This document shows positions 1 to 64,000 of a stretch of DNA of 64,000 bases, in pieces (position 1 is the first letter of the stretch; each line of letters starts with the position of its first letter). The translations under genes were made by a program, and so were the position numbers. The notes under the pieces were generated by a model that saw nothing but the letters and a program-made list of their open reading frames with translations, did no database searches and was not told the DNA's origin. Origin of the DNA: Streptomyces ferrugineus (GTDB lineage Bacteria; Actinomycetota; Actinomycetes; Streptomycetales; Streptomycetaceae); NCBI RefSeq assembly GCF_015160855.1, contig NZ_CP063373.1, positions 5,952,001-6,016,000 of the forward strand, given 5' to 3'.

Positions 1-198
1 ACCGTGCGCCCCGGCCACGGCTTTCGCCACGGTCGCTCGTGCCGTGGGTTTGTCCGCCCGCGGGACCGCGTCCTCCAGGTCGAGGATCGCCGCGTCGGCG
101 CCCGCAGCCCGGGCCTTGGCGAGCCATTCGGTCCGGTTTCCGGGGACGAAGAGCAGGGAGCGCAGGGGCGCCCTGCCGCCCTCCCGTTCAGATGACAC
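1..198 (-). CDS. HpcH/HpaI aldolase / citrate lyase beta-like (CitE family), N-terminal part only
   Basis: The 5' part of a gene that runs off the left edge. The start is GTG at 198, inside the last codons of the CoA-transferase gene, whose stop is at 190-188, so the two are translationally coupled. The visible 66 residues contain LRSLLFVPGNR and ADAAILDLEDAVP, which are the first strand-loop and the Mg-binding Glu-Asp segment of the CitE/HpcH TIM barrel. Family members cleave or form citramalyl-, malyl- or citryl-CoA type thioesters. Coupling to a CaiB-type CoA-transferase suggests the pair activates an acid to its CoA ester and then cleaves it. The substrate cannot be read from this fragment. 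Confidence 0.85.
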   Translation of the reverse strand, partial: MSSEREGGRAPLRSLLFVPGNRTEWLAKARAAGADAAILDLEDAVPRADKPTARATVAKAVAGAHG

Positions 199-1399
199 CC
201 CGCTCCTCCAGTCCCGCGCGCCGCTGCTCGTCGATGCCCAGCCACTGCCCGTACACGAGCTCGTTGTCCACCCCGAGCGACGGGCCGGTGCGCCACACCG
301 CCCCCGGGACGCGCCGGAAGTGCGGGATCACGGCCTGCATGCGCACCGGTCCCAGGTCGGGGTCGTCGACGGTGACGATGTCCTCGCGTTCGGCGTAGAC
401 CGGGTCCTGGACGATGTCCGCCGCCGTGAAGACCCGGGACGCCACCACCTCGGCGTCCTCGAAGGCCTTCAGACACGCCTCGGCCGGGCGCTCGGCGATC
501 CAGGCGCGCAGACCGTCGTCCAGTCGGGTCCGGCCCGCGTGCTGCTGCTCGGCGGTGGCGAACTCCTCCTGCGGCAGGCCGAGGAGCCGGGCCACGTTGC
601 GCACGGAGCGCGGGGTGGCGGAGGTGACCGTCAGCCAGTCGTCGTCGGCGGTGCGGTAGGTGTTGATCACCGCGGCCGGGGCGACGGCCAGTTGGTTGCC
701 CGCGCGTTCGGGGACGGTGCCGAGCTGGTCGTGCGCGATGATCTGCCACTCGACCAGCCGGAACAGCGGCTCGAAGAGGGCGAGGTCGATCCATTCGCCG
801 TCGAAGCCGGGGTCGGTGGCGCGGCGGTGCAGGGCGGCGAGGACGGCGTAGGCGCCCATCAGTCCGGTCACCGCGTCGCCGTGGGAGAAGCCGGTGTGCA
901 CGGGCGGGCCGTCGGGAAAGCCGGTGAGGTGGACGACGCCGCTGCGGGCCTCGCCCATCTTGCCGAAGCCGGGTGCGTCCGCCCGGGACGAGGTCGCGCC
1001 GAAGCCGGAGATCTGCAGGAGGACGGCGCGCGGGTTGACCGCGTGGACCGCGTCCCAGTCCAGGCCCCAGGCCTTGAGGCGCCCGGCCCTGAGGGTCACG
1101 ATCACCACATCGGCCCAGGCGACCAGCTCCCGGGCTATCCCACGCCCCTCCTCGTGGTGGAGGTCCAGCGTCACGGACCGCTTGTTGCGCCCGGCGACCT
1201 TGAACCACAGGGGCACTCCGTCGCGGCGGGGCCCCATCAGTCGGGCCGCGTCCCCCGTGCCGGGCGGCTCCACGTGCACGACGTCCGCGCCCTGGTCGGC
1301 GAGCATCGCGCCGGCGAGCGGGCCCGCCACCACATGGGCGAACTCCACCACCTTCAGACCCGTCAGCTGTCCCTGTCGTGTGCCGTCGCTGTCGTCCAT
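188..1399 (-). CDS. CaiB/BaiF family (class III) CoA-transferase
   Basis: A 403-residue protein, normal length for the family. It opens with LTGLKVVEFAHVVAGPLAG and carries GADVVHVEPPGTGD, NKRSVTLDL and a TGFPDGPP segment, all characteristic of formyl-CoA transferase relatives, which move CoA between carboxylic acids. At the place where formyl-CoA transferase has its catalytic Asp (after PGF/PGY), this protein reads PGFGKMGEARSG, with Gly. From memory, a sizeable subgroup of family members shares this, so catalysis may differ or the true substrate may be atypical. It lies 72 bp downstream of the LysR gene on the same strand and overlaps the CitE-like gene. A citramalate-, itaconate- or malate-type CoA-transferase is a plausible role but is inferred only from context. 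Confidence 0.88.
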   Translation of the reverse strand: MDDSDGTRQGQLTGLKVVEFAHVVAGPLAGAMLADQGADVVHVEPPGTGDAARLMGPRRDGVPLWFKVAGRNKRSVTLDLHHEEGRGIARELVAWADVVIVTLRAGRLKAWGLDWDAVHAVNPRAVLLQISGFGATSSRADAPGFGKMGEARSGVVHLTGFPDGPPVHTGFSHGDAVTGLMGAYAVLAALHRRATDPGFDGEWIDLALFEPLFRLVEWQIIAHDQLGTVPERAGNQLAVAPAAVINTYRTADDDWLTVTSATPRSVRNVARLLGLPQEEFATAEQQHAGRTRLDDGLRAWIAERPAEACLKAFEDAEVVASRVFTAADIVQDPVYAEREDIVTVDDPDLGPVRMQAVIPHFRRVPGAVWRTGPSLGVDNELVYGQWLGIDEQRRAGLEERGVI

Positions 1400-1471
1400 G
1401 GGGATCAGGCTGCGGGCCGGAGCCTATGCGGGTCCAGCAACGGCAGAGCATCAATTCATGCGGATCGCGCA

Positions 1472-2407
1472 TCAGCTCCCCTCGTCCCAGGACACGCCCT
1501 CGGGGAGCCGGTACGCGCTCCCCCGGAACTCCTCGAGCTGTTCCAGGAAGGCCCGGGCTCCGGGTGGCAGGGCACGGCGCAGCGGCAGCACCACGTGCAG
1601 ACGGCGTTCGACGGTGGGCTCCACCAGCGGTCTGCGCACCCAGGCGCCGGGCGGCACCAGCGGGTGGACGAGCGCCGGCATCGCCGAGACCCCGAGTCCG
1701 GCCGCGACCAGCCCGCCCACCGTCGCCACGTTCGCCGCCTCGGCCGCCGGACGCGCTTCGACACCCGCCTTGGCGAAGGCTGCGTCGGTCAGCCTGCGCA
1801 CGCTGGAGTCCGCTCCCACCGCGAGGAAGGGCTCGCCGCCCAGTTCCCGCCAGGTCACCTCGGGCCGCTCGGCGAGCCGGTGGCCCTCCGGAAGCACCGC
1901 CTCGAAGCGGTCCCTGACCAGCGGGCGCAGCTCCAGTCCCGGCATACGGGGCCGGGCCACGGTGCTCACCGCGAAGTCCGCGTCACCGCCGGCGACCCGC
2001 TCCAGCGCCGCCCGCTCAAGACCGTCCAGGATGCGCACGGTCACCTCGGGGCGGCGGGCGCGGAACGCGGAGATGACCGGCGGCAGCAGCACGGCGGCCG
2101 GCGAGGGCAGGGTCGCCAGGGCCACGGCGCCCCGCTCGCCGGCCAGGAAGCGGCCGAGCTGGGCGATGCCCGCCCGGTGGGTGGACAGGATCTGGTCGGC
2201 GACCCGCAGCGCCTCCACCCCGGCCGGGGTGAGTTGCACATTGCGCGTGTCGCGCTCCAACAGCCGGGTCCCCAGGGTGCGTTCGAGCTCCGCGACGGCC
2301 CGGCTGAGGGACGACTGGGACATGTGCATCTCGCCGGCGGCGGCCGTGAAGCTGGCGGCCCGGGCGACGGCCGCGTACGCGGCGAGCTGACGGAGGGTGA
2401 CGTCCAT
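1472..2407 (-). CDS. LysR-family transcriptional regulator
   Basis: 311 residues starting at ATG 2407 (MDVTLRQLAAYAAVARAASF). Upstream in-frame codons give a non-conserved Arg-rich extension, so this start is preferred. The N-terminal winged helix-turn-helix includes SFTAAAGEMHMSQSSLSRAV and LLERDTRNVQLTPAG; the remainder is the periplasmic-binding-like effector domain. It is divergent from the CitMHS transporter gene, and a palindrome with T-N11-A spacing lies between them (2446-2464), so autoregulation and control of the transporter are likely. On its other side it precedes the CoA-transferase and CitE-like genes on the same strand. Together these suggest a regulator of an organic acid catabolic locus that responds to the acid or its CoA ester. 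Confidence 0.93.
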   Translation of the reverse strand: MDVTLRQLAAYAAVARAASFTAAAGEMHMSQSSLSRAVAELERTLGTRLLERDTRNVQLTPAGVEALRVADQILSTHRAGIAQLGRFLAGERGAVALATLPSPAAVLLPPVISAFRARRPEVTVRILDGLERAALERVAGGDADFAVSTVARPRMPGLELRPLVRDRFEAVLPEGHRLAERPEVTWRELGGEPFLAVGADSSVRRLTDAAFAKAGVEARPAAEAANVATVGGLVAAGLGVSAMPALVHPLVPPGAWVRRPLVEPTVERRLHVVLPLRRALPPGARAFLEQLEEFRGSAYRLPEGVSWDEGS

Positions 2408-2445
2408 GGGCCGCGAGCGTAGGCGCGCTCGTCGGCCGGCGGAAC

Positions 2446-2464
2446 CCATGCACAGAACGCATGG
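2446..2464. promoter_or_regulatory. LysR-type operator between the regulator and transporter genes
   Basis: Perfect inverted repeat CCATGCACAGAACGCATGG: 6-bp arms with a 7-bp spacer. It contains T2449 and A2461 separated by 11 bases, the T-N11-A signature of LysR-type regulators. It lies 39-57 bp upstream of the LysR start and about 90 bp upstream of the transporter start chosen here. The upstream ATG at 2461 falls inside this site, which argues against using that ATG for translation. Confidence 0.75.
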
Positions 2465-2550
2465 ACAGATCCGTGTCTGATGCTGGACCCGGATCACTGG
2501 CCGCTCGGACACTCGTCGGCACACCCGACCGGACGACGAAGTGGGCGGCC

Positions 2551-3864
2551 ATGCTGGCGACTCTCGGTTTCCTCACCATCGGCGGCTTTCTGCTGCTCAC
2601 CATGACCAAACGGGTCTCCGTGCTGGTGGCGCTGGTGCTGGTGCCGGTGGTGGGCGCGGTGGCCGCCGGGCGCGCCGGGGACATCGGGCCGATGGCGCTC
2701 GACGGCATCACCAAGGTCGCCCCGACCGGCATCATGATCGCCTTCGCCGTCCTCTACTTCAGCCTGATGATCGACGCCGGGCTGTTCGAGCCGCTGATCC
2801 GCTGGATCCTGCGGGCGGCCAAGGGCGACCCGGTGCGCATCGCCGTCGGAACGGCCGTCCTGACCCTGTGCGTCGCGCTGGACGGCGACGGGGCGTCGAC
2901 GTTCCTCATCACCGTCTCCGCCATGCTTCCGGTCTACCGGCGGATCGGCATGAGCCGGCTGGTGCTGGCCGCGATCGTGTGTCTGGCCGCGGGTCTGATG
3001 AACATGGTGCCGTGGGGCGGGCCGACGGCCCGGGCGGCCGCCGCGTTGAAGCTGGACACCTCCGACATCGTCACGCCGCTGCTGCCGGCGATGGGCGCCG
3101 GCGTCCTGTGGGTGCTGATCGCGGCGTATCTGATCGGGCGGCGTGAACGGAACCGGCTCGGAGCGCTGGAGGACAGCCCCCGGGAGGAGGCCGGGTCGAC
3201 GGTGGGAGACGGCCCGGGCACGCCCCGGGTGGCCGAGCGGCCGCACCCCGCGCTCACGGTCTTCAACCTGACCCTGACCCTGGCCCTGCTGGTCTGCCTG
3301 GTCCTGGAGGCCATGCCGCTGCCGGTCCTCTTCGTGCTCGCCTTCGTGGTCGCGCTGCTGGTCAACCACCCTCGCTGGGAGGACCAGCAGGCGCAGTTGG
3401 AGAAGCACGGCAAGAACGTCGTCCTCGTCACCACGATGATCTTCGCGGCGGGCGTGTTCACCGGCCTGCTCACCGGCACCGGGATGATCGAGAGGATGGC
3501 GTCGGCCCTGGTCGGTGTCGTCCCGGACGCCCTCGGCGGGCATCTGCCGGTCGTCGTCGCCGTCACGAGCATGCCGCTCAGCCTCGTCTTCACGCCCGAC
3601 GCCTACTACTTCGGCATCCTGCCCGTCCTCGCCCAGACCGCCGACTCCTTCGGCACCGGTCAGGCCGAGATCGCCCGCGCCGCCGTGCTCGGCCAGATGA
3701 CGACCGGCTTTCCGCTCAGCCCGCTCACCGCGGCCACCTTCATCCTCATCGGCATGACGGGCGTACAACTCGGCGAGCACCAACGCTTCGTCTTCCGCTG
3801 GGCGTTCGCGACGACGCTGGTGATGACGGCCGCCGCCCTGCTGACCGGCGCACTGCCTCTGTAA
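2551..3864 (+). CDS. CitMHS-family citrate/organic acid secondary transporter
   Basis: 437 residues from ATG 2551. The sequence begins MLATLGFLTIGGF, and CitMHS proteins (metal-citrate:H+ symporters) start at this same point. An alternative in-frame ATG at 2461 would add 30 unconserved residues and lies inside the LysR operator. About 12 hydrophobic segments are visible. Family motifs include KVAPTGIMIAFAVLYF, ALDGDGASTFLIT, MNMVPWGGPTAR and PDAYYFGILPVL. CitM-type carriers import citrate complexed with Mg or Ca. The neighbours (CoA-transferase, CitE-like lyase) suggest citrate itself or a related di- or tricarboxylate such as citramalate or itaconate. Likely controlled by the divergent LysR protein. 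Confidence 0.9.
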   Translation: MLATLGFLTIGGFLLLTMTKRVSVLVALVLVPVVGAVAAGRAGDIGPMALDGITKVAPTGIMIAFAVLYFSLMIDAGLFEPLIRWILRAAKGDPVRIAVGTAVLTLCVALDGDGASTFLITVSAMLPVYRRIGMSRLVLAAIVCLAAGLMNMVPWGGPTARAAAALKLDTSDIVTPLLPAMGAGVLWVLIAAYLIGRRERNRLGALEDSPREEAGSTVGDGPGTPRVAERPHPALTVFNLTLTLALLVCLVLEAMPLPVLFVLAFVVALLVNHPRWEDQQAQLEKHGKNVVLVTTMIFAAGVFTGLLTGTGMIERMASALVGVVPDALGGHLPVVVAVTSMPLSLVFTPDAYYFGILPVLAQTADSFGTGQAEIARAAVLGQMTTGFPLSPLTAATFILIGMTGVQLGEHQRFVFRWAFATTLVMTAAALLTGALPL

Positions 3865-3889
3865 CCGCCTTCCCGAGGAGCCGTAGCCC

Positions 3890-5977
3890 ATGACCAGACG
3901 CCGCCGCCCGGCGCTCGTCCTGACGGTGCTGCTCGCCGCGAGCGCGCTGCCCGCGACCGACGCGGCAGCCATCGAGCAGCCCTCCCGACTGCCTCCGTAC
4001 ATCACCGAGTTGACGTCGATCCGCTACGACGGCCGGGCCGACGACCTGCTCACGGCCGGCCTCGGCTTCAGCGGGCTGCGCGACGCCACCCCGCCCGCGC
4101 CCGCCGACCCCGACCAGCCCACCGCGGCCGAACTGCGGCGCCGGGCGGTCTGGGCGTCGGCGGGGCTGTTCGTCGGCGACAGCGGTGGCCTCGGCAGGCT
4201 CTACGGCCCCGATGTCGAGGGCGGACGTCCGGTCCCCGGGGACGGCAGGGTGGCGGGCACCGAGTACCGGGCCGTCGCCGGTCGCGGTGCGGCCAGTGTG
4301 AGTTACGTCGTCCAGGTCCCGGCCGACCTCGACCGCGCCCGCCCCTGTGTGGTGGCGGCGCCCGCGACGGGGCTGGCCCGCGTCTACAGCATGACCGGAT
4401 CGGCCGGGGCCTGGGGACTGCACCGGCGCTGCGCGGTCGCCTACACCGACAAGGGCATGGGGCCGGCCTTCGACGATCTGCACTCCGGCACGGTCATGGC
4501 GTACGACGGAACGACCGGCCCGCGCACGGCCGTCGGCGGCCGGGCCGCGTTCGACGCCGGACTGGACGACGCCGAACGCGCCCGCTTCGACGCGGAACGC
4601 CCCTACCGGGTGGCGTACAAGACGGCGCACAGCGGCACGAATCCGCAGGCTACCTGGGGGCGCGATGTGCTGCGCTCGGTGGAGCTCACGCTCGCCCTGC
4701 TCAACCGCGACTGGCGCAAGGGCGCGCCGTCGGCCGGGTACACGCCCGCCACCACCACGGTCATCGCCACCGGGGTGTCCAACGGCGGTGGCGCCGCGGT
4801 CGCGGCCGGCGAGGACGACCGGCGCGGGCTGGTCGACGCCGTGGTCGCCTCCGAACCGCAGATGAACCTGGCGCCGCTGGGCGGCGTCCGCGTCGTCCAG
4901 GGCGAGCGGCGGGTACCGTCGGCGGGCCTGCCCCTGCTGCGCTACGGCGCCCTGGCCTCGCTGCTCCAGCCGTGCGCGGCCCTCACCGAGCCGACGGCAC
5001 CCGGCTACGCCTCGCTGGACGAGGCCGCCGCCCGGCGCCGCTGTGCCGACCTCGTCGGCGACGACCCCCGTCTGATCACCCGCCGCGACGCCGCGCGCGC
5101 CGGCCCGGCCGGGCTGCCCGAACTCGCCCAACAGGCCCTGGTCCGGGCGGGGTTCCAGCCGCAGTCGTCGTATCTGCAACTCGCGCACTACGACCCGCAG
5201 ACCCCCGTCTCCTACGCGATGAGCTTCGCGCGCGCCTCGGTCGCCGACTCGCTGTGCGGCTACGGATGGGCCCGCACCGACGCCTCGGGGCGCCCCGCGC
5301 CGTACACGCGCGCGGAACTCGCCGCCGCCTTCGCCACCAGCGGCGGTCGGGCCCCGGCCCCCGGTGTGCTGATCGACGAGAACTCGCCGGGCGGCCCGGT
5401 CGCGGACGCCAGGTCCCTCGGCCCGCGGGGAATCCACGACTACAACCTGCGTGGGGAGCGGTGCGTGTACCGGCTGGCCTTCCCCGGGGCGGACGACCGG
5501 CCGGCGGAGCGGGCCTGGGCCCGGCGGGTCGCGCGGGGTCTGGACGCCACGCGTTGCTCCGGTGACCTGCACGGCAAGCCCACCCTCATCGTGCACGGCA
5601 GGGACGACACCCGGGTGCCGGTCAACCACGCCTCCCGCCCCTACCTGGGCCTCGACTCCCGCGCCCAGCACGGCCGGGGCACCGTCGGCTACATCGAGGT
5701 CACCCACGCCCAGCACGTCGACTCCACGGCACCGGGCCTCGACAACCGCTATGTGCCGCTGGGGTTCTACTACCAGCAGGCCCTGGACCTGATGTGGGGG
5801 CGGCTGCGGGACGGTGCGCCGTTGCCGCCCAGCCAGGTCGTGCGCACGGTCCCGCGCGGCGGTGCGCCGGGACGGGCGCCGGACCTGGAGGGCGCCAACG
5901 TGCCCCCGATCGCCCAGCGTCCCGCCGGTGGCGACCTGATCCGGGTCGCCGGTGGTGTCGTACGGGTCCCCGACTGA
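3890..5977 (+). CDS. Secreted D-(-)-3-hydroxybutyrate oligomer hydrolase
   Basis: 695 residues, matching the usual length of the 3HB-oligomer hydrolase family (about 700). An Arg-rich signal peptide ends near ATDAAA (residue 25), so the enzyme is exported. A nucleophile elbow GVSNGGGAA places the catalytic Ser near residue 297. The conserved blocks YTDKGMGPAFDDL and KTAHSGTNPQ are present, and a late His lies in the THAQHVDS segment. These enzymes cleave soluble oligomers released from poly-3-hydroxybutyrate. The gene starts 25 bp after the transporter stop behind a good ribosome site (CGAGGAG), so the two are probably co-transcribed. Hydroxybutyrate released outside could be one of the acids handled by this locus. 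Confidence 0.87.
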   Translation: MTRRRRPALVLTVLLAASALPATDAAAIEQPSRLPPYITELTSIRYDGRADDLLTAGLGFSGLRDATPPAPADPDQPTAAELRRRAVWASAGLFVGDSGGLGRLYGPDVEGGRPVPGDGRVAGTEYRAVAGRGAASVSYVVQVPADLDRARPCVVAAPATGLARVYSMTGSAGAWGLHRRCAVAYTDKGMGPAFDDLHSGTVMAYDGTTGPRTAVGGRAAFDAGLDDAERARFDAERPYRVAYKTAHSGTNPQATWGRDVLRSVELTLALLNRDWRKGAPSAGYTPATTTVIATGVSNGGGAAVAAGEDDRRGLVDAVVASEPQMNLAPLGGVRVVQGERRVPSAGLPLLRYGALASLLQPCAALTEPTAPGYASLDEAAARRRCADLVGDDPRLITRRDAARAGPAGLPELAQQALVRAGFQPQSSYLQLAHYDPQTPVSYAMSFARASVADSLCGYGWARTDASGRPAPYTRAELAAAFATSGGRAPAPGVLIDENSPGGPVADARSLGPRGIHDYNLRGERCVYRLAFPGADDRPAERAWARRVARGLDATRCSGDLHGKPTLIVHGRDDTRVPVNHASRPYLGLDSRAQHGRGTVGYIEVTHAQHVDSTAPGLDNRYVPLGFYYQQALDLMWGRLRDGAPLPPSQVVRTVPRGGAPGRAPDLEGANVPPIAQRPAGGDLIRVAGGVVRVPD

Positions 5978-5983
5978 CCTGAT

Positions 5984-6010
5984 CCGGCCCGGGCCCGGCG
6001 CCCGGGCCGG
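5984..6010. terminator. Bidirectional intrinsic terminator
   Basis: Perfect 11-bp stem (5984-5994 with 6000-6010) and a 5-base loop, all G/C. It sits exactly between the converging stops of the 3HB-oligomer hydrolase (5977) and the ThDP enzyme (6014). There is no T-run, as is common for actinomycete terminators. Confidence 0.75.
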
Positions 6011-6013
6011 GGC

Positions 6014-7654
6014 TCAGTGCCCGCGGAACGCCTCCTCCAGCCACCAGGCCCCGTGATCGGCGACCACCTTGGCGTCGATGAGCAACGGCGCGGACCGGGG
6101 GCCGGCGACCCAGTCCCGTACGGCCTTCAGGTCGGCCGTCGTCCGCACGGTCACCGCCTCGAAGCCGTAGCCCCGGCCCACGGCGGCGATGTCCGTCGGC
6201 GGGAAGCGCACCGTGTCGAGGGGGTGCCCGTCGGGCCCGAAGTGGTGGACCTCGGCGCCGTAGGCCTCGTCGTCGTACACGACGACCACCATGGGCAGTC
6301 GCAGCCGGCGCACGGTGTCCAGTTCCACGGCGCCCATCAGCGCGCCGCCGTCCCCGAGCGCGGCCACGGGCAGCCGGTCCGGCCGGGCCAGCGCCGCGCC
6401 GATGGTGGTCGCAAGGCCGAGCCCGATCGACTGGAAGGCCTGGGTGAAGCAGAAGCCCTGCTCGTCCGGCACCGACAGGTACGCGGTCGGGTAGCCCATG
6501 AAGTTGCCGGAGTCCACGCCGACCACGCGCTCGGCGGGCAGGATCTCGTCGAGGGCGACGCTCAGCGTCCTCGGGTCGATCCGCTCGCGCGTGCTCGTGT
6601 CCTCGTACGGCACGTCGTGCCAGCGCAGACGGGCGGCGAGGGCCGCGCCGGTCTCCGGGGTCCGGTAGCCCTCCCGTGGCTCGGTGCCCGCCTCGGCCAC
6701 CCGACGCGCGGTGAGGCGGACGTCGCCGGTGACCGCGAGGTGGACCGGGCGGTGGGCGCCGAGTGCCGACGGGTCGTCGTCGACCTGGACGACGGTGGCG
6801 TCGGCGCCGATGAGCCGGCCGTGCCGCATCGTCCACATGTTGAGGGCGCAGCCCCAGCCGACGATCAGGTCGGCGCCCTGGAGCAGTTCCACGGCCAGCG
6901 GCGAGGCGAAGCCTCCGGAGACGTCCAGGGACCACGGGTTGCCGTGGAAGAGCCCGCGGGCGACGGCCGAGGTCGCGAGCAGCGCGCCGTAGCGCTCGGC
7001 GAGCGCCTCCAGGGCCTGCCCGCTGCCGGGTCCCCGCGATCCGCGGCCGGCCACGAAGACCGGGCGCCGGGACCGTCCGAGCAGTTCGGCGAGCGCCGCC
7101 ACATCGGCCGCCTCCGGTTCCACGGCGGCCCGTTGCGCCGGTGGTGCCGCCTGGGCGAGGGCGCCGTCGGGGACCTCCAGCGCCTGCACCGGCAACGGCA
7201 GGTTGAGCAGGACGGTCCGCCGCTCGCGCACCGCCAGCCGAACGGCCGCGCACGTCTGCTCGACGGCCTCCTCGGCCGACGTGACCCGGGCCGTGGCGGC
7301 CCCCACCGCGCGGGCCAACGCCTCCTGGTCGACGTAGAAGTTGGACCGGGGCTCGGTCACGTCGGCCGCCAGCACGATGAGCGGCGTGCGGCTCTTCGCC
7401 GCCTCCGCGATGCCGGTCATCGCGTTGGTCAGACCGGGGCCCTGATGGACGCTCACGACCGCGACCTCGCCGCTGGTGCGGGCGTAGGCGTCGGCCATCG
7501 TCGCCGCGCCGGCCTCATGGCGGGTGGCGACGAACCGCGCGCCCGCGGCGACCATCGCGTTGGTCACGTGGAAGTTGCCCGATCCGACGACCCCGAAGAC
7601 CTGTCCGACCCCGGCCGCGCACAGCGCCCGCCCCACCGCCTCCGCGACCTTCAT
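6014..7654 (-). CDS. Thiamine diphosphate-dependent enzyme (acetolactate synthase/benzoylformate decarboxylase-like)
   Basis: 546 residues with the three-domain ThDP layout. The N-terminal Pyr domain holds the activating Glu (E47 in TRHEAGAATMADAYAR), a central transhydrogenase-like domain spans roughly 190-320, and the C-terminal PP domain carries the cofactor motif GDGGALMGAVELDTV near residue 433. The end of the PP motif reads VVVYDDEAYG where acetolactate synthases have Asn-Asn-x-x-Tyr/Phe-Gly, so the second Mg ligand is Asp rather than Asn. Sequence alone does not choose between decarboxylase, lyase and oxidase. The start ATG overlaps the stop of the upstream cyclase-family gene by 4 bp, so the two very probably act in one pathway, for example hydrolysis of a cyclic or amide substrate followed by decarboxylation of a 2-keto acid. 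Confidence 0.87.
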   Translation of the reverse strand: MKVAEAVGRALCAAGVGQVFGVVGSGNFHVTNAMVAAGARFVATRHEAGAATMADAYARTSGEVAVVSVHQGPGLTNAMTGIAEAAKSRTPLIVLAADVTEPRSNFYVDQEALARAVGAATARVTSAEEAVEQTCAAVRLAVRERRTVLLNLPLPVQALEVPDGALAQAAPPAQRAAVEPEAADVAALAELLGRSRRPVFVAGRGSRGPGSGQALEALAERYGALLATSAVARGLFHGNPWSLDVSGGFASPLAVELLQGADLIVGWGCALNMWTMRHGRLIGADATVVQVDDDPSALGAHRPVHLAVTGDVRLTARRVAEAGTEPREGYRTPETGAALAARLRWHDVPYEDTSTRERIDPRTLSVALDEILPAERVVGVDSGNFMGYPTAYLSVPDEQGFCFTQAFQSIGLGLATTIGAALARPDRLPVAALGDGGALMGAVELDTVRRLRLPMVVVVYDDEAYGAEVHHFGPDGHPLDTVRFPPTDIAAVGRGYGFEAVTVRTTADLKAVRDWVAGPRSAPLLIDAKVVADHGAWWLEEAFRGH

Positions 7655-8436
7655 GAGCGCTCCACCAGGGCGAGCACGCGCGCGGGTGCCCCCGAGCCCG
7701 TGACGATGGGCAGCGGTCCGGCGATGACGACCGAGCCGGTCGGCGGCAGCGCGGCGAGGTTCCGCAACTGCGTCAGTCCGTATTTGTCACTGCCCATCAG
7801 ATAGGAGTGGCAGGGATAGACGGGGTCGAAGGAGTGCGCGCCGCCGGCGTCGGTGCCCACCGTCTCGACACCGAGGCCGATCACGGGCGACTCCTCGGCG
7901 ACCCAGCGGGCGCACTCCGCCGACAGGCCGGGGGTGTGCGGGCCGTTCTCGTCGGCGTTGAGGAACTCCTCCTGGGAGTGCGAGCGGGCGTCCCAGCCGG
8001 TGCGCAGCAGCAGCCAACCCCCGTCGGGCAGGGGGCCGTTCTCCGCCTCCCAGGCCTTGACGTGGTCGATCTCGACCAGGAAGTCGGGGTTCTTGGCGGC
8101 CTCGGCGCTGAAGTCCAGTACGGCGGCGGGGGCCAGCAGCCTGCGCGCCGGCACCGAGGCGACGTCGGTGAGGTCCTTGCCGGTGACCCAGTGGTTCGGG
8201 GCGTCGAAGTGGGTGCCGGTGTGCTCGCCGCTGCGGAAGTTGTTCCAGTACCAGGCGGGGCCCCGGTCGTCGTAGCGGCTGATCTCCTCCAGTTCGAAGA
8301 CGGCGGTCTGCCCGAACTGGGGCGGCAGTTGGATCACCGGGGTCGACGACGACAACGGCGAGGTGAGGTCGAGGACTTCGATCGATCCACCTCGCAGCCC
8401 GGAGACCAGCGCGGCAAGTACGGATGACTCGGACAT
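7651..8436 (-). CDS. Cyclase-family (kynurenine formamidase-like) metal hydrolase
   Basis: 261 residues. The signature of the cyclase/KynB fold is seen at residues 72-82 (HTGTHFDAPNH), which supplies the metal-binding His and Asp. Family members hydrolyse amide or lactone bonds, such as N-formylkynurenine or isatin. The start at 8436 follows a strong AGGAGG site. It is first in a two-gene minus-strand operon with the ThDP enzyme (4-bp overlap). The substrate is unknown. Confidence 0.86.
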   Translation of the reverse strand: MSESSVLAALVSGLRGGSIEVLDLTSPLSSSTPVIQLPPQFGQTAVFELEEISRYDDRGPAWYWNNFRSGEHTGTHFDAPNHWVTGKDLTDVASVPARRLLAPAAVLDFSAEAAKNPDFLVEIDHVKAWEAENGPLPDGGWLLLRTGWDARSHSQEEFLNADENGPHTPGLSAECARWVAEESPVIGLGVETVGTDAGGAHSFDPVYPCHSYLMGSDKYGLTQLRNLAALPPTGSVVIAGPLPIVTGSGAPARVLALVERS

Positions 8437-8593
8437 GGCGCCTCCTCAAGCGGACGGTGCTCGCACTGACAGCATCTCAGTCCTCCCCCCGCCTCTTGAC
8501 GCGTCATTGACAACAGTGGCTTGATGTTTGATGGGAGCGCTCCCACCCTGCGCGCGAAGCGCGCTGACGGATACGGCCAGGGAAGGGAACACC
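8437..8593. promoter_or_regulatory. Divergent promoter region between the cyclase and CBM2-hydrolase operons
   Basis: 157 bp. A TTGACA hexamer (8507-8512) on the plus strand is a candidate -35 for the secreted hydrolase operon. The CebR-like box at 8532-8545 would then cover the -10/+1 area. A second near match, TTGACG, lies at 8496-8501. No convincing -10 hexamer was found for either. Confidence 0.45.
8532..8545. promoter_or_regulatory. CebR-type operator (TGGGAGCGCTCCCA)
   Basis: Perfect 14-bp palindrome TGGGAGCGCTCCCA, identical to the known binding box of CebR, the LacI-family cello-oligosaccharide repressor of Streptomyces. It lies 49-62 bp upstream of the SGNH-CBM2 gene start. Repression would be lifted by cellobiose or cellotriose, so this places the SGNH hydrolase and the mannanase behind it in the cellulose-sensing regulon. 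Confidence 0.88.
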
Positions 8594-9691
8594 ATGCGCG
8601 GCACCCGCCACTGCTCACCCTTGCGGATCGTTCCGCTGCTCGCTCTGCTGGGCGCCTTGCTGCTGCCGGCCGGCACCACGCTCGCGCCCCGGGCCGCGGC
8701 CGCGACCCCGGCGGCGGCTCCCGTGCGCGTCATGCCGCTCGGCGATTCGATCACCGGCTCGCCCGGCTGCTGGCGCGCGCTGCTGTGGAACCGTCTGCAG
8801 TCCACCGGATACACGGACATCGACTTCGTCGGCACCCTCGGCCCGCAGGGCTGCGGCCAGTCGCACGACGGGGACAACGAGGGCCACGGCGGCGAGTTGG
8901 TCACCAACGTGGCCGATCAGAACCTGCTGCCCGGCCGACTGGCCGCGACACTGCCGGACATCGTTGTCATGCACTTCGGCACGAACGACGTGTGGAGCTC
9001 CGTCGCCCCCGACCGCATCCTCACCGCCTACAGCAAGCTCGTCGAGCAGATGCGGGCCAGCAACCCCGGCATGAGGATCCTGGTCGCCCGGCTCATCCCG
9101 ATGAACCCCAGCAGTTGCGCGGCGTGCGCGCAGCGCGTCGTCGACTTCAACGCGCGGATCCCCGACTGGGCCCGGGCGACCAGCACCAGCCGCTCCCCCG
9201 TCACAGTGGTCGACCAGTGGACGGGCTTCGACACGGCCACCGACACCTACGACGGCGTGCACCCCAGCGCCTCCGGCGACGAGAAGATCGCCGCTCGCTG
9301 GTATCCGGCGCTGGCCGCGCTCCTCGACGCGGGCCCCGGAGACCCGGACGGCCCCACAGACCCCGGTGACCCGGCCGGCTGCACCGCGACCTTCCGCGCC
9401 GTCTCCGTGTGGCAGGGCGGCTATCAGGGCGAGGTGACGGTGACCAACGGGTCCTCCTCCGCCGTCTCGGCCTGGACCGCGACGGTCGCACCGGCCGACG
9501 GCGCCCGCATCGGCCAGCTCTGGAACGGCACGCTCACGACCGGCGCCGACGGCACGGCGACCGTCACCAACGCCTCCTGGAACGGCACTTTGGCACCCGG
9601 CGCGAGCGCGGCCTTCGGGTTCATCGCCGGTACGCCGTCCACCGCCGGTGCTCCGTCGGCGGACGTGAGCTGCACGACGAGGGCCGACTGA
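8594..9691 (+). CDS. Secreted SGNH/GDSL hydrolase with C-terminal CBM2
   Basis: 365 residues from ATG 8594, behind GGAAGGG. A signal peptide ends near residue 37. The SGNH domain shows block I PLGDSITG (Ser52), block III HFGTNDVW and block V YDGVHP with the catalytic Asp and His. After a Gly/Pro/Asp linker (residues ~250-260) comes a cellulose-binding family 2 module starting CTATFRAVSVWQGGYQG. Such proteins are carbohydrate or acetyl esterases acting on plant cell wall polymers, here targeted to cellulose. It is followed after 38 bp by the mannanase gene and sits behind the CebR box, so it probably deacetylates (gluco)mannan or xylan during plant biomass use. Confidence 0.88.
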   Translation: MRGTRHCSPLRIVPLLALLGALLLPAGTTLAPRAAAATPAAAPVRVMPLGDSITGSPGCWRALLWNRLQSTGYTDIDFVGTLGPQGCGQSHDGDNEGHGGELVTNVADQNLLPGRLAATLPDIVVMHFGTNDVWSSVAPDRILTAYSKLVEQMRASNPGMRILVARLIPMNPSSCAACAQRVVDFNARIPDWARATSTSRSPVTVVDQWTGFDTATDTYDGVHPSASGDEKIAARWYPALAALLDAGPGDPDGPTDPGDPAGCTATFRAVSVWQGGYQGEVTVTNGSSSAVSAWTATVAPADGARIGQLWNGTLTTGADGTATVTNASWNGTLAPGASAAFGFIAGTPSTAGAPSADVSCTTRAD

Positions 9692-9729
9692 CCTTTCCCC
9701 GCCCCCAACTCCCCTCTCTTGGAGCCGCC

Positions 9730-11364
9730 ATGAGATCCCGCACCCCGGCCGTCCCTGGGCCGGCCACCGTGGCCGCCGCCCTCCTGGGGCTGCTCCTGCC
9801 GCTGATCGCCTTCGTCACGCCCGCCCATGCGGCGCCGCCCGGCTTCCGCATCACCGACGGCCGACTGCTGGAGTCGAACGGGAACGACTTCGTCATGCGG
9901 GGCGTCAACCACGCCCACACCTGGTTCCCGGACCGCGTCAGCTCCCTCGCCCACATCAAGGCCAAGGGCGCCAACACCGTCCGCGTGGTCCTCTCCAGCG
10001 GTGACCGCTGGACCCGCAACGACACCGCCGACGTGGCGAACGTCGTCGCCCAGTGCAAGCAGAACCGGCTCATCTGCGTCCTGGAGGTCCACGACACCAC
10101 CGGCTACGGCGAACAGAGCGGCGCCGCCACGCTGTCCCGGGCCGCCGACTACTGGATCAGTGTGCAGAGCGCGCTGGCCGGCCAGGAGGACTACGTCCTC
10201 GTCAACATCGGCAACGAGCCGTACGGCAATACCGGCTACACGGCCTGGACCGCCGACACGAAGGCGGCGATCCAGAAGCTGCGCACCGCCGGGTTCCGGC
10301 ACACCATCATGGTCGACGCGCCCAACTGGGGTCAGGACTGGGCGTTCACGATGCGCGACAACGCCGCCTCGGTCTTCGCGGCCGACCCGGACGCCAACAC
10401 GATCTTCTCCATCCACATGTACGGCGTCTTCGACACGGCCGCCGAGATCAGCGACTACCTGAACCGCTTCGTCACCGCCGGACTCCCCATCGTCGTGGGC
10501 GAGTTCGGCCACAACCACTCGGACGGCGACCCCGACGAGGACACCATCCTGGCCGTCACCCAGCAGCTGGGCCTGGGCTATCTCGGCTGGTCGTGGAGCG
10601 GCAACGGCGGTGGGGTCGAGTACCTGGACATGGTCACGAACTTCGACCCGAACCAGCTGACGTCGTGGGGACAGCGGCTCTTCAACGGCGCGAACGGCAT
10701 CGCCGCCACGTCGCAGGAGGCCACCATCTACTCCTCGGGCGGCGGCGACACCACTCCCCCGACCGCGCCCGGGACGCCGACCGCCTCCGCCGTGACGTCC
10801 TCGTCCGTGACCCTGAACTGGGCCGCCTCCAGCGACGCGAACGGTGTGACCGGCTATGACGTCGTCCGCGTCAGCGGCGCCACCGAGACCGCCGCCACCA
10901 CGACGACCGGCACCTCCGTCACCGTGACCGGCCTCGCCCCGGAGACTTCGTACACCTTCGCCGTCTACGCCCACGACGCCGCCGGCAACCGCTCGCAGCG
11001 CTCCGGCACGGTGACCGTCACGACGTCCTCCGGTGGTCCGGCGGTGGCGTGCGCCGTCGCCTACCGGGTCGCGAACGAGTGGCCCGGCGGCTTCCAGGGC
11101 GAGATCGTCATTCGCAACACCGGCAGCTCGGCCGTCAACGGCTGGACGCTGCGCTGGACGTTCCCCGGCAGCCAGCGCGTCAGCAACCTGTGGGGCGGCA
11201 CCGTGACGCAGAGCGGTTCCGAGGTGAGCGTCACCTCCGCCTCGTACACCGCGACGATCGCCCCGGCGGGCTCCGTCGCCCTCGGCTTCACGGCCACCGA
11301 GGGAGGCACCAATCCCAACCCCGCGACGTTCACCCTCAATGGCTCCGGCTGTTCACTGACCTGA
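9730..11364 (+). CDS. Secreted endo-beta-1,4-mannanase (GH5)-Fn3-CBM2
   Basis: 544 residues with a signal peptide (cleavage after PAHA, near residue 35). The GH5 domain (~36-335) shows FVMRGVNHAHTWFPDR and NTVRVVLSSGDRW. The acid/base Glu163 lies in NIGNEPYGN and the nucleophile Glu258 in VVGEFGHNH. The blocks match the actinomycete mannanase (ManA-like, GH5_8) type rather than a GH5 cellulase. A fibronectin type III domain (PPTAPGTPTASAVTSSSVTL onward) and a CBM2 (from CAVAYRVANEWPGGFQG) follow. The mannan-active domain is thus anchored to cellulose. It is the second gene of the CebR-box operon, so induction by cellulose products is expected. Confidence 0.9.
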   Translation: MRSRTPAVPGPATVAAALLGLLLPLIAFVTPAHAAPPGFRITDGRLLESNGNDFVMRGVNHAHTWFPDRVSSLAHIKAKGANTVRVVLSSGDRWTRNDTADVANVVAQCKQNRLICVLEVHDTTGYGEQSGAATLSRAADYWISVQSALAGQEDYVLVNIGNEPYGNTGYTAWTADTKAAIQKLRTAGFRHTIMVDAPNWGQDWAFTMRDNAASVFAADPDANTIFSIHMYGVFDTAAEISDYLNRFVTAGLPIVVGEFGHNHSDGDPDEDTILAVTQQLGLGYLGWSWSGNGGGVEYLDMVTNFDPNQLTSWGQRLFNGANGIAATSQEATIYSSGGGDTTPPTAPGTPTASAVTSSSVTLNWAASSDANGVTGYDVVRVSGATETAATTTTGTSVTVTGLAPETSYTFAVYAHDAAGNRSQRSGTVTVTTSSGGPAVACAVAYRVANEWPGGFQGEIVIRNTGSSAVNGWTLRWTFPGSQRVSNLWGGTVTQSGSEVSVTSASYTATIAPAGSVALGFTATEGGTNPNPATFTLNGSGCSLT

Positions 11365-11490
11365 ACCGCCCACGTGCCGAGCCTCCTTGGCGTCCTGTCG
11401 GCTCAGGGCGTCAAGGAAGCGCACCCCGGCGCCACAGAACCGTGACAGGGGCCACACAGACTCATGTGCAAGGCACACGAAAGATCCGGA

Positions 11491-11509
11491 TAAGGTAAGG
11501 CTGGCCTAA
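11491..11509. promoter_or_regulatory. DmdR/IdeR-type iron box
   Basis: TAAGGTAAGGCTGGCCTAA agrees at 15 of 19 positions with the streptomycete iron box TTAGGTTAGGCTAACCTAA. It ends 36 bp upstream of the siderophore-binding lipoprotein gene. It predicts repression of the transport operon by an iron-loaded DmdR/IdeR protein. Confidence 0.82.
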
Positions 11510-11545
11510 TGGCCGGAATCAGCCCGTACCAAAGGGAGCCTTGCC

Positions 11546-12586
11546 ATGCTTCACCGGCGCCGCGGCACTGCCGCCGTCGCTCTTGCCGTCGCCGCCGCCC
11601 TGTCCCTCGCGGCCTGCGGCGGTTCCAACGGCGGCGCGGACAAGGAGTCCACGGCCGAGGCCGGGGACAAGAAGGCCGTGGCTCAGGGCGGCGACGACTT
11701 CTCGGACGCCGCGAAGAAGACCGCGGCGATGGGCACCGACGCCAAGGCCGGCGAGTGGCCGCGCACCATCGAGCACGCCATGGGCGAGACCGAGATCAAG
11801 TCCCAGCCCAAGCGTGTCGTGGTCCTGGACGTCGGCGAGCTCGACAACGTCGTGTCGCTCGGCATCAAGCCGGTCGGCCTCGCGCCCACCGAGGGCTCTC
11901 CTGAACTCCCGTCCTACCTGAAGAAGGACGCCGGTACCCCGGCGAACGTCGGCACCATCAACAACCTCAATCTGGAGGCGATCGCCGGCCTCAAGCCGGA
12001 CCTGATCCTCGGCAGCCAGCTGCGCGCCGCGGACAAGTACGACGAGCTGTCGAAGATCGCGCCCACCGTCTTCTCCCTGCGCCCCGGCTTCACCTGGAAG
12101 GAGAACTACCTCCTGAACGCCGCGGCCCTGGACAAGACCGCCGAGGCCAAGGCGAAGCTCGCCGCCTACGACAAGAAGGTCGACGAGCTCGACGCCAAGC
12201 TCGGCGCCGACAAGCCGACCGTGTCGATGGTGCGTTACCTGCCCGACGGCCTGATCCGGCTGTACGCCAACGCCTCGTTCATCGGCACCATCCTCAAGGA
12301 CGCCGGCATCCCGCGCCCGAAGAACCAGGACATCGACGACCTGGCCGCCGAGGTCAGCGCGGAGAACATCGACCAGGCCGACGGTGACTACATCTTCACC
12401 GGCGTCTACGGCGACCCGAAGGCCACCGACAAGTCCCGCGCCCAGGGCAACCCGCTGTGGAAGAACCTCAAGGCGGTCAAGGAGGGCCGCGCGTACGACG
12501 TCCCGGACGAGACCTGGTACCTGGGTCTGGGCGTCACCGCGGCCGAGGAGGTCCTCGCGGACCTGGAGAAGTACCTGACCAAGTAA
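11546..12586 (+). CDS. Iron-siderophore ABC transporter substrate-binding lipoprotein
   Basis: 346 residues. A lipoprotein signal ends at LSLAAC (Cys24 lipidated), followed by an Asp/Gly/Lys-rich linker and a FecB-type binding fold. Diagnostic segments are KRVVVLDVGELDNVVSLGIKP, LKPDLILGSQ and the C-terminal AYDVPDETWYLGLGVTAAEE. The role is to capture a ferric siderophore outside the membrane and pass it to the two permeases encoded next (spacing 41 bp, then overlap). The upstream iron box indicates Fe-dependent repression. Ribosome site AAAGGGAG. Confidence 0.93.
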   Translation: MLHRRRGTAAVALAVAAALSLAACGGSNGGADKESTAEAGDKKAVAQGGDDFSDAAKKTAAMGTDAKAGEWPRTIEHAMGETEIKSQPKRVVVLDVGELDNVVSLGIKPVGLAPTEGSPELPSYLKKDAGTPANVGTINNLNLEAIAGLKPDLILGSQLRAADKYDELSKIAPTVFSLRPGFTWKENYLLNAAALDKTAEAKAKLAAYDKKVDELDAKLGADKPTVSMVRYLPDGLIRLYANASFIGTILKDAGIPRPKNQDIDDLAAEVSAENIDQADGDYIFTGVYGDPKATDKSRAQGNPLWKNLKAVKEGRAYDVPDETWYLGLGVTAAEEVLADLEKYLTK

Positions 12587-12627
12587 GGTCGTTCGGCACC
12601 GACGACAGGAACGGCAAGAGGAAACGC

Positions 12628-13632
12628 ATGTCCCATGCCACCCGACGGCGCATCGGCTGGACGGTCGCCGGCACCCTCTTGCTGTTCCTCGCCGTCCTGC
12701 TCAGTCTCGCCCTCGGCAGCCGCCACATCCCCCCGTCCGAGGTGTTCGACGCCCTGCTGCACGGCGGCAACAGCGCCAACGCCCAGGTCGTACGCGCCCT
12801 GCGGGTGCCCCGCACGGTCATCGGTGTGCTGGTCGGGCTCGCGCTCGCGGTCGCCGGAGTGGTCATGCAGGCCATCACCCGCAACCCGATCGCCGAGCCC
12901 GGCGTCCTCGGGGTCAGCCAGGGCGCCGCGCTGGGTGTCGTGTGCGCGATCGCGTTCCTCGGGGTGCACACGCCCAGCGGGTACGTATGGTTCGCGTTCG
13001 CCGGTGCGGGGCTCGCCGCCGTGGCCGCGTACGTCGTGGCGGGCCGCGGGCGCGACGGCGCGTCGCCGGTCAGACTGGCGCTGGCCGGGGCCGCGATGAA
13101 CGCCTTCATCGCCTCCGTGGTCTCCGCCATCGTCACGACCGACGCCCGCGCCCTCGACGAGTTCCGCTTCTGGGACGTCGGCTCGATCGGCGGCCGGGAC
13201 GGCGAAGTCGTCACGCAGACCTGGCCGTTCGTGCTCGTGGGGCTGGTGCTGGTGGCCGTCATGGCGCGAGGTCTTGACGCCCTCGCCCTCGGCGACGACG
13301 TGGCCCGGGGACTCGGTCACCGGGTCGCGCTCGTGCGGGCCGTGGGTGCGCTCGCCGCGACCGTGCTGACCGGGGCCGCCGTCGCGGTCGCCGGTCCGAT
13401 CGCGTTCACCGGGCTCGCCGTCCCGCACATCGCGCGGGCGCTGGTCGGCGCCGACCACCGGTGGGTGCTCGCCCTGTCCGCGCTGCTGGGCCCCACGGTG
13501 ATCCTGGTGTCGGACGTGCTCGGCCGGGTCGTCTTCGCGCCCTCGGAAGTGCCGGTGGCCGTGATGACCGCGTTGCTCGGCGTGCCGTTCCTGGTCGCGC
13601 TGGTACGGAGAAAGGCGACGGTGCCGGCGTGA
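12628..13632 (+). CDS. FecCD-family iron-siderophore ABC permease (first)
   Basis: 334 residues from ATG 12628 (MSHATRRRIGW), with an AAGAGGAAA ribosome site. Multiple hydrophobic segments and the FecCD signatures LRVPRTVIGVLVGLALAVAG, ITRNPIAEPGVLGVSQGAA and GPIAFTGLAVPHIAR identify the BtuC/FecC permease family. It forms the transmembrane channel with the downstream permease, whose GTG start overlaps this stop. Confidence 0.92.
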   Translation: MSHATRRRIGWTVAGTLLLFLAVLLSLALGSRHIPPSEVFDALLHGGNSANAQVVRALRVPRTVIGVLVGLALAVAGVVMQAITRNPIAEPGVLGVSQGAALGVVCAIAFLGVHTPSGYVWFAFAGAGLAAVAAYVVAGRGRDGASPVRLALAGAAMNAFIASVVSAIVTTDARALDEFRFWDVGSIGGRDGEVVTQTWPFVLVGLVLVAVMARGLDALALGDDVARGLGHRVALVRAVGALAATVLTGAAVAVAGPIAFTGLAVPHIARALVGADHRWVLALSALLGPTVILVSDVLGRVVFAPSEVPVAVMTALLGVPFLVALVRRKATVPA

Positions 13633-14711
13633 CCCAGTCCCTCGAACGAACCGCTCCCGCCCCGCGCCGGCCGCGCCCCGCCGGCTACACGGTTCTCCGC
13701 GTGCGGGACGGCAGCTTCCTGCTGCACCGCCGGGCGAGTGCCGTCGCGCTCCTGCTGGCCGTCGTGCTCGCGGTGACGGTCGTCGTGTCCCTCTGCATCG
13801 GCGAGGCGTACGTCTCTCCGACGGAGGTCGTGCGCGTGCTGCTCGGGCAGCCGAGCCCCGACGAACTCGTCGTCGGCACGCTCCGGTTGCCCCGGCTGGT
13901 GACCGGACTGCTGGTCGGTGCCGCCTTCGGCGTCTCCGGCGCGCTGATCCAGACCGTGGCCCGCAACTCCCTCGCCAGTCCGGACGTCATCGGCGTCACG
14001 CACGGCGCGGGCGCGGCGACGGTGACCGCGATGACGTTCGGGCTGACGTCGTACAGCGTGCTTCCGTACGTCTCGGTCGCGGGCGGGCTCGCGGCCGCCG
14101 CGTTCGTCTACGTCTTCGCCTGGCGGCGCGGTCTGCACGCCACGCGGTTCGTCCTCGTCGGCATCGGAGTGTCGATCGCGCTCGGTTCGCTGACCCGGCT
14201 GTTCCTCACCAAGGGCGACTATCTGGTGGCCCAGCAGGCCAAGGTGTGGCTGACCGGGTCGCTCAACGGCCGGGGCTACGACCAGGCCGCGCCGCTCGCG
14301 CTGGTCCTCGCGGTCCTGGTGCCGGCGCTGCTGTGGGCGGCGCACGCCCAGCGCATGGTCTCCCTGGACGACAGCACGGCGACCGCGCTGGGCGTGCGGC
14401 TCGGGCCGGTGCGGCTGGGGCTGACCGGGCTCGGTGTCGTCCTGGCGTCCGTGGCGACCGGGGCCGCCGGGCCGGTCGACTTCGTGGCGCTGCTCGCCCC
14501 GCAGATCGCCCACCGGCTGACCCGCACCGCCCAGATCCCGCTGCTGTCCTCCGCCCTGACCGGCGCCACGATCGTGGTCGTCGCGGACCTGCTGGCCCGC
14601 CGGCTGTTCTCGCCGGTCGAGCTGCCGGTGGGCGTGCTCACGGCAGCGGTCGGAGCGCCGTATCTGATGTGGCTGATTGCCCGCACCCGGCGTGCCCGGC
14701 AGGGAACCTGA
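13629..14711 (+). CDS. FecCD-family iron-siderophore ABC permease (second)
   Basis: 360 residues from GTG 13629, which overlaps the previous TGA (GTGA). The FecD-type features are LRLPRLVTGLLVGAAFGVSG, VARNSLASPDVIGVTHGAGA and GPVDFVALLAPQIAHR. It has a longer N-terminal cytoplasmic segment than its partner. No ATP-binding subunit gene follows; the next gene encodes a small EF-hand protein. The uptake system therefore probably borrows an ATPase encoded elsewhere, as some streptomycete siderophore transporters do. Confidence 0.92.
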   Translation: MTQSLERTAPAPRRPRPAGYTVLRVRDGSFLLHRRASAVALLLAVVLAVTVVVSLCIGEAYVSPTEVVRVLLGQPSPDELVVGTLRLPRLVTGLLVGAAFGVSGALIQTVARNSLASPDVIGVTHGAGAATVTAMTFGLTSYSVLPYVSVAGGLAAAAFVYVFAWRRGLHATRFVLVGIGVSIALGSLTRLFLTKGDYLVAQQAKVWLTGSLNGRGYDQAAPLALVLAVLVPALLWAAHAQRMVSLDDSTATALGVRLGPVRLGLTGLGVVLASVATGAAGPVDFVALLAPQIAHRLTRTAQIPLLSSALTGATIVVVADLLARRLFSPVELPVGVLTAAVGAPYLMWLIARTRRARQGT

Positions 14712-14783
14712 GGGGGGACGGGGGCGTTCTTGTCTGGTAGCGGGGTGGCAGGCCCGCCTGCCGACAGGAACGAAGGTGACACG

Positions 14784-15038
14784 ATGAGTGACAAGGCCCG
14801 GAAGCTGTTCGAGGCGCTCGACCTCGACTCGAACGGGACCCTGACCCGCGCAGAGGTGATCATCGCCCTGCGCACGAAGGGCCCGTCCCTGGCCGCATCG
14901 GGGGATCTGCCGTTCTGGGGCCTGGGAGACGAGGACGCCTCCTCCGCACTGTTCGACGCCGCCGACCAGAACGGGGACGACATGGTGACCCTGGAGGAGT
15001 TCACGGCGGTGGTGGACCGCCGGTTCGGCTGGAGCTGA
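14784..15038 (+). CDS. Small EF-hand calcium-binding protein
   Basis: 84 residues from ATG 14784 (site CGAAGGTGA). Two complete EF-hand loops are visible. Residues 13-24 (DLDSNGTLTRAE) have Asp/Asp/Asn at positions 1/3/5 and Glu at 12. Residues 61-72 (DQNGDDMVTLEE) have Asp/Asn/Asp and Glu. There is no signal peptide, so it is a cytoplasmic calmodulin-like Ca2+ buffer or sensor of the kind found in streptomycetes. It lies 72 bp after the iron permease and may be cotranscribed, but no functional link is evident. Confidence 0.88.
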   Translation: MSDKARKLFEALDLDSNGTLTRAEVIIALRTKGPSLAASGDLPFWGLGDEDASSALFDAADQNGDDMVTLEEFTAVVDRRFGWS

Positions 15039-15047
15039 GGGGCGCAG

Positions 15048-15866
15048 TCACCCGCCGGGCGCTTGGCCCGTGCGCTCGCTGTCGGCCGTCTCGTCGACCT
15101 GTGCGGCGACCCAGTCCAGGAAGGCCCGTACGTCGGTGGCGGGCAGCGTGGTCGCGGCGGTGCGGGGGCGTTCGTAGCTGTGCACCGCCGCCGTCAGGAG
15201 CGGCCGGTAGCGTTCCTCGGCCGCAGCGACCGCCTGCGCCGCCCGGCGCTTGGCCTGCCAGCGGCCCGTGCGGCAGTACCGCACCGAGCGGCAGCCGTTG
15301 AGGACCCGGTTGTCGGCCAGATGTCCCTCGCCGGCGCTGTGCTCACGGACGGAGGCGCGGAGCGCGGCGAGCACCTCGGCGCGGGCGGGTTCGGCGATCA
15401 CTTCCCGCGCCGGCCTGCCGTGCAGCACTCGCCCGGCCTGGTGGGCGACGGAACGGTCGATGACGTACCAGAACGCCGGGGACTGAGCGGGGTCGAGGCT
15501 GACCTTGCCGGGCAGCAGCGGTCCGGTGTTGAGGTCCAGCAGGTACCCGGCCTCGCCGGACGGCCTGGCCGCGAAGCCCTCGTCGTAGACCACCAGCTCC
15601 AGTCCGGCCGCGGGGCAGGGCAGCGCGGGATGGGTGAGCGCGGCGGCCAGCTCGGTCAGCGTTCCCCGAGGCAGGGGCGTGTCCACGACCACCGTCACGT
15701 CGGTGTCGCTGCGCCCGTGCCGGTAGTCGCCGAGCGCGACCGAGCCGACCGCGATGACGCTCACCAGGTGCGATCCGCACACGGAGCGCGTGCGGTGGAC
15801 GACCTCCCGGAGGTACGGGCGGAGTTCGGCGGGGACGGAGTGCGGGTCCGCGGGGGTCCGGGTCAT
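15048..15866 (-). CDS. Nucleotidyltransferase of the aminoglycoside adenylyltransferase type
   Basis: 272 residues. The Pol-beta-type nucleotidyltransferase motif is clear: Gly41-Ser42 in IAVGSVALGDYRHGRSDTDV followed by Asp54-x-Asp56, which bind Mg-nucleotide. The helical C-terminal half includes NRVLNGCRSVRYCRTGRW and resembles the DUF4111 region of spectinomycin/streptomycin 9/3''-adenylyltransferases. It could modify an aminoglycoside or another small hydroxylated molecule; whether it confers resistance cannot be told from sequence. It converges on the EF-hand gene and stands alone. Confidence 0.8.
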   Translation of the reverse strand: MTRTPADPHSVPAELRPYLREVVHRTRSVCGSHLVSVIAVGSVALGDYRHGRSDTDVTVVVDTPLPRGTLTELAAALTHPALPCPAAGLELVVYDEGFAARPSGEAGYLLDLNTGPLLPGKVSLDPAQSPAFWYVIDRSVAHQAGRVLHGRPAREVIAEPARAEVLAALRASVREHSAGEGHLADNRVLNGCRSVRYCRTGRWQAKRRAAQAVAAAEERYRPLLTAAVHSYERPRTAATTLPATDVRAFLDWVAAQVDETADSERTGQAPGG

Positions 15867-15960
15867 ACGGTCAGCACACCACCGTCCCGGCCCGACGGCG
15901 CCCCGCGCGGATGCCTCCCCCTGCGCGGGGCGCCGCCGGTGTGCGAGACCGCGGCCCTGC

Positions 15961-18900
15961 TCAGGCGAGTTCCACGAGCAGGTCGCCGCCCTCCACCTGC
16001 TGGATGGGGTTGATGGCCAGCCTGGCCACCCGGCCGGCCTTCGCGGCGGTAATCGAGGCCTCCATCTTCATCGCCTCGATCGTGGCCACCGTGGCCCCGG
16101 CCGGCACCTCGTCCCCCTCGGCGACGGTGAGGGTCACCACGCCGGCGAACGGCGCCGCGACGTGGCCGGGGTTGGCCCGGTCGGCCTTCTCCGTCACCGG
16201 CACGTCCGAGGCGGCCGCCCGGTCGCGGACCTGGATGGGCCGCAACTGGCCGTTCAGGGTGGACATCACGGTGCGCAGACCGCGCTCGTCCGCGTCGCCG
16301 ACGGCCTGCAGCTCGATCAGCAGCCGCACCCCGCGCTCCAGGTCGACGGCGTACTCCTTGCCCGGGCGCAGCCCGTAGAAGAAGTCCTTGCTGTCCAGCA
16401 CGCTGGTGTCGCCGTAGGTGTCGCGGTGCGTCTCGAACTCGCGCGTCGGCGCCGGGAACAGCAGCCGGTTGAGCGTCGCCCGCCGGTCCTTGGCCAGTCC
16501 CGCACGGTCGTCGGCGCTCAGCTCCTGCACCGGCTTCGCCTCGGCGCGGCCCTGCAGCGCCTTGCTGCGGAACGGCTCGGGCCAGCCGCCGGGCGGGGTG
16601 CCCAGCTCGCCGCGCAGGAAGCCGATAACGGAGTCGGGGATGTCGAACCGGTCCGGCTCGGTCTCGAAGTCCTGCGGGGACACGCCGGCGCCCACCAGGT
16701 GCAGCGCCAGGTCGCCGACCACCTTGGACGAGGGGGTGACCTTCACCAGGCGGCCGAGCATCCGGTCGGCGGCGGCGTACATCGCCTCGATGTCCTCGAA
16801 GCGGTCGCCGAGGCCCAGCGCGACCGCCTGGGTACGCAGGTTGGACAGCTGTCCGCCGGGGATCTCGTGGTGGTAGACGCGGCCGGTCGGGGAGGCGAGC
16901 CCCGCCTCGAAGGGGGCGTAGACCTTGCGGACGCTCTCCCAGTACGGCTCCAGGTCGCCGACGGCCTGGAGGTCGAGGCCGGTGGGCCGCTCGGAGTGGT
17001 CGGTGGCGGCCACGATCGCCGAGAGGGACGGCTGCGAGGTCGTACCGGCCATGGACGCCACCGCCCCGTCCACCGCGTCCGCGCCGGCCTGGATCGCGGC
17101 GAGGTAGGTGGCGAGCTGGCCGCCGGCGGTGTCGTGGGTGTGCACGTGGACCGGCAGGTCGAACTCCCGGCGCAGGGCCGACACCAGCTTCGCCGCGGCC
17201 GGTGCCCGCAGCAGGCCCGCCATGTCCTTGACGGCCAGCACATGGGCGCCCGCGGCCACGATCCGCTCGGCCAGGCGCAGGTAGTAGTCCAGGGTGTACA
17301 GGCGCTCCGACGGGTCGGACAGGTCGGAGGTGTAGCACAGGGCCACCTCCGCGACGGCCGTCCCGGTCTCCCGTACCGCCTCGATGGCGGGCCGCATCTG
17401 GTCGACGTCGTTGAGGGCGTCGAAGATGCGGAAGATGTCGATGCCGGTGGCCGCCGCCTCCTGCACGAAGGCGTCGGTCACCTCGGTGGGATACGGCGTG
17501 TAGCCCACGGTGTTGCGGCCGCGCAGCAGCATCTGGAGGCAGATGTTCGGCGCCGCCTCCCGCAGGGCGGCCAGCCGCTCCCACGGGTCCTCGGCGAGGA
17601 AGCGCAGAGCCACGTCGTAGGTGGCGCCGCCCCAGCACTCCAGGGACAGCAGCTGGGGCAGGGTGCGGGCCACCACCGGGGCCACGGCGACCATGTCCTT
17701 GGTGCGCACCCGGGTGGCGAGCAGCGACTGGTGGGCGTCGCGGAAGGTGGTGTCGGTGACGCCGATGGTCGGCGAGGCGCGCAGCCAGCTCGCGAAGCCC
17801 TCGGGGCCCAGCTCGGCGAGCTTCTGCCGGGACCCGGCCGGGGGCTCACCGGCCGGCAGGGCGGGCAGCTTGGTCAACGGGTCGAGCAGGTCGGGCCGTT
17901 CGCCGTGCGGCTTGTTCACGGTGACGTCGGCCAGGTAGGTGAGCAGCTTGGTGCCGCGGTCGGCGGAGTGGCGGGCGGTGAGCAGGTGCGGGCGCCGCTC
18001 GATGAACGACGTGGTGACCCGGCCGGCCTGGAAGTCGGGGTCGTCGAGGACCGCTTGCAGGAAGGGGATGTTGGTGGCCACGCCGCGGATGCGGAACTCG
18101 GCCACGGCACGCCGGGCGCGGCCCACGGCGGCGCCGAAGTCCCGGCCGCGGCAGGTGAGCTTCACCAGCATCGAGTCGAAGTGCGCGCTGATCTCCGTAC
18201 CGGCGTGGGTCGTTCCGCCGTCGAGGCGGATGCCGGAGCCGCCCGGCGAGCGGTAGGCGCTGATGCGGCCGGTGTCCGGGCGGAAGCCGTTGGCCGGGTC
18301 CTCGGTGGTGATGCGGCACTGGAGCGCGGCGCCGCGCAGGGTGATCGTCTCCTGCGACAGCCCCAGGCCGGCCAGGGTCTCGCCGCCGGCGATGCGCAGT
18401 TGTGCCTGCACCAGGTCGACGTCGGTGACCTCCTCGGTCACCGTGTGCTCGACCTGGATGCGCGGGTTCATCTCGATGAAGACGTGGTTGCCGTCGCGGT
18501 CCAGCAGGAACTCCACCGTGCCGGCGTTGCGGTAGCCGATCTGCCGGGCGAAGCGCACCGCGTCGGCGCAGATCCGCTCGCGCAGCTCCGGGTCGAGGTT
18601 CGGCGCGGGCGCCAGCTCGATCACCTTCTGGTGGCGGCGCTGCACCGAGCAGTCCCGCTCGAAGAGGTGGATGACGTCGCCCTGTCCGTCGGCGAGGATC
18701 TGCACCTCGATGTGGCGGGGCTCGACGACGGCCTTCTCCAGGAACACCGTGGGGTCGCCGAACGCCGAGGCCGCCTCACGCGACGCCGCCTCGATGGACT
18801 CGCGCAGCTGGGCGGGGTCCTCGACCCGGCGCATACCGCGCCCGCCGCCGCCCGCGACGGCCTTGACGAACACGGGGAAGCCGATGTCCTCGGCGGCGCT

Positions 18901-19335
18901 GACGAGTGCGTCCACGTTGGTGGACGGCGCCGAGGAACCCAGCACGGGTACGCCGGCCGCGCGTGCGGCGGCCACGGCGCGGGCCTTGTTCCCGGTCAGC
19001 TCCAGGATCTCCGCGCTGGGCCCGACGAACGTGATGCCCGCCTCCTCGCAGGCGCGGGCCAGGTCGGGGTTCTCGGACAGGAATCCATAACCCGGGTAGA
19101 CGGCGTCGGCTCCCGCACGGCGCGCCGCACGGACTATCTCCTCCACGGAGAGATAGGCCCGCACCGGATGTCCCGGCCGGCCGATCTCGTAGGCCTCGTC
19201 GGCCTTCAGCCGGTGCAGGGAGTTGCGGTCCTCGTGCGGGAAGACGGCGACGGTGCGCGCGCCCAGCTCATAGCCTGCGCGGAAAGCGCGAATCGCGATC
19301 TCACCGCGGTTGGCGACCAGCACCTTGCGGAACAT
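15961..19335 (-). CDS. pyc: Pyruvate carboxylase
   Basis: 1124 residues, full length for single-chain pyruvate carboxylases. The start is ATG 19335 (MFRKVLVANRGEIAIR); a longer in-frame reading is not conserved. The order is biotin carboxylase with ATP-grasp loop (residues 1-450; GGGGRGMRR), carboxyltransferase barrel (from about 525; GVTDTTFRDAHQSLLATRV), the PYC/OADA conserved domain, and the biotinyl domain with AMKMEA, whose Lys (about residue 1090) carries biotin. It makes oxaloacetate from pyruvate, bicarbonate and ATP in the cytoplasm, an anaplerotic reaction. Single gene, divergent from a SpoIIE-type phosphatase gene. Confidence 0.97.
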   Translation of the reverse strand: MFRKVLVANRGEIAIRAFRAGYELGARTVAVFPHEDRNSLHRLKADEAYEIGRPGHPVRAYLSVEEIVRAARRAGADAVYPGYGFLSENPDLARACEEAGITFVGPSAEILELTGNKARAVAAARAAGVPVLGSSAPSTNVDALVSAAEDIGFPVFVKAVAGGGGRGMRRVEDPAQLRESIEAASREAASAFGDPTVFLEKAVVEPRHIEVQILADGQGDVIHLFERDCSVQRRHQKVIELAPAPNLDPELRERICADAVRFARQIGYRNAGTVEFLLDRDGNHVFIEMNPRIQVEHTVTEEVTDVDLVQAQLRIAGGETLAGLGLSQETITLRGAALQCRITTEDPANGFRPDTGRISAYRSPGGSGIRLDGGTTHAGTEISAHFDSMLVKLTCRGRDFGAAVGRARRAVAEFRIRGVATNIPFLQAVLDDPDFQAGRVTTSFIERRPHLLTARHSADRGTKLLTYLADVTVNKPHGERPDLLDPLTKLPALPAGEPPAGSRQKLAELGPEGFASWLRASPTIGVTDTTFRDAHQSLLATRVRTKDMVAVAPVVARTLPQLLSLECWGGATYDVALRFLAEDPWERLAALREAAPNICLQMLLRGRNTVGYTPYPTEVTDAFVQEAAATGIDIFRIFDALNDVDQMRPAIEAVRETGTAVAEVALCYTSDLSDPSERLYTLDYYLRLAERIVAAGAHVLAVKDMAGLLRAPAAAKLVSALRREFDLPVHVHTHDTAGGQLATYLAAIQAGADAVDGAVASMAGTTSQPSLSAIVAATDHSERPTGLDLQAVGDLEPYWESVRKVYAPFEAGLASPTGRVYHHEIPGGQLSNLRTQAVALGLGDRFEDIEAMYAAADRMLGRLVKVTPSSKVVGDLALHLVGAGVSPQDFETEPDRFDIPDSVIGFLRGELGTPPGGWPEPFRSKALQGRAEAKPVQELSADDRAGLAKDRRATLNRLLFPAPTREFETHRDTYGDTSVLDSKDFFYGLRPGKEYAVDLERGVRLLIELQAVGDADERGLRTVMSTLNGQLRPIQVRDRAAASDVPVTEKADRANPGHVAAPFAGVVTLTVAEGDEVPAGATVATIEAMKMEASITAAKAGRVARLAINPIQQVEGGDLLVELA

Positions 19336-19476
19336 TCTTGATCCCTTCAGCCTGCCGGGTGACGGACACCCATGGTGTCGGCGGTGCCCCATTCACGCCA
19401 TGTGAGCCGGGCCACTTGCGGCCTACGCTGTCCTTGAGCTTCCTGTGGTCAAGGGTGGTGTAAGCGAGGTGCCCTC

Positions 19477-21555
19477 ATGACCAGTGCGAGTCACCGCGAT
19501 GCACGTGCCCACGACGCGATCGGCGAAACGCCTGGTCGGCGGACGCCCCCGGTGGGTCGTGCGGGGGTGTTCCAGGATCTGCTCCCGCTCGCGCTCTGGG
19601 TGGTGGACGCCGACGGGGTCCTGGTGCAGTGGTCGCTCGCCGCGCAGGACCTGCTCGGTCACACCTCCGAGCAGATGGTCGGCCAGGACGCCAGGCGCGT
19701 GCTCGTGCCCGAGGGGCACCTGGAGCTGGCCGACGGGCTGAGCCGGACGGTGCGGACGGGGGCGGCGGTGGTCGCGCGGCTGCCGGTCCGGCATCGCGAC
19801 GGGACCGTGGTCGACATGGAGCTGTGGCACTGTCCGATCGCGGATGTGCGGGGCCGCCCCGGTGTGCTGGCCATCGCGGCGGAGACCTCGGCGGTGGAGC
19901 GGATGCGCGATGCGCTGGCCGCGCTGGAGGGCCTGTTCACGCAGTCCCCGGTCGGCCTGGCCATGCTCGGCGCCGATCTGCGGTTCCTCCGCGTCAACGA
20001 GGCGCTGGCCCGGATGGACGGGGTGCCCGTCGCGGAGCACATCGGCCGGCGGGTCACCGAGGTCGCCCCCGGCACCGAGGCCCTGGAGTCGATGATGCGG
20101 CGCGTCCTGGACCGCGGCGAGGCGGTGGTGGACCACCGTCACACCGGCGCCGACGCGGCCGACCCGGAACAGCAGCGGACCTGGTCCTGCTCCTACGCCC
20201 CCTTGCTCGGCGCCGCCGGGCAGCGGGCGGGGGTGATCGCCTCGCTGATCGACGTCACGGAGGGGCAGCGGGCCCATCTGGAGGTCGAGCGGGCGCGGCG
20301 GCGGCTGGCGCTGCTGGCGGAGGCGGGGACCCAGATGGGTTCCACCCTGGATCTGGCCCGGACGGCGCGGGAGGTGGTCCGTGTCCTGGTGCCCCGGCTC
20401 GCGGACTCCGCCGACGTCCAGCTGCTGGAGGAGGCGGTGGCCCCGGACGAGACCGCCGCGTCCGCGCACGGCGTGGTCCGCCGGGTCGCGGCCGCCTTCA
20501 CGGATCCGGCCGCACCGGCCGACCACCTCTCGGTCGGCATGACCCAGCAGGTCCCGCCCGGCTCGGTGTACGAGCAGGTCATCGGCGCCGGGCGGCCCAT
20601 GAACCTGTACCTGAGCGACATCGGCCCGCTGATCCCCACCCCCGGCGCCGACCGGCTGCGCGAGTATCTGCGGGCCCGCGTGGGCTGCGCCCGGCTGGTT
20701 CCGCTGGTGGCGCGGGGCACGGTGCTCGGCGCGGTGGTGGTGACCCGCACCCGCGACCGGGAGCCGTTCGACGACCAGGACACCCTGCTGATCGACGAGC
20801 TGGTCGCGCGGGCGGCGCTGAACATCGACAACGCGCGCATGTACAGCCGGGAGCGCGACGCGGCGCTGACCCTGCAGCGCAGCCTGATGAACCCCGTCCT
20901 GCCCACCGTCAGCGGCCTGGAGCTCACCGGGCGCTATCTGCCGGCCGGGGACCACGAGGTCGGCGGCGACTGGTTCGACGCCATCGCCCTGTCGGGCGGC
21001 CGGACCGCGCTGGTGATCGGGGACGTGATGGGGCACGGCATCCACGCGGCCGCCGTCATGGGTCAGCTGCGCACCGCCGTACGCACCCTGGCCCGCCGGG
21101 ACACCGCGCCCGACCAGGTGCTGCGCGCTCTGGACGCCGCCGTGGCGGACCTGGGCGACAACGAGATGGCCACCTGCCTGTACGCCGTCCACGACCCGGT
21201 GGCCGGCCACTGCCTGATCGCGAGGGCGGGCCACCCGCCGCCCATGATCGCCGACGGACGGGGAACCATAGCCTTCCTGGACGGACCGCCGGGCCCGCCC
21301 CTGGGCCTGGGCGGGCAGGACTGCGAGGTCCAGCGCATGGTGCTGCCGCCGCGCAGCCTCCTGGTGGCCTACACCGACGGCCTGATCGAGACCCGGGGCA
21401 CGGACCTGGACCAGGGCATGCGCCGGCTGGCCCAGGCGCTGCGGCATCCCGGGCATCCGCTGGAGGAGATCTGCGACGAGCTGCTCGCCCACGTCATGCC
21501 GGAGACGGCCGACGACGACGTGGCGGTGCTCCTCGCCCGCGCGCAGCCCCGCTGA
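19477..21555 (+). CDS. PAS-PAS-GAF-SpoIIE serine phosphatase
   Basis: 692 residues. Two PAS domains occupy about 25-145 and 150-270 (first: DLLPLALWVVDADGVLVQWS; second: FTQSPVGLAMLGADLRFLRV). A GAF domain runs about 290-455. The PP2C/SpoIIE catalytic domain runs about 475-690, with the metal-binding GGDWFDAIALSGG, VIGDVMGHG and DDDVAVLLAR. Such proteins dephosphorylate anti-sigma-factor antagonists in partner-switching networks and sense small molecules or redox through PAS/GAF. No transmembrane segment is seen, so it is cytoplasmic. It is followed 165 bp later by a second, larger phosphatase of the same type. Confidence 0.92.
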   Translation: MTSASHRDARAHDAIGETPGRRTPPVGRAGVFQDLLPLALWVVDADGVLVQWSLAAQDLLGHTSEQMVGQDARRVLVPEGHLELADGLSRTVRTGAAVVARLPVRHRDGTVVDMELWHCPIADVRGRPGVLAIAAETSAVERMRDALAALEGLFTQSPVGLAMLGADLRFLRVNEALARMDGVPVAEHIGRRVTEVAPGTEALESMMRRVLDRGEAVVDHRHTGADAADPEQQRTWSCSYAPLLGAAGQRAGVIASLIDVTEGQRAHLEVERARRRLALLAEAGTQMGSTLDLARTAREVVRVLVPRLADSADVQLLEEAVAPDETAASAHGVVRRVAAAFTDPAAPADHLSVGMTQQVPPGSVYEQVIGAGRPMNLYLSDIGPLIPTPGADRLREYLRARVGCARLVPLVARGTVLGAVVVTRTRDREPFDDQDTLLIDELVARAALNIDNARMYSRERDAALTLQRSLMNPVLPTVSGLELTGRYLPAGDHEVGGDWFDAIALSGGRTALVIGDVMGHGIHAAAVMGQLRTAVRTLARRDTAPDQVLRALDAAVADLGDNEMATCLYAVHDPVAGHCLIARAGHPPPMIADGRGTIAFLDGPPGPPLGLGGQDCEVQRMVLPPRSLLVAYTDGLIETRGTDLDQGMRRLAQALRHPGHPLEEICDELLAHVMPETADDDVAVLLARAQPR

Positions 21556-21660
21556 ACCCGAACGTCCGCCCGTCCGCCGGACGCGTCACCCGTCGGGACC
21601 GCCCCGGCCCCGGCGACCAGGCACGCGGTACCCGCAGAGCCGATACTGGGAGTGAGCCGC

Positions 21661-21683
21661 TGCACAGCCGGCCGGGCTGTGCA
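21661..21683. repeat. Perfect 9-bp inverted repeat upstream of the second SpoIIE gene
   Basis: TGCACAGCC (21661-21669), a 5-base loop and GGCTGTGCA (21675-21683), 38 bp before the ATG at 21721. It could be a terminator-like hairpin between the two phosphatase genes, a 5'-UTR hairpin or an operator. Sequence does not decide. Confidence 0.5.
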
Positions 21684-21720
21684 CAGCGGGCACCCGGGAA
21701 CGGCGCGAGATGGGTGGGAG

Positions 21721-24168
21721 ATGCACGACACATCCCCGACGTCACTCAGCGAGAGCCCGCAGGACCCGTTCTCCGTCCACCGATCCGCGGCGGTCGTCCT
21801 GGACGCCCGCGGACGGGTCGTCGCCTGGAGCGAACGGGCCACCGCGCTGCTCGGGCACCGGGCCGAGGAGGTACTGGGCCGAGCAGCGCGCGAGACCCTG
21901 GTCGACAGCGGTGACGAGGCCATGATCTCCGCGGCGACCTCCGCGTGCCTGCGCGAGCGGGGCTGGTTCGGCCTGCTGCCGGTGCGGCACCGCGCGGGCC
22001 ACCGCGTGTACGTGGGGTTCAGGGCCCGTCTGGTGGAGCGGCTCGACTCCACCGTCGAGTGGTTCCTCGTCGGCTCGCTCGCCGAGGACATCGCCCAGTG
22101 GGAGATCGACCGGGCCGTACTGGACGGACTCTTCCTCCGGTCGCCGGTGGGTGTCGCGGTTCTCGGTCCGGACCTGCGCATCCTGCGGGTGAACCGGGCG
22201 ATCGCACGGTTCGGCGGGCTGCCGGCCGAGGACTACCGCGGCCTTCGCACCGCCGACTTCCTGCTCGGCCCGGACACGGATCTGGTCGAGGAGAAGCTGC
22301 GGCAGGTTCTGGAGACGGGCCGGCCCGTGATCTTCGCCGAGCAGCCCTGCCGGTTGCTGCGGGACCCCCGGAAGGAACTGATCGTCTCGGTGTCCGCCTT
22401 CCGGATGCAGGACCCCTCCGGCAGGGTGCTGGGCGTCACCGAGATCGTCGAGGACGTCACCGACCGCCACCGGGCCCGTCGGCGGCTCGCGCTGCTCAAC
22501 GAGGCCGGCGCCAGGATCGGCACCACACTGGATGTGACCACGACGGCGCGTGAGCTGGCCGAGGCGGCGGTTCCCGCGCTGGCCGACGCCATCTCGGTGG
22601 ATCTGCTGGAGGCCGTGCCGCGTGGCGACGAGCCGGCCCCGGACTCCAGGGGCCCGCTGCGCAGGATGGCGGTCCGCGGCATCCGGCCCGAGTCGCTGAA
22701 GGTGATGCGTGCCGAGGGCGAGCTGTTCTCCTTCCCCGAGCGGACCGCGCCGGCCCGCTGCCTCGTCGAGCGGCGGCCGATCCTGCTGCCCGCCCTGGAG
22801 GACAGCCACGCGTGGTACGCCGCCGAGCCGAAGCGGGCCGCGAGCGCCCTGGCGATGGGCGTCCACTCCCTGATGGCGGTGCCACTGACGGCGCGCGGTG
22901 TGGTCCTCGGCGTGGTCTGTCTGTGGCGCTCGATGCAGCCGGAGCCGTTCGAGGAGGACGATCTCACCCTGGCGGCGGAGTTCGCCGCCCGGGCCGCGGT
23001 CTGCATCGACAACGCCCGCCGCTACACCCAGCAGCACGAGGCCGCCGAGGCCCTGCAGCGCAGTCTGCTGCCGGGCGAGGTGCCCGAGCACCCGGCGGTC
23101 GAGACGGCCCACCGCTATCTGCCGGCGCGGGCCTCCACCGGGGTCGGCGGCGACTGGTTCGACATCATCCCGCTGTCGGGGCTGCGTGTCGCGCTGGTCG
23201 TCGGCGACGTGGTCGGCCACGGCATGCACGCCTCGGCGACCATGGGCCGGCTGCGCGCCGCCGTGCGCACCCTGGCCCACCTCGACCTGGCCCCGGACGA
23301 GGTCCTCGCCCGGCTCGACGACCTGGTGGACCAGCTGTCCACCGAACAGCGGCAGGCGGACGGGAACGCCCCGCAGATCGTGGGCGCGACCTGTCTGTAC
23401 GCGATCTACGACCCGGTCTCCCGGCACTGCGCCATGGCGCGCGCAGGGCACCCGCCGCCGACCGTGCTGGGCCCGGACGGCCAGGTGCGCCCGATCGACG
23501 TGCCCGCCGGACCACCGCTCGGCCTGGGCGGACTGCCGTTCGAGTCGGCCGAGCTGGAACTGGCCGAGGGCAGCATGATCGCCCTGTACAGCGACGGTCT
23601 CCTGCTCGCCGACGACCGCGACGTCGACCAGGGTCTGGATCTTCTGCGCACCGCGCTGGCCGGTCCCGCCCGGTCCCTGGAGCACACCTGCAAGGCGGTG
23701 GAGGACGCGATGCTGGCCACCCGGCCCGCCGACGACGTCACGCTGCTGCTGGGCCGGACCCGGGTGCTGGCACCGCAGGACGTGGCCACCTGGGAGCTGC
23801 CGGCCGAGCCCACCGCGGCCGGCCGGGCCCGGACGCTGGCACGGGACCGGCTGACCGAGTGGGGCCTTCAGGAGCTGGCCTTCACCACCGAGCTGATCGT
23901 GAGCGAACTGGTCACGAACGCCTACCGGTACGCCGGCGGCCTGGTCCTGCTGCGCCTCATCAGGGACGGCCATCTCATCTGCGAGGTCTCCGACTCCAGC
24001 AGCACCTCCCCCCACCTGCGCCAGGCCAGCGGCACCGACGAGGGCGGCCGCGGCCTGTTCCTGGTGGCGCAGCTCTCCGAGCGCTGGGGCACGCGCTACG
24101 GCCGCAACAGAAAGACGATCTGGGCCGAGCAGCCCCTGTCGGCGGATCCGGAGAGCCCCGACGCGTGA
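21721..24168 (+). CDS. PAS-PAS-GAF-SpoIIE phosphatase with C-terminal anti-sigma-type ATPase domain
   Basis: 815 residues from ATG 21721, directly behind GGTGGGAG; an upstream in-frame extension is not domain-like. The order is PAS (~10-130), PAS (~135-260), GAF (~265-445), SpoIIE/PP2C (~465-675; GGDWFDIIPLSG, VVGDVVGHG, ADDVTLLLGR) and a HATPase of the RsbW type at the C-terminus (~690-805; TELIVSELVTNAYRYAGG, then GGRGLFLVAQLSERWGTR). One polypeptide thus carries both the phosphatase and the kinase/anti-sigma activities of a partner switch. This combination is common in streptomycetes and linked to stress or developmental control. The gene converges on a small membrane protein gene 4 bp later. 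Confidence 0.92.
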   Translation: MHDTSPTSLSESPQDPFSVHRSAAVVLDARGRVVAWSERATALLGHRAEEVLGRAARETLVDSGDEAMISAATSACLRERGWFGLLPVRHRAGHRVYVGFRARLVERLDSTVEWFLVGSLAEDIAQWEIDRAVLDGLFLRSPVGVAVLGPDLRILRVNRAIARFGGLPAEDYRGLRTADFLLGPDTDLVEEKLRQVLETGRPVIFAEQPCRLLRDPRKELIVSVSAFRMQDPSGRVLGVTEIVEDVTDRHRARRRLALLNEAGARIGTTLDVTTTARELAEAAVPALADAISVDLLEAVPRGDEPAPDSRGPLRRMAVRGIRPESLKVMRAEGELFSFPERTAPARCLVERRPILLPALEDSHAWYAAEPKRAASALAMGVHSLMAVPLTARGVVLGVVCLWRSMQPEPFEEDDLTLAAEFAARAAVCIDNARRYTQQHEAAEALQRSLLPGEVPEHPAVETAHRYLPARASTGVGGDWFDIIPLSGLRVALVVGDVVGHGMHASATMGRLRAAVRTLAHLDLAPDEVLARLDDLVDQLSTEQRQADGNAPQIVGATCLYAIYDPVSRHCAMARAGHPPPTVLGPDGQVRPIDVPAGPPLGLGGLPFESAELELAEGSMIALYSDGLLLADDRDVDQGLDLLRTALAGPARSLEHTCKAVEDAMLATRPADDVTLLLGRTRVLAPQDVATWELPAEPTAAGRARTLARDRLTEWGLQELAFTTELIVSELVTNAYRYAGGLVLLRLIRDGHLICEVSDSSSTSPHLRQASGTDEGGRGLFLVAQLSERWGTRYGRNRKTIWAEQPLSADPESPDA

Positions 24169-24172
24169 GTCC

Positions 24173-24499
24173 TCAGGCGCCGTTCGGACGCGTGCGGTGG
24201 TGGAGGCGGCCGGAGAGACGGTGGTACGCGGCACCGAGCACCGCCGCCTGTACCAGGGCGCCGACGACGACGCCGGCCCACGGCAGCACGCCGGGCAGCA
24301 GCAGGAACAGCCACGACGTCGGACCCGTGACCAGGAAGGCCCATATCCCGGCGAGGCTCGCGTCCTGGTGCTCGACGAGCAGCGCGTCGACACCGACCCA
24401 CGCCAGCACGCCGACCACGACCGCCAGATATGCCAACGCCGCCGGATTGACCAGACAGCGGCGCGCCGCCGCCACGAAGGACTGCTGAGAACCGGTCAT
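24173..24499 (-). CDS. Small membrane protein, possibly SCO4225 family
   Basis: 108 residues from ATG 24499 (MTGSQQSFVAAARRC), preceded by GGGGGT. Three hydrophobic segments are visible: AALAYLAVVVGVLAWVGVDA, TSWLFLLLPGV and GVVVGALVQAAVLGA. They are separated by a short acidic loop (VEHQDASLAG). It resembles the small streptomycete SCO4225-type membrane proteins as I remember them; function unknown. A perfect palindrome lies 60-79 bp upstream. An upstream in-frame start at 24586 would put that palindrome inside the coding region and is not favoured. Confidence 0.7.
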   Translation of the reverse strand: MTGSQQSFVAAARRCLVNPAALAYLAVVVGVLAWVGVDALLVEHQDASLAGIWAFLVTGPTSWLFLLLPGVLPWAGVVVGALVQAAVLGAAYHRLSGRLHHRTRPNGA

Positions 24500-24558
24500 C
24501 GGGAACCCCCCTGAGATCGCTGTCGGCTCCCTACGATCCCCCGAGCCGCCCGGGACGG

Positions 24559-24578
24559 CCTGAGTAGCCGTACTCAGG
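24559..24578. promoter_or_regulatory. Perfect palindrome upstream of the small membrane protein gene
   Basis: CCTGAGTAGCCGTACTCAGG: two 8-bp arms around GCCG, in the 110-bp gap between the end of the sigma-CAP gene and the start of the small membrane protein gene (same strand). The position (60-79 bp before the start codon) and short spacer fit a dimeric operator; a terminator for the upstream gene is the alternative. Confidence 0.55.
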
Positions 24579-24609
24579 TACCCCACGCGCGACTACCCAA
24601 CCTCGGCCC

Positions 24610-26388
24610 TCACTGCTTGGCGCCGAAGTTCTGCGTCCACCAGGGGCCGCCCGAGCTCTTGTTGATGCCCACGCCGATGTCCTTGAACGAGCAGTTGAGG
24701 ATGTTGGCGCGATGGCCGGGGCTGTTCATCCAGGACTCCATGACCGCTTCCGGGGTCTGCTGGCCTTGAGCGATGTTCTCGCCGAAGGTGGACCAGCGGT
24801 ATCCCGCGGCGGTGATGCGCTGGCCGGGATCGGCGCCGTCGGGGTTGGTGTGGTCGAAGAAGCCACGGGCGGCCATGTCGTCGGAGTGGCCCTGGGCGGC
24901 CTTGTTCAGCAGGGCGTCCTCCTCGAGCGGGCCGCAGCCGGCGGCCGACCGCTCCTTGTTCACCAGGGCGACCACCTGCGCCACGGCGCCCGTGGGTGCC
25001 GGCTGCTCCTGCGGTGTGCTGGACGCGCTGCGCGTCGGCTCAGGGGTGGGCCGGGGAGCCGGCGCCGCCTTCTTCGTGGGCCGCGGGGACTTGGATGGGG
25101 TCGCCTTCTTCGACGGTGACTTGGACGGCGTCCGGGAGGGGGAGGGCGAGGCGGAGGTCTCGATCGGGGTGGCCTGCGCGAGGTCCGGGACCGGGGCGCC
25201 GGCCGTGCGCGCGGCGGTCGCCTCCTCGGTCCCGTTCCCGGGATCGGTGTCGTAGTGGAACCACAGGCCGCCGCCCGCCACACAGGCCGCGACGACGGCA
25301 CCTCCCACGGCCCTGCGCCGGACGCGTCGGCGCCGACGGGCCTCGCCGCGCGAGAGGGCGCGGCCGCGACCGGCGCGGTGCGCGGCTCTGCCGCCCGATC
25401 CGGCGGACGCCGCGAGCTGGGCCTGCGAACCCGTCGGGGTCCCATCGACGACCGAACCCATCGGGGCCGTCCCATCGACGACCGAACCCGTCGGGGCCGT
25501 CCCATCGACGACCGAACCCACCGGGGCCATCCCGTCGGCGGCCGAACCCACCGGGAGCATCCCGTCGACGACCGAACCCACCGGGAGCATCCCGCCGGAC
25601 GCCGACAGCACCCTCTCCGCCAGCGCCGGTGCCACCGCGACCAGGGCCAGGCCGGCCAGCAGCCCCTCGGCGGGCATCAGCCCGCTCCACACGCCGGAGC
25701 AACGCACACAACCCCGGGCATGCCGGGCTATTCGCTTGCGCCACAGTGCCGAGGGCTGGCCGTCCCAGGACGCCAGCACACCCCGCAGTTCGTCGCACGG
25801 CGGCTGCGCGTCGAGCGCCCGCACCACCACCCGGGCCGCCTCCAACTGCGCCTTCATCCGCTGCACCCGTACCGCGGTGTGCTGCGGCGACAGCTCCAGG
25901 GCCGCGGCGACCTCGGCCCGGGTGAGCTCGCCGGCGCACTCCAGCCACCACAGCGACAGCAGTCCCCGGTCGTCGGGCTCCAGCCAGCGGGTGGCGAGCG
26001 CCGTCTCCTGGCGCTGGCCGGACAACTGGAGCCGCACCATGGTCAGGTCCACGAAGTCGGCGCCGGGATCGGCGATGTCCTGGGCCTCCTCCACGGCGCC
26101 CGGGGCCGTCTGCCGGTCGTGCCAGTGCGCACGGACCTGGTTCATGGCGATCGCCACCAGCCAGGAGCGGAAGCTCTCGGGAGTGCGCAGCCCGCCGAGC
26201 GCGTCGAGGGCGCGCAGCATGGTCTCCTGCACCACGTCGTCCACGTCGACGGAGCCGTTCAGAGCCCTCCCCACGATGTTGTAGACCAGCGGGAGGTACG
26301 CACTGACCAGGGCGTCCTGAGCCTTTGGATCGCCGCTTCGGGCGGCGGTCACCAGTGCCGCGAGCTCCCTCGTGCGCTCTGTACTCAT
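24610..26388 (-). CDS. ECF sigma factor fused to zinc-finger-like motif, membrane segment and extracytoplasmic CAP/SCP domain
   Basis: 592 residues from ATG 26388 (site AGGGAAG). Residues ~10-195 are an ECF sigma factor: region 2 with DVDDVVQETMLRALDAL, region 4 with LSPQHTAVRVQRMKAQLE. At ~225-232 an RHARGCVRC motif (H-x3-C-x2-C) recalls zinc-binding anti-sigma domains. A tandem decapeptide repeat (~266-316), a basic stretch, one transmembrane helix (~360-378, VGGAVVAACVAGGGLWF) and a long Pro/Ser/Lys linker follow. The C-terminal ~120 residues are a CAP/SCP domain (HSDDMAARGFFDHTNPDG, NIAQGQQTPE, SWMNSPGHRANIL) that would lie outside the membrane. This looks like a one-protein surface-to-promoter signalling device. 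No separate anti-sigma gene adjoins. Confidence 0.88.
   Translation of the reverse strand: MSTERTRELAALVTAARSGDPKAQDALVSAYLPLVYNIVGRALNGSVDVDDVVQETMLRALDALGGLRTPESFRSWLVAIAMNQVRAHWHDRQTAPGAVEEAQDIADPGADFVDLTMVRLQLSGQRQETALATRWLEPDDRGLLSLWWLECAGELTRAEVAAALELSPQHTAVRVQRMKAQLEAARVVVRALDAQPPCDELRGVLASWDGQPSALWRKRIARHARGCVRCSGVWSGLMPAEGLLAGLALVAVAPALAERVLSASGGMLPVGSVVDGMLPVGSAADGMAPVGSVVDGTAPTGSVVDGTAPMGSVVDGTPTGSQAQLAASAGSGGRAAHRAGRGRALSRGEARRRRRVRRRAVGGAVVAACVAGGGLWFHYDTDPGNGTEEATAARTAGAPVPDLAQATPIETSASPSPSRTPSKSPSKKATPSKSPRPTKKAAPAPRPTPEPTRSASSTPQEQPAPTGAVAQVVALVNKERSAAGCGPLEEDALLNKAAQGHSDDMAARGFFDHTNPDGADPGQRITAAGYRWSTFGENIAQGQQTPEAVMESWMNSPGHRANILNCSFKDIGVGINKSSGGPWWTQNFGAKQ
25441..25590. repeat. 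Five tandem 30-bp repeats encoding a decapeptide
   Basis: Five full copies of a 30-bp unit (plus-strand consensus begins CCCATCGACGACCGAACCC), with partial copies flanking, inside the sigma-CAP gene. They encode GMLPVGSVVD-like decapeptides (variants GMAPVGSVVD, GTAPTGSVVD, GTAPMGSVVD) between the zinc-finger-like motif and the membrane helix. Copy number may vary between strains. Confidence 0.85.
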
Positions 26389-26804
26389 CAGAAAACTTCC
26401 CTGTCCTCGACGCCGAACGATGCTGTCCGATACCTGGGAGATCGCTCGGTGGACCGTGGATAACAGTTCTTCGGAGGTTTCTTCGGACGCTTGTTCCCCG
26501 AGAGACTCACGACGTCCGCGCGAGCGCGCAATGGGGGACGTCACATCGGGTTCCGAGTACGTGGGAACGTTGGGATATCTGGCGAATGCCCTGGTCGGAC
26601 CGCTAGTTCCGATATGCGGGCGCCACTCGTGCGAGCCGGAGTTCTCGACGACCTCACCGAAGTCGCCGCGCATGGGAGAAGCGTCCGTTGAAGAGGCGCG
26701 GAGCAGTCACCGTCCCGCACGGTTTGATGTTGTGCACTTTATTGACGACGGTCAGCAGAGAGCCTACTTTCGCGGTGTCCTTCCTCCGCTCAAGGGAGAC
26801 CGCG
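26389..26804. other. 416-bp divergent intergenic region
   Basis: It lies between the sigma-CAP gene (minus) and the MHS transporter gene (plus). I see no convincing coding sequence. A strong candidate promoter for the transporter is at 26742-26770. On the minus strand, GGAAC-containing stretches could be ECF-type -35 elements for autoregulation of the sigma gene, but none has a clear -10 partner. Confidence 0.5.
26742..26770 (+). promoter_or_regulatory. Sigma-70-type promoter for the transporter operon
   Basis: -35 TTGACG (26742-26747), 17-bp spacer, -10 TACTTT (26765-26770). Transcription would start near 26777, giving a leader of about 28 nt before the ATG at 26805. Confidence 0.6.
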
Positions 26805-28166
26805 ATGTCCCCGTCCCCCGTCGCATCACCGTCCCCGTCCACGAACCCCGAGCGAGCCCGGCAGTTGCGCAGAGTCGCTCTGTCCGGGTTGCTCGGCACC
26901 GCCGTGGAGTTCTACGACTTCCTCGTCTACGGCACGGTCGCCGCGCTCGTCTTCGGCGAGCTGTTCTTCCCGGGTGCCGATCCCGCCGTCGGCACCATCG
27001 CCGCGTTCGGCACCTTCGCCGCCGGCTATGTCGCCCGCCCGCTCGGCGGCATCGTCTTCGGGCACTTCGGCGACCGGCTCGGCCGCAAGTCGATGCTGCT
27101 GCTCACCATGGGCCTGATGGGCGGCGCGAGCTTCCTCATCGGCCTGCTGCCGACGTACGACACGATCGGCGTCTGGGCCCCGGTCCTGCTGATCACCCTG
27201 CGGGTGCTCCAGGGCATCGCCATCGGCGGCGAGTGGGGCGGGGCCACCCTGATGGTCGTCGAGCACGCCGGGGAGCGGCGCCGCGGCCTGTGGTCCAGCT
27301 TCACGCAGATGGGAGCCCCGCTCGGCTCCCTGATGTCCTCGCTCGTCGTCACCCTCGTGGTGGCCATGCCCAGGGACCAGTTCGCGGCCTGGGGCTGGCG
27401 CGTGCCGTTCCTGCTGAGCGTGGTGCTGCTCGGGGTGGGGCTCTTCGTCCGGCTGAAGGTGGTCGAGAGCCCGCTGTTCGCCGAGGTGAAGAAGGACCGC
27501 GCCGAGGCACGGCTGCCGATCCTCGACGTCCTGCGGCGGCCCCGGCCCCTGCTGCTGGCCTGCTGCGTCGGCATCGGCGCCTTCACCGCCCAGTCCCTGC
27601 TGACCAGTTACCTGATCGCCTACGCCACCGGCATCGGCTACGCCCGCCCCCAGGTGCTCACCGCGCTCACGGTCTCCGCCACCGTCGCCCTCGTCGTCCT
27701 GCCCTGCGCGTCCGCCCTTTCCGACCGCGTCGGCCGCCGCCCGGTCGTCCTCACCGGAGCCGTCCTGTCGGCCGCCACCGCGTTCCCGGTCCTCGCGCTG
27801 GTCGACTCCAAGTCCCCTGCCTCGCTGATCCTCGCCGTCGTCATCGGCCACGGCATCGCCCAGTCCGTGATGTACGGCCCGCTGGGCGCCCTGCTCACCG
27901 AGATGTTCGGCACCCGGGTCCGCTACACCGGCGCCTCCCTCGGCTACCAGGGCGCCACCCTCATCGGCGCCGGCTTCTCCCCCATGATCGCCGGGAGCCT
28001 GGTCGCCGGCAGCGGCAACGGCACGCCCGTCGCGCTGCTGATCTGCGGCGGCTCCCTCATCACCGCGCTGACGGTGTGGTTCGTCCGCGAGACCAGCCGT
28101 ACGTCCCTGTCCGGCTCCGCGACCGAACTCCCCACCACACCCCGCGCGGAGGAGATCACCGCATGA
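26805..28166 (+). CDS. MHS-family MFS transporter (organic acid/shikimate-type H+ symporter)
   Basis: 453 residues from ATG 26805, behind AAGGGAGA. The MHS subgroup is evident from GLLGTAVEFYDFLVYGTVAA, the loop GHFGDRLGRKSML, the TLRVLQGIAIGGEWGGA block and later SDRVGRRPV. Twelve membrane segments. Relatives import alpha-ketoglutarate, shikimate, proline/betaine or aromatic acids. The next gene, for a secreted hydrolase, starts inside this stop codon (ATGA), so the transporter may take up the acid released outside by that hydrolase. Confidence 0.9.
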   Translation: MSPSPVASPSPSTNPERARQLRRVALSGLLGTAVEFYDFLVYGTVAALVFGELFFPGADPAVGTIAAFGTFAAGYVARPLGGIVFGHFGDRLGRKSMLLLTMGLMGGASFLIGLLPTYDTIGVWAPVLLITLRVLQGIAIGGEWGGATLMVVEHAGERRRGLWSSFTQMGAPLGSLMSSLVVTLVVAMPRDQFAAWGWRVPFLLSVVLLGVGLFVRLKVVESPLFAEVKKDRAEARLPILDVLRRPRPLLLACCVGIGAFTAQSLLTSYLIAYATGIGYARPQVLTALTVSATVALVVLPCASALSDRVGRRPVVLTGAVLSAATAFPVLALVDSKSPASLILAVVIGHGIAQSVMYGPLGALLTEMFGTRVRYTGASLGYQGATLIGAGFSPMIAGSLVAGSGNGTPVALLICGGSLITALTVWFVRETSRTSLSGSATELPTTPRAEEITA

Positions 28167-29542
28167 GGACCGGCACCCGCACCGCTCTGGCCGCCGCTCT
28201 CCTGCTCGCCGTCGGCGCCCTGCCCACCCCGGCCGTCGCCGCCACCCCCGACCCCACCCACGTGGACGGCCGACTCCCCTCCGGCGCCACGTACTTGATG
28301 GACGTACCGGCCGACTGGAACGGCACCGTCCTGCTGTTCAGCCACGGCTACAACCCCGGCCCGGCCAACCCCGCCCAGAACTCCCCGGGCGACGCCACGA
28401 AGGCCCTCCTCCTCCAGCGCGGCTACGCCCTCATCGGCTCCTCCTACGCCAGTGCCGGCTGGGCGGTGACGGACGCGGTGCCCGACCAGCTCGCCACGCT
28501 GAGCGCCTTCACCGAGCGCTTCGGCGCGGCCGCCCGCACCATCGCCTGGGGACAGTCGTACGGCGGGCTGGTCACCACCGCCATCGCCGAGCGCCACCCG
28601 GAGCGGATCGACGGTTCGATCTCGCTGTGCGGTCTGGTCCACGGCGGGGTCGCCAACTGGAACAACACCCTCGACCCCGTCTTCGCCCTCAAGACCCTCG
28701 TCGCTCCCGACACCGACCTACCGCTGGTGAACCTCCCCGACCAGCAGAGCGCCGCCACCGCGGCCGACGCCCTGACGGCCGCGGTCGACTCGGCGCAGTC
28801 GACACCGGCCGGGCGGGCCCGTATCGCCCTCGCCGCCGCCCTGCACAACATCCCGGGCTGGAACCAGCCGGCCCAGCCCCGTCCCGCCCCGACGGACTGG
28901 GACGCCCAGCAGGCGGCCCAGTACGAAGCCCTCAAGGGCCTGGTGAAGTTCCCCGCCTTCAGCTGGCGGCAGGAGGCGGAGACCCGGGCGGGCGGCAACA
29001 TGTCCTGGAACACCGGTGTCGACTACGCGAAGCTGCTCGGCAGGTCCTCCGTCCGCAAGGAGGTCACCGAGCTGTACAAGAAGGCCGGTCTGTCCCTGAA
29101 GGCCGACCTCACCGCCCTCGACCGCGCCCCGCGCATCGGCGCCGACCCGGACGCCGTGGCATGGATGAGCGGCACGAGTTCCTTCACCGGCAGGCTGGCC
29201 AAGCCGCAGCTGTCCGTCCACACCATCGGCGACGCCCTCGTCCCCGTCCAGACGGAGAGCGCCCTGAAGCGGGCCGTCACCGCCGCCGGGTCGGCGTCCC
29301 GGCTGCGGCAGGCCTACACCGACAACGCCGGCCACTGCACCTTCAGCCCCGCCGAACAGCTCGCCGCCGTGGACACCCTGGAGGACCGCCTCGCCGCGGG
29401 CAGGTGGATCGGCACCGACCCGGACTCCCTCAACCGCCGCGCCGAGAAGGCCGATCCGACGACGCCCACCCGCTACGTGCCGTACCGCCCCGCCCCGTAC
29501 CCGCGCCCCTACGACCTTGCCCACCCCGCCGACGGCCGCTGA
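28163..29542 (+). CDS. Secreted alpha/beta hydrolase
   Basis: 459 residues. A signal peptide ends near AVAA (residue 27). The nucleophile elbow GQSYGG places Ser132; NAGHCTF near the C-terminus supplies the catalytic His, with Asp in IGDALVP. It is larger than a simple esterase, with an internal cap region. Possible classes are an ester hydrolase of plant aromatic esters or a peptidase-like S9/S33 relative. Translationally coupled to the MHS transporter (4-bp overlap) and followed by a PaaX-type regulator, which suggests scavenging of an ester-linked (perhaps aromatic) acid. Substrate inferred only. Confidence 0.8.
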   Translation: MRTGTRTALAAALLLAVGALPTPAVAATPDPTHVDGRLPSGATYLMDVPADWNGTVLLFSHGYNPGPANPAQNSPGDATKALLLQRGYALIGSSYASAGWAVTDAVPDQLATLSAFTERFGAAARTIAWGQSYGGLVTTAIAERHPERIDGSISLCGLVHGGVANWNNTLDPVFALKTLVAPDTDLPLVNLPDQQSAATAADALTAAVDSAQSTPAGRARIALAAALHNIPGWNQPAQPRPAPTDWDAQQAAQYEALKGLVKFPAFSWRQEAETRAGGNMSWNTGVDYAKLLGRSSVRKEVTELYKKAGLSLKADLTALDRAPRIGADPDAVAWMSGTSSFTGRLAKPQLSVHTIGDALVPVQTESALKRAVTAAGSASRLRQAYTDNAGHCTFSPAEQLAAVDTLEDRLAAGRWIGTDPDSLNRRAEKADPTTPTRYVPYRPAPYPRPYDLAHPADGR

Positions 29543-29545
29543 CGT

Positions 29546-29585
29546 GGTACGACCGCTCGCCGCGTCCTCAGCGGGCGGTCGTACC
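29546..29585. terminator. Long inverted repeat after the hydrolase gene (terminator or PaaX operator)
   Basis: 15-bp arms (29546-29560 and 29571-29585) that pair at 14 of 15 positions, with a 10-base loop. It starts 3 bp after the hydrolase stop and ends 9 bp before the GTG of the PaaX-like gene. Position fits a terminator, but it also covers the place where the regulator would bind its own promoter. Confidence 0.7.
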
Positions 29586-29594
29586 CTTGCCAGC

Positions 29595-30446
29595 GTGGAG
29601 GACCACGACATCCTGGACGGCCAGGACATCTCGGAGGCGCCGCAGCCGCGCCCGCAGTCACTCATGCTCGCCTTCTTCGGCAACCACGTCCTGGACGAGG
29701 GCGAGGTGGGGGTCTACTCGGGCAGCATCATCGATGTGCTCGGCCGCGTCGGGGTGGGTGAACAGGCCGTACGCTCCACCCTGACCCGCATGGTCAACCG
29801 GGGGCTGCTGCGCCGCCGGCGCGAGGGCCGCAGGATGTTCTTCGGCCTGACCCCGCAGGCGACGCGCGTCCTTGAGGACGGCCGTGTCCGCATCTGGCAG
29901 CAGGGCGCGGTCAACGACGACTGGGACGGCTCCTGGACCCTGCTCGGCTTCTCCCTGCCGGACTCCTGGAAGCGCCAGCGCCACGACCTGCGCTCCCGGC
30001 TCACCTGGTCCGGATTCGGCGCGCTGTACAGCGGGCTGTGGATCGCGCCCGGGAAGGTCGACGCCGCCGGGATCGTCTCGGAACTCGGCCTGGCCGCCCA
30101 CGTCAAGATCTTCCACGCCCGGGCCGACGAGGTCACCGACATCGAGCTGATGATCCGGGACACCTGGGACCTGGAGGGCATCGCGGCCCGCTATGTCGTC
30201 TTCGACAAGCGCTGGACGGCGCATCTGAACGCCGGGGCGGGTGACGACCCGATCGGCACCCGGCTGCGGCTGGTCAGCGAGTGGCTCTGGACGATCCGGA
30301 CGGACCCCCGGCTGCCGGCCCGGCACCTGCCCCAGGAGTGGCCGGCCCGCCCAGCCCAGGAGACCTTCCGACGCGTCGCCGACCACACCGCACGGCCCGC
30401 GCGGCGAATGGCCCGCGACCTGCTGGAGACCACCCCGCTGCGGTGA
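29595..30446 (+). CDS. PaaX-family transcriptional regulator
   Basis: 283 residues from GTG 29595 (VEDHDILDGQD); an upstream in-frame ATG at 29517 overlaps the hydrolase gene and the hairpin and is disfavoured. The N-terminal winged helix includes QSLMLAFFGNHVL and VRSTLTRMVNRGLLRRRR. The central PaaX domain includes WTLLGFSLPDSWKRQRHDLR and SGLWIAPG. The C-terminal part includes WTIRTDPRLPARHLPQEWP. PaaX represses phenylacetate catabolism through phenylacetyl-CoA; relatives respond to other CoA esters. It probably controls the hydrolase/transporter operon. Confidence 0.9.
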   Translation: MEDHDILDGQDISEAPQPRPQSLMLAFFGNHVLDEGEVGVYSGSIIDVLGRVGVGEQAVRSTLTRMVNRGLLRRRREGRRMFFGLTPQATRVLEDGRVRIWQQGAVNDDWDGSWTLLGFSLPDSWKRQRHDLRSRLTWSGFGALYSGLWIAPGKVDAAGIVSELGLAAHVKIFHARADEVTDIELMIRDTWDLEGIAARYVVFDKRWTAHLNAGAGDDPIGTRLRLVSEWLWTIRTDPRLPARHLPQEWPARPAQETFRRVADHTARPARRMARDLLETTPLR

Positions 30447-30452
30447 CCGACC

Positions 30453-30475
30453 GGCGGCGGCCCGAGGCCGCCGCC
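30453..30475. terminator. Intrinsic terminator after the PaaX-like gene
   Basis: Perfect 10-bp G/C stem (30453-30462 with 30466-30475) with loop CGA, 7 bp past the stop at 30446. The rest of the 213-bp gap to the converging DUF1152 gene holds nothing I can identify. Confidence 0.8.
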
Positions 30476-30659
30476 TCCTGCCCTACCCGTCCTGCCCGGC
30501 CCGGCCCTTCCACCGGCAGGTGGCGAAGGATCCCGCCGGAACCGTCACCACGAACCACTGACCGACGGCTTCGATCCGGACCTGACACCGTTCTGCGCGG
30601 CGCTCGGCTCCAGGCGCACACCACCGCGACCGGGCCTCTCGGCCCTCCCGCGTCGACTT

Positions 30660-31727
30660 TCAGGCCACCGGGAGCACCGGCCCGTCGGCGCCCAACAGCG
30701 CACGCAGTGCGGGGATCCGACGCCAGGTCAGGCCGAGCGCGCGGGCCGCGAACCGGAGGGTGACGTGCGGCGCGCCCTGTGCCGCTTCGCGTATCGCCTC
30801 CCGCGCGGCCCGCGCGCTTTCGGGCAGGGCTCCCCCGGCGGGCGCCGCTGCCGCCCCGACGCGCTCCCGGTCGAGCTCGTGGATCCCCGTGAGCTCGGCC
30901 GAGAGATCGGCGGCGGCCTCCAAGGTCTGCGGCAGCAGGCCGAGGAGGTGGGCCGCGACCGTGTTGTGGGCGAGGGCCTCGTCCAGGCCGGTGGAGTGGA
31001 CGCGGGCGGACTCGTCGCTGAGCGGGACGAGACGACTCACCGTACGCACCGGGCCGCGTACGCCCTCGATCGCGGCCGCAAACAGGGCGGACGCCTCGGA
31101 GGGGTGCCAGGACAGGGCCGTTCGGATGGCGGCCAGGTCCGGTGTGAGGGGGGTGAGGACGCCACCGCTCAGGCGGTCCAGTACGTCGGTCCGGGGGATC
31201 TCCCCGTCCGTTCCCGGACCGGCGACGTACACGGTGGCGGGCACGCCGGCGAGTCGGCATGCGGCGAGAGCCAGCGCGTCGACCAGCGGACTGCACAGGG
31301 TCTTCTCGTCGCCGTGCGCGAGGATGTCGCCGCCGACGTCGACGATGCGGACGTGGTCGTGACCGGTGTCCGCGAGGCGCCGGATCTGCTCGGCCAGTGC
31401 CGTCAAACCCTGCCACGGGTCGAGCAGAACGAGGCGTGCGGGGAGGTGGGCGGCCAGGTCGGGCAGGGTGGAGCCGGCCGGGGTGATGGCCCGTGTGGTG
31501 GGGGTGATCACGGGTACGCCCGCTCGGTGGGTGAGGCCGGTGAAGTGCTCGGCTCCCAGAGGGCCGGGGGTGGGGTCGACTTCGGGGCGTTCCCAGGCGT
31601 ACGTGGCGATCGTGGTCTCACTCTCGCCGAGGGGTGCGCCGGTGAGGGTGCGGCCCACCGTGGCCGCGGTGATCGCGGTGCCCACGGGGTCCCCGCCACC
31701 GCCCGCGGCGATGAACAGGTCGCTCAC
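30660..31727 (-). CDS. DUF1152 family protein in a putative biosynthetic cluster
   Basis: 355 residues. The GTG start (31727) overlaps the stop of the radical SAM gene (GTGA), so it is co-translated with it. It begins with a Gly-rich, Rossmann-like loop (LFIAAGGGGDPVGTA) and contains VRIVDVGGDILAHGDEKTL and LAACRLAGVPATVYVAGPG, as expected of DUF1152 proteins. Their biochemical role is unknown to me. No signal peptide or membrane segment. Tight coupling suggests it works with the radical SAM enzyme, either as an accessory protein or on its product. Confidence 0.75.
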   Translation of the reverse strand: MSDLFIAAGGGGDPVGTAITAATVGRTLTGAPLGESETTIATYAWERPEVDPTPGPLGAEHFTGLTHRAGVPVITPTTRAITPAGSTLPDLAAHLPARLVLLDPWQGLTALAEQIRRLADTGHDHVRIVDVGGDILAHGDEKTLCSPLVDALALAACRLAGVPATVYVAGPGTDGEIPRTDVLDRLSGGVLTPLTPDLAAIRTALSWHPSEASALFAAAIEGVRGPVRTVSRLVPLSDESARVHSTGLDEALAHNTVAAHLLGLLPQTLEAAADLSAELTGIHELDRERVGAAAAPAGGALPESARAAREAIREAAQGAPHVTLRFAARALGLTWRRIPALRALLGADGPVLPVA

Positions 31728-33163
31728 GCGCTCTCCCGGGCGGTGCCGATCCCGGTGATCCGCACCGGCGTGCCCATGTTCCTGCGGGCGCGGGCGTTGG
31801 CCTCGTGCAGGCCCTCGTAGTACTCGCGGTCGAGGGTTTTGACGTGGTCGGAGTAGAACATCCAGGAAAGGATGTCGCGGTACTTGAAGCCCTTGGGCGT
31901 GAGCTGGACGCGGCGCGGGCCGACGCGGTGGATCAAACCGTTGGCGTGGGCGGCGTCGAGGATCTCCTCCACCTCCTCGCCGATCATGTCCAGGCCGAAG
32001 CGGTCGAGTTCGGACAGATCGAGGTCGAAGGTGTCGAGCACGAGGCGTTTGCGGACGATCTCCTCCGGGGTGAGCGCGAACCCCGTGGTCGGCTGCAGGC
32101 GGTGCGCCTTGGCGCTGCGGATGTAGTCGGCGACCTCGCTCATGGACGGCTTGACGCTGCCGGTCATGTAGTCGAGGACGGAGGTGTAGGAGCGGGCCCC
32201 GACACCGAGGCCGAGCAGGGGGACGCCGTGGAAGGTGAGGACCTTCTGCGCATAGCCGCCGCGACCGGGCTTCTTGTAGCGGACGGAGCCCTCCTGGACG
32301 TAGCCGTGCGCGGTGAACACCTCACGGGCGTAGTCGTAGCGCTCGTACAGCTCGGGCCGCCACATGTACTGGTACGCGCCGGTCTTGGAGAACCACGCGT
32401 CCGGTCGCACCGTGAGGAAGTAGGTGGAGATGGTCGTCGGGGCGAGCCCCGCCAGCTCGTCCACCGAGTGCCGCCAGGTCTCGGGGGTCTGCCCGGCGAA
32501 CCCCATGATCAGATCCGTCGACAGGTCCGGCAGTCCGCGCTCGTGGACGATCTCGACGGCCCTGCGGATGACGTCCTCGCCCGCCTGGCCGCGCCCGGCC
32601 TCGCGGATCTCCTGCGGTACCAGCGACTGGATGCCGATGTTGGCGCGGGTGAGGCCCAGGTCGAGCAGCCGCCCGAAGCCGTCGGGGTCGGCGACGATGG
32701 AGTCCGGAGTGGCCTCCAGGGCCACCTCCTCCACGGTGGAGCGCCAGTTGGGGTAGATCTCGCCCAGGGTGGCGAAGATCTGCTCGAAGTGCCGGGTCGA
32801 GAGCAGCGCGGGGGTGCCGCCGCCGATGTAGACGGTGCGCAGCCGGCGCGCCCGGATGATCTCCGCGTGGTCGCGGAGCTGGGTGCAGAGCGCGTCGGTG
32901 TAGGCGTCGTAGAGGTCCTCGTCCGTGGATATGACGGTGTAGAGGTTGCAGAACCCGCATTTGTAGCGGCAGAACGGGACGTGCAGATACAGGCTGAGTT
33001 CGGGCACCTGGTAGGCGGCCAGGTCCTTCGCCCATACGTCGTGGACGTCCCAGGCGCCCTCGTCGAGCCGCCGGTAGGTGGAGCGGGGCGGATACGAGTA
33101 CTGGTACGGGGGGATGACGCCCTGTCGGATGTACTCGGCGAGCTGGTCGTGCGGGCTGTTCAC
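31724..33163 (-). CDS. HemN-like radical SAM enzyme
   Basis: 479 residues from GTG 33163 with an AAGGAG site 9 bp upstream. The [4Fe-4S] motif C-x3-C-x2-C is at residues 65, 69 and 72 (HVPFCRYKCGFCN). It is followed by YIGGGTPALLS and other coproporphyrinogen-dehydrogenase-type blocks (GIQSLVPQEIREAGRGQ) and a HemN C-terminal domain. Proteins of this build include HemN/HemW and the class C radical SAM methyltransferases and cyclopropanases of antibiotic pathways (NosN, Jaw5, C10P types). The setting, with no heme genes but two ATP-grasp ligases and an exporter, favours a natural product tailoring role such as C-methylation or cyclopropanation. Confidence 0.87.
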   Translation of the reverse strand: MNSPHDQLAEYIRQGVIPPYQYSYPPRSTYRRLDEGAWDVHDVWAKDLAAYQVPELSLYLHVPFCRYKCGFCNLYTVISTDEDLYDAYTDALCTQLRDHAEIIRARRLRTVYIGGGTPALLSTRHFEQIFATLGEIYPNWRSTVEEVALEATPDSIVADPDGFGRLLDLGLTRANIGIQSLVPQEIREAGRGQAGEDVIRRAVEIVHERGLPDLSTDLIMGFAGQTPETWRHSVDELAGLAPTTISTYFLTVRPDAWFSKTGAYQYMWRPELYERYDYAREVFTAHGYVQEGSVRYKKPGRGGYAQKVLTFHGVPLLGLGVGARSYTSVLDYMTGSVKPSMSEVADYIRSAKAHRLQPTTGFALTPEEIVRKRLVLDTFDLDLSELDRFGLDMIGEEVEEILDAAHANGLIHRVGPRRVQLTPKGFKYRDILSWMFYSDHVKTLDREYYEGLHEANARARRNMGTPVRITGIGTARESA

Positions 33164-33410
33164 GATGGATGACTCCTTCGCACCATGCCGTTCGATTGAC
33201 CGTGCCCACCGATCCGAACACGCAACATTTTGTTGAAGCTATCGGTGTTGTGCACCAACTCCCGCACGCCGAGGGGGTGTCGTGGTTGTGGCATCGGACA
33301 ATGGGGCGCCGCTTCTTGTCGCTTCGGCCAACTCGAGTGCGTCTGCGGCGAGTTGTTTTCGGAGATCGGCCCGATGGACGGTGTGCCGCCGGGGCCGGTC
33401 CACTGAGCGC
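33164..33410. promoter_or_regulatory. Divergent control region of the radical SAM/ATP-grasp cluster
   Basis: 247 bp between the two transcription arms, with a patch that is A/T-rich for this genome. It contains a perfect inverted repeat CAACATTTTGTTG (33223-33235). A second, GTTG-TGCAC-CAAC, lies about 10 bp further on. Either could be an operator controlling both arms. No regulator gene lies inside the cluster. I could not fix promoter hexamers. Confidence 0.5.
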
Positions 33411-34664
33411 GTGGACAGCAGCGACGACGAGCCGGGCGCGACCGGCGTACTGGTGATCGAGCCCATGGGCAACGCGGGTCCCTTCCTCGCGGAGGCCGCC
33501 GCCCGTCTGGGCATCCGGCTGTACGCGGCCACCGACGAGCGGGTTCACGCCGGCTATGAGCCATGGCTGACGCGGCGCCTGGACGGGGTCTGTCCGACCG
33601 AACTGGCCGACACCGAGCGCGCGTTGGACGACATGGAGAAGTTCTGCCGTACGCGGCGCATCACGGGTGTCGCGGTCTGCTGGGAGCTGCTGACCCCGCT
33701 GGCGGCCCTGCTCGCCGAACGCCTCGGGCTGCCGGGCAACGACCCTTGGCTCGCCCGGGCCGCCCGCAACAAGATCGCCATGGCGGCGGCGTTCCGCGCG
33801 GCGGGCGTGCCGGCGCCCGCCGAGGCGGTGGTCAGCACCGTCGAGCAGGCCCATCAGGTCGCCGCGTCCGGCCGGTTGGGGTGGCCGCTCGTCGTCAAAC
33901 CCGCCGAGCAGGGCGGCTCCTGGGGCGTGAGCGTGGTGGCGGGCCCGGACGGGCTCGATGCCGCGGTGGCCGCCGCCGGGCGGTTCACCCGCGCCGAGCC
34001 GCACGGTCTGCCGCTGGACTCGCGGGTGCTGCTCCAGCGCTATGTGCCCGGCGAGGAGTTCTCCGCCGACACGGTCGTGCACGACGGTGTGCCGCACCCG
34101 CTGCCCGTGGTCCGCAAGGACACCACGGTGGGCCGCTACCGGGTGGAGACCGGGCACTCCTGCCCCGCCGGGCTCGACGCCCGCACGGTACGGGCGATCC
34201 AGGACACCGCGGCACGCGCCGCGCTCGCCGTCGGGATACGCAACGGCATCGCCCACACCGAGGTGAAGCTCGCCCCGGGTGGCGAGCCGGTCGTCATCGA
34301 GACCGGGGCCCGGCTGCCCGGGGACAACATCTGCGAGCTCGTCGAGGCCGCGACCGGCGTCAGTGAGGCGGCCGCCTACCTGCGAGCCGTGACCGGGCGG
34401 GTGCCGCACACCGAGCCGACCCGGGACGCCGCGGCCGCGCTGCGGTTCGTCCTGCCGGAGCGGGCGGGAGTGTTGGAGTACGTCGTCATCCCCGAGGCGC
34501 CCGGCACGCACAGCCGGATCCACATCCGTCCCGGCGAGCGGGTGCCCGAACCCGCCGACAGTTCCGGCCGGGTCGGGCATGTCCTGGCGCGCGCCGCGTC
34601 CGTCGACGAGGCCCGCCGCCTCGCCGCCCAGGTCGTCGCCGACACCCGAGTGAAAGTGAGCTGA
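33411..34664 (+). CDS. ATP-grasp carboxylate-amine ligase (first)
   Basis: 417 residues from GTG 33411 (VDSSDDEPGATGVLVIEPMG). The start is uncertain because no strong ribosome site precedes it; an upstream in-frame ATG at 33282 would add a Ser/Ala/Arg-rich stretch that looks non-coding. ATP-grasp features are RNKIAMAAAFRAAGVPAPAE, WPLVVKPAEQGGSWGVSVV, LLQRYVPGEEFSADTVV and the Mg-binding VVIETGARLPGD. It resembles L-amino acid ligases and related enzymes that form amide bonds through an acyl phosphate. A second ATP-grasp gene begins 4 bp later, so two successive amide couplings are a reasonable reading. Confidence 0.85.
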   Translation: MDSSDDEPGATGVLVIEPMGNAGPFLAEAAARLGIRLYAATDERVHAGYEPWLTRRLDGVCPTELADTERALDDMEKFCRTRRITGVAVCWELLTPLAALLAERLGLPGNDPWLARAARNKIAMAAAFRAAGVPAPAEAVVSTVEQAHQVAASGRLGWPLVVKPAEQGGSWGVSVVAGPDGLDAAVAAAGRFTRAEPHGLPLDSRVLLQRYVPGEEFSADTVVHDGVPHPLPVVRKDTTVGRYRVETGHSCPAGLDARTVRAIQDTAARAALAVGIRNGIAHTEVKLAPGGEPVVIETGARLPGDNICELVEAATGVSEAAAYLRAVTGRVPHTEPTRDAAAALRFVLPERAGVLEYVVIPEAPGTHSRIHIRPGERVPEPADSSGRVGHVLARAASVDEARRLAAQVVADTRVKVS

Positions 34665-34667
34665 TCC

Positions 34668-35927
34668 GTGCCCAGCCCCGTACGGAGGATCGCGTTCCTG
34701 CGGTCCGTGGAGATCCGACGCGCCGACCCCTACATCCAGCGATGCGTCCGCGAGCTGTCCCGGCTCGGCGTCGAGAGCCGCCTGTTCCACACGCACGGCA
34801 CGGCGGACGACGGGGACTTCCCCGGCGCCCGGCGCCGCCTCGACGCCGCCGTCACCCCCGCCGAACTCGCCCAGGAGGTCGCCGACTGGGGCGCGGACGC
34901 CGCCGTCTCCATCTCCCTGCCGTGCGAGAACGCCCTGCGGGACGCCACCGTCAAGGAGTTCCTCGAAGCCCGGGGCATCCCCACGGTGATGACCCCGCTG
35001 GCATCGACCTTGGCCCTGACCGACAAGTGGGAGACCAAGCGGCTTCTGGCTCGCGCCGGCCTCGACACCCCGCGCGGCTTCAAGGCCGACTCCGATCTGC
35101 TGGCCGGGCGCGGCGTGGCGGTTCCCGCGTACGCGGACGCCCTGCGCGCATCGGCCGCCGGCATCGGCTATCCGCTCCTGTCCAAGCCGCTGTGGGACTC
35201 CACCAGCATGGGGATCAGGGCCCTGCCCGACGCGGCGGCCCTGGACGCCTATCTCGCCGACCCGCCCGAGGTGTCGGCGGTGATCGAGGAATGCGTCACC
35301 GGCGCGCTGTGCTCGGTGGACATCGTGGGCGAGCCCGGGGCGTACCAGGTGCTGCCGGTGTGCTGGACCGGGACGGCGGGCACCGAGCCCGTGTTCACCT
35401 TCGCCGATCTGCGCTGGTGCGGTCCCCGGCCCCGGGCCGACGCCGACTTCGCGCCGGTCGCGGCCGGGCTGACCGCGTTGTGCGAGGATCTCGAGGTCCG
35501 CGGATCCGTCAACGTCGACATGATCTACACCGGTTCGCGGTACGTGATCCTGGAGATCAACCCGCGTATCGGCGGCGCCACGACCCTGTCCTGCGCCGCC
35601 TCCGGCACCAACACCTTCACCGCGCTCGCCGACATGGCGCGCGGCGTGTACGCCCCGGCCCCTGTGCGCCGTACGGGATGGGCCGTCGAGTTCCTGTCCC
35701 CCGAGCGTCTGCCGGAGCCGGTGCGCTCGGAGCTGACGGCCCGGCTGAATCTCGTCACCGCCCATGAGTTGGTCATCGACGACACCAGTCACGGCGAGAT
35801 CGTCGTGTTCACGCTCGCCGAGGGCGACGAGCGGCAGACCGTCAAGCAGTTGGAGGAGCTGCACCGGACCACGGGCTGGCCACGCCAGGAGATCCTGGAC
35901 AAGACCCGGGCCCTGCTGACCCCATGA
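34668..35927 (+). CDS. ATP-grasp ligase (second)
   Basis: 419 residues from GTG 34668, 4 bp after the previous stop. Seen are ALTDKWETKRLLARAGLDTP, IGYPLLSKPLWDSTSMGI, VIEECVTGALCSVDIVG and NVDMIYTGSRYVILEINPRI. The last places the Mg-binding Glu and Asn in the canonical EINPR motif, so the fold should be active. It differs strongly from the first ATP-grasp protein, so the two should have different substrates rather than be recent duplicates. Stop-start overlap with the following exporter gene indicates one operon. Confidence 0.85.
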   Translation: MPSPVRRIAFLRSVEIRRADPYIQRCVRELSRLGVESRLFHTHGTADDGDFPGARRRLDAAVTPAELAQEVADWGADAAVSISLPCENALRDATVKEFLEARGIPTVMTPLASTLALTDKWETKRLLARAGLDTPRGFKADSDLLAGRGVAVPAYADALRASAAGIGYPLLSKPLWDSTSMGIRALPDAAALDAYLADPPEVSAVIEECVTGALCSVDIVGEPGAYQVLPVCWTGTAGTEPVFTFADLRWCGPRPRADADFAPVAAGLTALCEDLEVRGSVNVDMIYTGSRYVILEINPRIGGATTLSCAASGTNTFTALADMARGVYAPAPVRRTGWAVEFLSPERLPEPVRSELTARLNLVTAHELVIDDTSHGEIVVFTLAEGDERQTVKQLEELHRTTGWPRQEILDKTRALLTP

Positions 35928-37195
35928 CGCGGACCGCCCCGACCCGTTCTCCGAGACTGCGCCGTGCGCTGGGGCTCCCGGCCACCCGCGGCCATGGCCG
36001 GTTCGTCACCGGCAACCTCGTCGACTCCCTCGGCAACGGCATGCTCCTGCCGCTCGGCCTGCTGTACTTCACCACGCTGCGCGATCTGCCGCTCGCCGCG
36101 GTCGGAGCGGCGGTCACCGTGGGCCAGTTGGCCGCCCTGCCCGTCGTCTTCGCCGCGGGCCGCTTCATGGACCGGCACGGGCCGAGACGTCTGACCGTCG
36201 TCGCCAACGTCGTCAGCGCCGCCGGCTTCCTCTCCTTCCTCCTCGCCGACCGGCCCTGGCAGATCGCCGGCGCCTATCTGCTGGTGCAGTCCGGCGTCAA
36301 CGCGTACTACACGGCGCAGCGCACGCTGATCCTGCACGCCGCGCCCGCCACGGAGACGCGCAGTTGGTTCGCCTTCACCGGCAGCCTGCGCAACATCGGC
36401 ATCGGTGCCGGGGCACTGCTGGCGGCCGGCGCGCTCGCCCTGTTCGGCACGACGGCCCTGACGTGGCTCGTCGTCGCGGCGGCCCCGCTGTATCTGCTGG
36501 CGGCACTCTGCTTCGCACGCGTGCGGACGACGCCCCCGCCCGAGACGGCCGGCGAGAAACCGCCGGGCGAGGACCGCACGGCGCGCAAGGGGCCGGGCAG
36601 CGCGGACATGCGTCGCTACCTGCTCCTCGTCGGCTGCAACGTCCCCTTCGTACTGTCCCAGGCCATGCTGTCGGTGCTCATCGCCGTGTACGCCACCCAA
36701 ACGCTCGGGCTGCCCGCCTGGTCCGCGAGCATCCTGCTGGTGGTGAACACCGCGATGGTCTCCACGCTCACCAGTCCGCTGACGGCGCACGTCGCCCCGA
36801 AGCAGGCCCGGCACACCCTGGCCGTGGGCCATGCCCTGCTGGTGTGCGCCATGCTGGCGTTCGCGGCCCCCGCGGTGCCTGAGGCGGACGTCCCCGCATG
36901 GCCCGCCCTGGCCCTCGCGATCGTCCTGTTCAGCCTGGCCGAGATCCTCTACTCGCCGGCCGTCAGCGAGCTGTCCGTCACGCTCACCCCGAACGCGGCG
37001 CGCGGCAGCAGGCAGAGCCTGTACCAACTCTCCTGGGCTTCGGGCAACATCGCCGCCCCCGCCCTGTTCACGGGCCTCCTCGACGCCCACGCCCTACTGC
37101 CCTGGGCCGTACAGGGCACGGCGTGCCTCATGGCCCTCGCCGCGATCCCGGCCCTGAAGTCCCCTGCCCCGCAGGGCGGAAGGAGGCACGGATGA
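35924..37195 (+). CDS. MFS transporter, probable product exporter
   Basis: 423 residues, ATG 35924 overlapping the ATP-grasp stop. About 12 hydrophobic segments. The loop after the second helix reads FAAGRFMDRHGPRRLTVVAN, a usual MFS motif A. The central cytoplasmic loop is Pro/Glu-rich (PPPETAGEKPPGEDRT). The sequence resembles MFS efflux proteins rather than nutrient importers. Its place between a ligase and a transferase gene, overlapping both, points to export of the cluster's product or self-resistance. Confidence 0.87.
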   Translation: MTRTAPTRSPRLRRALGLPATRGHGRFVTGNLVDSLGNGMLLPLGLLYFTTLRDLPLAAVGAAVTVGQLAALPVVFAAGRFMDRHGPRRLTVVANVVSAAGFLSFLLADRPWQIAGAYLLVQSGVNAYYTAQRTLILHAAPATETRSWFAFTGSLRNIGIGAGALLAAGALALFGTTALTWLVVAAAPLYLLAALCFARVRTTPPPETAGEKPPGEDRTARKGPGSADMRRYLLLVGCNVPFVLSQAMLSVLIAVYATQTLGLPAWSASILLVVNTAMVSTLTSPLTAHVAPKQARHTLAVGHALLVCAMLAFAAPAVPEADVPAWPALALAIVLFSLAEILYSPAVSELSVTLTPNAARGSRQSLYQLSWASGNIAAPALFTGLLDAHALLPWAVQGTACLMALAAIPALKSPAPQGGRRHG

Positions 37196-38226
37196 AGGCG
37201 GAGATCGTGCGCAGCGTGCGCGCGGTTCCGGTGGCGGACTGGGACCGGCTGGCGCGGCACGCCAGTGTGTACCTCTCGCACCGCTGGCTCGCCGGCGAGG
37301 AGAGCGACCCGACGGCGACGGCGTCGTACGCGCTGGTCCGGGACGAAGCCGACACCCTGGTGGCGGCCGCGCCCCTGTACCTGGTGCACGACGAACCCAA
37401 CGCCTACTACCGGCCCACGCACCTCGCGCCCGCGACGGCGAGGCCGCGGGTGCTCGCGGGCGCCCGGCGCGGCTACCACAACACGCCCCTGACCGACCCG
37501 CGCCTCCCCGACGACCTCGCCGCCCAGTGCCTGACCCTGCTCCGCGAGGCGGCACGCGACCACGCCGAGCGGCACGGGACGACGCACTGGTGGCCGTATC
37601 TGACCGAGTCCGCCACGCACATGCTCGCGCCGCTGTACGCCACGCCCCCGCATCGCATGGAGGACGACGCGACGATTCCGCTGCCCGGCGCCGGTTTCGA
37701 CGACTATCTCGCCTCGCTGCCGTCCAAACGACGCGTGGCGATACGTCATGAGCGCGCCGCCTTCGCGGCGGCAGGGCTCGACATACGGCACCAACCCCTC
37801 ATCGACTGCTACGAGGACGCGGGCCGGCTCCTCGCGGCGTTGCAGAGATCCCACGGTCACGCCGACGACGCGGCGGCGATGACGCACGTCCTCGAACGCC
37901 AGGCCGTCGCCATGGGTGAGCAGGCCCGAGTGGTCGCCGCCCACGCGGGTCCACGCATGACCGGCTTCTGCCTCTACTACCACCAGGGCGGGACCACTTG
38001 GCTGCGCGCCGTCGGCATCGACCCCGAACACCCCGCCCCGTTCGCGTACTTCGCCCTCACCTACTACGCGCCGATCGAGGACGCGTACCGCCGGGGCAGC
38101 ACCGCGCTGCACGCGGGGATGAAGGCCGTCGAGGCCAAGCGGCGGCGCGGGGCGCGGATCAGTGGGCTTTACGCGCTGCATGACACGGAGACGGATACGC
38201 AGGCCGCCGCCAGCACACTCCATTGA
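37192..38226 (+). CDS. Fem/GNAT-like (PF04339-type) acyl- or aminoacyltransferase
   Basis: 344 residues from ATG 37192 (site GGAAGGAGG), overlapping the exporter stop. The protein resembles the peptidoglycan biosynthesis/GNAT-like group: an early YLSHRWLAGEE segment, central YLASLPSKRRVAIRHERAAF, then GFCLYYHQGGTTWLRAVG and a C-terminal GMKAVEAKRRRG. Such proteins relate to FemABX enzymes, some of which use aminoacyl-tRNA to extend peptide antibiotics. Here it may add an amino acid or acyl group to the ATP-grasp product. It is the last gene of the plus-strand arm. Confidence 0.78.
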   Translation: MKAEIVRSVRAVPVADWDRLARHASVYLSHRWLAGEESDPTATASYALVRDEADTLVAAAPLYLVHDEPNAYYRPTHLAPATARPRVLAGARRGYHNTPLTDPRLPDDLAAQCLTLLREAARDHAERHGTTHWWPYLTESATHMLAPLYATPPHRMEDDATIPLPGAGFDDYLASLPSKRRVAIRHERAAFAAAGLDIRHQPLIDCYEDAGRLLAALQRSHGHADDAAAMTHVLERQAVAMGEQARVVAAHAGPRMTGFCLYYHQGGTTWLRAVGIDPEHPAPFAYFALTYYAPIEDAYRRGSTALHAGMKAVEAKRRRGARISGLYALHDTETDTQAAASTLH

Positions 38227-38266
38227 CATGCTCAAAACACAGGATTAGCATCCGGAAAGCTTGAGC

Positions 38267-38280
38267 GGAAAGCGCTTTCC
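38267..38280. promoter_or_regulatory. LacI-like palindromic operator (GGAAAGCGCTTTCC)
   Basis: Perfect 14-bp palindrome with a central CG, typical of LacI-family operators, 100-113 bp upstream of the secreted metallopeptidase gene and 41 bp after the end of the Fem-like gene. The responsible regulator is not in the window. Confidence 0.6.
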
Positions 38281-38379
38281 ACCGTCCGGCGGTCGCTGCC
38301 GGACACCCCCAGCAAAGCCCCGCCTCACTCGACCCGGGTCCCATTCGCTACGGCCACCCCCCCACAGGAGGACCCCGCA

Positions 38380-39030
38380 ATGAGTCCACGACGAGCCGCG
38401 ACGCCCGAATCGCACACGCCGTCCAGGCCCTGGCGCACCAAGGCGGTCGTGGCCGCGCTGGCCGCCGCCCTGCTGGCGAGCCCGGGCATCGCGCAGGCCA
38501 CCCCGCAGGCCGCCCCGGCCCCGGCACCGCAGGGACGGGTGGCGGCCGCGGCCACCATCACCTGGACCCTCGAACGGGCCGCCAACCCCACCGAGGACCA
38601 GCGCACGGCGTACGACCTCATCACCAGGGCCATGAACGCGGCGGTGGCCCGCTACAACAACCTCAGCGACCTGGGCAAGGCCATCACCGTCCGCTACGAC
38701 CCCGGCGTCCCCACCGCCGACGGCAACATCAACGGCACCATCCGCTTCGGCAACCGCGGTTACATGACCGAGCGCACCGCACTGCACGAGATCGCCCACA
38801 CCATCGGCGTGGGGACCAGCTCGGGCTGGTCGCGGCTCGGCGGCGGCGGTACCTGGACAGGTTCTCAAGCGACGGCGCTGGTCCGGCAGTTCGACGGTTC
38901 GAGCGCCAAAATCTCCACCGGCGGCGGCCACTTCTGGCCATACGGCCTGAACTACGAGAACGAGTTCTCGAACACGGCGGCCGACCGCCACGTCCGGATC
39001 GTGGCCGCGATGGTGCGCGACGGTCTGTGA
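38380..39030 (+). CDS. Small secreted zinc metallopeptidase-like protein
   Basis: 216 residues, site CAGGAGGA. A long Arg/Ala signal peptide (to about residue 45-60) is followed by one compact domain. The active-site segment LHEIAHTIGVGTSSGW gives H-E-x2-H for zinc and catalysis and a Gly three residues later as in metzincins, but the expected third His of HExxHxxGxxH is Thr here. It ends without an additional binding module. From memory, related streptomycete proteins often carry lectin domains. The third ligand may come from elsewhere, perhaps GGHFWPYGLNYEN downstream. Not obviously part of the preceding cluster. Confidence 0.75.
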   Translation: MSPRRAATPESHTPSRPWRTKAVVAALAAALLASPGIAQATPQAAPAPAPQGRVAAAATITWTLERAANPTEDQRTAYDLITRAMNAAVARYNNLSDLGKAITVRYDPGVPTADGNINGTIRFGNRGYMTERTALHEIAHTIGVGTSSGWSRLGGGGTWTGSQATALVRQFDGSSAKISTGGGHFWPYGLNYENEFSNTAADRHVRIVAAMVRDGL

Positions 39031-39037
39031 TCCCCGT

Positions 39038-39059
39038 ATCGGCCGCGCCCCGGGCCGAT
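39038..39059. terminator. Weak hairpin after the metallopeptidase gene
   Basis: 7-bp arms ATCGGCC (39038-39044) and GGCCGAT (39053-39059) with an 8-base loop, just past the stop at 39030. Probably a terminator. Confidence 0.5.
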
Positions 39060-39177
39060 GTCACCGCCGGCCTCCGTGTGACGACCAGGACCCGAAGGCG
39101 AGGAGCACCTCTAGGGAGGGCATGGGTGGGGCGCAAGATGTGAGCAGGACGTTGGCCTCGCATCGAAGGAGCGGCCC

Positions 39178-40374
39178 ATGCCCGACCTCGCGCACGGCCC
39201 CCGCATCGCCATCGTCGGAGGCGGCATCGGCGGCCTCGCCACCGGGGCCTTCCTGCGCCGCGCGGGCCTGACGGCGACCGTGTTCGAGCAGGCGTCGGCC
39301 TTCACGGAGGTCGGCGCCGGTCTGATCGTGGCCCCCAACGCCGTACGGCTGCTGCGTCGCCTCGGCGTGATGGAGGGGTTGCTGCGCCGGGCCGTGCCGC
39401 TGGAGTGGGCCTGGGAGTTCCGGCGCTGGGCGGACGGCGGCGTGCTGTCGGTGGAGAGGCTGAGCGGGGTGTGCGAGCGGCTCTACGGTGAGCGGACGTA
39501 CACCGTGCACCGGGCCGATCTGCTCGACGCGGTCAGGTCGGCCGTGCCCGACGACTGGGTCCGGCTGGGCGCGCGGTGCACGTCGGTCGACACGGGCCCC
39601 GACGGCGCACTGCTCGGGTTCGCCGACGGCAGCCGTGTCGAGGCCGACGTCGTCATCGGCGCCGACGGTGTGCACTCCGTCGTCCGCGGCGCGGTGGCCG
39701 ACCCCGCGCCGCCCGAGCACTCCGGCATCTGCGCCTTCCGCACCGTCGTGCCGGCCCACGCCGCGCCCGACTTCGCCCGGCGGCCCGCCCAGACCCTCTG
39801 GCTGGGGCCCGGCCGGCACTTCGTGCACTACCCGATCTCCGGCGGCGACGCCGTCAATGTCGTCGCCGTCGCGCCGGCCGGAGACCTCACCGACGAGTCG
39901 TGGAGCGCGAGGGCCACCGTCGAGGAGTTCTACGCCGAGTTCGCCGACTGGGACCGCCGGGTGACCGACCTCATCACGGCCGGCGACGACGCCCCGGGGC
40001 GCTGGGCGCTGCTGGAGCGGGCACCGCTGCGACGGTGGAGCCTGGGCGCAGTGACGCTGCTCGGTGACGCCGCGCATCCGATGTTCCCGTTCTTCGCCCA
40101 GGGAGCGGCCCAGTCCATCGAGGACGCCGCCGTGCTGGCCCGCTGCCTGGCCGCGTCCGTGGCGGACCCCGAGGAGGCGCTGCGGCGGTACGAGGCCGCC
40201 CGCATCGACCGCACCGCCCGCCTCCAGCGGGTCAGCCACGCCCGCCGGGACATCAACCACCTGCCCGACGGCCCCGAACAGCAGGCCCGTGACACGGCAC
40301 TCGCCGCGTCCGATCCCCTGGTGGGCAGCGGCTGGATCTACGGCTACGACGCGGAGGAGGCGCTCACCTCGTGA
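39178..40374 (+). CDS. FAD-dependent aromatic-ring monooxygenase
   Basis: 398 residues, site CGAAGGAG. Class A flavin monooxygenase motifs are all present: the dinucleotide loop IAIVGGGIGGLATG near residue 11, the DG motif VVIGADGVHS and the FAD ribityl motif LLGDAAHPMFPFFAQGA. It is similar in length and layout to salicylate hydroxylase and 6-hydroxynicotinate 3-monooxygenase. Standing alone between unrelated genes, its substrate cannot be told. Confidence 0.9.
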   Translation: MPDLAHGPRIAIVGGGIGGLATGAFLRRAGLTATVFEQASAFTEVGAGLIVAPNAVRLLRRLGVMEGLLRRAVPLEWAWEFRRWADGGVLSVERLSGVCERLYGERTYTVHRADLLDAVRSAVPDDWVRLGARCTSVDTGPDGALLGFADGSRVEADVVIGADGVHSVVRGAVADPAPPEHSGICAFRTVVPAHAAPDFARRPAQTLWLGPGRHFVHYPISGGDAVNVVAVAPAGDLTDESWSARATVEEFYAEFADWDRRVTDLITAGDDAPGRWALLERAPLRRWSLGAVTLLGDAAHPMFPFFAQGAAQSIEDAAVLARCLAASVADPEEALRRYEAARIDRTARLQRVSHARRDINHLPDGPEQQARDTALAASDPLVGSGWIYGYDAEEALTS

Positions 40375-40554
40375 CCGGGGTGGCGTGAGCCGTCGCCGCT
40401 GACACCGGGGCCGACTCGCCCCGGCCGGCACGCCATGTCCTGACCGAGCTGCGCTGCGGCCCCCTCCGGACGACCGCAAGGGTGCAGTGATGAGTTTTCG
40501 CGCCCCCACCCGTCACACCTATGACGGGGCACGACGAGGCGGAAGGATGACGTG

Positions 40555-41553
40555 ATGAGTGCGGACACGCGGCTGGAGGAGCTGGGCGTGAGCGGTCTGG
40601 GCGAGGTCGACGAGCCGGCGTTCTCGGGGCTGGCGGAGCGGCACCGGCGGGAGCTGCACGTGCACTGCTACCGGATGCTCGGGTCGTTCGAGGACGCCGA
40701 GGACACCGTGCAGGAGACGTTCCTCCGTGCCTGGCGGCGGCGGGAGACCTTCGAGGGGCGGTCGACGTTCCGGGCCTGGCTGTACGGGATCGCCACCAAC
40801 GCCTGCCTGGACCTGCTCGCCAAGCGCCGCCCGGAGCCCGCGACCGGCGGCGAGGTGCTGTGGCTGCAGCCCTACCCGGACCGGCTGCTCGACGAGCTGC
40901 CCGCGGGCGACGCGGACGAGCCGGAGGCCGTCGCCGTCGCGCGGGAGACGATCGAGCTGGCGTACCTGGTCGCGGTCCAGCACCTCGCGCCGCGCCCACG
41001 GGCCGTGCTGATCCTGCGGGACGTCCTCGGCTGGCCGGCGAAGGACGTCGCGGAACTCCTCGGGGACTCCGTCAACTCCGTGAACAGCGCGCTGCAGCGA
41101 GCCCGCGCCGGCATGCGCGAGCACCTGCCCGCCGAGCGGCAGGACTGGACCGGCGGCGAACAGGACGCCGGGACGCGCGAGCTGGTGCGCCGCTACACCG
41201 ACGCCAGCGTGGCCACGGACGTCGGCCGGCTCGCCGCCCTGCTGCGGGACGACGTCCGCTGCTCGATGCCGCCCACGCCGGGCCTGTACGTCGGGCGCGA
41301 CGCGGTGGTGAACGACTGGGTCGAGAGCGGCTTCGAGGGCATGAAGGGCCTGCGCGCCGTCCCCACCTCGGTGAACCGGCAGCCCGCCGTCGCCTTCTAC
41401 CTCTGGCGGGAGCGGGAGGGCGCGTACCTGCCGCTGACGATCGACGTCCTGCGTGTCAGCGGCGGGGCGATCACCGAGATCGTCACGTTCCACGACGACC
41501 GGTTCCCGCGGCTCGGTCTGCCGGAGCGCCTGCCGGCGGACGGCACGGAGTAG
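40555..41553 (+). CDS. ECF sigma factor with C-terminal SnoaL-like domain
   Basis: 332 residues from ATG 40555, 7 bp after GGAAGGA; a GTG just before it is less well spaced. Sigma region 2 is ERHRRELHVHCYRMLGSFED with DTVQETFLRAWRRRE. Region 4 includes RAVLILRDVLGWPAKDVAEL and SVNSALQRARAGM. The last ~130 residues form a SnoaL/NTF2-like fold (RYTDASVATDVGRLAALLRD to ITEIVTFHDDRFPRL). This is the SigG/TIGR02960-type architecture, in which the extra domain modulates sigma activity in place of a separate anti-sigma factor. It is followed 140 bp later by a small membrane protein gene that may be a target. Confidence 0.9.
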   Translation: MSADTRLEELGVSGLGEVDEPAFSGLAERHRRELHVHCYRMLGSFEDAEDTVQETFLRAWRRRETFEGRSTFRAWLYGIATNACLDLLAKRRPEPATGGEVLWLQPYPDRLLDELPAGDADEPEAVAVARETIELAYLVAVQHLAPRPRAVLILRDVLGWPAKDVAELLGDSVNSVNSALQRARAGMREHLPAERQDWTGGEQDAGTRELVRRYTDASVATDVGRLAALLRDDVRCSMPPTPGLYVGRDAVVNDWVESGFEGMKGLRAVPTSVNRQPAVAFYLWREREGAYLPLTIDVLRVSGGAITEIVTFHDDRFPRLGLPERLPADGTE

Positions 41554-41693
41554 TCCCGAGGTGGACGCGCGCGCTGGGCGGTGGCGCGCGTGTCGCGGTG
41601 GTCGTGGCGGTCGCGGCGGAGTGGTGCGACGCGTTCGCCGTTGCCCCCGGAGCCAGGCCCCGTACGCCCGTTACCGAATGATGGAGGATCGAC

Positions 41694-42155
41694 ATGAGCA
41701 GGACGAATGGCACCGGGGTCGTCGCAGCCCCGGCATCGAGCCGGACCGACCAGACCCACCGGCTCCGGGGGCTCGCCGGCATCGGTTTCATCGCCACGCT
41801 CGCGGCGACGGTGGCCACCACCCTCGCCGCGGCTCTTGCCGGGGCCGCTGGCGTCGACTTCCAGGTCCCCGATGGTGGTGAGACGATCCCGTTGTCCGGG
41901 TTCGCCGTGGTGACCGGCTTCTCCTCGGCCGTGGGCGTCGTCATCGCCGTCGCTCTTCTTCGTTGGAGCGCTCGCCCCGCCGAGCGATTCGTGTGGGCGG
42001 CGGTGTCGCTGACCGCGGTCTCGTTGGTCCCGCCCCTCCTGGCCGGGGCGAACACCGCCACCACCGCCGCCCTCCTCGGGCTGCACCTCGTCCCTGCGAC
42101 GGTGATGATCCCCACCCTGACGCGGAGCCTCCGCGCCCGGACCGATGGGCGCTGA
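41694..42155 (+). CDS. Four-helix membrane protein, possibly DUF6069 family
   Basis: 153 residues behind a GATGGAGGA site. Hydrophobic segments: IGFIATLAATVATTLAAALA, PLSGFAVVTGFSSAVGVVIA, WAAVSLTAVSLVPPLLAG and TAALLGLHLVPATVMIPTL. The pattern, including VDFQVPDGGETIPLSGF between helices 1 and 2, resembles the DUF6069 membrane family as I remember it. Downstream of the ECF-SnoaL sigma gene on the same strand. Function unknown. Confidence 0.72.
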   Translation: MSRTNGTGVVAAPASSRTDQTHRLRGLAGIGFIATLAATVATTLAAALAGAAGVDFQVPDGGETIPLSGFAVVTGFSSAVGVVIAVALLRWSARPAERFVWAAVSLTAVSLVPPLLAGANTATTAALLGLHLVPATVMIPTLTRSLRARTDGR

Positions 42156-42190
42156 GCGGTGCCCCTCTCTCGTAAGGCGAACCGCGATAC

Positions 42191-42928
42191 TCAGGCGGCC
42201 CCGCTCCGGCGCCTGCGCATCCACCACGCGCCGCCGCCGAGCACCACGACGGCCGCACCGACGCCCAGGGGCACGGCCACCGGCATGCCGTCGTCGTCCT
42301 TCGAGTCGTCCGCCACCGGCTCCGCGGAGGACTCCTTGGCGGCGGGCTCGTCCGAGGCGGTGTTCGACGCAGATGCGGACGGGTCCTGGGTGGGAGTGGG
42401 GCTCACCGGCTCGGCGCCGGGTGCGGCCGCCTTCAGTTCCAGCCGGGGCGCGGGATGGCCGTGCCCGTGCCCGTCGCCCTCGGACTCCTCCTCCAGTTCG
42501 ATCCAGCGGTCGATCTTGCCGTCGCTGTAGCTCTGGAGGGTCTTGAAGACCAGCTCCTTCGCGTCCGGCAACTGCCGTACGGTCACGACGTACTCGGCGT
42601 CCGCCCCCACCGCGAGCTTCGGCCCGGACACCGTGTAGCCCCGGCCGGTGGGGGCGAACTTCCACCCCTTGGGCCCTTCGTCATAGGTGACGTCCTGCGG
42701 GCTGATGCCCTCGGGCAGGATCACCTCCAGCTTGCTGATTCCGGCCGTTGCCGACTCGGACGCCGCGGAGAAGGTCAGCGCGACGTTCTGGTCGAGGGCC
42801 CGGGCGCCCGCGGCCTCCACCTCGGCGTGCGCCGCCGCCGGTCCCGCGACGGCGACGGTCACGGCGAGGGCGACCGAGGTGAGAACGCCGGTACGGCGCA
42901 GACTGCGGATCAGAGTGGAGCGGGACAC
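42191..42928 (-). CDS. YcnI-like (DUF1775) copper-associated exported protein
   Basis: 245 residues from GTG 42928 (VSRSTLIRSL) with AGGGAG upstream. A signal peptide ends at AAA before His34 (HAEVEAAG). In the YcnI family the first mature residue is a His that helps bind copper. The body is a single immunoglobulin-like domain (EVILPEGISPQDVTYDEGP, GADAEYVVTVRQLPDA). Then come an acidic, His-Gly-rich stretch (GDGHGHGHPAP), a Ser/Asp/Glu-rich linker and a C-terminal membrane anchor (VPLGVGAAVVVLGGGAWWMR) followed by Arg residues. It is probably a surface-anchored copper-binding protein. It lacks the usual neighbouring CopCD or PCuAC gene, although a PCuAC-like gene lies ~20 kb away. Confidence 0.85.
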   Translation of the reverse strand: MSRSTLIRSLRRTGVLTSVALAVTVAVAGPAAAHAEVEAAGARALDQNVALTFSAASESATAGISKLEVILPEGISPQDVTYDEGPKGWKFAPTGRGYTVSGPKLAVGADAEYVVTVRQLPDAKELVFKTLQSYSDGKIDRWIELEEESEGDGHGHGHPAPRLELKAAAPGAEPVSPTPTQDPSASASNTASDEPAAKESSAEPVADDSKDDDGMPVAVPLGVGAAVVVLGGGAWWMRRRRSGAA

Positions 42929-43428
42929 GTACGACTCCCTTGTACCGATGACGGGCTCGCTGGCCGACCGCCGGACGGCGGTCTCTTCACAGAAGTCGGA
43001 TGGGGAGCCGGGTGAGTTCCCGTGCTCGCCCGGAAAAAATGTGGCGTCGTTGTTGTTCGCCAGCCAACGCCATGAGGCCCGTCCGCGGTGTGCGGACGGG
43101 CCTCGTGATCGAGCGCCGGGCAGGCCTTGCACCTGCATCTCCCCGCAGGAAGCGGGACGTCTTTCCTTGGACCACCAACGCGACACCAGTCACCCGGAGT
43201 TGCGGCGACCAGCTCGTGGTCCACCTTAGCGCATCCGATCCCCCAACGCTCACACGTTCGACCGCACTCCGCTCGCCGATACGCCTTTCTGCTCTTCCGT
43301 GAGCTGGACGGATGAAAGCCGTCTGCTCCATATGAGGTGCCGCGAGCGGCTGTTGGGCACGGCGGGGACCGGCTCCTCGATCATCTTCGCGTCGGCGCAC
43401 GGCCGGCATGGAGACGAGGAGTGGCCCG
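42929..43428. other. 500-bp divergent intergenic region
   Basis: It lies between the YcnI-like gene (minus) and the lipase gene (plus). It holds the four-hairpin element described separately (43074-43223). Six-frame reading gives only low-quality frames. No other conserved feature recognised. Confidence 0.5.
43074..43223 (-). ncRNA. Candidate structured RNA (four successive hairpins)
   Basis: Read on the minus strand, four stems follow each other. An outer stem pairs 43168-43175 with 43216-43223 (8 bp). The second is CCCGC/GCGGG at 43142-43146 and 43152-43156. The third is GCAGG/CCTGC at 43120-43124 and 43132-43136. The last is a perfect 13-bp hairpin at 43074-43086 and 43092-43104 that looks like a terminator. 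It lies 146 bp upstream of the YcnI-like gene on that strand. It could be a free-standing sRNA or a leader element. I do not recognise it as a known riboswitch, tRNA or other Rfam class. Strand is inferred from the terminal hairpin. Confidence 0.45.
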
Positions 43429-44433
43429 ATGTCGGATCGGAAGGTTTCCCGGAGTCGGTCGAACCCGCGGCGCAGCAGGTGGGCGGCGGTCTGTGCGGGC
43501 GCGGCCCTGTCACTGACGGCCGGCCTGCCGGGCGACGCGGCCGCCTCCGACACTCCCTCACCCTCGCGACCGCTGGGCCAGGTCCTCGATGTCTCCGCGG
43601 CGGTGGCGGGAGGGCTCCGGAACCCGGACGCGCCGCCGGCCGGGGCCAATGACTGGGATTGCCGGCCCACGCGCCGGCATCCGCGCCCGGTCGTGCTGCT
43701 GCACGGATCCGCGGGGAACGCCTTCAACAACTGGAGCATGCTGTCCCCGTGGCTGAAGCGGGAGGGCTACTGCGTCTTCGCCCCCAACTACGGTGGCCCG
43801 CCCGGCAGTCCGTTCCAGGCCACGGGCCCCATCCCCGAGTCCGCCCGCCAGGTCGCCCGTTACGTCGACCGGGTGCTGAAGGCGACCGGGTCCCGCCAGG
43901 TCGATCTCGTCGGGCACTCCCAGGGCGGCGGTCCGACGCCCCGCTGGTATCTGCGGTTCGAGGGCGGCACGGATCCCGCGCATCCGAAGCGGAACAAGGT
44001 GCGCAGCCTCATCGCGCTCGCCCCGTCCAACCACGGCGGGAACGTCTCCGGCGTCGGCACCCTGATCACCAAGCTGGGTCTCAACCCGACCGTGTCCGCC
44101 GTCGTCGGCCAGGCGTGGTCGGACCAGATGGTCGGCTCCGCGGTGAACAGGAAGCTCGACCGGGGCGGGGACACCCAGCCGGGGGTCCGCTACACCGTCA
44201 TCGCCACCAGGTACGACGAGTTCGCCACGCCGTACCGGAACAACTTCCTGACCGCGGGACCGGGCGCGACCGTCCGCAACATCCTGATCCAGCGGATCTG
44301 CCCGCAGGACATGTCCGAGCACCTGTCGCTCGCGTACGACACCAACGCCGCCCAGCTCGTGCGCAACGCCCTCGATCCCGCCCACGCACGACCCGTCCGC
44401 TGTGGGCTGTCCCTGCCTGTGCTGGGCGGCTGA
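43429..44433 (+). CDS. Secreted lipase (alpha/beta hydrolase)
   Basis: 334 residues. The start is ATG 43429 (MSDRKVSRSRSNPRRSRW) because GAGGAG precedes it by the right distance; an ATG at 43408 lies before that site. An Arg-rich signal peptide ends near residue 40. The oxyanion segment PVVLLHGSAGNAFNNW and the lipase box GHSQGG (Ser164) are clear. A catalytic Asp is likely in ATRYDEF and His in MSEHLSLAYD. Two Cys pairs suggest disulfides. It resembles actinomycete triacylglycerol lipases/esterases (EstA/LipA group). Confidence 0.88.
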   Translation: MSDRKVSRSRSNPRRSRWAAVCAGAALSLTAGLPGDAAASDTPSPSRPLGQVLDVSAAVAGGLRNPDAPPAGANDWDCRPTRRHPRPVVLLHGSAGNAFNNWSMLSPWLKREGYCVFAPNYGGPPGSPFQATGPIPESARQVARYVDRVLKATGSRQVDLVGHSQGGGPTPRWYLRFEGGTDPAHPKRNKVRSLIALAPSNHGGNVSGVGTLITKLGLNPTVSAVVGQAWSDQMVGSAVNRKLDRGGDTQPGVRYTVIATRYDEFATPYRNNFLTAGPGATVRNILIQRICPQDMSEHLSLAYDTNAAQLVRNALDPAHARPVRCGLSLPVLGG

Positions 44434-44679
44434 AGTCGTCCTGGCGCGCGGGAGGCGGCCGCGCCACCCTCGGGTCCGAGGAGGAACGCCGTCAGGCCGG
44501 CGGTCCCCAGCGCGACCAGCGGCAGGCCCACGGGCAGTGCCCTGAGCATCACCTCGGCCCGCTGCCGACCGGATCCGGGATCGGGGACAGCAGGCCGAGG
44601 GAGATCGGTGCGAACAGCCGATGGCGAGCATGTCCCATTGTCGGCCGACCCCAGGAGGACCGCAGCCCGTGTCGGGCTG
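44434..44679. other. 246-bp gap without a supported gene
   Basis: It lies between the lipase gene and the converging small secreted protein gene. A minus-strand frame contains one hydrophobic stretch (LRALPVGLPLVALGTAGLTA) but has no ribosome site or conserved continuation. I see no clear terminator. Confidence 0.4.
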
Positions 44680-44970
44680 TCAGCAGGTGCGGCCCACGTA
44701 GTGAGCGCCCTGGATCTTGGCGGCGGAGCCCAGCCAGGTCGTGCCGGGCCCGACGCACCGTTCGTAGTCCGACGCATAGGCGACGCGCACCTTGATGACC
44801 ACCCGCGAGCCGTCGGAGGTGCAGTGGTTGTAGTAGGCGTCGGAGCTGGTCTCGTAGAAGCCGCACGGGTCGGCTGCCGCGGGGATCGCCTGGGCGGTCA
44901 CCGCGCCGAGGGACGTGAGCACGAGGGCGACGGAACCGAGGGCGCCGGTGACTACGCGACGAAGACTCAA
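44680..44970 (-). CDS. Small secreted Cys-containing protein (DUF6355-like)
   Basis: 96 residues. The start is TTG 44970 because an AAGGAG site lies exactly 6 bp before it; the longer in-frame reading from 45045 lacks one. A signal peptide ends near AIPAAA (~residue 32). The mature part of about 65 residues contains DPCGFYETSSDAYYNHC, VGPGTTWLG and a final VGRTC, so four Cys and probably two disulfides. It resembles the DUF6355 family as I remember it. Exported; role unknown. Confidence 0.75.
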   Translation of the reverse strand: MSLRRVVTGALGSVALVLTSLGAVTAQAIPAAADPCGFYETSSDAYYNHCTSDGSRVVIKVRVAYASDYERCVGPGTTWLGSAAKIQGAHYVGRTC

Positions 44971-45204
44971 GGGGAACTCCTTGACCAGTGGAGGCAACCG
45001 GCCCGGTGGCCCGTGTGCCTGCCCATTCGTTGGATACGCGCACAAGAATCGCCGTGCCGCACGGGCGCTGTTGATCGATTGCGGCTCCGTTCACCTGGCG
45101 AATCGTTCGACCGGTCCCCGATGGGATGATCTTGTCCCCGTTGTCGGGTCCGGCCCGGGCGGGACTGTGTAGAGGTCGTCGTCCCGTTTTGGGACCATGA
45201 CCTC
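44971..45204. other. Divergent intergenic region
   Basis: 234 bp between the small secreted protein gene and the 2H phosphoesterase gene. Nothing specific recognised beyond the AAGGAG ribosome site of the former. Confidence 0.4.
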
Positions 45205-45861
45205 GTGGACGGGATTCCGGCTCATGGCGCGGCCGAGCCGGTGGATGTGCTCGAGGTGGCGCCGACGCCCCGGACGGCGGTGGCGTGGCTGCCTCCGCGC
45301 GAGCTCTGGCCGCCGATCCAGGACATCCGCTGGGAGCACGATCCACAGGTACGGCGCTGGCCGCCCCATGTGAATCTGCTGTTCGGTTTCGTGCCGGAGG
45401 AGGAGTTCGCTCGGGCCGTGCCGCTGCTGGCCGCCGGGGCGACGGCCGGTACGGCGTTCACGGCGCGCCTGGCCGGTGTGCGCTACTTCCGGCATCGCCA
45501 CTACGCGACGGTCTGGCTCGATCCGGCCGCGGCGGACCCGGCGCCATGGGCCCGCCTCCGCCGCGAACTGCGGCGGCGCTTCCCGCTCTGCCAGGGGCGC
45601 GGCGACCGCTTCACTCCCCATCTGTCCCTCGGCCGCACCCGGGACCCGAAGGGCCTGGCGGCCGAGTGCGCCGCCCGGCTCGGCACGCTGTCGGCGGCGG
45701 TCGAGGAGGTGGTGCTGCTCTCCCGTCGCGGCGAGGAGCCCATGCGTCCCCGGGCCGTGATCACACTGGGCACCGGCGAGGTCCGCGACCCGGAGGCGAG
45801 GTGGGACGATCCGTCAACTGCGGGGCGCCCAAGCGACGGTGAGCCGCCGACGACGAGCTGA
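45205..45861 (+). CDS. 2H phosphoesterase (2'-5' RNA ligase-like)
   Basis: 218 residues from GTG 45205; the ribosome site is weak, so the exact start is uncertain. The two catalytic histidine motifs of the 2H superfamily are evident: [10 protein letters not shown] (H-x-N variant) near residue 53 and TPHLSLGRT (H-x-S) near residue 147, in a protein of the right size. Members hydrolyse cyclic phosphates or 2'-5' linkages in RNA or nucleotides. It is followed 76 bp later by the pmt-like gene on the same strand. Confidence 0.8.
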
Positions 45862-45937
45862 CGTATGGCCGGAGGCCGTCGCTCCCACCGGCTCATCGCC
45901 GAAGGGTGGTCTGCCCGGTGATCTACCCTCTGGTCTG

Positions 45938-47689
45938 ATGAGCCTGATCACCTTGGCCCGGAGCCTGTTCGCGAGCGGCGCGACCCGTTTCCCCGTCCTC
46001 GACGGGACGAGTCGCCCTCCGGCACGCGGCGATCGGCAGGAACGATTGCGCCGCTTCGGGTACGTCGGCCGACGCCCGACCGACATCCGCGAGCGTCTCG
46101 TCCCGCCCTTCCCGAAGCCGCCGACCCACCTGTGGGCGTCCACCCGCCTCAGCCCGGCGTCGGCGTACCGCGCCGCGAAGGCGATGGAGTGGCTGGGCCC
46201 GGTGCTCGTCGCCGTCCTCGCGGGAGCGATCCGCTTCTGGCGCCTCGGCCGGCCGCGGGACCTCGTCTTCGACGAGACCTACTACGCCAAGGACGCCTGG
46301 TCGTTGCTGCAACTCGGCTACGAGGGCACCTGGCCGGACCGCGAGATCGCCGACCCGCAGGTCCTCGCGCACCCGCAGGCCGTCCCGCTGTCCGACACCG
46401 GGGCCTTCGTCGCCCACCCGCCGACGGGCAAGTGGGTGATCGCCCTCGGCGAGTCGATGTTCGGCCTCACCCCCTTCGGCTGGCGCTTCATGACGGCGGT
46501 CCTGGGCACGCTGTCCGTGCTGATGCTGTGCCGAATAGGCCGGCGCCTGTTCCGGTCGACGCTGCTGGGCTGTCTGGCCGGGGCCCTGATGGCGATGGAC
46601 GGTCTGCACGTGGTGATGAGCCGGACGGCGCTGCTGGACCTCGTCGTCATGTTCTTCGTCCTGGCGGCCTTCGGATGCCTGCTGCTCGACCGGGACCGGG
46701 CACGGGCCCGGCTCGCGGCGGCCCTCCCGGTGGGCGAGGACGGCCGGGTGCGCCCGGACGCCGGCACCGGTGACCGTGCCGGGACCGGCCTGCGCCCCTG
46801 GCGACTGGCCGCCGGCGCCTTCCTGGGACTGGCGGCCTCGACCAAGTGGAACGGCCTGTACTTCCTCGCCTTCTTCATGGTCCTGACGGTGCTGTGGGAC
46901 GTCGGCTCCCGCCGTGTCACGGGAGCGCGCCGCCCGTACCGCGCGGTGCTGCGCAAGGATCTCGGCCGGTCGGTGCTGTCCCTCGCTCCGGTCGCGGCCG
47001 TGACGTATCTGGCGACCTGGACCGGCTGGTTCCTGTCCGACCGCGGCTACGCGCGCCACTGGGCGGACGGCCGCGGCGGCACCTGGTCATGGATTCCCGC
47101 CCCGCTGCGCGGCCTGTGGCACTACGAGTACGGGGTCTACCGGTTCAACGTGGGACTGCACACCCCGCACAAGTACGAGTCGAACCCCTGGAGTTGGCTG
47201 GTCCTCGGCCGCCCGGTGCTGTTCGACTACGAGTCGCCGGACCCCGGCCGGGACGGGTGTCACACCACGGTCGACTGCTCGCAGACCGTCCTCGCCCTGG
47301 GCACGCCGCTCCTGTGGTGGTCGGCGTGCTGCGCCCTCGTGTATCTGCTGCACCGCTGGGCGCTGCGCCGTGACTGGCGCGCCGGTGCCGTCCTGTGCGC
47401 GGTGGCGGCCGGCTATCTGCCCTGGTTCCTCTACCAGGACCGTACGATCTTCTCCTTCTACGCCGTCGTGTTCGTGCCCTACCTGTGCCTGGCCGTGACG
47501 ATGATGCTGGGAGCCCTGCTTGGCCCACCGGGGGCGGCCTGGAGACGGCGGACGCGGGGTGCGGTGGCGGCGGGCGTACTCGTCCTCCTGATCGCCTGGA
47601 ACTTGATCTACTTCTTCCCGCTCTACACCGGGCAGACGATCCCGTACGCCGACTGGCACGCGAGGATGTGGCTCGACACCTGGATCTGA
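45938..47689 (+). CDS. Protein O-mannosyltransferase (GT39, Pmt family)
   Basis: 583 residues from ATG 45938 (MSLITLARSL); the start is uncertain because no good ribosome site is seen. About 11 membrane segments. The catalytic Asp-Glu pair is in the first extracytoplasmic loop (LVFDETYYAKDAW, near residue 111). Other Pmt blocks are FGWRFMTAVLGTLSVLMLCR, MDGLHVVMSRTALLDLV, STKWNGLY, HTPHKYESNPWSWLVLGRP and the C-terminal WHARMWLDTWI. It transfers mannose from polyprenyl-phosphate-mannose to exported proteins. The N-terminus (RRFGYVGRRPTDIRERLVPP) resembles that of the principal streptomycete Pmt but the body has diverged, so this may be a second paralogue. Confidence 0.9.
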   Translation: MSLITLARSLFASGATRFPVLDGTSRPPARGDRQERLRRFGYVGRRPTDIRERLVPPFPKPPTHLWASTRLSPASAYRAAKAMEWLGPVLVAVLAGAIRFWRLGRPRDLVFDETYYAKDAWSLLQLGYEGTWPDREIADPQVLAHPQAVPLSDTGAFVAHPPTGKWVIALGESMFGLTPFGWRFMTAVLGTLSVLMLCRIGRRLFRSTLLGCLAGALMAMDGLHVVMSRTALLDLVVMFFVLAAFGCLLLDRDRARARLAAALPVGEDGRVRPDAGTGDRAGTGLRPWRLAAGAFLGLAASTKWNGLYFLAFFMVLTVLWDVGSRRVTGARRPYRAVLRKDLGRSVLSLAPVAAVTYLATWTGWFLSDRGYARHWADGRGGTWSWIPAPLRGLWHYEYGVYRFNVGLHTPHKYESNPWSWLVLGRPVLFDYESPDPGRDGCHTTVDCSQTVLALGTPLLWWSACCALVYLLHRWALRRDWRAGAVLCAVAAGYLPWFLYQDRTIFSFYAVVFVPYLCLAVTMMLGALLGPPGAAWRRRTRGAVAAGVLVLLIAWNLIYFFPLYTGQTIPYADWHARMWLDTWI

Positions 47690-47713
47690 AGCGGGCGGCG
47701 GTGGCGGCGGAAC

Positions 47714-55681
<7,968 letters not shown>

Positions 55682-55794
55682 GACGGGTTCCGATCGGCTG
55701 AGGGAGGTGACGACGCGGCTGTTCCCCCGGGTCAGTGAACAGGGGAAGTCGCCTGATCATCAAGGGAGTTACGGCATCACGTCGTCCGGCCTGG

Positions 55795-56526
55795 TCAACG
55801 GCGACTGGATCTTCTCCCTGAAGGAGACGACGTGATCTCCAGCTCATCCAGGGGGACGCCTCTCGCCCAGCGCTGCAGCCGACCGCCGTCCACGAGGCGG
55901 ACGTCCTCCTGGAGGGACGCCCACCTCGTCTCCGCGCGGCTGAAGCTGCCGGGGTGGACGATGACCTGGACCGTGCTGTCGGCGTCCGGTTCACCCGGCT
56001 CGACGAGGGTCGCGGGGCTGTCCTCCGCCTCGGCCGTCTCCTCGGCGCGGAACCTGACGTCCAGCCGGCGGCCCTGGCGGTCCCGGGCGTGCAGGCGTCG
56101 CCGCCCCTTCGTCAGGGTCAGGTCGACCACCCGCCAGCCGTCGCGCCGCAGGATCCGCCCCACCGCCTCCGCCAGCCCGCGCTCATCCAGCAGGGCGAGC
56201 TCCTGCGCGGTGTAGCGGCCACCGCGCCGACGCACGACGCCCCGGCGAAGTCGCAGGGCCACCAAGGCGATCGCGGCCAGCACGCCGACGCCGATCGCCA
56301 GTCCGGCGACGCCGAAGCCGCGGTGCAACCAGACCAGCAGGAACACCGGGACGAGGACGGCGAGACCGAGGCCCGCGAAGGCCGGGAGGACGTCGCGGAG
56401 TCCGGGGCCGTACCGGCCCTGCGCCCGCAGTTCGGAGACCGCCTGCTTTCGCCGTGAGCGGCGCGATGCGGGAGGCGGCGGGTGCTGCTCGTCCACCGGC
56501 AGGCGCGGCTGCCGCCACTTCCTCAC
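55795..56526 (-). CDS. Hypothetical two-helix membrane protein
   Basis: 243 residues from GTG 56526, close after GGGGGAGC. After a basic N-terminus come two adjacent hydrophobic helices (LAVLVPVFLLVWLHRGF and AGLAIGVGVLAAIALVAL). A soluble C-terminal domain follows (LLDERGLAEAVGRILRRDGW, LHARDRQGRRLDVRFRAEE, VIVHPGSFSRAE). The helix-then-strand pattern of that domain is faintly like restriction-endonuclease-like (Mrr) domains, but I do not see a full D-ExK catalytic set, so no function is given. It is 114 bp upstream of the PKS gene on the same strand. Confidence 0.6.
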   Translation of the reverse strand: MRKWRQPRLPVDEQHPPPPASRRSRRKQAVSELRAQGRYGPGLRDVLPAFAGLGLAVLVPVFLLVWLHRGFGVAGLAIGVGVLAAIALVALRLRRGVVRRRGGRYTAQELALLDERGLAEAVGRILRRDGWRVVDLTLTKGRRRLHARDRQGRRLDVRFRAEETAEAEDSPATLVEPGEPDADSTVQVIVHPGSFSRAETRWASLQEDVRLVDGGRLQRWARGVPLDELEITSSPSGRRSSRR

Positions 56527-56622
56527 CAGAATGTGCTCCCCCGCGGTCTCGTTCGTCCCCCTGACGATAGAGATTCCCGCCCGGTCGGCGCCAGCGGGGA
56601 GGATCTCTCGCGATCGCCGCTG

Positions 56623-57123
56623 TCAGCTCGACGCCGGAGAGACGGGGAAGAGCATGCAGCTACTGGTGGCGTGGGCGAGCAGACGGTCCTCGGAATCGAA
56701 CAATTCGGCTTGTGCCAGGGCCGTGCGGCGGCCGTGGTTGAGCACGGAGCCGATGGCACGGACCTTGCCGGTGTCGACGTTGATCTGCCGCAGGAACTTC
56801 ACGCTCAGGTCGATCGAGGTGTATCCCATGCCCGCCGGCAGCACGGACTGCACGGCACAGCCGGCGGCCGAGTCGAGGAGGGTGGCGTAGACGCCGCCAT
56901 GGACGCTGCCGATGGGGTTGTAGTGCTCCTCCCCCGGTTCCAGGGCGAAGACGGCGTGGCCGAACTCGACCTGCTCCAGGGTGAATCCGAGGGTCGCGGC
57001 GATGGGCGGGCCGGGCAGACGTCCGCTCAGCATGCTGCGCAGGAAGTCGAGACCGCTCTCCTGGCCGACGACGGCCGCGGAGATACTCGGATCCTGCCAC
57101 TCGACGGTGCGTGACCTCGTCAT
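56623..57123 (-). CDS. PaaI-type hotdog thioesterase
   Basis: 166 residues from ATG 57123, behind GGAGGAAG; longer in-frame starts lie over the operator region and are not conserved. The hotdog signature YNPIGSVHGGVYATLLDSAA carries the His-Gly-Gly and Asp catalytic features of PaaI acyl-CoA thioesterases. It hydrolyses acyl-CoA thioesters in the cytoplasm. It is divergent from an HxlR regulator, with two operator-like sites between, so it is probably repressed by that regulator. Confidence 0.88.
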   Translation of the reverse strand: MTRSRTVEWQDPSISAAVVGQESGLDFLRSMLSGRLPGPPIAATLGFTLEQVEFGHAVFALEPGEEHYNPIGSVHGGVYATLLDSAAGCAVQSVLPAGMGYTSIDLSVKFLRQINVDTGKVRAIGSVLNHGRRTALAQAELFDSEDRLLAHATSSCMLFPVSPASS

Positions 57124-57142
57124 ACGTCTCTTCCTCCCCATC

Positions 57143-57197
57143 TGGCTTCGACAACCGAAGCTAGCTGGCACGCACCTGGCTGTCAATGTCGAAGCCA
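57143..57197. promoter_or_regulatory. Two related 21-bp operator-like sites between thioesterase and HxlR genes
   Basis: Site 1 (57143-57163) has arms TGGCTTCG and CGAAGCTA around ACAAC. Site 2 (57177-57197) has TGGCT and AGCCA ends. The outer halves, TGGCTTCGACA (57143-57153) and TGTCGAAGCCA (57187-57197), are perfect inverse copies. The centres are 34 bp apart. The spacing and placement fit cooperative binding of HxlR dimers controlling both genes. Confidence 0.7.
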
Positions 57198-57212
57198 GCC
57201 TACGATGGCGCC

Positions 57213-57677
57213 ATGACCTGGTTGGAGACGAGCACCGAGAACTGCACGGTGCAGCGCACCCTCGACCTGATCGGCGAGAAGTGGTCGCTGCTGGTGTTGC
57301 GCGACGCCATGAACGGCGTACGCCGCTTCGACGACTTCCGCCGGCACATGGGAATGTCCGAGGCGGTGCTGGCGGACCGGCTGCGCAAGCTGGTCGCCGC
57401 CGGGGTCCTGGACACCGTCCCGTACCGCGAACCGGGCCACCGCACGCGCCACGAGTACCGGCTCACGCGCAAGGGATGGGACCTGTGGCCGGTGATGCTC
57501 GCCCTCAAGCAATGGGGCGACCGGTACACGGCGGACCTGGAGGGGCCGCCCCTGGAGGTGCGCCACCGTGACTGCGGCGAACCGCTGGAGACGGTCGTCG
57601 TCTGCGCGGGCGAGCACGGGCCTCTTGCCCCACGGCAGGCTTACACACGGCCTGGCGCGGCGGCGCACGCCCTGTGA
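57213..57677 (+). CDS. HxlR-family transcriptional regulator
   Basis: 154 residues from ATG 57213. The family signature is complete: an N-terminal Cys (NCTVQRTLDLIGEKWSLLVL), the recognition region RRFDDFRRHMGMSEAVLADR and wing (PGHRTRHEYRLTRKGWDLWP). HxlR proteins respond to aldehydes, quinones or thiol-reactive compounds. This one carries four further Cys/His positions in the C-terminal tail (HRDCGEPLETVVVCAGEHG) that could bind a metal. Divergent from the thioesterase gene. Confidence 0.92.
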   Translation: MTWLETSTENCTVQRTLDLIGEKWSLLVLRDAMNGVRRFDDFRRHMGMSEAVLADRLRKLVAAGVLDTVPYREPGHRTRHEYRLTRKGWDLWPVMLALKQWGDRYTADLEGPPLEVRHRDCGEPLETVVVCAGEHGPLAPRQAYTRPGAAAHAL

Positions 57678-57728
57678 GCGGATGCCGCTCTGCGAGCGGA
57701 TGCCGAGGCATCTGTGGGCCGACCGCGC

Positions 57729-59152
57729 TCAGCCCTCCGCTTCCTCCCGTGTCACCGGCGGCTCGGCGGGGGTGGGGGCAGGCGGGCGGAAGAGCACGAC
57801 TCGGGCCACGGGCAGGGCGAACAGGGCGGTGACGGGCGCGGACAGGGTCAGTACGGCTCGGAAGGCGCGCCCCACGACGGGGTCGCCGGGGTAGTGCTCC
57901 TGGACGCGCCGCAGGTACCAGTCGGCGACACGGTCCGCCGGCCGGCCTTCGACCGCGTTGCCGATGGCGCCCGGCATCTTGCGGTCCGCCCCGGCGGAGA
58001 TGTCCCACGCCTGCCGGGAGGCCGCGAGGAGCGCCCGCTGTACGCGCCGCGTCGTGGGGTACGGCGCGGATCGGCCAGGGCGTCGCGCAGGGCGACCGCG
58101 TTCATCGCGGCGACGGCCATGCCCTGCCCGTAGATCGGGTTGAAGGTGCACAGCGCGTCGCCGACCGCGAGGAATCCGGCCGGGCTGCGGCCGGTGAGGT
58201 CGTAGCGGCGGCGGACGTTGGCGGTCCGCCGGTAGCCGAACGCCGACGAGAGCGGCTCGGCCTCTTCCAGCCACCGATGCAGCGGCGGATGCGGCAGCCT
58301 CTTGGCGTACGTCACGAACTCGTCGTCGCCCCGGGGCGGTTCGTCCCCACGCAGCCCCGAGACGATGACCAGATGGCTGCCGTCCTCCAGCGGCAGCGCT
58401 CCGCCGGCGTGCACCTGGTCGGGGCTCGGGTAGGCGTAGTAGCCGACGGTGTCGCCGTCCAGGACACCGCTCTTGCCGCGGTAGACACGTGAGGCGTACG
58501 CGAGCCCCGTGTCGATGGTCTCCTCGTGCGGGGCCTCGGCTCCGATCGCCGTGAGCCACTGCGGGGCCTTCGTGCCGCTGCCGGAGGCGTCGACGACCAG
58601 GTCGGCCTCGAGGGCCTGCTGCTCCCCGCGGTCGTCAACGGAGCGCTCCCGCAGCAGCACGCCCCGCACGCGAGCGGCGTCGCCCAGGAATCCGACGGCG
58701 TCACTGCCCTGCGCCACATTGATCACAGGGTTGGCGAGTACCCGCCGCCGCACCAGTTCCTCGAGCTGGGCGCGGGAACCGGTGTATATGTGCGTCGTCG
58801 AGGGCAGCCTGCGAAACCAGTGGCCGTTCTGGCACAGCACCATGTCCGACGGCATGCCCACCCGAGGCGCCCCCGCGGCCCGCAGCTCCGCCAGGAAACC
58901 CGGCAGCAGCGACTCCAGGGCCTCCTGCCCGCCCTCCAGCAGCACATGCGGATGCCGGCCCTGCGGCACCCCGGGCCGCGACGCCGTCCCGTCCGGGAAC
59001 CGGTCGCGCTCCACGACGGTCACCCGGTCGGCGTACCCGGCGAGAACGTGCGCTGCGAGCATCCCCGCGAGGCTCCCGCCGACGACGACCGCGTGCCGTC
59101 CGCCCCGGCCACGGGCCGAGCCCCAACTGCCCGCTTCTCCCGCAGAGTTCAC
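57729..59152 (-). pseudogene. FAD-dependent oxidoreductase interrupted by a frameshift
   Basis: The start is GTG 59152 behind AAGGGAG. The N-terminal FAD domain ([20 protein letters not shown]) and the later FAD motif ([19 protein letters not shown]) read normally. After ADPRRTP the frame turns into nonsense. A coherent C-terminus ([18 protein letters not shown] through LFRPPAPTPAEPP) continues in another frame to a stop at 57729. One missing base in the G-run at 58056-58059 (plus strand) would restore a protein of about 474 residues. It may be a sequencing error or a true recent inactivation. The family is the hydroxylase/geranylgeranyl-reductase-like group; the substrate is unknown. Confidence 0.8.
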
Positions 59153-59343
59153 CGATCCACTCCCTTGATCGCCACGTCGCGACAGGCACCAGTATCCCCG
59201 TTCACCAGAACTGGTTGACCGAATTCCGGCCCTTTGCGGGGACGGCGCAGGAGGGCCGCAGATCCTGCCGCCCCGGTCGGTGAGACCCTGGAAATGAAAC
59301 AGGAGGTACATACAGGCATAGACATGATCAAAGGGGTTCGGAG

Positions 59344-59484
59344 ATGGAGTGGTGGGCCTGGCTCGTCGTCGCTGTCGCGGTCATCGCGGCCGCGGCCACC
59401 TTTCTCGTGTCCCTGCAGGCACGGCGCCGCTCCGGTGGCGTCATCGCCCAGGGCCGTCCGAGGAGAGGAGGGCGGAGGCCGTGA
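59344..59484 (+). CDS. Very small membrane protein
   Basis: 46 residues. [20 protein letters not shown] forms one membrane helix, followed by a strongly basic tail ending RRGGRRP, so it should sit N-out/C-in. Ribosome site GGAG lies very close to the ATG. Its stop overlaps the GTG of the first PRC-barrel gene (GTGA), which supports it as a real gene and the first member of a three-gene operon. No function known. Confidence 0.65.
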
Positions 59485-60050
59485 CCACGTACATGCGGGC
59501 CAGTGAGATCGCCAAGAAGCCGGTGGTCACCCTGGCAGGGGAAGACATCGGGCAGGTCAAGGACCTCGTCTTCGATCCCTCCACGGGCAGCATCCGGTGC
59601 TTCACTCTCGCCGGCCGCGGCCTGCTGGCGGGTCCGCTCCACCGTGCCCTGCTGTGGGAGAACGTCCACGCCCTGGGACCGCACGCGGTCATGGTGCGCG
59701 ACGAGAGCGCGCTGGAGGAGGACGATTCGGCCGCCCGCTCGGACGCCGGAGCGCGCGGCGGGGGCAATGTGCTGGGTGTCGCGGTCACGACCCGGGGCGG
59801 CACCCGGCTGGGTGTCGTCACCGACGCGGTCGTCGAGACGGGGAGGGCGCCGAGGGTGGCGGGCTACGAGATCGAGACCGCCGAGCGCCGCCGCAGTCTG
59901 CTGCCCGTGACCGGCCCCGTCACCGTCTCCGGTGATCGGGTACTCGTTCCGGACGCCACCGCACAGCACAGCGCGGGCGACCTGGGAGGGCTCGCTGCCG
60001 CCGCCGAGGACCTGCGCGACCACCTCCGGCACGAGGCGCGGGAGGGCTGA
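59481..60050 (+). CDS. PRC-barrel domain protein (first)
   Basis: 189 residues from GTG 59481. An N-terminal PRC-barrel (MRASEIAKKPVVTLAGEDIG, KDLVFDPSTGSIRCFTLAGRG) is followed by a second barrel-like half (VTDAVVETGRAPRVAGYEI). PRC barrels occur in photosynthetic reaction centre H subunits and RimM and generally mediate binding to RNA or membrane complexes. The operon with a 46-residue membrane protein and another PRC-barrel protein suggests a small membrane-associated complex. Confidence 0.8.
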   Translation: MTTYMRASEIAKKPVVTLAGEDIGQVKDLVFDPSTGSIRCFTLAGRGLLAGPLHRALLWENVHALGPHAVMVRDESALEEDDSAARSDAGARGGGNVLGVAVTTRGGTRLGVVTDAVVETGRAPRVAGYEIETAERRRSLLPVTGPVTVSGDRVLVPDATAQHSAGDLGGLAAAAEDLRDHLRHEAREG

Positions 60051-60054
60051 GACG

Positions 60055-60495
60055 ATGCTGTTCACCAAGGTCCTGGGCAGGGACGTCATGGACCTCACGA
60101 CAGCCGAGACGGTGGGGACGGTGTCCGCGTGCACCGTGGCGCCGGCACCGGCGCGCATCGCCGGGCTGCGGCTCAAGACCCGAGGCCGCGGACGTCGCAC
60201 CCTCGCCTGGGGAGACGTCCAGTCGTTCGGCCCGGACGCGGTCGCCGTCGAAGCGGCCGACCGTGTCCGCGACGAGAAGACCATCGAGCCCGGCGACCAC
60301 GCCCATGCGGTGCACGACCCCGTCGGAAAGCCGGTGCTCACGGAGACGGGGCTGGTCAAAGGCACCGTGCGCGACATCGAATTCGACGAGCAGACGGGAG
60401 ACATCAGTCACCTGGTGACCGACGAGGAGCAGATTCCCGGCACCGAACTCCTGGGAGTCGGAAGCTACGCGGTCGTGGTCACCGCCCCGTCCTGA
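60055..60495 (+). CDS. PRC-barrel domain protein (second)
   Basis: 146 residues from ATG 60055, 4 bp after the preceding stop (site GGGAGGGC). Two PRC-like segments are seen: MLFTKVLGRDVMDLTTAETV with RIAGLRLKT, and TETGLVKGTVRDIEFDEQTG. Related to but clearly different from the first PRC protein. No signal peptide or membrane helix. Confidence 0.78.
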   Translation: MLFTKVLGRDVMDLTTAETVGTVSACTVAPAPARIAGLRLKTRGRGRRTLAWGDVQSFGPDAVAVEAADRVRDEKTIEPGDHAHAVHDPVGKPVLTETGLVKGTVRDIEFDEQTGDISHLVTDEEQIPGTELLGVGSYAVVVTAPS

Positions 60496-60514
60496 ACACC
60501 GGATCAACGCCGGA

Positions 60515-60802
60515 TCAACGCCGCTCCCACGGCTCTTCCTCGGTCCAGGTGAACGCGTCCAGGCCGCCGCGTTCCGGCTCGGCGTCGAAGGAGTGACCAG
60601 GCGAGTCGCCCGGGGCCGCGTCGCTGTTGCTCCCCCTGCCGTGAGGGCGAGGACGCAGCAGCCGGTCCACTCCCCACGCCATCACGAACACGGCGGTCAG
60701 GATGGCTCCGACGAGCAGCAGGAGCATGATCGGCATCATGACCCCGAACGCCACGGTGGAACGGGCGATACCGGGTACGTCGGCGCAGGCACAGGCGAAC
60801 AT
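60515..60802 (-). CDS. Small single-helix membrane protein
   Basis: 95 residues from ATG 60802 (MFACACADVPGIARSTVAFG), with AGGGCG upstream. One long hydrophobic segment (MMPIMLLLLVGAILTAVFVM) is followed by an acidic cytoplasmic tail (GGLDAFTWTEEEPWERR). The Cys-Ala-Cys near the N-terminus is unusual. It converges on the PRC operon and diverges from the PCuAC-like gene. Function unknown. Confidence 0.55.
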   Translation of the reverse strand: MFACACADVPGIARSTVAFGVMMPIMLLLLVGAILTAVFVMAWGVDRLLRPRPHGRGSNSDAAPGDSPGHSFDAEPERGGLDAFTWTEEEPWERR

Positions 60803-60962
60803 GGATACGCCCTGCCCAGCCCGCCCCGCCGGATGCGCCGGATGACACGTCTGTGACAAGGAAGTGCCGACTCTGTGCTCTGGGGCCCGACGTACGCCTC
60901 CGCACGGCGATCGCCCGGGGGTGGCGATCAGGGGCACGGAGCAACCCGCGCATAATGCAAAG

Positions 60963-61478
60963 ATGGCAGTCAACAATCAACGTGGCCGCACGGTCCTGGC
61001 AGCGGCGTCGGCAGCCGCCCTCATCGCGCTGACGGCCGGTTGCACGAACCCGAGCTCCACCGCCTCCGCACCCGAGACCGCCGGCGGCACCACCGCACTC
61101 GGCCGGGCCGAGGTCCGGGCCCCTGGCGTGGACCTGACGGTGACGCATGCCGTCGCGCATCTGAACCATGCGGGCGACGGCACGCTGACCATGGAGGTGC
61201 GCAACGAGGACGGCGTTCCCGAGCACCTCGGCATGGTCGCCACCCCGGGCGGCGGCCGCGGCACGCTCGTGGGCGGCAGGTCGGACGAGGGCAACGGGGC
61301 GCTGTCCGTGGCGGGAATCATGGTGCAGAGCGGCACGACGGTCACCTTCGGCGGGAGCGGGCCGCGCGTGATGCTGCGTCATGTGCAGGGCGTCACCGCC
61401 CATCACACACTGCCGATCTCGCTCCAGTTCGGCGTGGCCGGACTGGTCCGCCTCCAGGCGCGGGTGGCCGCGGTCTGA
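60963..61478 (+). CDS. PCuAC/DUF461-like copper chaperone lipoprotein
   Basis: 171 residues from ATG 60963. The lipobox LTAGC puts the lipidated Cys near residue 27. The mature domain has the cupredoxin-like PCuAC pattern: GDGTLTMEVRNEDGVPEHLG, a later VMLRHVQGVTAHH and a final strand repeat PISLQFGVAGLVRLQARV. His and Met residues that could bind Cu are present, but the classic H-x-M spacing is not exact. A CATAAT hexamer lies only 7 bp before the ATG, so the mRNA could be leaderless. It may deliver copper to cytochrome oxidase or another secreted cuproprotein. Confidence 0.75.
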   Translation: MAVNNQRGRTVLAAASAAALIALTAGCTNPSSTASAPETAGGTTALGRAEVRAPGVDLTVTHAVAHLNHAGDGTLTMEVRNEDGVPEHLGMVATPGGGRGTLVGGRSDEGNGALSVAGIMVQSGTTVTFGGSGPRVMLRHVQGVTAHHTLPISLQFGVAGLVRLQARVAAV

Positions 61479-61538
61479 GCCTGCGCGCCTGCTCGCACCC
61501 TGCCCGGCAGTCACGGCGCTTTGGACCCACCGTGCCAT

Positions 61539-61553
61539 TTTGCGTCATGCAAA
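61539..61553. promoter_or_regulatory. Short palindrome upstream of the RusA-like gene
   Basis: TTTGCGTCATGCAAA: 5-bp arms with a 5-bp spacer, A/T-rich for this genome, 98 bp upstream of the GTG at 61651. Candidate operator or promoter element. Confidence 0.35.
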
Positions 61554-61650
61554 GGTAGCTTCAAGGGCCTGCAAGGACGTCAGCGCCGGAAGGCGCGACG
61601 CCAGAGGGACGTCTGACACACCGACTCGGAGCGGCAGGAGACCGAACCAC

Positions 61651-62388
61651 GTGCCCACACTCTTCGCGCCGCCCACCGTCGCCCCCGTCACGCTGTCGGG
61701 CCCGCCCGTCCTGGAGAGCTGGGACGCGGCCGGGCACCCGAGCCAACAGCGTCTGCGCGCCTACCTGGACTCCGTCGCGGAGCTGGTCGGCCCGGCCGCC
61801 GCCGAGGGCGGCACCCGGCTGGCCATGGCGCTCGATGTCGGTCTCGCCGACCACGTGTCCTTGACGCGCGGCGGCCACGACCTCGACAACTACCTGTTCC
61901 CGCTGGTCCGCAGGTTCGGCGCCGGTCGGTTCGACGCCGTCTTCGCCCGCAAGCGCCACGCCCCGTCCTCCACGATCACCGTCGGACCGGCCGCCCCACC
62001 GCCGGACTCGCACCGCGCCGCCGTCCCGCCCCTGCTGTCCGTGCGCACCAGCGTGTCCGCCACCTCGGTCGCGTGGAAGGGCGCCATCCACGCGGCATGC
62101 CGGGCGGCGTGCCCGGAACCGGCTGCGGACGGGCCGCTGGCGGTCGAGCTCTGCTTCCGGGTGTCCGGCGGACGCAACTGGTCCACGCTCTGGAAGCCGG
62201 CCATCGACGCCCTGGGGCCCCTGCTCGGAATGCCGGATCCGCACCGCCCCTTCCGGCCCTGCGACGACCGCGTCGTCGATCTCGCCCTGCATCGCAACCT
62301 CGACGACTCGCTGGGCCACGACATCGTGATCGACGCTTGGTGCACCCCGTCACACCATAGTGAGCAACTCCCCCGCGATATCGGGTAG
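61651..62388 (+). CDS. Uncharacterised protein with RusA-like motifs
   Basis: 245 residues from GTG 61651, site GGCAGGAG 10 bp upstream. RGGHDLDNYLFPLVRRFG at residues 73-90 has the D-x-D-N signature and following helix of RusA-type Holliday junction resolvases. A second block, WKPAIDALGPLLGMPDP followed by DDRVVDLALHRN, resembles RusA's later DD segment. The match is by eye; total length exceeds RusA (120-130 residues), with an N-terminal extension. The next gene, 37 bp on, encodes a GIY-YIG nuclease-like protein, so the two may form a nuclease pair. Confidence 0.5.
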   Translation: MPTLFAPPTVAPVTLSGPPVLESWDAAGHPSQQRLRAYLDSVAELVGPAAAEGGTRLAMALDVGLADHVSLTRGGHDLDNYLFPLVRRFGAGRFDAVFARKRHAPSSTITVGPAAPPPDSHRAAVPPLLSVRTSVSATSVAWKGAIHAACRAACPEPAADGPLAVELCFRVSGGRNWSTLWKPAIDALGPLLGMPDPHRPFRPCDDRVVDLALHRNLDDSLGHDIVIDAWCTPSHHSEQLPRDIG

Positions 62389-62425
62389 TCCATGACAGCG
62401 ACAGCAACGGAAGTCTGGTGCGCAC

Positions 62426-63019
62426 GTGCCGAACGACGCGACCGTCCAGCAGGCCGCAGCAGACCTGTTCCGCGCGCCGCACGCCTTGAACGCGGCGCTC
62501 GCCGCCCTGCCCACCACGGCGGGCCTGTACGCCTGGTGGGCGCCGCCCGAGGTCCTGGCCCCCTTCCATGGCCCCGCCGACTCAGGTGACGGCGGTCGGC
62601 GCCTGCTCTACCTCGGCAAAGCCAAACGGCTGCGCTCCCGTATCGCCTCGAACCACCTCAGGGACTCCGGTCGCTCCACCCTGCGCCGCACCCTGGCCGG
62701 ACTCCTCATCGACACCCAGGGCTACCGCACCACATGGACCGACCGCGTCGTCCTGGTCCCCGAAGACGAGCAACGCCTCACCGACTGGATGCACCGGAAC
62801 CTCGCCCTCACCTGGAGCGAGCACCCCGACCCCGTGCCCCTGGAAACAGCGCTGATCTCCCGGCTGCGCCCACCGCTGAACGTGGACGGAGCGCGGGACG
62901 GCACCACCCTGGACCGCGTCAGGCAGGCACGAGCCGCGTACTACGCCAGCGCCGGGCCCCGCCCGGCCACCGGCGAGAACGACAGCGGGAGCGGGGGCGG
63001 AAGGTCCGGTATAGCCTGA
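62426..63019 (+). CDS. GIY-YIG nuclease-like protein
   Basis: 197 residues from GTG 62426. GIY-YIG domain features: AGLYAWW (residues 32-38) as the GIY strand, [20 protein letters not shown] (59-78) as the YIG strand with catalytic-type Arg, and [15 protein letters not shown] with the metal-binding Glu and late Asn. Such domains cut DNA in repair enzymes, homing endonucleases and phage-defence systems. An insertion of about 20 residues separates the first two motifs. No DNA-binding extension is obvious. Likely cotranscribed with the RusA-like gene. Confidence 0.75.
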
Positions 63020-63068
63020 AATAGCCCCAATCTCTCCACGCGCCTCGTTCATCGCTCCGGAGGGGATC

Positions 63069-63764
63069 ATGACCTTCGTCCAGCTCATCGACTGCAAGAC
63101 AAGCAACGTCGACCGACTCAACCGGCTGATGGACACCTGGGTCGAGGCGACTCAGGGCAAGCGGACCGCCACACACTCGATCGTCGGGCAGGACCACTCG
63201 GACCCCACCCATGTCGTCGAGATCGTGGAGTTCCCGTCGTACGAGGAGGCGATGAGGAACTCCAACCTCCCCGAGACCAACCGCATCTTCGAGGAACTCG
63301 TCGCCGCCTGCGAGGAGACGCCCACCTTCACCGATCTCGACGTCGTACGGGACGAACAGCTCAACAAGATCGTCGTCCGCCGCTTCTTCGACGAGGTCGT
63401 CAACGCCAAGAACCTCGACCTCGCCGACGAGCTGTGCACCGGCAACTACCGGGAGCACGACCCCGCGCTCTCCTCCGACGACGTCGACCTCGCCCAGGCC
63501 AAGCGTGAGAACGGCGAGATCCTGAACGCCTTCAACCCGCGGATCACGCTGCGGAGCCTGATCGCCGAGGGCGACCTGGTGACCTGCCGGATCGACTACC
63601 GAGGCCGGCACACCGGCAGCTATCAGGGGATGGAGCCCACCAACCGAGACGTCTCCGGGACCGGACACGCCACGTTCCGCTGCCAGGGCGGCAAGATCGC
63701 CGAGAGCTGGTGGAACTGGGACGACCTCGGGCTGCTGCGGCAGTTGGGGGTCGTTGAGGCCTGA
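63069..63764 (+). CDS. ABM-like/SnoaL-like (ester cyclase) fusion protein
   Basis: 231 residues, site GGAGGGG. The first ~95 residues look like a ferredoxin-like ABM or dimeric alpha-beta barrel domain (TFVQLIDCKTSNVDRLNRLM, HVVEIVEFPSYEEAMRNSNL). The rest is a SnoaL/NTF2-like fold (VRRFFDEVVNAKNLDLADEL, YREHDPALSSDD, ATFRCQGGKIAESWWNWDDL) of the polyketide ester-cyclase type. Both halves commonly bind small hydrophobic molecules. Stand-alone copies like this are usually uncharacterised; the link to a polyketide is unproven. Confidence 0.8.
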   Translation: MTFVQLIDCKTSNVDRLNRLMDTWVEATQGKRTATHSIVGQDHSDPTHVVEIVEFPSYEEAMRNSNLPETNRIFEELVAACEETPTFTDLDVVRDEQLNKIVVRRFFDEVVNAKNLDLADELCTGNYREHDPALSSDDVDLAQAKRENGEILNAFNPRITLRSLIAEGDLVTCRIDYRGRHTGSYQGMEPTNRDVSGTGHATFRCQGGKIAESWWNWDDLGLLRQLGVVEA

Positions 63765-63788
63765 CCTCGAGGGCCGAGTGCGAAGGCG

Positions 63789-64000
63789 TCATGACGGCGA
63801 CGAAACCCTCGCGCCGACCCTGCCGCGCAGATTGTGGAACTGGCGGGTCTGCATGATGAAGTGAGCGGGCTCCCCCAGCAGCACGTCGAAGGGCCGGGTG
63901 AGCGCACGCGGACGGCTCTGTCCGCGGGTGCGGACCACCAGACGGGTGCCGCCGTCGGTGGTCGGCCGCAGGTGGAAGCCCCAGATCCCGTCCATGCGGG
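63789..64000 (-). CDS. SRPBCC (START-like) protein, C-terminal part
   Basis: About 70 residues at the right edge, reading to a stop at 63789; the start lies beyond the window. WGFHLRPTTDGGTRLVVRTRG followed by GEPAHFIMQTRQFHNLRGRV is the last strand pair and long C-terminal helix typical of SRPBCC/polyketide-cyclase-like lipid-binding folds. Substrate unknown. Confidence 0.75.
   Translation of the reverse strand, partial: RMDGIWGFHLRPTTDGGTRLVVRTRGQSRPRALTRPFDVLLGEPAHFIMQTRQFHNLRGRVGARVSSPS

Follow-up and report, generated by a model that had tools for sequence, protein, structure and literature searches.

A six-gene block found at different sites in Streptomyces genomes probably makes a small, exported peptide-like metabolite

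A 64,000-nucleotide stretch of the Streptomyces ferrugineus genome (hereafter the window) raises the question of what could be made by a tight group of genes whose products look like a radical SAM enzyme, two ligases, an exporter, a transferase and a DUF1152 protein. The original prediction had described six closely packed genes in two arms, and every part of this description was recovered. Six intact ORFs between 30660 and 38226 form two divergent arms, D and H facing A, B, M and F (Table 1), with 4-bp overlaps at D/H, B/M and M/F, and 3 bp between A and B. The mechanically called ORF of A begins at 33282; the likely start is the GTG at 33411. No regulator, resistance or precursor-supply gene was found within the block.

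Table 1. Features of the six-gene block, with positions in the window.
Feature	Positions	Strand	Basis
D, DUF1152 protein, 355 aa	30660-31727	-	PF06626
H, HemN-like radical SAM enzyme, 479 aa, C65/C69/C72	31724-33163	-	Pfam, NCBIfam, alignments to HemN and NocN
Divergent intergenic region (H-A gap)	33164-33410		candidate operator/promoter
A, ATP-grasp ligase, L-amino-acid-ligase type, 417 aa	33411-34664	+	PF13535, PF18130, PF18603
B, ATP-grasp protein with no close characterised relative, 419 aa	34668-35927	+	PF02655
M, MFS transporter, 423 aa, probable exporter	35924-37195	+	PF07690
F, Fem-like protein of the tandem-GNAT kind, probably an aminoacyl-tRNA-dependent transferase, 344 aa	37192-38226	+	FemAB_like PF04339

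The six genes are a conserved unit that is placed at different sites in some Streptomyces genomes. A search for co-occurrence in genome neighbourhoods had been proposed as a check, and all six families were found in one block at 26 of 43 related named loci, spanning 7.4-7.8 kb at 22 of these 26 complete loci. When the nearest three called genes on each side were compared among the 26 complete loci (E 1e-10), 13 of 325 locus pairs shared any flanking homologue and three pairs shared at least three. Across the 26 loci and the window, pairwise distances of the six proteins correlate for all 15 protein pairs (r 0.79-0.96; 0 of 999 permutations each). Within the genus, H is present in 14 of 246 genomes (E <= 1e-60) and B in 17 (E <= 1e-20); all 14 genomes with H also hold B (hypergeometric 2.9e-20, relatedness ignored). 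At E <= 1e-100, five of 394 genomes sampled across the class had H, and all five belong to the same genus. Relatives of H outside Streptomyces include proteins from Streptosporangium, Myxococcaceae, Chloroflexi and Desulfovibrio. This patchy distribution argues against primary metabolism, one of the outcomes that the original prediction had set against its own reading. Partial and extended versions were also documented. D alone is missing at one locus (L079), and another (L075) adds an oxygenase of the 2OG-Fe_Oxy_2 family, which includes free-amino-acid hydroxylases. At five of the 43 loci, B occurs alone or A and B occur together without the rest, and in one of these (L047) A and B are 86-89% identical to those of the window. 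Given this persistence without the other genes, A and B may serve another purpose.

Domains and motifs suggest what the proteins of the longer arm could do. In A, ATP-grasp_4 (58.6 bits against a cut-off of 27), LAL_C2 (42.1 against 29.4) and ATPgrasp_N all exceed the Pfam cut-offs, and ATP-grasp together with LAL_C2 is the combination by which the L-amino acid ligase type was recognised. The closest solved relatives are the L-amino acid ligase BL00235 (3vot) and BacD. By sequence, A resembles L-amino acid ligases, the type that uses free amino acids. B belongs to ATP-grasp_3, with profile matches that include D-Ala-D-Ala ligase and carbamoyl-phosphate synthase (E ~1e-12 to 1e-10). As had been noted, the ATP-grasp motifs are intact in both proteins (HTEVKL at 282 and VIETGARLPGD at 295 in A; NVDMIY at 282 and ILEINPRIGG at 294 in B), and these presumably contain the Mg-binding acidic residues. 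The MFS protein was likewise borne out (M, MFS_1, 105 bits). F, foreseen as a FemABX-related transferase, combines its Pfam family with a tandem-GNAT FemX fold in the predicted structure, and the model matches the tRNA-dependent Sbb17, Sba18, FemX and MprF better than it does named tandem GNATs of the acetyl-CoA type. F is a probable aminoacyl-tRNA-dependent transferase on the evidence of this model, the fold by itself being no proof of a tRNA donor. A comparison of F with PDB sequences (E <= 0.001) gave one weak match (E 2.5e-4), which covers residues 175-312; the matched chain bears the name carboxymethylenebutenolidase. A Pfam search of the six proteins found no NRPS adenylation, condensation or carrier domain, and the proposed NRPS-independent, peptide-type pathway is supported by this result, as it is by the two intact ligases, the Fem-like fold and the exporter.

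The chemistry of the shorter arm is less easily assigned. H (Radical_SAM, 73 bits) has the expected C-x3-C-x2-C cluster motif intact, as C65-x3-C69-x2-C72, and CX3CX2CNLYT is kept in all 30 called relatives that score above 150 bits. All 16 NCBIfam models matched by H place it under their curated cut-offs. The best, over residues 20-448, is the STM4012 family of HemN-like proteins (NF006067), yet its 262 bits fall short of 380; HemN coproporphyrinogen III oxidase (TIGR00538) reaches 115 bits of 325, and ChuW/HutW (TIGR04107) 131 of 400. Assignment of H as any of these three equivalogs was rejected. In the alignment with NocN, residues Y59, Y112, R173, D217 and S246 of H appear to correspond to Tyr34, Tyr96, Arg153, Asp196 and Ser225, which PMC12871812 names as residues for the second SAM. 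This profile alignment stops at NocN residue 268, short of the catalytic Tyr276. H seems to keep the second-SAM residues of the NocN type, and could also carry out other two-SAM radical chemistry. Its Tyr112 occupies the position of Tyr96, a residue of NocN that binds SAM-II, and of a His in HemN, and leans toward the class C methylases. The alignment with HemN spans HemN residues 13-429 and includes an N-terminal segment; the same paper terms HemN 4-35 a trip-wire that is absent from NocN. Five residues of this segment (P19, Y24, P25, R27 and Y30, numbering +1) are invariant across 77 aligned family members. The segment is not specific to decarboxylases, because a protein at locus L142, which we take to be of the STM4012 type, also bears it, as judged by eye. 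The C-methyl or cyclopropane group that the original prediction had placed in the product is possible and unproven, with H below all 16 cut-offs and carrying a segment that NocN lacks. D is a clear member of its family (PF06626, 211 bits against a cut-off of 27), has a marginal fold match, and is probably a small-molecule enzyme acting beside H. In deacetylases of the LmbE/PIG-L type, an HPDD/E-like motif that binds zinc follows the first strand.

From this gene set we infer reaction steps, their order, a product and its role. We consider it likely that the block is complete and self-contained, relocates as a unit, and makes a small peptide-like metabolite that is exported and probably acts as an antibiotic or antimetabolite. 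In this model, H and its near-constant partner D would convert an ordinary building block into a reactive or protecting "warhead" by two-SAM radical chemistry, A and B would form two amide bonds from free amino acids at the expense of ATP, F would add a further aminoacyl group donated by aminoacyl-tRNA, and M would export the product. For the H reaction, one-carbon transfer to an sp2 carbon is our leading but tentative choice, at somewhat less than even chances; oxidative decarboxylation of the HemN kind ranks next and is rather unlikely.

HemN removes CO2 from a propionate side chain and leaves a vinyl group. Glutamate likewise has a propionate as its side chain, and the same chemistry on an amino acid would therefore convert a glutamyl residue, within a peptide assembled by A, B and F, into vinylglycine, a known type of inactivator of PLP enzymes, with loss of CO2. 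The HemN-like span of H, with the trip-wire segment that PMC12871812 gives as absent from NocN, and the invariance of its N-terminal residues argue for this reading, which needs no further precursor gene; Tyr112, the shared segment of the L142 protein and the low HemN score argue against it, and we regard it as improbable. More speculative again is that H founds a HemN-like branch with a DUF1152 partner, in which decarboxylation of propionate to vinyl, or an equally new two-SAM reaction, has been moved from porphyrins to amino-acid building blocks; the six genes alone would then suffice for a Trojan-horse peptide, with housekeeping amino acids, ATP, SAM and aminoacyl-tRNA as the only inputs. 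It is slightly more probable, though still unlikely, that the product contains a nucleobase or nucleoside, in which case H, together with D, would supply a modified base for A and B to join to amino acids. Eight of the 43 loci are sister clusters that keep relatives of A and B, and in seven cases M, and in which D, H and F are absent. All eight have homologues of the ThyX (Thy1), LOG-type and 2OG-Fe(II) oxygenase genes of locus L074, and five have its uracil/xanthine permease, whereas none of these four was matched in the other 35 loci (E <= 1e-20). In Streptomyces cylindrosporus, a second H-like protein (47% identical) is encoded 3' of a deoxynucleotide kinase and an adenylosuccinate synthetase in one apparent operon. 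However, this is a single neighbourhood, the block in the window has no nucleotide enzyme, and the Foldseek likeness of D to nucleoside phosphorylases reaches only E ~0.1.

Pathways to ribosomal peptides also use ATP-grasp, radical SAM and tRNA-dependent enzymes, and the block might modify a graspetide or a tRNA-extended scaffold peptide encoded by an unannotated precursor gene. The H-A gap does contain two small ORFs, one of 32-49 aa and one of 38 aa on the minus strand, common to at most 8 of 25 gaps, in one subclade. Differences are spread flatly over their codon positions (313/432/342 and 395/433/451, compared with 2027/2017/4908 for A), and copies have in-frame stops; neither shared gap ORF has a coding signal as a precursor peptide gene. 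The remaining gaps of the block in the window are 3 bp or overlaps, and A appears to be of the free-amino-acid type. We consider a ribosomal product the least probable of the alternatives. The H-A gap also has a palindrome, GCAACATTTTGTTGA, at 33222-33236, which is conserved in closer relatives only (13 aligned sequences), occurs as one perfect match in its own genome with five more at two mismatches, and is a candidate operator or promoter element. Hardly more probable than a ribosomal product is a cell-envelope or stress function, with F acting on peptidoglycan precursors, A and B on cell-wall residues, and H as a haem enzyme. PF04339 and FemX are families of the peptidoglycan type, and B matches D-Ala-D-Ala ligases, but H is rare in the genus, the flanking genes differ among loci, and the genome has one other match to H (E <= 0.001, 29% identity), presumably the housekeeping HemW.

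The preferred reading, a peptide-like metabolite, has parallels in known systems, and a search of the published literature found no paper recognisable as describing this six-gene set. Bacilysin-type pathways (BacD) and BL00235 share the ATP-grasp_4 and LAL_C2 domains of A, and bacilysin loci pair the ligase with an MFS exporter; the block differs by its second ligase and by the presence of the radical SAM enzyme H and the Fem-like F. A was rejected as a BacD alanine-anticapsin ligase equivalog (60.5 bits against a curated cut-off of 850). F is 13-14% identical to Sbb17 and Sba18, aminoacyl-tRNA-dependent peptide synthases solved with streptothrisamine, and in this block it accompanies the HemN-like H and both ATP-grasp ligases. 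With the class C methylases and cyclopropanases (NocN/NosN, C10P), H shares CX3CX2C and the five putative second-SAM residues; unlike NocN it has the extra N-terminal segment, and unlike the C10P system the block has no partner methyltransferase of the C10Q kind.

The block brings enzymes of the ATP-grasp, Fem-like and radical SAM kinds together with a protein from a domain family of unknown function, and H is found in about 1 in 18 of the sampled genomes of the genus. Since the block is self-contained and smaller than 8 kb, a single construct is enough to transfer and test it. An answer would assign a role to a DUF1152 protein and a substrate to a branch of HemN-like enzymes that is still unexplored, and might yield a new antibiotic scaffold. 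The sister clusters suggest that warhead genes can be exchanged around a shared ligase core; if true, this would offer genome mining a practical rule.

ORF calls and Pfam matches in this 9.96-Mb, single-contig genome (the window is G000:C1:5952001-6016000) bear out the original prediction of a six-gene block, both its description and its coordinates, except that the start of A is better put at 33411, in agreement with its relatives in a sequence alignment. The six ORFs form two divergent arms, one with D (DUF1152) and H (HemN-like radical SAM enzyme), the other with A and B (ATP-grasp ligases), M (MFS exporter) and F (Fem-like transferase). Neighbors overlap by 4 bp or are 3 bp apart, except for a 247-bp gap between H and A.

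Features of the six-gene block, its surroundings and related loci
Feature	Position	Location or strand	Description
D		leftward arm	DUF1152
H		leftward arm	HemN-like radical SAM
A and B		rightward arm	ATP-grasp
M		rightward arm	MFS
F		rightward arm	FemAB_like
Palindrome GCAACATTTTGTTGA	33222-33236	H-A gap	
Sigma-70/CAP gene	24610-26352	-	sigma-70 region 2 domain fused to CAP domain
Type I PKS	47714-55681	-	2655 aa
Rfam ASpks match	52757-52825	antisense strand of PKS gene	
Second DUF1152 gene (L104)	G000:C1:457463-458311	own genome	
Sister cluster	L074:4952-12647		
Full-length B alone	L056:5382-6641, L062:10001-11248, L081:10001-11254		block's other genes missing
A + B alone	L047:8711-11248		block's other genes missing
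Island with H-like gene	L138:7118-13101	Streptomyces cylindrosporus	

Of 246 same-genus genomes, 17 contain B (E <= 1e-20). H (E <= 1e-60) is present in 14, every one of them among those 17, a co-occurrence with a chance of 2.9e-20 in a calculation that treats genomes as independent, which they are not. In the three genomes that have B and no H, B belongs to a sister cluster that carries relatives of both ligases (G125), is broken (G116), or lies on a 10-kb contig where the other five genes are absent from the gene calls (G007). Scanning GTDB species genomes with an alignment of B gave 44 loci, 43 of which were examined after removal of one spurious match; some are from the same genomes as our same-genus sample. 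All six genes occur together in 26 of the 43, and in each of these D and H share a strand. The remaining 17 comprise eight sister clusters, three loci cut by contig ends (L052, L064, L069), one locus without D (L079), such that D is not obligate, two with A and B only (L047 and L060, the latter cut on the left), and three with B only (L056, L062, L081).

The complete block spans 7.4-7.8 kb in 22 loci and 9.3-10.7 kb in four that have extra genes. Of the 325 pairs of complete loci, only 13 have a homologue in common within the three closest called genes on either side, and 3 pairs have three or more. The six proteins, in contrast, diverge in step: their pairwise distances show correlations of 0.79-0.96. 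Since the genes are together in 26 of 43 loci, share few flanking genes, and have correlated protein distances, the six genes are the unit, placed at different sites in different genomes. Loci that retain just B, or just the A-B pair, hint at independent use or recent loss. The genes flanking the full block of S. parvulus (L050) and the lone B of strain WAC 04229 (L056) match in size, order and strand, and it looks like the rest of the block was lost at one site, with the caveat that these flanks were matched by size, order and strand rather than identity.

Elsewhere in the window, homologues of the sigma-70/CAP fusion flank the block in four close relatives (L023, L024, L039, L141), and the Type I PKS contains a single ketosynthase, begins with an AMP-binding region and ends in a thioesterase. 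The second DUF1152 gene of the genome sits in an apparent integrative element, and similar surroundings were seen in two sampled genomes, G106 and G094.

The palindrome GCAACATTTTGTTGA in the H-A gap has one perfect match in the genome and, in an alignment of the gap, is present in closer relatives and lost from others. In another subclade (L048, L050, L051, L053-L055, L057, L064, L077), the gap has different conserved blocks; CACCAAAT, TACTG, CTCCAA and TTTCGT are strongly conserved and non-coding in this divergent promoter region. A hidden peptide gene in that gap was rejected on either strand by codon-position counts.

A carries the L-amino-acid-ligase signature (Pfam ATP-grasp_4 and LAL_C2); among proteins of solved structure, BL00235 and BacD are closest to it. 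Because it scores far under the NCBIfam BacD equivalog cut-off, its sequence places A with the L-amino-acid ligases of BacD type, but not as BacD itself. B lies further from characterised ATP-grasp proteins; D-Ala-D-Ala ligase and carbamoyl-phosphate synthase are among its profile matches. Both retain the motifs that presumably hold the metal-binding acidic residues.

H aligns with residues 13-429 of HemN and with the radical SAM domain of NocN, a class C radical SAM methylase. One paper names Tyr34, Tyr96, Arg153, Asp196 and Ser225 of NocN as second-SAM residues and describes NocN as being without the HemN-type N-terminal segment (PMC12871812). All five residues named there are identical in H, whereas HemN has His at the position of Tyr96. 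The conserved N-terminal segment of H, in contrast, matches that of HemN, and five of its residues are invariant in 77 aligned members (H itself and 76 of the 120 relatives listed). H matches 16 NCBIfam models, scoring under the curated cut-off for all 16. Together, the NocN-type residues, the HemN-type segment and the sub-cut-off scores place H on a HemN-like branch of its own that probably uses two-SAM chemistry, and there is a modest chance that the predicted enzyme carries out a new reaction. This branch is not confined to the six-gene block, since relatives of H extend to other phyla and a 47% identical protein of S. cylindrosporus is encoded after deoxynucleotide-kinase and adenylosuccinate-synthetase genes. 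These three genes, in a row, form an island adjoining a phosphorylase-domain protein that matches PADLOC effector models and an HD 5´-deoxynucleotidase-like gene; the island might serve to modify nucleotides or act in defence.

The eight sister clusters (L065, L068, L070, L071, L072, L074, L076, L078) all have relatives of A and B, and seven have a relative of M (no match in L072); searches for D, H and F in these eight found none. The Thy1 (ThyX), LOG-type (PF03641) and 2OG-Fe(II) oxygenase genes of L074 are matched in all eight and in none of the 35 other loci, and its uracil/xanthine permease in five (L065, L068, L072, L074, L078). These clusters perhaps encode a pathway in which amino acids are joined to a modified pyrimidine base. 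Other loci have the six genes plus a second MFS gene (L067, and L066 with identical layout), or plus both a 2OG-Fe_Oxy_2 enzyme and a second MFS (L075, and L073 with identical layout). The sister clusters and these variants suggest a common core of ligases around which warhead and tailoring genes can be swapped. A literature search for a description of the six-gene set found none. The cluster is real, the proposed peptide pathway is well supported, and the six-gene block is a new version of an already known theme, NRPS-independent peptide biosynthesis.
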